From a virus: 21,131 nt of DNA. The translations under genes were made by a program, and so were the position numbers. Each line of letters opens with the position of its first letter. Position 1 is the stretch's first letter. The DNA lies in IMG/VR virus record IMGVR_UViG_3300008266_000760, positions 1,265 to 22,395 of that record, one strand, 5' to 3'. A model generated the notes under the pieces. The model saw nothing but the letters and a program-made list of their open reading frames with translations, did no database searches and had not been told where the DNA came from. Below, one piece after another: positions 1 through 21,131 of the stretch.

Positions 1-63
1 TAGTGATGATAATACCTTAATTTGGAAAGCAGATCCATATTGAGATAAATTGCTTAATGTCAT
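1..63 (-). CDS. Replicative DNA helicase (DnaB/gp41-like), 5' end only
   Basis: An ATG at 63 opens a frame that stays open for all 21 codons to the window edge. It begins MTLSNLSQYGSAFQIKVLSS. The pattern of a short tail, 'YG..FQ.KVL..L', is typical of the N-terminus of DnaB/gp41-type helicases in T4-like marine and Bacteroidetes phages, where this part helps hexamer formation or primase contact. It starts 9 nt after the nuclease stop codon, in the same direction, as expected for a replication operon. There is no Shine-Dalgarno sequence, as with its neighbours. The Walker motifs would lie outside the window, so the call rests on the N-terminal pattern and the gene order only. Confidence 0.55.
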   Translation of the reverse strand, partial: MTLSNLSQYGSAFQIKVLSSL

Positions 64-72
64 ATAACTTAT

Positions 73-1110
73 TTATTTAAAACTGTTTAATACTTTAAAA
101 GTGTCGTTAACCCAAAACTCAACGTTTTTGATTAGATGGCCCAAACCATCATCGTGGTAAAATCGTAAAAATGCTTCGGTATTCAAAACTAGAGTATCAT
201 CTTCTGCAAATGCTTCTAAAAATTCTTTATCGTTATCATCTAATAAAGGTTTTTTTAGATTCATAATTTTGTAGTTTTGTTCTAATCTATCGCGTTCAAA
301 AGCGATGCGAGAATAAATAACATGTTCCTTATATTTTTGTTCTGCAATAGAGAAAATGTCATCTAAACTTAGTATATCGGTAGATAACTCAGGAAATTTT
401 TTAAATAACCCTTTAGCTCCTAAACCTTTTACACCTGCTACTTTATCGGAATTATCTCCAAGTAGCATTTTGTATAAAATAAAATTATCGGCTAATACAC
501 CGAATTTTTCTTTAACGGTGTCTTTGGTGTAATATTCCTTTTCGATTGGTCTATACACTATAACATCGTCATTAACCAATTGTATAAAGTCTTTATCCGA
601 TGAAACTATAAAACATTTAGACCCATATTTTTCAGGTAAATGTTGACTATAGTATGCAATAATATCATCGGCTTCTGCTTTATCAATAGCTACTGTTTTA
701 ACAGGTAGGCATTTTAAGTAATGTGCAATTCGAACTATTTGATTAATCTTAGCATCATCCTCATCTTCTAGGTCTTCAAATACTTCCCAGTTTGTAATTC
801 GGTGTTGGTTACGACCTGATTTGTATTCAGGGAGTAGGTTCTTCCTATTTGTGGAAGAACCCATCCCGTCGAATACTACAAACACTGATGTGGGTTGAAT
901 TTGATTAATTAATGAACCTAAAGAACGAATGAATCCACCTAAGCCCCCTACGTGTACTCCCTGAGGATTTACAATATTCATCATGGCAAAATTTCTAAAA
1001 AACAAATTTAAACCATCAATTAAGAGTACTCTATCGTATCGATTTGCTGAGACTGTCTCCTGTTCCTCAACTAAATTGTCAAGGAGCTTAAGTAATTCTT
1101 TTCTTTTCAT
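73..1110 (-). CDS. 5'-3' exonuclease / flap endonuclease (FEN, PIN-like; T4 RNase H type)
   Basis: This 345-residue protein is a metal-dependent 5' nuclease that would remove RNA primers and flaps during lagging-strand synthesis. The conserved acidic residues of the family are visible in order: D32 in LLIDGLN, D81 in VVFDGMG, E146/D148/D149 in KAEADD, D172/D174 in SSDKD, and D219/D222 in LLGDNSDKV. The last is followed by the helix-hairpin-helix-like segment GVKGLGAKG that binds duplex DNA. I start it at ATG 1110, one nt after the uvsX stop codon. A longer open frame reaches 1191, but the extra 27 residues lie inside uvsX and do not look like the family. It sits directly after uvsX and before the presumed helicase, which fits primer processing in a T4-like replisome. 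Confidence 0.9.
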   Translation of the reverse strand: MKRKELLKLLDNLVEEQETVSANRYDRVLLIDGLNLFFRNFAMMNIVNPQGVHVGGLGGFIRSLGSLINQIQPTSVFVVFDGMGSSTNRKNLLPEYKSGRNQHRITNWEVFEDLEDEDDAKINQIVRIAHYLKCLPVKTVAIDKAEADDIIAYYSQHLPEKYGSKCFIVSSDKDFIQLVNDDVIVYRPIEKEYYTKDTVKEKFGVLADNFILYKMLLGDNSDKVAGVKGLGAKGLFKKFPELSTDILSLDDIFSIAEQKYKEHVIYSRIAFERDRLEQNYKIMNLKKPLLDDNDKEFLEAFAEDDTLVLNTEAFLRFYHDDGLGHLIKNVEFWVNDTFKVLNSFK

Positions 1111-1111
1111 A

Positions 1112-2194
1112 TTAATCTGGTTCTTGTGTAAAGATATTTTCTGGTTCAAATTGATCTTGTTCCTCAAAAATATCGAAATCCATACCTCCAAGGACTTTCA
1201 TCCACTCAGATGCGTGTGCATCTTTGTATGCTTTAAGTTCCTTATCAGTATCGTTAATGAATCCGTGTGGAGTCATAATAATTTTTCCTCTTGATTGAAC
1301 ACCATTAATGTGGTTCTTATCAATTTGGATGTTTGTACGTTTAGCAAATTCAACTTGCTTACCATCTTTAATCGCTTTGATTTTAGATGTACCAGCATTT
1401 GAAATGTTACCAAATGTTACCACGAATGTAGCATCAAACCACATTGCAAATCCACCTTTGTTCATCAACTTTGGTTGGCCCATAGGTACTTCTGCTTTTG
1501 CAGTCCATACTTTATTAACACATACTAATGTATTAGTGTATGGTGATGATTCTTTACGTGATAATGTAATTTTTTGGTTTACATTGTTACCGAATTGAGT
1601 TGACATTGCACCAGCATTCCATTCGTTGTTGTTTTTATTTGATTTAACAGACAATTCACAAGGAACTGATCCAATTGAATCCCATAGGAACAATAGATCG
1701 TAAGGTAAATTACCTTTTTTCTGTTCATCCAATAAATCCAAAACAAATGCTGCTACGTCTTCAATAGTGTGTAGTGTTTCACGGTCAACATAAATGAAGT
1801 TACCTTCGTAATTCAAAATTTCACCTGTTGATTCATCTACAATCTCATTAACATGAAGACCCATTTGAACAGCATGTTCCCAATTCCATTTCATCTCAGT
1901 TACAATAAACACAGGTAAAACGCCCATTTTCTGAGCTGAAACCGCTGCTTCAATCATAGCGGTTGTTTTACCTGTATCACTGTGTCCGCGAAGAAGTACA
2001 ATGTGGCCCATTGGAATTCCTGGTACTGAAGTTACATCTTGAAATGCAGTACTTAGAGGAATCCATCGTTGCTCTTTAAATTTTACATTTGAATTGAGCA
2101 TTTTCTTTTCCTTAAACTTAGTCAAATCAAATTTTGACTTGAGTTCAGAGGATAGAGCAGCCGTTAGCGATTCGCTTTTTTTACTTCTTGCCAT
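1112..2194 (-). CDS. uvsX: UvsX/RecA-like recombinase
   Basis: This is a 360-residue ATP-dependent strand-exchange protein of the RecA/UvsX family. The Walker A P-loop is GHSDTGKT (residues 70-77). The presumed catalytic Glu is E100 in FIVTEMKW, and Walker B is LLFLWDSIGS around D172. A DNA-binding loop region follows (GAMSTQFG, about 195-202). The N-terminal 45 residues are basic and likely mediate oligomerisation. The acidic C-terminus (DIFEEQDQFEPEN) resembles the regulatory tails of recombinases. It follows the gp32-like gene by 11 nt and precedes the nuclease, so ssDNA binding, strand exchange and 5' processing are co-transcribed. In T4, UvsX works with gp32, UvsY and UvsW in recombination-dependent replication. 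No UvsY or UvsW is visible in this window. Confidence 0.93.
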   Translation of the reverse strand: MARSKKSESLTAALSSELKSKFDLTKFKEKKMLNSNVKFKEQRWIPLSTAFQDVTSVPGIPMGHIVLLRGHSDTGKTTAMIEAAVSAQKMGVLPVFIVTEMKWNWEHAVQMGLHVNEIVDESTGEILNYEGNFIYVDRETLHTIEDVAAFVLDLLDEQKKGNLPYDLLFLWDSIGSVPCELSVKSNKNNNEWNAGAMSTQFGNNVNQKITLSRKESSPYTNTLVCVNKVWTAKAEVPMGQPKLMNKGGFAMWFDATFVVTFGNISNAGTSKIKAIKDGKQVEFAKRTNIQIDKNHINGVQSRGKIIMTPHGFINDTDKELKAYKDAHASEWMKVLGGMDFDIFEEQDQFEPENIFTQEPD

Positions 2195-2205
2195 GTACGT
2201 TTAAA

Positions 2206-3036
2206 TTAAAATGGTAAATCGTCGTCTTCTTCTTCAAACAAAGCATCAAATTTGTCTGCTTTACTTACCTGCTCTTTAACAGGGGTTTTGATAGAATACG
2301 TTTTAGAAGGTTTTTCAATAACTTCTTCTTCTTTTTCATCATCGATGATAGCACCTTCTTCATACTCATCCTCAGGAGTCAACCATTCTTGAAGTGCTTG
2401 CTTCATTTCATCATATGAGTATTTCTTAAATACTTCCATAGGATTTGGTTGATTCTCAAGCAATGAAGTAATTGCTGCTTTATCATCAGCCAACAAAGTT
2501 TCTTTAACTTTAGGCATGATGGTTGTTTTGTTGTAGTTTGTACCTGTCACTTCAGGACCTACAGTAGTCAATGTAATATCACGACCACTCATTACGTCAG
2601 TAAAATCACCAACATCTTCGTTGTCAGCAAGATTCAAGAAGTCCATGTACAATTCCTTTCCAAACTGCCACAACTTAACACCTTCTGCTTCTTCACCACG
2701 TACAATAACGGGAACAAAGATACGCATTTTAGGATCAAGTTTTTTAGCCAAACGCCAGTTTTCCTTATCGCTAGTAGTACGCAATTGTTTTGCAAACTCT
2801 ACGATTGGATCTTTCTCACCCCAATTAATTGGAGATACCATAGTATTTTTACCAATACCATAGTGGAAATACATTTCGGTGAATGGGTTTTTCTTGTTGT
2901 ACTTGGAAGGTACTACACGGATTACTTGTTTACCAACTGAGGGTTTCCAAAAGACAGATTTTTTTTCTCCGCCGCCTTTACCGGATTGTTTTGACTGCAT
3001 TGCTGACAGTCGGTTTCTCATTTCATTTAAATCCAT
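2206..3036 (-). CDS. 32: Single-stranded DNA-binding protein, gp32-like
   Basis: This 276-residue protein resembles T4 gp32-type ssDNA-binding proteins. It has a short basic N-terminal arm (residues 1-26, rich in K, G and Q). The core follows, with the segment VGKQVIRVVPSK and the aromatic-rich stretch MYFHYGIGKN. A long acidic C-terminal tail begins near residue 217 and ends in FEEEDDDLPF. T4 gp32 binds zinc through one His and three Cys. This protein has no cysteine at all, and the segment WGEKDPIVEF stands where related proteins have a CPxC-like motif, so the zinc site appears lost. The terminal DDDLPF resembles the bacterial SSB tip DDDIPF that recruits partner proteins. It heads the gp32-uvsX-nuclease-helicase series, and the 57-nt gap upstream is the largest in this module. 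Confidence 0.88.
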   Translation of the reverse strand: MDLNEMRNRLSAMQSKQSGKGGGEKKSVFWKPSVGKQVIRVVPSKYNKKNPFTEMYFHYGIGKNTMVSPINWGEKDPIVEFAKQLRTTSDKENWRLAKKLDPKMRIFVPVIVRGEEAEGVKLWQFGKELYMDFLNLADNEDVGDFTDVMSGRDITLTTVGPEVTGTNYNKTTIMPKVKETLLADDKAAITSLLENQPNPMEVFKKYSYDEMKQALQEWLTPEDEYEEGAIIDDEKEEEVIEKPSKTYSIKTPVKEQVSKADKFDALFEEEDDDLPF

Positions 3037-3039
3037 AAC

Positions 3040-3093
3040 TAATCAAATTTTGTTTGTGACATTAATATAATAACCATTTACTAAATTACCAAA
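3040..3093 (-). promoter_or_regulatory. Possible promoter for the ssDNA-binding protein operon
   Basis: The gap before the gp32-like gene holds TTTGG (3093-3089) and TATATT (3069-3064), about 20 nt apart on the minus strand. Bacteroidetes primary sigma promoters often use TTTG near -33 and a TA-rich -7 element, so this spacing is compatible, but the canonical TAnnTTTG is not present. The late-type ATATTTATA motif is absent here, consistent with earlier expression. Weak evidence. Confidence 0.25.
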
Positions 3094-3387
3094 CTAAAGT
3101 TCGACAATTTTGTAAACTTTTGTATTAAGCTGCTTTAAGTCCCCACCTTGGGTCAATAGAATACAATTTTGATAGTGTTGCCAGTTTACTCTGAAGCTGG
3201 TATCAACTACTCCACCATTTAATTTTTTAATTAAATCGTTTAGGGCATTAATTGTATAAAGAGTATTAGTCTCTTTTTTTCGGTGTACTAGAATTGTATT
3301 TAGAGGAATGTTGTTTACGTTAGCTTGTTCAACATTGTATGTTATAACGTATTCACCCGTATCATTCAAAATCGTAACTGGTTCCAT
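3094..3387 (-). CDS. Small protein of unknown function
   Basis: I do not recognise this 97-residue protein. It has no cysteine, no membrane segment and no signal peptide. Its predicted make-up is mostly beta strands with one helix (NALNDLIKKLN). Its ATG at 3387 lies inside the last codons of the polymerase gene in another frame, a 26-nt overlap that suggests translational coupling. Its placement between the polymerase and the ssDNA-binding protein suggests a replication accessory role, but nothing in the sequence shows one. It is probably real: the frame fills the space between two clear genes, and its composition is protein-like rather than that of a shadow frame. Confidence 0.65.
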   Translation of the reverse strand: MEPVTILNDTGEYVITYNVEQANVNNIPLNTILVHRKKETNTLYTINALNDLIKKLNGGVVDTSFRVNWQHYQNCILLTQGGDLKQLNTKVYKIVEL

Positions 3388-4645
3388 TTTTAACCTTTAT
3401 TTGTAATTTTTTCTTTTTGAAAATATTTTCTATATCATTTTTTAAATCTTCACTCGCATCGTAGTCAAACAAAAAACTATCATACGTATATAATACTAAC
3501 TTAGTCTTCTTGCCTTTCAATAGCTTATGTATCTCTATCAAGATACAAACATTCGTTGCTGTTTCCAAGTTTTGTAAAACGTAATTAAACAGTTTTTGTG
3601 GATTCATATTATCCAACTCACTCTTTTTAAAGACATAATTTGAACCCGGAACCACAATTTGCCCCGAATTATTAAATTCATCCCAGTTGGTATCAATAAA
3701 TTTCTTTATTTGTTGAAAAAATTCAAGGTGCTCATACTCTTTAAATACGCCTCCGTATAGTTGCTTAAACGTAAGTTCTTTTGCTTCTTTGTACGACGTA
3801 CCATATAAGTCGGCGAACGCTTGATGGACATCTCCACCGCCAAAATCAAAGGCAACCAAACGAGCAGCAAGATGAGGATGGTATGCGCTAATATCGAACT
3901 CCAAAAATTCATCATTTTGTGGTATAAAGCTCTTTCTAGCGCCTGTTTCCTTATTTAGTGCGGCAAAATTAACGCCATTAAAAGAGTTACTTGGTCTACG
4001 TGTAGTTGTAAATAAGTTATAACTTGTAAATACTTTACTGTCGCCAACTGAATAGATTGGATTGCTTGGCTTAAAGTGTTGATTAAAAACTGTTTCATTT
4101 ATGTTTATTCCATTTTTTTCGATTCCAAAGAATGCGAGTGTTGTATAATTGTTGTAAAAATCAAAATACGAGGGTAACTCCTTTGTAAAATGAGGTTTTA
4201 CTTTATTATAAATATTCTCACAATACTCATAATGCTTAACTACCGGTACAATTTTATTGACTTCTTTGTAATCCGGATACTTGTGGTAAAAATAATTGTG
4301 AGTTGGTGTTGGATCTTGTATATACGGAGGAGTGAGTATGTTTATATCGCGCAAGCTCTTAATTTGAAAGTAATATAGTGCATTCTTCTTATCGCGCACC
4401 CATAGACACTCTATTTGCGTTAATAACGCGTTTACATCCGTTTTACTTACATTTAACGTTTCGCTATGATCAATACATATCATATACCCCTTTCGTTCAT
4501 TAGACGGTCTTAGATACACTAAGGACACATCATTAAGTGCAGGATGTATATTATTATTAAACGGAACGACTTCCAGAAATGCTTCGGATATATTCCTCTG
4601 CGCTAGATAATTTAGTTGTTCTTGAGTTTCTATCAGCCAAAACAT
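3362..4645 (-). CDS. Short, divergent family A DNA polymerase
   Basis: From the ATG at 4645 this gives 427 residues (MFWLIETQEQ...). The C-terminal half carries family A polymerase motifs. There is a TTRRPSNSFNGVNF segment (about 214-227) matching the T-G-R-x-S region. Motif A is EFDISAYHPHLAARL with catalytic D251. Motif B is KELTFKQLYGG with K289, F293 and Y297 in the Pol I spacing. Motif C is LYTYDSFLFD with D389. Deviations are clear: the motif A glutamate (steric gate in Pol I) is His, and motif C reads Y-D-S instead of H-D-E. The N-terminal about 170 residues occupy the exonuclease position but show no DxE exo I motif, so proofreading is probably absent. E. coli Pol I Klenow is about 600 residues and T7 gp5 about 700, so this is small. 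The start overlaps the preceding gene by 89 nt; a start at 4687 would overlap it even more. It presumably replaces T4's family B gp43. Confidence 0.82.
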   Translation of the reverse strand: MFWLIETQEQLNYLAQRNISEAFLEVVPFNNNIHPALNDVSLVYLRPSNERKGYMICIDHSETLNVSKTDVNALLTQIECLWVRDKKNALYYFQIKSLRDINILTPPYIQDPTPTHNYFYHKYPDYKEVNKIVPVVKHYEYCENIYNKVKPHFTKELPSYFDFYNNYTTLAFFGIEKNGININETVFNQHFKPSNPIYSVGDSKVFTSYNLFTTTRRPSNSFNGVNFAALNKETGARKSFIPQNDEFLEFDISAYHPHLAARLVAFDFGGGDVHQAFADLYGTSYKEAKELTFKQLYGGVFKEYEHLEFFQQIKKFIDTNWDEFNNSGQIVVPGSNYVFKKSELDNMNPQKLFNYVLQNLETATNVCILIEIHKLLKGKKTKLVLYTYDSFLFDYDASEDLKNDIENIFKKKKLQIKVKNGTSYDFE

Positions 4646-5252
4646 TTGAAGTCGTATTATTTGAGTTATAATATTTAAGATAATCAAATTTTAGGTAATC
4701 TCCAAATCTAGGTAATTTTTGTCTAAAAACTGCTAGTTCAACTATATTTCTATTTACTTTTTCTACTTGTTCTTTATTTCCAGTTAATATCCAAGATATA
4801 GTAAAAGGTTGATACAATGAATATAATATTTGAGGATCTTTAGATTTTAATTTACTAAATTGGTCTAAATTTATTTCAACATATTGTACTTCATTTGTTT
4901 TTTTACAAAAATATCTTTGAAATTCTCCGTTTTGGTAATCTTGAGTTGTTGGTAATACTGGGGAATAATAAGGGATTAGAACTGGTGGGTTTGATGAGTT
5001 AGAATTAGTTAAATAGTCGTAAATTGGGTCTATTATAATTTGAGAAGATATTTGTGGGTTTTCCGGATAATCTTGAGCCGCAATGAATAATAATTCTTCA
5101 TTAGGTCTATCATCAGGAGTTTTTCCAGTATAGTATTTTCCAGTAGATACTTTAAAGTAGTATCCAATATAAGGAAGTTTGCTTACTGCGTAAACATATT
5201 CTCCCCCATTAGTGTATTGGTTGGTTGTTATTTGAGATTTTGGAAAATACAT
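4557..5252 (-). CDS. Uncharacterised tail/baseplate-module protein
   Basis: This 231-residue protein has no function I can assign. Its N-terminal half contains YIGYYFKVSTGKYYTGKTPDD (residues about 29-49), a pattern I associate with small uncharacterised structural proteins near baseplate genes of T4-like phages. Tyr, Asn and Pro are abundant, and no membrane segment or signal peptide is seen. It starts 11 nt after the hub-lysozyme stop codon and is the last gene of the structural module. Its final 29 codons are shared, in another frame, with the start of the polymerase gene. That tail (Ser, Thr, Asn and Arg-rich) may be a late addition made when the two modules were joined. Baseplate or virion structural protein is the most likely role, by position only. 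Confidence 0.7.
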   Translation of the reverse strand: MYFPKSQITTNQYTNGGEYVYAVSKLPYIGYYFKVSTGKYYTGKTPDDRPNEELLFIAAQDYPENPQISSQIIIDPIYDYLTNSNSSNPPVLIPYYSPVLPTTQDYQNGEFQRYFCKKTNEVQYVEINLDQFSKLKSKDPQILYSLYQPFTISWILTGNKEQVEKVNRNIVELAVFRQKLPRFGDYLKFDYLKYYNSNNTTSNVLADRNSRTTKLSSAEEYIRSISGSRSV

Positions 5253-5263
5253 AATTAATTATT

Positions 5264-8248
5264 TTAACCTAATTTTTCAGGAAGACTATAAACAAATGCT
5301 CTTGCTTTTCTAAGTCCTTCTTGGAATATAGCTCCGCTTGTTGAAGTTCCCCATCCAGCATTAGCTCTCATAAAATTAAATACTGCTTTATCTAAATCAT
5401 CAGTTGGTGCTTTTGGAAAGAAATTAGATTTATTTCTTTTAAAGAAAAGAGCTGCTATGTGAGATGCTACTGGATAAACTGATCCTTCTTGTTTATTAAC
5501 TAGATCTGGGTTTGCGATGATGTCAAGTTTACCTGCTTTGGAACCATTATCCTTATAAAGTTTATTATATGCTTCATAGTTACCTTTAAAGGTTAATTGG
5601 TTAAAACCTCTACCTCTATATTTGTAACCTTCATTTTTAGCATTACCATATCTACCTCCGTAAATAGTATCAAAGAATTTTTGAGGATCTTTCTTAATTA
5701 CATCAATTTCAGCATCTGTTTTATTTTTAAACTTGCTTGGGAAAACTTGTCTAATTCTAGATGCTTTTGTATTAGCATATGAAATTTCATTTCTTGGAAC
5801 AAAGGCTGATTCTTTAGAAACAATACCTAAAATAGCTCTAGCTTCTATATCTGTAAAGCCGTATTGACGAAGAGTTTTATAAAGATAATTGGCACTATCT
5901 TTTTGGCCTTGAGATAAACTATCCCATGTTTTAGATCCTTTAACAACTGGGGCTGTACCTCTAACAACATCTCTACTATCTCCAGAAGCAGGTGCAGAAG
6001 CTTGACCAACAGTACCTTGTCCAGTTTTAGAACCAAATGCACTTTTGGGAATAGCAATAGATTCTAAAACCGTAATCCATTCATTATTTTCAATTTTATT
6101 AGTTACACCTTTAACTAAAAATTCTAAAGATGTAGGATAATTTGAAGGTAAATAAGTAGAATCAATTGTATATTTTTGATAAACTTTCATTCCTGAAAGT
6201 CCATCCATAGTTAAAGATAAATCAAATGGAAGGAAACCTCCATTTGGTGAAGCAGCATTTGGATTAGTATCTTTTTTTTCTTCAGTTTGTTTAGCTTGAT
6301 CATATTCAAATAATGAAGATGCTGCATTACTGAATGCTGTAATGGCTTCAGGGTTCCATTTTGGAGTAGCTTCATTTAATGAACCTAATTCAGAAACAAA
6401 TGTATTAAAAGCTGTTAATTGTTCTTGATAACTTTCTTCTAAAGAAGCACTTCCTTTAGTTTGATTATTTTGAGTTGCTTCTAAATCTAGTTTTTTCTTA
6501 AATCTATCAGTTAAACCAGCATTCATTGCTGATAAAGCTGTTGAATCTTCTCCAGGAACATATCCATTTGCTGTTGCTCCAATAGTAATCATTGATGCTA
6601 AATTAGGAGATACAGTTGTTGTAAAGCTTATATCTCTAATAAAACCTGCAGATGAAGTTCCATTAGTATTATAATAATAACCATAAACATCAAAAAATGC
6701 TAATTCAGTAGATTTATTTTGTTGTTTTAAAATATCATCTCTATCAGGACAAATTACTTCATCAGTAAATACAATAGTATTTCGTTCACTATCAACTGTA
6801 GGTTCTAATTTACTAAAATTACCAGTTGCACTATTCCATCCTTGACATAAACTATTTAATAAATCATATAAAGGTACTTTACCATCTTCATTTTTTAAAG
6901 AATCCATTTGGGTAAGAATATAAACCATATTAAAATATGAATTCATTATCTTACCATATTTGTTTTCACCTATATTAGTAAAAAAGGTTTCCCCTGTACT
7001 TGCAAAAGTAACTGTACCTTCGGAAACATCTATTGTGGTATTAAATATACACACCCCAGGATCAGTACTAATTTGTCTTGATAACATATAGATTAAATTA
7101 GTTTCAGGGTCTGTGTCTATTGATAATAGTTTTACTTCAGGATTATCAACAAATGGTATAAGACGTTTTTCTATAAATTTTAAAAAACGACCTAATCTAA
7201 TATAGTATTGAGTACCACCTTCGTCTTCATATTTTTGTTTTAAAAATCCTATTGTACCATCAGCACTTGTTAAATAAGATAATCCACTAGAATCTACTCC
7301 TAATGGAGCCATTCTTTGTTGCATCTCATAGAAAAATTTTCCTATTTCATGAGTATTAGCAAAATCTTTAATAACATCTTCAGGGGTAGGTTCTGGAGGG
7401 GTTTCTGTTGTTTCTTCAGGTGTTTGGGTTTCACCTTCAGCACTTCCACTTGATACAGTATCTAAAGCTGCTCCTGGGAGAAGGGTATTAGTTTTAAGGG
7501 ATTCAATAACATCACCCATACTTCTTAAGGTAAGAGTAATATCATAAGTACCATCTTTTAAAAATGACCATTGAAAATTAACTACTTTACCTACAATAGC
7601 ATCATAATTTCCAAAAGTAGCTAATCTTTTACTTTCTATAGTATCAAAAGCATTTTTATAATTTAAAGCTCCTGTTAAAAAATTATCTGCCAAACTAGTA
7701 TAATCTGCTACATATCTACCGTCATTAGTAAAATAAGAAGTATTACCCCATTCTAACAACATTGTAAAACCTAAACGCATATAAAGAATATCAATAATAT
7801 CAAATTGATTTCTATTATTTGCTTTAATTCTAACAGTAGCTGTTTTAAGAGAACCTCTAGTTTCAGTTTGTATTTCGGCTGAGGTAACACCTGGCATGGC
7901 ATTTAAACCAAAATTAGTTCCTCCTATACCATAAGCATAATTGTTAGGATCTCCTACACCCGGCCATACACCTCCTCTTTGATAAGTTTCTTGAGCTCCT
8001 CTTGTTGGGGATTCATTTGTAGTACCATTAAATAATACAAATCTAGAAGCTAATTCTGCTCCTGTATATGGAACGGCTCTAACAGGTTTATTTACATTAA
8101 CTGATGATACCAATTTAACCCATCCAGTTCTAGCATTTAAATATGTTAATTGTTCATTAGTTCTATTAGAAGAACCATAAACTAATTGTCTTCGTTTTAT
8201 TTGACCAACTATCGTTTGTGGAAAACCTTCGCCTACTATATTTGCCAT
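5264..8248 (-). CDS. Baseplate hub protein fused to a C-terminal GH19 lysozyme/chitinase-like domain
   Basis: This 994-residue protein has at least three regions. The N-terminal part (about 1-260) contains GVTSAEIQTETRGSLKTATV and ILYMRLGFTMLLEWGNTSYF, which look like the hub or ring domain of T4-like baseplates (gp27-type role). A Thr/Pro/Glu-rich linker lies near 265-290, followed by a long structural middle part. From about residue 774 the sequence matches glycoside hydrolase family 19: a catalytic Glu in IVSKESAF (E813), a second acid in RNEISY (E821), and the hallmark GYKYRGRGFNQLTFKGNY (874-891). GH19 domains cleave peptidoglycan or chitin chains; here the target would be the peptidoglycan pierced during injection, the job done in T4 by the gp5 lysozyme. 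It lies between the LysM-like protein and p231, inside the baseplate module, so this is a virion enzyme rather than a free endolysin. No holin is nearby. Confidence 0.85.
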   Translation of the reverse strand: MANIVGEGFPQTIVGQIKRRQLVYGSSNRTNEQLTYLNARTGWVKLVSSVNVNKPVRAVPYTGAELASRFVLFNGTTNESPTRGAQETYQRGGVWPGVGDPNNYAYGIGGTNFGLNAMPGVTSAEIQTETRGSLKTATVRIKANNRNQFDIIDILYMRLGFTMLLEWGNTSYFTNDGRYVADYTSLADNFLTGALNYKNAFDTIESKRLATFGNYDAIVGKVVNFQWSFLKDGTYDITLTLRSMGDVIESLKTNTLLPGAALDTVSSGSAEGETQTPEETTETPPEPTPEDVIKDFANTHEIGKFFYEMQQRMAPLGVDSSGLSYLTSADGTIGFLKQKYEDEGGTQYYIRLGRFLKFIEKRLIPFVDNPEVKLLSIDTDPETNLIYMLSRQISTDPGVCIFNTTIDVSEGTVTFASTGETFFTNIGENKYGKIMNSYFNMVYILTQMDSLKNEDGKVPLYDLLNSLCQGWNSATGNFSKLEPTVDSERNTIVFTDEVICPDRDDILKQQNKSTELAFFDVYGYYYNTNGTSSAGFIRDISFTTTVSPNLASMITIGATANGYVPGEDSTALSAMNAGLTDRFKKKLDLEATQNNQTKGSASLEESYQEQLTAFNTFVSELGSLNEATPKWNPEAITAFSNAASSLFEYDQAKQTEEKKDTNPNAASPNGGFLPFDLSLTMDGLSGMKVYQKYTIDSTYLPSNYPTSLEFLVKGVTNKIENNEWITVLESIAIPKSAFGSKTGQGTVGQASAPASGDSRDVVRGTAPVVKGSKTWDSLSQGQKDSANYLYKTLRQYGFTDIEARAILGIVSKESAFVPRNEISYANTKASRIRQVFPSKFKNKTDAEIDVIKKDPQKFFDTIYGGRYGNAKNEGYKYRGRGFNQLTFKGNYEAYNKLYKDNGSKAGKLDIIANPDLVNKQEGSVYPVASHIAALFFKRNKSNFFPKAPTDDLDKAVFNFMRANAGWGTSTSGAIFQEGLRKARAFVYSLPEKLG

Positions 8249-8250
8249 AA

Positions 8251-8550
8251 TTAAGCATTTATTACATTAAAATCACTAACAATATTTGCATATGTAGCAG
8301 GAATTCTAATTTGGATTCCTTCAGGGATTACTAATGTACTTTGATTTAATTTATCTGTGTTTGCTATTGATATAACCCACCATAAAGAGCTATTTTTATA
8401 AAATTGTTGTGCTAAAATATCAAATCTATCTCCTTGAGTTGTATAAACGTAAATATCATTTTCAGATAAAGGAACCTCAGGATATCTAGAAGTTTGATAC
8501 GCTAATTTTCCTTCAATTTTTGTTTTAGGTATGTTTTGATATCTATTCAT
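8251..8550 (-). CDS. LysM-like baseplate protein (gp53 / gpX-type)
   Basis: This 99-residue protein carries a LysM-like segment from about residue 32 to 88. It opens with VYTTQGDRFDILAQQFYKNS, continues with LWWVISIANTDKLNQ, and closes with IPEGIQIRIPA. The LAxxFYxNxxLWWVI pattern is shared by T4 gp53-like wedge proteins and by tail protein X of P2-like phages. These proteins sit in the baseplate near the hub and may bind peptidoglycan or other baseplate proteins. It is packed tightly: its ATG follows the stop codon of the 749-residue gene by one nt, and its stop codon lies two nt before the hub gene start. The domain is clear; whether the orthologue is gp53 or gpX is less certain. Confidence 0.8.
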   Translation of the reverse strand: MNRYQNIPKTKIEGKLAYQTSRYPEVPLSENDIYVYTTQGDRFDILAQQFYKNSSLWWVISIANTDKLNQSTLVIPEGIQIRIPATYANIVSDFNVINA

Positions 8551-8551
8551 A

Positions 8552-10801
8552 TTAAGAACGACGAAGAGAATTTAATTTATTATAATTACTATTTTCTATA
8601 GTAGGTCCATTAGCTAAAGAAATAAATCTTTGATCACCATAAGTAATAGGGAATCCTTCACCATCTTTACCAAAATCAAATTGTTGGGTTTTCGGTATAA
8701 ATTTATGAATAGGAATAAAGTTAAATCCTGTAACTCTTACAATATGAGGTAATTCTTTTACTCTACCATCTTGACCTCCTTCAGAATTAATTCCTATTTC
8801 CCATGGAGTATCTTCAGCCATATCATAAGTTAAACTTGTTATAATGCCAGGAACTTCATAAAGATAACCACCTACAGTAAGTTGAGCTAAATTACCTCTC
8901 ATATAACCATTAGGACTATAGTCTGGGGTTAAGGTTGAAGCTAGGAAATTAAGTTTTTTATACATTGGGATAAGCTCTTGTTTTGACTGAGCTGCAACTG
9001 TCCAAGATAATGAAATTTGTCTAGTAAACCCACCGTAAGTAAAGAATTGTTCACCTCTTCCTAAGTAATTAAACCCAGTCCAATTCGCACTGTATGAATC
9101 GGACATATTTCCTAAAAATGCTCTAAAATGTAAAAATGTTTTAAAATTAGGAGCATCATTATCTATAATAGCTATTCTAAATTTAACTAAATCATTAGTT
9201 ATATTTTGATTATCTACTTCAGCTGTTGTTACACCTGTACTTCTATATAAAGGAAGAGAATTAATTTTATCTAATCCTAAAGGAGCATTACCTAAACCAG
9301 GAACATTAGTAAACCCACCACTACCATTGTATGCAGATTTAGGTCCGTCTCCAGTATCTACTATAACACCTGCTGAATAACTGGAGTAATCTTTATTTGA
9401 ACGTTGTCCCGGATCTCCTAGATTAACTCTTCTTTCAATATTAAATTCATTGTAGTTTGGAGCAAGTGGAGTAGCACCTGATGTTGTGGCTGCTTTTAAT
9501 TGGGTATCTTGTAATTTAGATCTTAAAATTGCTCTAAAATCTTGAATTTTTGGGGAAGCAATACTTCCTTGTCTATCAGGAGATGTATTAGGATCATCAG
9601 GACCTACAGATGTAGTTTTATAAGGGCTAATAATATCTCGCTGATCATATGTCCAAGTATTATTAGCGTGAATTAAATCAGTATTATCGGGCCATGTATT
9701 TCCTGGGGTAGTATTAGGATCGTAAACATTAAAATAATTATATCCTATTCCTAATTGACCTTCAGCATTATATAATTCAGCAAATGTGCCTCCTACAAGA
9801 CCAAAATATTTTCCGGATACACCGGTGTTATTTATAGGACCATTACTTCCTGAGGGTTGAGAAAAAGTAGATAAATATCTAGGAAAATCTTGACCATCAC
9901 TAGTATAATTAATACCTTCTATAAAATTAGGAGTCCAAGTTAAAGGTCCATTAGGAATACTAAGTAAACTTGCACTTTGTGGGCTATTTATAGTAACACT
10001 TGGTAAATCATATAATTCACTTTTTATCCAAGGTTTATTTAAAGTAGAAACTTGTAAACCACCAACTTGTTTTTTATTTTCATCAACAGATCTTTGTTGA
10101 TTTTTTCCATAGAAATAATCTGGGTTTGATACTTTTAAAGCATTTTGGTCTCCAGTTCTATAAATAGGATCAACAAATCTGATGCCTGTTTTTCCTATAC
10201 CTAAAGGCGAATCTGGGCCACCACCATAAGTTAAAACATTATTTCCTACGTTTAAACCAATTCCTGAGAAGTTAAAATTATTTATTGAAATATTATCAGT
10301 AACTGCTCTATATAATTCTGCTAAACGGTTTTGGTCGGTTGGTTGATATGATTTTACTCGAGTGCTATATAAATTAGGGTTATTGGAATAAGCCCCTGTT
10401 TGAGCAAAAGGATTAACTCCTTGTTTATTCAAATGACCACCAAAAGCAGATACACCAGCTTGAGCTAATGTGTTTAATGGTGAGTAAATGCCTTCATTTA
10501 AAATACCACTAGCTTGTGTGCGAACAGCTGTACGCGATAATAACTGTTGTTTTGCAATAAATAATAAACCATTAGGTGATTTAGTGTCAATAAACATTTT
10601 ACCTAAACGTTTAATATCCGTTAAGGAATCTGTTGCTGCATTTATACCACCTCGTAAGATAAAATCTTCACGTGGACCTAAACTATTAAAACTTTCGGGA
10701 ATTTCTGTTTGAATATAAGGTTGTCCACTATACCCTCCTCCAAGAGTATCCTTCCCATATTTAAGGGACTTAAGATCTGTCTTTAAGTTTATTAAAGGCA
10801 T
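8552..10801 (-). CDS. Large baseplate/tail protein with a possible tail-tube-like C-terminal domain
   Basis: This 749-residue protein is rich in Gly, Asn, Ser, Pro and Tyr, as virion proteins often are, and has no signal peptide or membrane segment. The N-terminal 140 residues look partly helical (SLTDIKRLGKMFIDT, LLFIAKQQLLSRTAV). The middle is low in recognisable motifs. Residues about 530-730 contain RGEQFFTYGGFTRQISLSWT and VGGYLYEVPGIITSLTYDM, a beta-rich pattern like the tube-fold domains of baseplate proteins that start the tail tube (T4 gp48/gp54 role). That assignment is by pattern and position, not by a firm match. Its ATG overlaps the stop codon of the 82-residue gene by one nt (TAATG), suggesting coupled translation, and it is followed at once by the LysM-like gene. 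Confidence 0.7.
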   Translation of the reverse strand: MPLINLKTDLKSLKYGKDTLGGGYSGQPYIQTEIPESFNSLGPREDFILRGGINAATDSLTDIKRLGKMFIDTKSPNGLLFIAKQQLLSRTAVRTQASGILNEGIYSPLNTLAQAGVSAFGGHLNKQGVNPFAQTGAYSNNPNLYSTRVKSYQPTDQNRLAELYRAVTDNISINNFNFSGIGLNVGNNVLTYGGGPDSPLGIGKTGIRFVDPIYRTGDQNALKVSNPDYFYGKNQQRSVDENKKQVGGLQVSTLNKPWIKSELYDLPSVTINSPQSASLLSIPNGPLTWTPNFIEGINYTSDGQDFPRYLSTFSQPSGSNGPINNTGVSGKYFGLVGGTFAELYNAEGQLGIGYNYFNVYDPNTTPGNTWPDNTDLIHANNTWTYDQRDIISPYKTTSVGPDDPNTSPDRQGSIASPKIQDFRAILRSKLQDTQLKAATTSGATPLAPNYNEFNIERRVNLGDPGQRSNKDYSSYSAGVIVDTGDGPKSAYNGSGGFTNVPGLGNAPLGLDKINSLPLYRSTGVTTAEVDNQNITNDLVKFRIAIIDNDAPNFKTFLHFRAFLGNMSDSYSANWTGFNYLGRGEQFFTYGGFTRQISLSWTVAAQSKQELIPMYKKLNFLASTLTPDYSPNGYMRGNLAQLTVGGYLYEVPGIITSLTYDMAEDTPWEIGINSEGGQDGRVKELPHIVRVTGFNFIPIHKFIPKTQQFDFGKDGEGFPITYGDQRFISLANGPTIENSNYNKLNSLRRS

Positions 10802-11049
10802 TATCTTGGTAGATTATCCAAATATTTCTCAGGAGTAACTCCGTTTAAATCTAATTGGGATTTTTCTAAACCTGCTATCTGAACTGTTTGTTTATCGTAT
10901 TGTAAAGGTTTTTTACCATCTAAATCTAATTGAGAAGTAGCTAAACCTTTTTCATATTGACTAGTACCATCAAATGATGGAGGAGTTTTACCATCTAAAC
11001 TAGTTAAAACAGATCCTTGTGATTTAAGTAAATTTAATAAGTTTGACAT
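10801..11049 (-). CDS. Small protein made of three related repeats
   Basis: This 82-residue protein lies between the tape measure and the large baseplate gene. It is built of three copies of a roughly 25-residue unit with the core S-x-L-x-x-L-(D/N)-G-x-x-P-x-x-(Y/F): residues 13-27, 39-52 (SQLDLDGKKPLQYD) and 64-78 (SQLDLNGVTPEKYLD). The second and third copies are the closest. I do not know the family. The position suggests a tail-tip, hub or tape-measure-associated protein, and the threefold repeat may match threefold symmetry in the hub, but that is only an inference. A candidate late promoter motif lies 14-23 nt upstream. The protein has no cysteine and is largely polar. Confidence 0.75.
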   Translation of the reverse strand: MSNLLNLLKSQGSVLTSLDGKTPPSFDGTSQYEKGLATSQLDLDGKKPLQYDKQTVQIAGLEKSQLDLNGVTPEKYLDNLPR

Positions 11050-11061
11050 ATCGTGTTTTAT

Positions 11062-11071
11062 TTATAAATAT
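11062..11071 (-). promoter_or_regulatory. Late-promoter-like motif before the 82-residue gene
   Basis: The coding strand reads AATATTTATAAATAAAAC just before ATG 11049. It contains the 9-bp ATATTTATA shared by five late-gene starts, and also an exact TATAAATA, the T4 late promoter octamer, in the sense direction. If TATAAATA is the -10 element, the mRNA leader would be only a few nt. Confidence 0.45.
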
Positions 11072-11075
11072 TAAA

Positions 11076-13997
11076 TTATTGAGTTTTATAAGCACCTACA
11101 GACATTGCTGTACCTACTTTTGTACCATTTAGATATATGTTTCCTCCTTGTCTAACAGCTACAATTAATTCATCTAATTTAGCATAAAATTTATCAAGAG
11201 GAACTACTGCTTCAGCACCAGCTTCACCAACTAATGCTCTTGTAGGACCAGTAACAATACCTCCAGTAGCCATTGCTTTTTCACCTAAAGCCATATTACC
11301 TAACCCAGTAAATGCTTTATCAGGAACTAAACCAACTAAATTATCAGTAACCCATTTAATAGGAGACATTCCAAATGATCCTAAAATACCATCTGCTATA
11401 CTAATAGCTGTACCAAAACCTGGGATAAAAGCAGTTGCCGCATTAGCAATAGGATAAGCAGCTGCTTGAACTAAACTTTTTCCTAATTTTCCAGCATCTA
11501 CTTTTTCACCTGCTGCTTTTCTTTCTCTAGCATCTGATAAAAGGGAAGATATACTTCCTACTGATTCAATAACTGCAAAAATAGGTCCTAAAGCTTTTCC
11601 AAATCCTTTAGCAATTGGTCCTCCTAAGATTTTTTTAACACCTCCAAAAGTACCTGAGATTTTTTTACCGATACCTCCAAAGAAACTTCCTACTTTACCA
11701 AAGAAACTTCCACCTTTAGCAGCTTTTGTTGCTTTTGTAAATCTTCCTGTTTTTGGATCTCTTGCTCTTGGTGTTGCTGATTTTGTCTTTGAAGATGAAG
11801 GAGTTGATGATGATGCCATATCAGAAGCCATATCCGCAGCATCTACACTAGTATAAGCCATATCTTCTCCAGACATATCTTCACCACCGTCACCACCAAA
11901 CATAGATGCTAATCCTAGTCCAGTCATAGCTAGATTAGCTATACGACCAAATCTACCTCCTCTACCAGCTCTACCAGCTCTACCTTTTCTACCAGCTCTA
12001 CCTTTTCTACCTCTTCTACCTCTTGATGATCCACCACTAGTACCACCATCATCATAACCTCCACCTCCACCTCCAACTATATTAACATTTAGTGGATCTC
12101 CTGCTCTACCTGAAGGTTTACCTTTAAAGGCATTAATAAGTCCTCTACCTACTACGAATAAACCGAAGGCAGTAGCTGCTAATCCAGCTCCACCAGCTAA
12201 ACCTGATAAAAGTTTAGAGCTAGAAATTTGTTCCATAAATCCTGAAAATAAATTCATAGCTTTAGTAACTGGTCCTACTAGAAACTTCATAAAGGATTGT
12301 TTTAATCTTTCAGCGGTTTCAGCCATTTTTTCACTATTAGCCATTTCTTGATCAGCTAAAGCTACAGATTTTCCTTTAAGGACTTGTTTTTCTAATTCTG
12401 CTGCTTTTTCAACTTGTCCAGCGGCTTTTAACTCTTCAATTCTTTTCTTTAAAGCAGAAGCTTCTTGTTTATCTAAAGAATCAAGTTGTTTTTGTTTAAC
12501 TAAAGAATCAGCTAATTCATCTGCACTCATACCCAAAGCTTTAGCATAAGCTTCTTGTTGAATAACATTCATTTTTTGGAATTTAGCTAATCCATTAGGA
12601 CCTAAATTTTTCATTAATTCAGCGGCAGCACCTGCTGAGTCTCCTTGAAGAGCTAGATATCTAGCTTTTTCTAAATTTAAATCTTGTCCTGTAAGTAGTT
12701 CTGCTTCTAATTCAGCTGAAATTGAATCTTCAAAATTTAATAAGGCACTTGATATATTTTTAGTTTGTTCTAAGGTCATACCAAGTTTTTGAGCTTGAGT
12801 TACTGCTTTTCCTAATAATTCAGGATTATTTTTATATTGAGCAGCTAATTGACCTGATGTTTTTAATACTTCTGAAAGGACTTTTTTATTATTTAAAACT
12901 CCTTTATTTTGTCTTCCAATAGAATTATATATTTTTTCCTGAGATTTGCCAGTTAATAATGAAAATTTCATTATACCTGCTCTTTCTTCAGCTTCTAAAC
13001 CAGCATTTTTAGTTAAAGCAACTTGATCTTTTAGTTGCTTTTCACTTAACATTACATTAGTTCCTAAGAAATTATTAATTTCATTATTAGCAGCAAGAAC
13101 ATCTTTATGAGTTCGTCCCATATGGATAGCCATATGTTCTAACTCTTTATTCATTTCATTAGCTGCTTCGAAACTTAACCCAAGATTCTTTTGAATAGCA
13201 ACACTTTCTTCATTAAACTCATTAGCGTATTCTATCATGCTATGGAATACCTTAGCAGTCATTGTTATCTGAGTTAATGGATCTTTAAATGCTTCTAAAA
13301 GTGAAGAACCCATACTTCTAAGACCAGCACCTAATACTCTAAAACCACTTCCTGTTTTAGCTGCTTCTCTTAAATCTTCATTTATTTTTTCAAAATGTTC
13401 TGATTCAATTCCTATGTGTTCAAGGCTTTTTGCTATACCTTTAAAAGCTGCTCCTGTAAGACCTAAGGTTTTCTGAATTTTTTCTTCAGTTTTTAATTCA
13501 GCTTCGACTTGTTTATTGATATCTTTTAATAAACCAGTTTGTTCATTTAAAGCATCTGTAACTTCTCTATATGCGTCAGAATTTTTATCTAAAAGTTTTT
13601 GATTTTCTTTTAAACGTTTAACTTCTTCAGCTGTTTGTTTTTTAATATTAACTAATTGTTTAACCGTTAAAATTTCTTCATTTTTTCTATGATCACTAAT
13701 TTTACGAGTTAAACTTTCTAATTTATCAAAAGCTCTAGTAGTTTCTTTTACTGGGTTTGGAGCTCCTTTTAAATCTTGAACTATATTTTTTAATGTAGCT
13801 GAAATTGTTCCAAAACTGTCTCTTAAATCCTCAACATCTTTTTCCATTTCGGAGATAAGTTTTCTAGCACCATTAATACCACCACCAAAAGCTTTGATAG
13901 CAGCATTCATGTCTTTAAAAGACTCACCTCCTAAATTTTGAATTTCTTTTTTTAGTTGTTGAATCTGTTTTTTTAAGTCTTGAATATTATCAGCCAT
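11076..13997 (-). CDS. Tail tape measure protein
   Basis: This 973-residue protein sets tail length and fills the tube. Residues 1-180 are strongly coiled-coil (QDLKKQIQQLKKEIQNLGG and later K/E-rich heptads). The long helical middle, to about 590, includes an Ala/Glu/Lys-rich stretch near 500-570. A hydrophobic Gly/Ala segment at 596-624 (LLSGLAGGAGLAATAFGLFV...) could insert in the host membrane. A Gly-rich linker leads to eight Gly-Arg-X triplets (660-683), then Gly/Ala/Lys-rich hydrophobic segments (750-900). The near-terminal GPTRALVGEAGAEAVVPLDK (about 913-932) is a hallmark of many tape measure proteins. It follows the gp26-like/frameshift pair, as in most tailed phages where chaperone genes precede the tape measure. 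T4 gp29 is only 590 residues, so a longer tail is expected. Confidence 0.9.
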   Translation of the reverse strand: MADNIQDLKKQIQQLKKEIQNLGGESFKDMNAAIKAFGGGINGARKLISEMEKDVEDLRDSFGTISATLKNIVQDLKGAPNPVKETTRAFDKLESLTRKISDHRKNEEILTVKQLVNIKKQTAEEVKRLKENQKLLDKNSDAYREVTDALNEQTGLLKDINKQVEAELKTEEKIQKTLGLTGAAFKGIAKSLEHIGIESEHFEKINEDLREAAKTGSGFRVLGAGLRSMGSSLLEAFKDPLTQITMTAKVFHSMIEYANEFNEESVAIQKNLGLSFEAANEMNKELEHMAIHMGRTHKDVLAANNEINNFLGTNVMLSEKQLKDQVALTKNAGLEAEERAGIMKFSLLTGKSQEKIYNSIGRQNKGVLNNKKVLSEVLKTSGQLAAQYKNNPELLGKAVTQAQKLGMTLEQTKNISSALLNFEDSISAELEAELLTGQDLNLEKARYLALQGDSAGAAAELMKNLGPNGLAKFQKMNVIQQEAYAKALGMSADELADSLVKQKQLDSLDKQEASALKKRIEELKAAGQVEKAAELEKQVLKGKSVALADQEMANSEKMAETAERLKQSFMKFLVGPVTKAMNLFSGFMEQISSSKLLSGLAGGAGLAATAFGLFVVGRGLINAFKGKPSGRAGDPLNVNIVGGGGGGYDDGGTSGGSSRGRRGRKGRAGRKGRAGRAGRGGRFGRIANLAMTGLGLASMFGGDGGEDMSGEDMAYTSVDAADMASDMASSSTPSSSKTKSATPRARDPKTGRFTKATKAAKGGSFFGKVGSFFGGIGKKISGTFGGVKKILGGPIAKGFGKALGPIFAVIESVGSISSLLSDARERKAAGEKVDAGKLGKSLVQAAAYPIANAATAFIPGFGTAISIADGILGSFGMSPIKWVTDNLVGLVPDKAFTGLGNMALGEKAMATGGIVTGPTRALVGEAGAEAVVPLDKFYAKLDELIVAVRQGGNIYLNGTKVGTAMSVGAYKTQ
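11949..12020 (-). repeat. Eight 9-bp repeats (GGTAGAnnn) encoding Gly-Arg-X triplets
   Basis: Inside the tape measure gene, eight consecutive 9-bp units begin GGTAGA on the coding strand. Their third codons are AGA, AAA, GCT, AAA, GCT, GCT, GGA and TTT. They encode (G-R-X)8, a strongly basic collagen-like run at residues 660-683, followed by one more Gly-Arg. Such in-frame repeats can change copy number by slippage. Confidence 0.85.
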
Positions 13998-14014
13998 TTT
14001 AAAAATTAGATTTA

Positions 14015-14024
14015 TTATAAATAT
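14015..14024 (-). promoter_or_regulatory. Late-promoter-like motif before the tape measure gene
   Basis: The coding strand reads CTAATATTTATAATAAATC, with ATG 13997 about 18 nt after the motif. The 15-base core AATATTTATAATAAA is identical to that before the tail tube gene. It directly follows the hairpin at 14027-14052, so it could start a new transcript for the tape measure and baseplate genes. Confidence 0.45.
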
Positions 14025-14026
14025 TA

Positions 14027-14052
14027 GAAGGCATCACTTTTTGGATGCCTTC
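14027..14052 (-). terminator. Hairpin over the stop codon of the frameshift ORF (possible terminator)
   Basis: A perfect 9-bp stem (GAAGGCATC paired with GATGCCTTC) with an 8-nt loop overlaps the TGA stop at 14034-14036. Downstream on the minus strand the sequence is TAATATTTATAA, AT-rich but not a clean T run, so termination may be partial. It could also affect ribosome release or mRNA stability. Confidence 0.45.
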
Positions 14053-14309
14053 GTAACATATGTTGGAACATTTATTTTATTTTTAGCTACCGCACCAGCG
14101 GATTTCATTGCGTTAATAGATTGTTCTACTACATCATTTTGTTTTTTATTATTTGTTTTATCGTAGTGTTCAAGGATTTTATTATAGGTAAATTTTCTTA
14201 ACCATATAGGCATATCATATATTGTATTATAATCATACCCTCCTTGACCATAAAACACTATTTCATGGATTTGAGTAAATAAATTACCCCTATACTCAGG
14301 CGTCAGGCC
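14034..14309 (-). CDS. Frameshift extension of the gp26-like protein (tail assembly chaperone second part)
   Basis: This open frame of 91 codons has no ATG start where one is needed. The only start-like codon near its head is GTG 14258, with no ribosome binding site, and the first in-frame ATG lies at 14213 inside the well-formed stretch TIYDMPIWLRKFTYNKI. Upstream of the GTG the frame remains open and protein-like (GLTPEYRGNLFTQIHEI, 14309-14259) up to a run of seven T just before the stop codon of the gp26-like gene. A +1 (or -2) ribosomal slip on that run would fuse it to the preceding 250 residues. The position, directly before the tape measure, is that of lambda gpT, the frameshifted half of the G/GT tail chaperone. 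If no frameshift occurs, it would be a 74-residue protein starting with GTG. The C-terminal tail is basic (VTKASKK). Confidence 0.7.
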   Translation of the reverse strand, partial: GLTPEYRGNLFTQIHEIVFYGQGGYDYNTIYDMPIWLRKFTYNKILEHYDKTNNKKQNDVVEQSINAMKSAGAVAKNKINVPTYVTKASKK

Positions 14310-15060
14310 AAAAAAAGTTAATCCCGATTGGGATAGTGATGTCCTCCTCTACACCATTATCAAATACATAATGATATTTTAAATCTATACCAGGACTAAC
14401 TGAACTAAAATATTCTCTAAATGCTCTAGAATCTTTAGCTAGCAATCCATAGTCAATGAATTCTCTAATGGTCTTTTTATCATAATCTCCATTTACTGAA
14501 AGAATCATATGACGGAATCTAGTTGTAACTTCAAAATTACCTTTAGGATCAAGTTTTTTCAATCCTTGAATTTCTCTATCAATAGATTGCTCATCACCAT
14601 GAGTTAATAATTTAAAAGTAATTACATTTCCTGTGTGAGGTAATTTAAAAGTAAATTCATTTTTACCTTTTTCACTAATTAATTCCTCATTTAGAAATTT
14701 TTCTTTAACTGTTGTTAAATCTATATTAACTGTTTCTTCAACATCACCGTATTCTGGGTAGTAATTAAATGAATAATCTTTACCATAACCAAGAACACGA
14801 GCTGCTAACATCACAGCATCTTTATCACCAACTAACAAATCATTGTAATCAAATTTAGTTACAAGCATAGATTGTAACAATTTGTCAATAACAATTCCTT
14901 GTTTAATGTAGTTTTGGTTAGTTAAAATATCTTCTTCTCTAGCAGTCATGTATTTCATTTCTACTTTTCCTTCTGCTAAAGGATGACCTTCAGGGTACAA
15001 TATACCTTTTGAAGGCAATTCTACAACTTCTGTTGGGAACTTAAATTTATTTTCTTCCAT
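14296..15060 (-). CDS. gp26-family baseplate / tail assembly protein (T4_baseplate-like)
   Basis: This 254-residue protein matches the T4 gp26-type family by its N-terminal pattern VELPSKGILYPEGHPLAEGK (about 13-32) and MKYMTAREEDILTNQNYI (about 35-52), followed by IVIDKLLQSML. T4 gp26 (208 residues) is needed for assembly of the baseplate hub; in other T4-like phages this gene sits between the tube and the tape measure. It ends NFFWPDA at a TGA, four codons after two Phe codons written TTT TTT T. Slipping there into the next open frame would give a 341-residue product (342 for a -2 slip). Its own motif-bearing upstream region (15061-15110) follows a strong terminator, so it probably starts a transcript. 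I infer a tail assembly chaperone role; the classical annotation would be baseplate hub subunit. Confidence 0.82.
   Translation of the reverse strand: MEENKFKFPTEVVELPSKGILYPEGHPLAEGKVEMKYMTAREEDILTNQNYIKQGIVIDKLLQSMLVTKFDYNDLLVGDKDAVMLAARVLGYGKDYSFNYYPEYGDVEETVNIDLTTVKEKFLNEELISEKGKNEFTFKLPHTGNVITFKLLTHGDEQSIDREIQGLKKLDPKGNFEVTTRFRHMILSVNGDYDKKTIREFIDYGLLAKDSRAFREYFSSVSPGIDLKYHYVFDNGVEEDITIPIGINFFWPDA
14310..14316 (-). other. Candidate programmed frameshift site (run of seven T)
   Basis: The coding strand reads AAC TTT TTT TGG CCT GAC GCC TGA in the gp26-like frame. Phe-tRNA on the second TTT can re-pair with TTT after sliding +1, giving AAC TTT TTT (T) GGC CTG ACG and entering the open frame that ends at 14034. 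A -2 slide gives the same frame with one extra Phe. A -1 slide meets a stop at once (TTG GCC TGA), so it is ruled out. Confidence 0.65.
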
Positions 15061-15088
15061 AAATATTTTTTAATAACTTTATTATCGT

Positions 15089-15098
15089 ATATAAATAT
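15089..15098 (-). promoter_or_regulatory. Late-promoter-like motif before the gp26-like gene
   Basis: The coding strand reads CATATATTTATATACGATAATAAAG, with ATG 15060 about 29 nt after the motif. It holds the shared 9-bp ATATTTATA and lies just beyond the terminator of the tail tube gene. It differs from the other four copies after the core (TACG rather than A-rich). Confidence 0.4.
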
Positions 15099-15103
15099 AT
15101 GAG

Positions 15104-15134
15104 AAAAAAAGAAGCTCGCAAAAATTTGCGAGCT
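15104..15134 (-). terminator. Intrinsic terminator after the tail tube gene
   Basis: A perfect 10-bp stem, AGCTCGCAAA paired with TTTGCGAGCT (15134-15125 with 15122-15113), with a 2-nt loop is followed on the minus strand by TTCTTTTTTTCTC. It starts 22 nt after the tail tube stop codon. This is the clearest terminator in the window and would insulate the abundant tube transcript from the gp26-like gene. Confidence 0.85.
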
Positions 15135-15156
15135 CTTTTGGTTTTCTTTTATTAGA

Positions 15157-15645
15157 TTAGAAGTTCAATACACAGTAATCAGGTTGAACTGTCATTGTAA
15201 GGTTTACTGCAGTACCATCATCATCCCAGTTGTAATCACCAAAATTGGCTTCAGTAATTAACGCACCTTTGATAATCCATTCTGATACGATATCACCTAC
15301 AGGTCCTAATACATCGAAAGTTAAATCTTTCTTATAGAAATCTGAATAACCATCACGACCAGTTACTGATTCGTGGTGTAAACGAACCCATTCCATCACT
15401 GCTTGAGCACCTGAAGGAGTGATAGGATCGAACAATGTAAACTGAATTGTACCCCATGTTGTTTTTCCTTTCACAAAACGTTGTACGTTAATGTGATTCA
15501 AAGGAACAGTACCTTGAGTTAAGTTTACAGCACCAACACCTTTAATTTCATATGCTGGGATCCCGTCAATGTACATGATAAAGCGATTCGTTTGCTTTGG
15601 TTCAAAGGCGGTGAAAAATATTTCGTTTGGATCTAATACTGCCAT
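15157..15645 (-). CDS. 19: Tail tube protein (gp19-like)
   Basis: This 162-residue protein is close in length to T4 gp19 (163 residues). Family features are the N-terminal PKQTNRFIMYIDGIPAYEIKG (about 16-36), the long strand-turn region with VPLNHINVQRFVKGKTTWGT (about 48-67), LFDPITPSGAQAVMEWVRLH (about 71-90), and the closing LTMTVQPDYCVLNF. It forms the inner tube through which DNA passes, stacked in hexameric rings on the baseplate. It follows the sheath gene, has its own late-type motif 45 nt downstream of the sheath stop codon, and ends in a strong terminator. This fits a protein needed in many copies. Its codon choice looks richer in C and G at third positions than the neighbouring baseplate genes, which may reflect high expression. 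Confidence 0.95.
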   Translation of the reverse strand: MAVLDPNEIFFTAFEPKQTNRFIMYIDGIPAYEIKGVGAVNLTQGTVPLNHINVQRFVKGKTTWGTIQFTLFDPITPSGAQAVMEWVRLHHESVTGRDGYSDFYKKDLTFDVLGPVGDIVSEWIIKGALITEANFGDYNWDDDGTAVNLTMTVQPDYCVLNF

Positions 15646-15665
15646 TTTATTTATCTATTTGTTTA

Positions 15666-15675
15666 TTATAAATAT
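15666..15675 (-). promoter_or_regulatory. Late-promoter-like motif before the tail tube gene
   Basis: The coding strand reads GAATATTTATAATAAAC, with ATG 15645 about 20 nt after the motif and preceded by AAA. The 15-base core equals that of the tape measure gene. It fills most of the 45-nt gap between sheath and tube genes. Confidence 0.45.
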
Positions 15676-15690
15676 TCAATCTTTAAAAAA

Positions 15691-17421
15691 TTATGCTGGG
15701 AAAGTAGCACCTGTTGGTAAGATGTTGAAATCCAAGTAAATGAATTCTGCAGTCTTAGTAGGTTGGATATAAATTTGACCTACCATCTGATTTCTATCAA
15801 TTACATCAGCTGTGTTATTACTATCATCCATGATTACTTTGAAAGCATACAAACCTTGACGTTGTTGTACTGATTCTAAGTATGGGTTAACTTGGCTTAA
15901 GAATTGGTTTCTTGTAGCGATAGTATTTTGTTCGAATACTAAGTTTTGAGCTACTTGAGAAATGTAAGACTTAAGTTGAATTAACAAACGACGAACATTT
16001 ACACGATCAAGAGCAGATGCTCTAGTTTGTAATGTTTTCTGACCGTATACTACAACTCCTGTTCCAGGGAATGTTGCAATTGGGTTAACTTTGTTTGTAT
16101 ATAAAGTATCACGGTTAGCTTGAGATAATTTCTTTTCAGCTCTAATTACTGTGCTTAAACCACCTCTGTTAATACCTGCTGGGGCAAACCATGGTTCAGA
16201 AACACTATCATTGTAAGCATAAACACCACCTACCATTGTTGAAGCTGGTACCCATACTCTTTGAGCTGAATCTGGATCAATTGTTTGAACCCAAGGCCAG
16301 TAAGTAGCAGCATATGAAGTATTTTTAGCATTTGCTTGAGTAGTTACATCACTAATGCTTGAGCTATAAGGTACTAAATCAACTACGTAAATAGCATCAC
16401 CTCTAAATTGTGTGTTATTAATTGCTGTAGTTACTTGTGATGCTCCTAAATTAGCAGTTGCTGCTGAAAGGCCAGGAGTTAATAATATGTTATATCTGTA
16501 GTCATCTGCATTACCTAACAAATTAATCATTTGAGTGTAAGCACTTGCTGTAATACCTTGAATGTTTGTAGAAGCTACATCAATATTGTTATAGAAATCA
16601 GCAACTCCTACGAATAAATTACCTGTTGCACCACCAAATGAACCACTAGCATTTGAAGGAATTGAACCAGTAAATTGTGCTTGTGCTACACCAGCATTGT
16701 TAAAGTAGAATGGAGTTGGAGTTAATACATCACTTACATAAACGTATCTTGAGTTATTTGGATAATCACCAATTACTTCAATTTGATTATCTTGAGCATT
16801 GTATTGTCTATATTGGTTACCAATAATTCTAGATACATAGTTAGGAGCTGTTGGGTCCATTGATAGATTAGTCCAAGTTTCTAATACAGTAGGATTAGTA
16901 GTTGTATCATTACCTTGTCTAATTAATAGACTAAATGTTCCTGATGAAGTATCGTAGTTAGAAATTTGCCATCTAACATTATCAGCAGAACCACTTGTTA
17001 ATGCACCAAAAGCATCTTGAGAAGATGTGCTATTTTGAAGTGCACCTTCAGAAATTGTTTTTAATCTGAAAGCTTCATTACCATCAGCATTTAATATTGG
17101 AGTACCTAATGAACCTGAAGTTGATGCTTCTGAAAATGAACCAGTTACTACTCTTGATACTAAAAGAGTTTGACCTCCATTTGCAAAATAGTTGTAAGCA
17201 GCAATTGAAGTAAAGTAAGTGTAAACTTGGCTAGCACTTAAAAAAGTAGTACCGAATTTATTTTGGTAATCACTATATGAAGTAACAATTGTTGGTACTT
17301 CAACTGGACCTTTTACTGTAGGACCGATAATAGCTGCTCCAACGGTTACTGGTTGAGAAGATACAAATGAGTTATCGTTTTCTAACGCTAATACACCCGG
17401 AGATATTAATGTTTCTGCCAT
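15691..17421 (-). CDS. 18: Tail sheath protein (gp18-like)
   Basis: This 576-residue protein is the contractile sheath subunit. It opens with the family's typical MAETLISPGVLALENDNSF and VTVGAAIIGPTVKGPVEVPT. Next come SYSDYQNKFG, and AAYNYFANGGQTLLVSRVV (about 74-92). A variable surface-exposed middle (about 100-280, rich in Ser, Thr and Asn) follows. The conserved C-terminal core includes EPWFAPAGINRGGL, VNPIATFPGTGVVVYGQKTL and NVRRLLIQLKSYISQVAQNL, and closes with EFIYLDFNILPTGATFPA. T4 gp18 is 659 residues, so this version is slightly shorter. Subunits slide on contraction to drive the tube into the cell. It lies between the small coiled-coil gene and the tube gene, and has its own upstream late-type motif and an AAA before the ATG. 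Its Ser/Thr-rich insertion could be a target of the neighbouring glycosyltransferases, but nothing in the sequence proves this. Confidence 0.96.
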   Translation of the reverse strand: MAETLISPGVLALENDNSFVSSQPVTVGAAIIGPTVKGPVEVPTIVTSYSDYQNKFGTTFLSASQVYTYFTSIAAYNYFANGGQTLLVSRVVTGSFSEASTSGSLGTPILNADGNEAFRLKTISEGALQNSTSSQDAFGALTSGSADNVRWQISNYDTSSGTFSLLIRQGNDTTTNPTVLETWTNLSMDPTAPNYVSRIIGNQYRQYNAQDNQIEVIGDYPNNSRYVYVSDVLTPTPFYFNNAGVAQAQFTGSIPSNASGSFGGATGNLFVGVADFYNNIDVASTNIQGITASAYTQMINLLGNADDYRYNILLTPGLSAATANLGASQVTTAINNTQFRGDAIYVVDLVPYSSSISDVTTQANAKNTSYAATYWPWVQTIDPDSAQRVWVPASTMVGGVYAYNDSVSEPWFAPAGINRGGLSTVIRAEKKLSQANRDTLYTNKVNPIATFPGTGVVVYGQKTLQTRASALDRVNVRRLLIQLKSYISQVAQNLVFEQNTIATRNQFLSQVNPYLESVQQRQGLYAFKVIMDDSNNTADVIDRNQMVGQIYIQPTKTAEFIYLDFNILPTGATFPA

Positions 17422-17445
17422 TTTGTAGAGTTAATTATTGTTTTG

Positions 17446-17455
17446 TTATAAATAT
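17446..17455 (-). promoter_or_regulatory. Late-promoter-like motif before the tail sheath gene
   Basis: The coding strand reads AACATATTTATAACAAAAC, with ATG 17421 about 24 nt after the motif. This is one of five exact copies of ATATTTATA found before late-gene starts. The sheath is an abundant protein, so a promoter here is expected. Confidence 0.45.
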
Positions 17456-17472
17456 GTTAAATTTTTTCAAAA

Positions 17473-17721
17473 TTATCTCGAGACTATTTCTCCCGTGGAT
17501 AAATTTATGTTTACATCACCATATTTTTCTTGTAACAAAGCACCAATTTCTACTTCGGCATTTTTAATTTGTGATAACTCTTCGATTAATTGTTCTTTTT
17601 GTAATTCTAAATCTTGTATGTTGATTTCAAGAATTCCAAAACGTTCAACTAAATCTCCTCTTTTATTATTTAATTCTTGTAATTTAGATAACTCTTCTGG
17701 TGTTAAAACTTTATTTTCCAT
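17473..17721 (-). CDS. Small coiled-coil protein
   Basis: From the ATG at 17721 this gives 82 residues (MENKVLTPEELSKLQELNNK...). A longer frame reaches 17757, but the extra 12 residues lie inside the preceding gene; ATG 17721 is one nt after the heptosyltransferase stop codon, the tight spacing seen across this cluster. Residues 8-55 form a strong heptad coiled coil (LQELNNKRGDLVERFGILEI, LELQKEQLIEELSQIKNAE), broken by a glycine near the middle, as in prefoldin-like hairpins. The C-terminus (YGDVNINLSTGEIVSR) is beta-like. Similar short proteins lie near sheath genes of some T4-like phages; their function is unknown to me. It could be a tail chaperone or scaffold factor. Confidence 0.7.
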   Translation of the reverse strand: MENKVLTPEELSKLQELNNKRGDLVERFGILEINIQDLELQKEQLIEELSQIKNAEVEIGALLQEKYGDVNINLSTGEIVSR

Positions 17722-17722
17722 G

Positions 17723-18922
17723 TTAATAAATATTAAGCAATTTATTAAGAGATTCAATTACTCGAGAAGGTTCAATAACTTTTGTACATTCAAATTGACG
17801 TGGAGTATCCTTATGATCTGGGCACCATTCCCAATCACCTGGATTTAACCAATGACGATTAAAGCATCCTCTACAAACTCTAGGATTATCAGGGAATATA
17901 CGTTCACAATCTTGCATTTCAGTATATGGATAACTAAATCCTGAAATTAAAACTGTTGGGGTATTTAATGACCAGGATAACCAACTTAATCCGCTTCCTA
18001 CACCAATAAAAGCATCGGCATCACGAATATCAACCATTCTATCTTCTAAAGGAAAATCTCCGGTTTTATTAATTACTCCTGTTAAAGTTCCACCAAGTTT
18101 TGAATCATGCCACTCATCACCTAAAGGTTCTTGAGTTAACATAACGACTTTATAATCTTTGCTATTTAAATAATCAATAACCGTTTGCCAACCTTTTGGA
18201 TACATCCAATACTTAGCGTGAGCTGAAGCATGAGGGGCAATAACAACATATTTACCTTCAATATCTGTTTTTCTATCAGGAGTATTAATTATAGGTTTAA
18301 CTTCTCTATATTTCATCCCTAATATTTCAGTAGCAGTTTGTTGTAAAGGATATTTTTTAAAATCAATAGGAGTTTTATCAAATACTACTTTTTTATCGTC
18401 ATAAAACCAACCAATAGCAAACATACCATATAAATTATTTACTTCAGTTCCGGGTTTTACGAATTGAATTTCGGGGTAATTTCCTTCAAACCAATCATTG
18501 TGAAAAGTTGAGCAAACTAATTCACAATTGTTTTCTTTTCTAAATTCCTCAATTACTGGGAACCAAGCTAATGTATCTCCTAATGCTGTAGAATCTATAT
18601 GAACGTATACTCTTTTACCTGTTGGATCAAAATTATGTTCCAAAACTAAAGAATTAGTTTCTTTATCATAAATTTCAATACGCCATCTAACTAAATATTT
18701 TATATTAGGTCGAGTCCACATATTATTACTAATTGTGTTCTCAAACAATACTCTATTTGTTTTACTATTAACAAATTTTATAACATATTCTTTTTGGAGG
18801 GGACCTAAAATTTCTACAAATGCTCCATTAACAAAATTAATGTTAAATGTATTTTCAGGTTTTTTATGAGGTATTCCTAAAATTTTAGTATTGTTATACT
18901 CATTGATTAAAACTTCTTTCAT
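17723..18922 (-). CDS. Protein O-heptosyltransferase-like GT9 enzyme (TibC/Aah, BAHT family)
   Basis: This 399-residue protein matches bacterial autotransporter heptosyltransferases. An N-terminal beta domain (about 25-97: FNINFVNGAFVEILGP, YVIKFVNSKTNRVLFE, NMWTRPNIKYLVRWRIEIYD) precedes a GT-B fold. The first Rossmann part has VYVHIDSTALGDTLAWFPVI (106-125), where D110 and G115-D116 match the acceptor/catalytic loop of the family. The second has YVVIAPHASAHAKYW and the donor-site segment DADAFIGVGSGLSWLSWSLN (301-320). The C-terminus holds the family's metal-binding cysteine set: C350-x2-C353-x13-C367-x11-C379, ending in RQFECTKVI; in TibC such cysteines bind iron. Known members transfer heptose from ADP-heptose to Ser of autotransporters. 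Here the target may be a virion or host surface protein. It is the third gene of an ATGA-coupled set and precedes the coiled-coil and sheath genes. Confidence 0.85.
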   Translation of the reverse strand: MKEVLINEYNNTKILGIPHKKPENTFNINFVNGAFVEILGPLQKEYVIKFVNSKTNRVLFENTISNNMWTRPNIKYLVRWRIEIYDKETNSLVLEHNFDPTGKRVYVHIDSTALGDTLAWFPVIEEFRKENNCELVCSTFHNDWFEGNYPEIQFVKPGTEVNNLYGMFAIGWFYDDKKVVFDKTPIDFKKYPLQQTATEILGMKYREVKPIINTPDRKTDIEGKYVVIAPHASAHAKYWMYPKGWQTVIDYLNSKDYKVVMLTQEPLGDEWHDSKLGGTLTGVINKTGDFPLEDRMVDIRDADAFIGVGSGLSWLSWSLNTPTVLISGFSYPYTEMQDCERIFPDNPRVCRGCFNRHWLNPGDWEWCPDHKDTPRQFECTKVIEPSRVIESLNKLLNIY

Positions 18923-19863
18923 ATATGATTATTAAATAAATTTATTAATTCTTTTGAACGATTAAACCATGATAATTCTTGTGCTGTATTTAAAGAATTT
19001 TTTCTATATTCACCATATTTTTGGGTGATATCCTTTAAACCTCTTAACATTTCTTTTAAATCACGAGGAGCTCTCCACAATCCATGAAATGTAGTTGATT
19101 CTTCAATCCATCCAAGTATAGGTAAACCACAAGCTGCTGCTTCTAATAAAGTTAAATTAGGATGACCAGCTTCTAACTCACTTGGATGTAAAAATATAGT
19201 ATGAGAAGTATAAATTTGTCTTAAATCATCATTTGAAGGTTCCCATATTATTGTTAATTTAGGATAACCTCTAACCCAAGGATTATCTTTAACCCAATTT
19301 TCATTATTTTTTGGACCAACAATAGTAATAGGTAAATCAGCAGCCATTGCTAATTGTACTCCTAATCCAAATCCTTTTCTATCATATGCGCCATAACCTC
19401 CTAAACCATTATTTGCTAACATTAATAAGTTATGAGATATTGGAGGTGTTTCATTTGGGTAAAAAATATTAGTATTTACACCATGTGAAAAATAATGTAC
19501 ATTAGGTAAATCAAAATATTCAACTAAATAACGAGCTGGGACTAATGAAAAAATAGATTTAGCCATTGCTTCTCTATTTTCTTTATATACACCTGAATCT
19601 TTTCCATAATGATATGCATGGTGATCATGGTGTTGGAATATATAAGGAATACCTCTATCTGCTAATTCTAAAGCTAAATTAGCAACATGAACCATAACAA
19701 TATCATATTCACCTGGAATGATTTCTGAGGCGAATTTAATATCTACTTCGTGACCTAATTCTTTTAAATTACAAGTGAATTCCCATACGATTTTTTCTAT
19801 AGCACCCCACGCTGGAGGTGGGATTGGGATTCCACAACCTGGATTGACTTGACAAATTTTCAT
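18919..19863 (-). CDS. Glycosyltransferase, GT4-like (GT-B fold)
   Basis: This 314-residue protein begins MKICQVNPGCGIPIPPPAWG with the glycine-rich loop and AIEKIVWEF helix typical of GT4 enzymes, where the nucleotide-sugar transferases start with an 'xxGGxE' type motif (here WGAIEK). SHGVNTNIFYP (126-136) is the interdomain hinge found in GT4. IVGPKN (181-186) starts the donor domain strands, and HPSELEAGHPNLTLLEAAACGLPIL (226-250) is the donor-binding Glu-rich region, two residues longer than the usual E-x7-E. An HxDHHAYHYG stretch (79-87) is an unusual His-rich feature. No membrane segment is seen, so it is cytoplasmic. It overlaps both neighbours by ATGA, indicating one coupled unit with the heptosyltransferase. 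The sugar and acceptor cannot be told from sequence. Confidence 0.87.
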   Translation of the reverse strand: MKICQVNPGCGIPIPPPAWGAIEKIVWEFTCNLKELGHEVDIKFASEIIPGEYDIVMVHVANLALELADRGIPYIFQHHDHHAYHYGKDSGVYKENREAMAKSIFSLVPARYLVEYFDLPNVHYFSHGVNTNIFYPNETPPISHNLLMLANNGLGGYGAYDRKGFGLGVQLAMAADLPITIVGPKNNENWVKDNPWVRGYPKLTIIWEPSNDDLRQIYTSHTIFLHPSELEAGHPNLTLLEAAACGLPILGWIEESTTFHGLWRAPRDLKEMLRGLKDITQKYGEYRKNSLNTAQELSWFNRSKELINLFNNHI

Positions 19864-21131
19864 AATAACTCCATAGTACCGTTTGTCGGTAAAATATTTT
19901 TTAAATAATCATTATCTATTTTAATTGTTTTTAAAGCAATAAATTCATTAGTTTTTAAATCTCTTGTTTCTAATTCAAATATAAAATCATTATTATCTTC
20001 TAAAGAATAATAAATTATTTTCCAAAATGTAAGACTTCTTTCAACATCAACGTCGTGTTCCCAAACAACTTCACCTGAGTGAAATTTGGTTCTTACTATG
20101 AATTTTCTAGCGTCTCTATTATTACTAGTTCTAAATAAAATTACATACTCATTAGAACTATCTTTTACAGGAATTAAAGTAAAATATTCTGCTTGTGAAA
20201 AACTAATATGATCTAAAGCTTTTTCACATACTTGAGTAAATTTTTCATTACTTTCCCAATATGCTTTTGAATCATTTATTAAATGATGATACCAAATAGT
20301 TTCTAACCCATTTGAAGGAGCATTAGTTTTGATTTGAAGATCATCCCAATCTTTTCGTGAAAAAATTTGAGGAAGATATTGTAAAAATGTTTTAGGTCTT
20401 ATACCCATAAAAGCTGTTCTCATTTGTGGAACATCTCCCTTACCATCTAATAATTTTTCAGAATATAAAGAATGTTTATTTAAAATTTTAGAAACATAAT
20501 TAATTTGTTCGATATCTTTTAAATGATAATCATAATTAATTAAATATGCTTTTTTAATTCCTAAATTATCTGCTAAAGCCATAGCATTGTGTATATTATT
20601 ATGGCAAGCTGGTCCATGATAAAAATTATTACCAGCATCTGAAGTAATTCTAGCCCATATTTTCCATTCAGGTTCTTCTATAAACCATACCCAAGGAAAT
20701 GTATGTTCAGTAGTTATATTATTTTTATCATATATAACATAATCTGAAAGTTCTTGGATTTCTTTGGAAACAGGGTGATGAGAGGTTGTAATAATAACTC
20801 TATTATCTTTTCGTAAAGCTTTTAAACATTCTATTGTAATTTCTTCTATAAGAGAATTATTAGGATAAGTTCCTACAATATAAGCTTCTTGTTCAGGAAA
20901 AATTTCATCATTATCTTTAACACTTTCTTTAATCAATTCACAATTTTTTTCAAAACTATCAAATTCAAGATAATTAACGGTATCAAATTTGTCAAAATAA
21001 TTCTGATAGACTTCAAGATTATAAATTAATGTTGGGATTTGATATGAAATTGCCTCACGAATAACTAAAGGCATTGTTTCTTTATCATTAACTGAACCTC
21101 TAGATGTAAACAAAAATAAATCCATCGCCTG
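19860..21131 (-). CDS. Multidomain glycosyltransferase, 5' end missing
   Basis: The frame is open to the window edge, and the two codons before the first ATG (21125) continue it as Gln-Ala, so this Met is probably internal. The visible 421 residues begin with the end of a GT4-like donor domain: DLFLFTSRG then ETMPLVIREAISYQIPTLIYN (about 2-37). A second domain (about 80-290) has YIVGTYPNNSLIEEITIECL, RVIITTSHHPV, a Trp/His-rich stretch (about 143-178) and AMALADNLGIKKAYLINYDY. I do not recognise its family with certainty; it resembles GT-A-type or capsule-related domains. The last about 100 residues are beta-rich (KFIVRTKFHSGEVVWEHDVD, FWKIIYYSLEDNNDFIFELE) and resemble the N-terminal beta domain of the neighbouring heptosyltransferase. 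The stop overlaps the next ATG (ATGA). It probably acts with the two following transferases to build a glycan. Confidence 0.75.
   Translation of the reverse strand, partial: QAMDLFLFTSRGSVNDKETMPLVIREAISYQIPTLIYNLEVYQNYFDKFDTVNYLEFDSFEKNCELIKESVKDNDEIFPEQEAYIVGTYPNNSLIEEITIECLKALRKDNRVIITTSHHPVSKEIQELSDYVIYDKNNITTEHTFPWVWFIEEPEWKIWARITSDAGNNFYHGPACHNNIHNAMALADNLGIKKAYLINYDYHLKDIEQINYVSKILNKHSLYSEKLLDGKGDVPQMRTAFMGIRPKTFLQYLPQIFSRKDWDDLQIKTNAPSNGLETIWYHHLINDSKAYWESNEKFTQVCEKALDHISFSQAEYFTLIPVKDSSNEYVILFRTSNNRDARKFIVRTKFHSGEVVWEHDVDVERSLTFWKIIYYSLEDNNDFIFELETRDLKTNEFIALKTIKIDNDYLKNILPTNGTMELL

Follow-up and report, generated by a model that had tools for sequence, protein, structure and literature searches.

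A very probable +1 frameshift at UUU_Y in a gp26-family tail gene, with a reading of T4 gp26 and gp51

The tail assembly chaperone pairs of phage lambda (G/GT) and HK97 (gp13/gp14) are made with a -1 frameshift. A -2 shift is known for the corresponding pair of phage Mu (PMC5009743), and the haloarchaeal myovirus HSTV-2 has been described as very likely using +1 (PMC5009743; PMC8211752). In the YopN-TyeA genes of Y. pestis and in PA-X of influenza A virus (UCC_UUU_CGU), a +1 shift takes place as tRNA-Phe moves from UUU to UUC or UUU (PMC5009743, PMC3498833). More generally, a tendency of UUU_Ynn to promote +1 shifts is documented in bacteria, UUU_U being less effective in E. coli than CUU_U (PMC5009743).

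In marine T4-like cyanophages, a small ORF after gp26 is annotated as gp51 or as 'baseplate hub assembly catalyst', a name also given in Pseudomonas phage Cygsa01. Sullivan et al. (2010) observed that the cyanophage gp51 is only about 20% as long as usual and corresponds to the C-terminal end of T4 gp51, whose first ~200 residues it lacks (PMC3037559). Frameshifting is not mentioned in the text of that paper, and the short gp51 is left unexplained there (PMC3037559).

In this paper we study a stretch of viral DNA of 21,131 nucleotides (positions 1,265 to 22,395 of the IMG/VR record IMGVR_UViG_3300008266_000760), which we call the window and which comes from a phage distantly related to T4, and extend the analysis to related loci. 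We consider it very probable that a region of this DNA encodes a G/GT-type tail assembly chaperone pair by way of a +1 shift at UUU_Y, for which there is no protein evidence. The inferred shift differs in direction from the -1 of lambda and HK97. Frame relation (+1/-2) and gene position are as in Mu, and both are likewise as in HSTV-2, while the slip site of the window is UUU_Y with tRNA-Phe. YopN-TyeA and PA-X have the same UUU_Y +1 type of site, but they are unrelated genes, the window case being a phage tail chaperone.

The gp26-family gene and the frame behind it

The tail genes of the window all lie on the minus strand, in the order sheath, tube, G, T and tape measure. The tail sheath protein (15691..17421) matches PF04984 (E 4e-13) and PF17482 (E 1e-11), and the tail tube protein directly upstream of G (15157..15645) matches the tail tube family phrog_4542 (E 3e-23). 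The putative G half (14296..15060), a gp26-family ORF of 254 aa that would be the short product, matches PF12322 (T4_baseplate) over residues 30-233 with E 3e-6 and 27.5 bits (gathering cut-off 24.5), and phrog_150 (baseplate hub) with E 1e-11. The putative T half (14034..14309; 91 codons and a stop), identified by its open frame and its pN/pS, is in the +1 frame and would be read only after a shift. Directly downstream of it lies a probable tape measure protein of 973 aa (11076..13997), assigned by position and size; in Flavobacterium phage immuto and in Bacillus phage SP-15 the homologous position bears the annotation 'tail tape measure protein', and both annotations show the order tube, G, T, tape measure as well. 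G and T thus sit between the tail tube and tape measure genes, as a G/GT pair should.

As an identity for the T half we rejected PF25421 (DUF7891), to which the match is weak (17.4 bits, under the gathering score of 27) and which was not found in the named relatives. Elsewhere in the window, the neighbours of the tail sheath gene (17723-21125) are two genes for glycosyltransferases (PF01075, PF13692) and a third large one that matches nothing in Pfam, and a 441-aa ORF without a Pfam match lies between the replication and tail genes (3362-4687). A protein of 994 aa (5264-8248), whose C-terminus (785-909) weakly matches Phage_lysozyme2, is probably a hub or tail-lysozyme fusion.

The 0-frame end of the G ORF reads ATT AAC TTT TTT TGG CCT GAC GCC TGA, with the stop at 14298-14296. 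The slip region, AAC TTT TTT T GGC (14307..14319; TTT TTT TGG in the 0-frame), contains a run of seven T (14316..14310), and the ORF terminates four codons past TTT TTT. From about 52 nt upstream of this stop, the +1/-2 frame is open to the TAA at 14034; counted from GGC (14309-14307) it encodes 91 aa, beginning GLTPEYRGNLFTQIHEIVFYGQGGYDYN, and the GT fusion would comprise 341 aa. On re-reading, the original prediction of a gp26-like gene that ends just after a T-run, and of a 91-codon +1/-2 frame open to 14034, was exact. It had also held that a -1 slip is blocked at once, and the -1 frame does meet a stop almost immediately.

Start-like codons in the T frame of the window are confined to an ATG at T codon 33 and a GTG at T codon 18 (14256..14258; hereafter GTG 14258), the latter being the only one before the conserved motif. 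This GTG had been said to lack a ribosome binding site, which is true and at the same time uninformative: no Shine-Dalgarno sequence was found before any of eleven inspected window starts, GTG 14258 included, and its absence carries no weight because the other inspected genes also start without one. The leaders of the window genes are rich in A and T, a feature shared with Bacteroidota and their phages that agrees with the closest named relative being a Flavobacterium phage.

Conservation of the junction and selection on the T frame

An initial scan of IMG/VR yielded 80 relatives, and two more scans with T and G alignments brought the collection to 184 distinct loci. All belong to a single family, which limits their independence, and the counts that follow are to be read accordingly. 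In the first 80 relatives T follows in the +1 frame at every intact junction, with TTTTTTTGGCCT almost unchanged down to 57% protein identity. Over the whole collection the +1 relation holds in 183 of 184 loci, the exception (L019) being a broken contig, and an in-frame TTT_Y (UUU_Y) occurs in all 183 intact loci. The conservation of T-run and frame relation that the original prediction had expected of an alignment of related phages is therefore found. The slip context is TTT TTT TGG in 165 loci, TTT CTT TGG in nine, TTT TTT TTC in six, TTT TTT TAY in two and TTT CTA TGG in one. Synonymous positions of the slip site are invariant; the Phe codons of the slip pair are TTT in 114 of 114 cases, compared with 494 of 595 elsewhere in the same genes.

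An ORF resembling T, again in the +1 frame and together with UUU_Y at the end of G, is also present in Flavobacterium phage immuto, Microcystis phage Mel-JY01, Streptococcus phage GXN1, Bacillus phage SP-15, Rhodothermus phage RM378 and the metagenomic sequence LR756508. A UUU_Y inside a stretch open in both frames, the hallmark of the +1 UUU_Y class, is thus seen in 183/183 loci and in these six further phages. In the annotation of distant relatives the T half is missed or shortened; in immuto it appears as a 36-aa hypothetical protein. Viral scans with the G of LR756508 as query gave no match, and those with the G of SP-15 found only SP-15 itself.

The broken frame could in principle be a sequencing error or the mark of a decayed gene. 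Nothing but the break itself speaks for this, apart from the broken contig L019, which does resemble an assembly error, while the same break recurs in 183 distinct contigs and in independently sequenced isolates, with purifying selection on the T side. For the family, error or decay is already refuted, and we attach next to no credence to it.

This selection reaches the slip site. In T codons 5-17, which lie between the 0-frame stop and GTG 14258, pN/pS (from 21 independent pairs) is 0.205 in the T frame, as against 0.86 and 8.2 when the same codons are read in the two other frames; in T codons 18-45 it is 0.152. Conservation of the T protein begins with its very first residue, right at the slip site, and follows the pattern G-L-T/S-x-E-Y-R-x-x-L-F-x-x-I-H-E-I. 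Codon-level purifying selection between GTG 14258 and the slip site, which the original prediction had called for, is hence present. An overlapping T ORF, a slip site that is conserved close to where G ends and selection on T up to that site, all of which a G/GT arrangement demands, are found together here.

These data bear on the possibility that T is a separate protein, initiated independently or by reinitiation at GTG 14258 or at a non-standard codon, with no fusion being made. An unmarked start is not excludable in a phage that seems not to use Shine-Dalgarno sequences, and other T4-like phages may use a separate start, as in Cygsa01 with its TAATG overlap and in many cyanophages with an ATG near the T start. 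Strong T-frame selection upstream of GTG 14258 stands against such a start, as do the invariant synonymous positions of the slip site and the 67 of 183 loci in which the T frame contains no ATG, GTG or TTG between the preceding stop and codon 27. GTG 14258 is not conserved among relatives, and the conserved ATG at T codon 33 falls within the core motif. Homologues with an independent start, which would have counted against the prediction, were not encountered in the sense that the relatives have no conserved one. As judged by this comparison, GTG 14258 is not needed for expression of T, and the upstream selection and the 67 startless loci rule it out as the general mechanism; independent initiation in whatever form appears to us very improbable.

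Direction of the inferred shift

The frames of G and T are joined equally well by +1 and by -2, and the original prediction had left the choice between them undecided. We asked whether tRNA-Phe can re-pair in the P-site, requiring that the first two codon positions match exactly, in 189 junctions. Re-pairing after +1 is feasible in 189/189, and both +1 and -2 are feasible in 176/189. In the remaining 13 (TTT CTT TGG, TTT CTA TGG, TTT CTA TTC and TTC TTT CGT), where no T run exceeds three, -2 is excluded, and no junction needs it. A +1 shift on UUU_Y is favoured because only +1 re-pairing works in these thirteen junctions, and as far as the sequences allow a judgement it is the most likely direction, ahead of both -2 and transcript slippage.

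A -2 ribosomal shift, as in Mu, would join the same frames and leave one extra Phe in the product (N-F-F-F-G-L-T). It has the precedent of Mu in its favour, and the T7 run of the window permits -2 re-pairing of tRNA-Phe. For the family, the Mu-like class would require that such re-pairing be possible throughout, which fails in 13 of 189 junctions, at interrupted or different runs where +1 on UUU_C works. Of the two directions first proposed, +1 is accordingly supported and -2 disfavoured, and we hold the latter to be very unlikely.

RNA polymerase slippage at the T run would produce a mixed mRNA population in which part of the molecules fuse both frames, and most members of the family do have runs of 7 or 8 T. 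But ten metagenomic relatives, immuto and LR756508 have no run of more than three T (TTTCTTTGG, TTTCTATGG, TTTCTATTC), and the site of GXN1 is TTCTTTCGT; the relatives with interrupted runs retain both the frame relation and the in-frame UUU_Y. Slippage of the polymerase strikes us as very unlikely.

No stimulatory element was recognised. Downstream RNA structure at the junction did not rise above control positions, and upstream SD-like 4-mers were present in only 26 of 184 loci, with nothing above controls. The slip context of GXN1 (locus L085, near 4711), UUC_UUU_CGU, has UUU_CGU in common with the +1 site of influenza A PA-X.

With a +1 shift on UUU_Y, expression of the pair would proceed as follows. 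Most ribosomes would read the gp26-family ORF to its stop and release G (254 aa). In a fraction of ribosomes, the size of which and hence the ratio of the products is a matter of inference, as is the occurrence of the shift itself, tRNA-Phe would re-pair at +1 on UUU_U or UUU_C, GGC would be the next codon, and translation would continue in the T frame. The resulting GT of 341 aa would have the junction N-F-F-G-L-T-P-E-Y-R, and a +1 shift would be expected to yield a junction tryptic peptide ending GVSFFGLTPEYR in immuto and GINFFGLTPEYR in the window phage. If the parallel with lambda holds, the tape measure protein, whose gene comes next, would be coated by G, tail tube subunits would be brought in by the T part of GT, and neither G nor GT would be present in the finished tail; this role in assembly, binding to tape measure and tube included, is likewise inferred.

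Predicted fold of G, cyanophage loci and the T4 proteins

An AlphaFold2 model of G (pLDDT 89) has structure matches in BFVD among the gp26-family proteins of SP-15 and of many large myoviruses. Three of the BFVD matches (A0A8S5RZL9, A0A514CT42, B2ZYI8) are gp26-fold proteins of 380-440 aa from some large phages, which may be in-frame G-T fusions or carriers of further domains. With the whole G chain, Foldseek found nothing significant among solved structures, and sequence searches of G and of T4 gp51 against the PDB gave no relevant match. When 988 chains were realigned to the G model, two stood out, namely B. subtilis YqbN (3klu, Z 6.4), which we take to be a PBSX-type tail chaperone, and the HK97 chaperone (2ob9, Z 5.3), both alignments covering G residues 1-96. 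For the N-terminal domain modelled alone, 2ob9 ranked first in Foldseek (TM 0.52, E 1.0), and the Z scores were 6.2 for 3klu, 5.9 for 3fgx and 5.3 for 2ob9. Such scores are middling (all Z below 8, Foldseek E 1.0) and by themselves no proof of homology, but the identity of the matches fits the hypothesis that G is a tail assembly chaperone, its N-terminal domain being predicted to resemble the HK97 protein. From the lambda and HK97 proteins the window G differs in its length of ~250 aa, its extra C-terminal part and its PF12322 match, and the libraries used revealed no similarity in sequence to lambda-type G.

The gp26 and small 'gp51' of cyanophages appear to be a gp26-T frameshift pair with the same architecture as in the window, differing from it in using -1 at U_UUU_UUC instead of +1 at UUU_Y. 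An in-frame U_UUU_UUC, which is a textbook -1 site, lies at the end of gp26 in 81 of 81 cases (80 IMG/VR loci and Synechococcus phage S-SCSM1), and of 79 distinct junctions 78 have the small ORF in the -1 frame, those of Vibrio phage Bakedbeans and of Cygsa01 included. Without exception the codon preceding the run has T as its last base and the second Phe is encoded by TTC, while both positions vary elsewhere in the same genes. The single exception to the -1 frame, which counts against the scheme, is S-SCSM1 (locus L090, 4657-4720), where U_UUU_UUC is kept and T is moved to the +1 frame by a difference of 11 nt behind the gp26 stop; in this phage T may be reached by +1 at that run or from an ATG of its own. 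In Bakedbeans (locus L091, 4670-4700) the -1 frame is accompanied by the U_UUU_UUC heptamer, and in Cygsa01 (locus L092, 4300-4320) by a TAATG stop-start overlap, which suggests reinitiation.

Both gp26 and gp51 of T4, known as hub assembly chaperones, match PF12322 (E 9e-64 and 4e-52), and their genes are separate and divergently transcribed. By hhalign, whose E-values are here single-pair values, the cyanophage T half aligns with the C-terminus of gp51 (E 1e-12). The cyanophage G-T fusion aligns with T4 gp51 over its full length (E 5e-15; 12-299/6-254) and with T4 gp26 over the G part only (E 1e-15; 13-240/5-205); with the fusion of the window group it is collinear, T included (E 7e-9). The link from the window to T4 is less direct. 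The T half of the window matches the cyanophage T with E 2.8e-4 and the C-terminus of gp51 only weakly (E 0.006, in the expected register), and direct HHalign of the window group with T4 gp51 and gp26 is likewise weak (E 0.06 and 0.38). We rejected these direct comparisons with the T4 proteins as a sole proof, since they are too weak alone, and the link rests on Pfam (PF12322) for G and on the cyanophage bridge for T. Together with gene order and the predicted N-terminal fold, the homology of T through the cyanophages to the gp51 C-terminus supports the assignment, already made in the original prediction, of the gp26-family protein as G half and of the next ORF as T half.

In T4 itself, gp51 consists of a PF12322 domain and a T domain, and gp26 of the PF12322 domain alone, which is what equivalents of GT and G should look like. 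The T4 pair resembles that of the window in PF12322, and the C-terminal extension of gp51 is homologous to the cyanophage T half; it differs in being encoded by two genes and not by one frameshifted gene. T4 had been placed outside the G/GT scheme, but probably carries both products as the paralogous genes 26 and 51. We regard it as likely that T4 is no exception to the G/GT rule, gene 26 being G and gene 51 GT, split by gene duplication, and that the same products arise in the T4 superfamily by at least three routes: +1 at UUU_Y in the window group, the Flavobacterium and Microcystis phages, SP-15 and RM378; -1 at U_UUU_UUC in T4-like cyanophages; and two paralogues in T4 and its close relatives. 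On the same reading, the direction of the shift changed while the proteins stayed homologous. The location of G and GT on separate genes would account for T4 being listed as an exception to G-T frameshifting.

The open-access literature yielded no previous account in which frameshifting was ascribed to the gp26/gp51 family or gp51 was seen as GT; subscription journals were not covered, and priority is not certain. Under the reading proposed here, gp26 and gp51, whose roles have hitherto been unclear, would gain a concrete and testable one as the tape-measure chaperones G and GT, and the shortness of the cyanophage 'gp51' (PMC3037559) would be explained. Many genomes of T4-like phages would then be mis-annotated at the G-T junction, and the family would offer a case in which two products are preserved by selection while the decoding trick that yields them changes.
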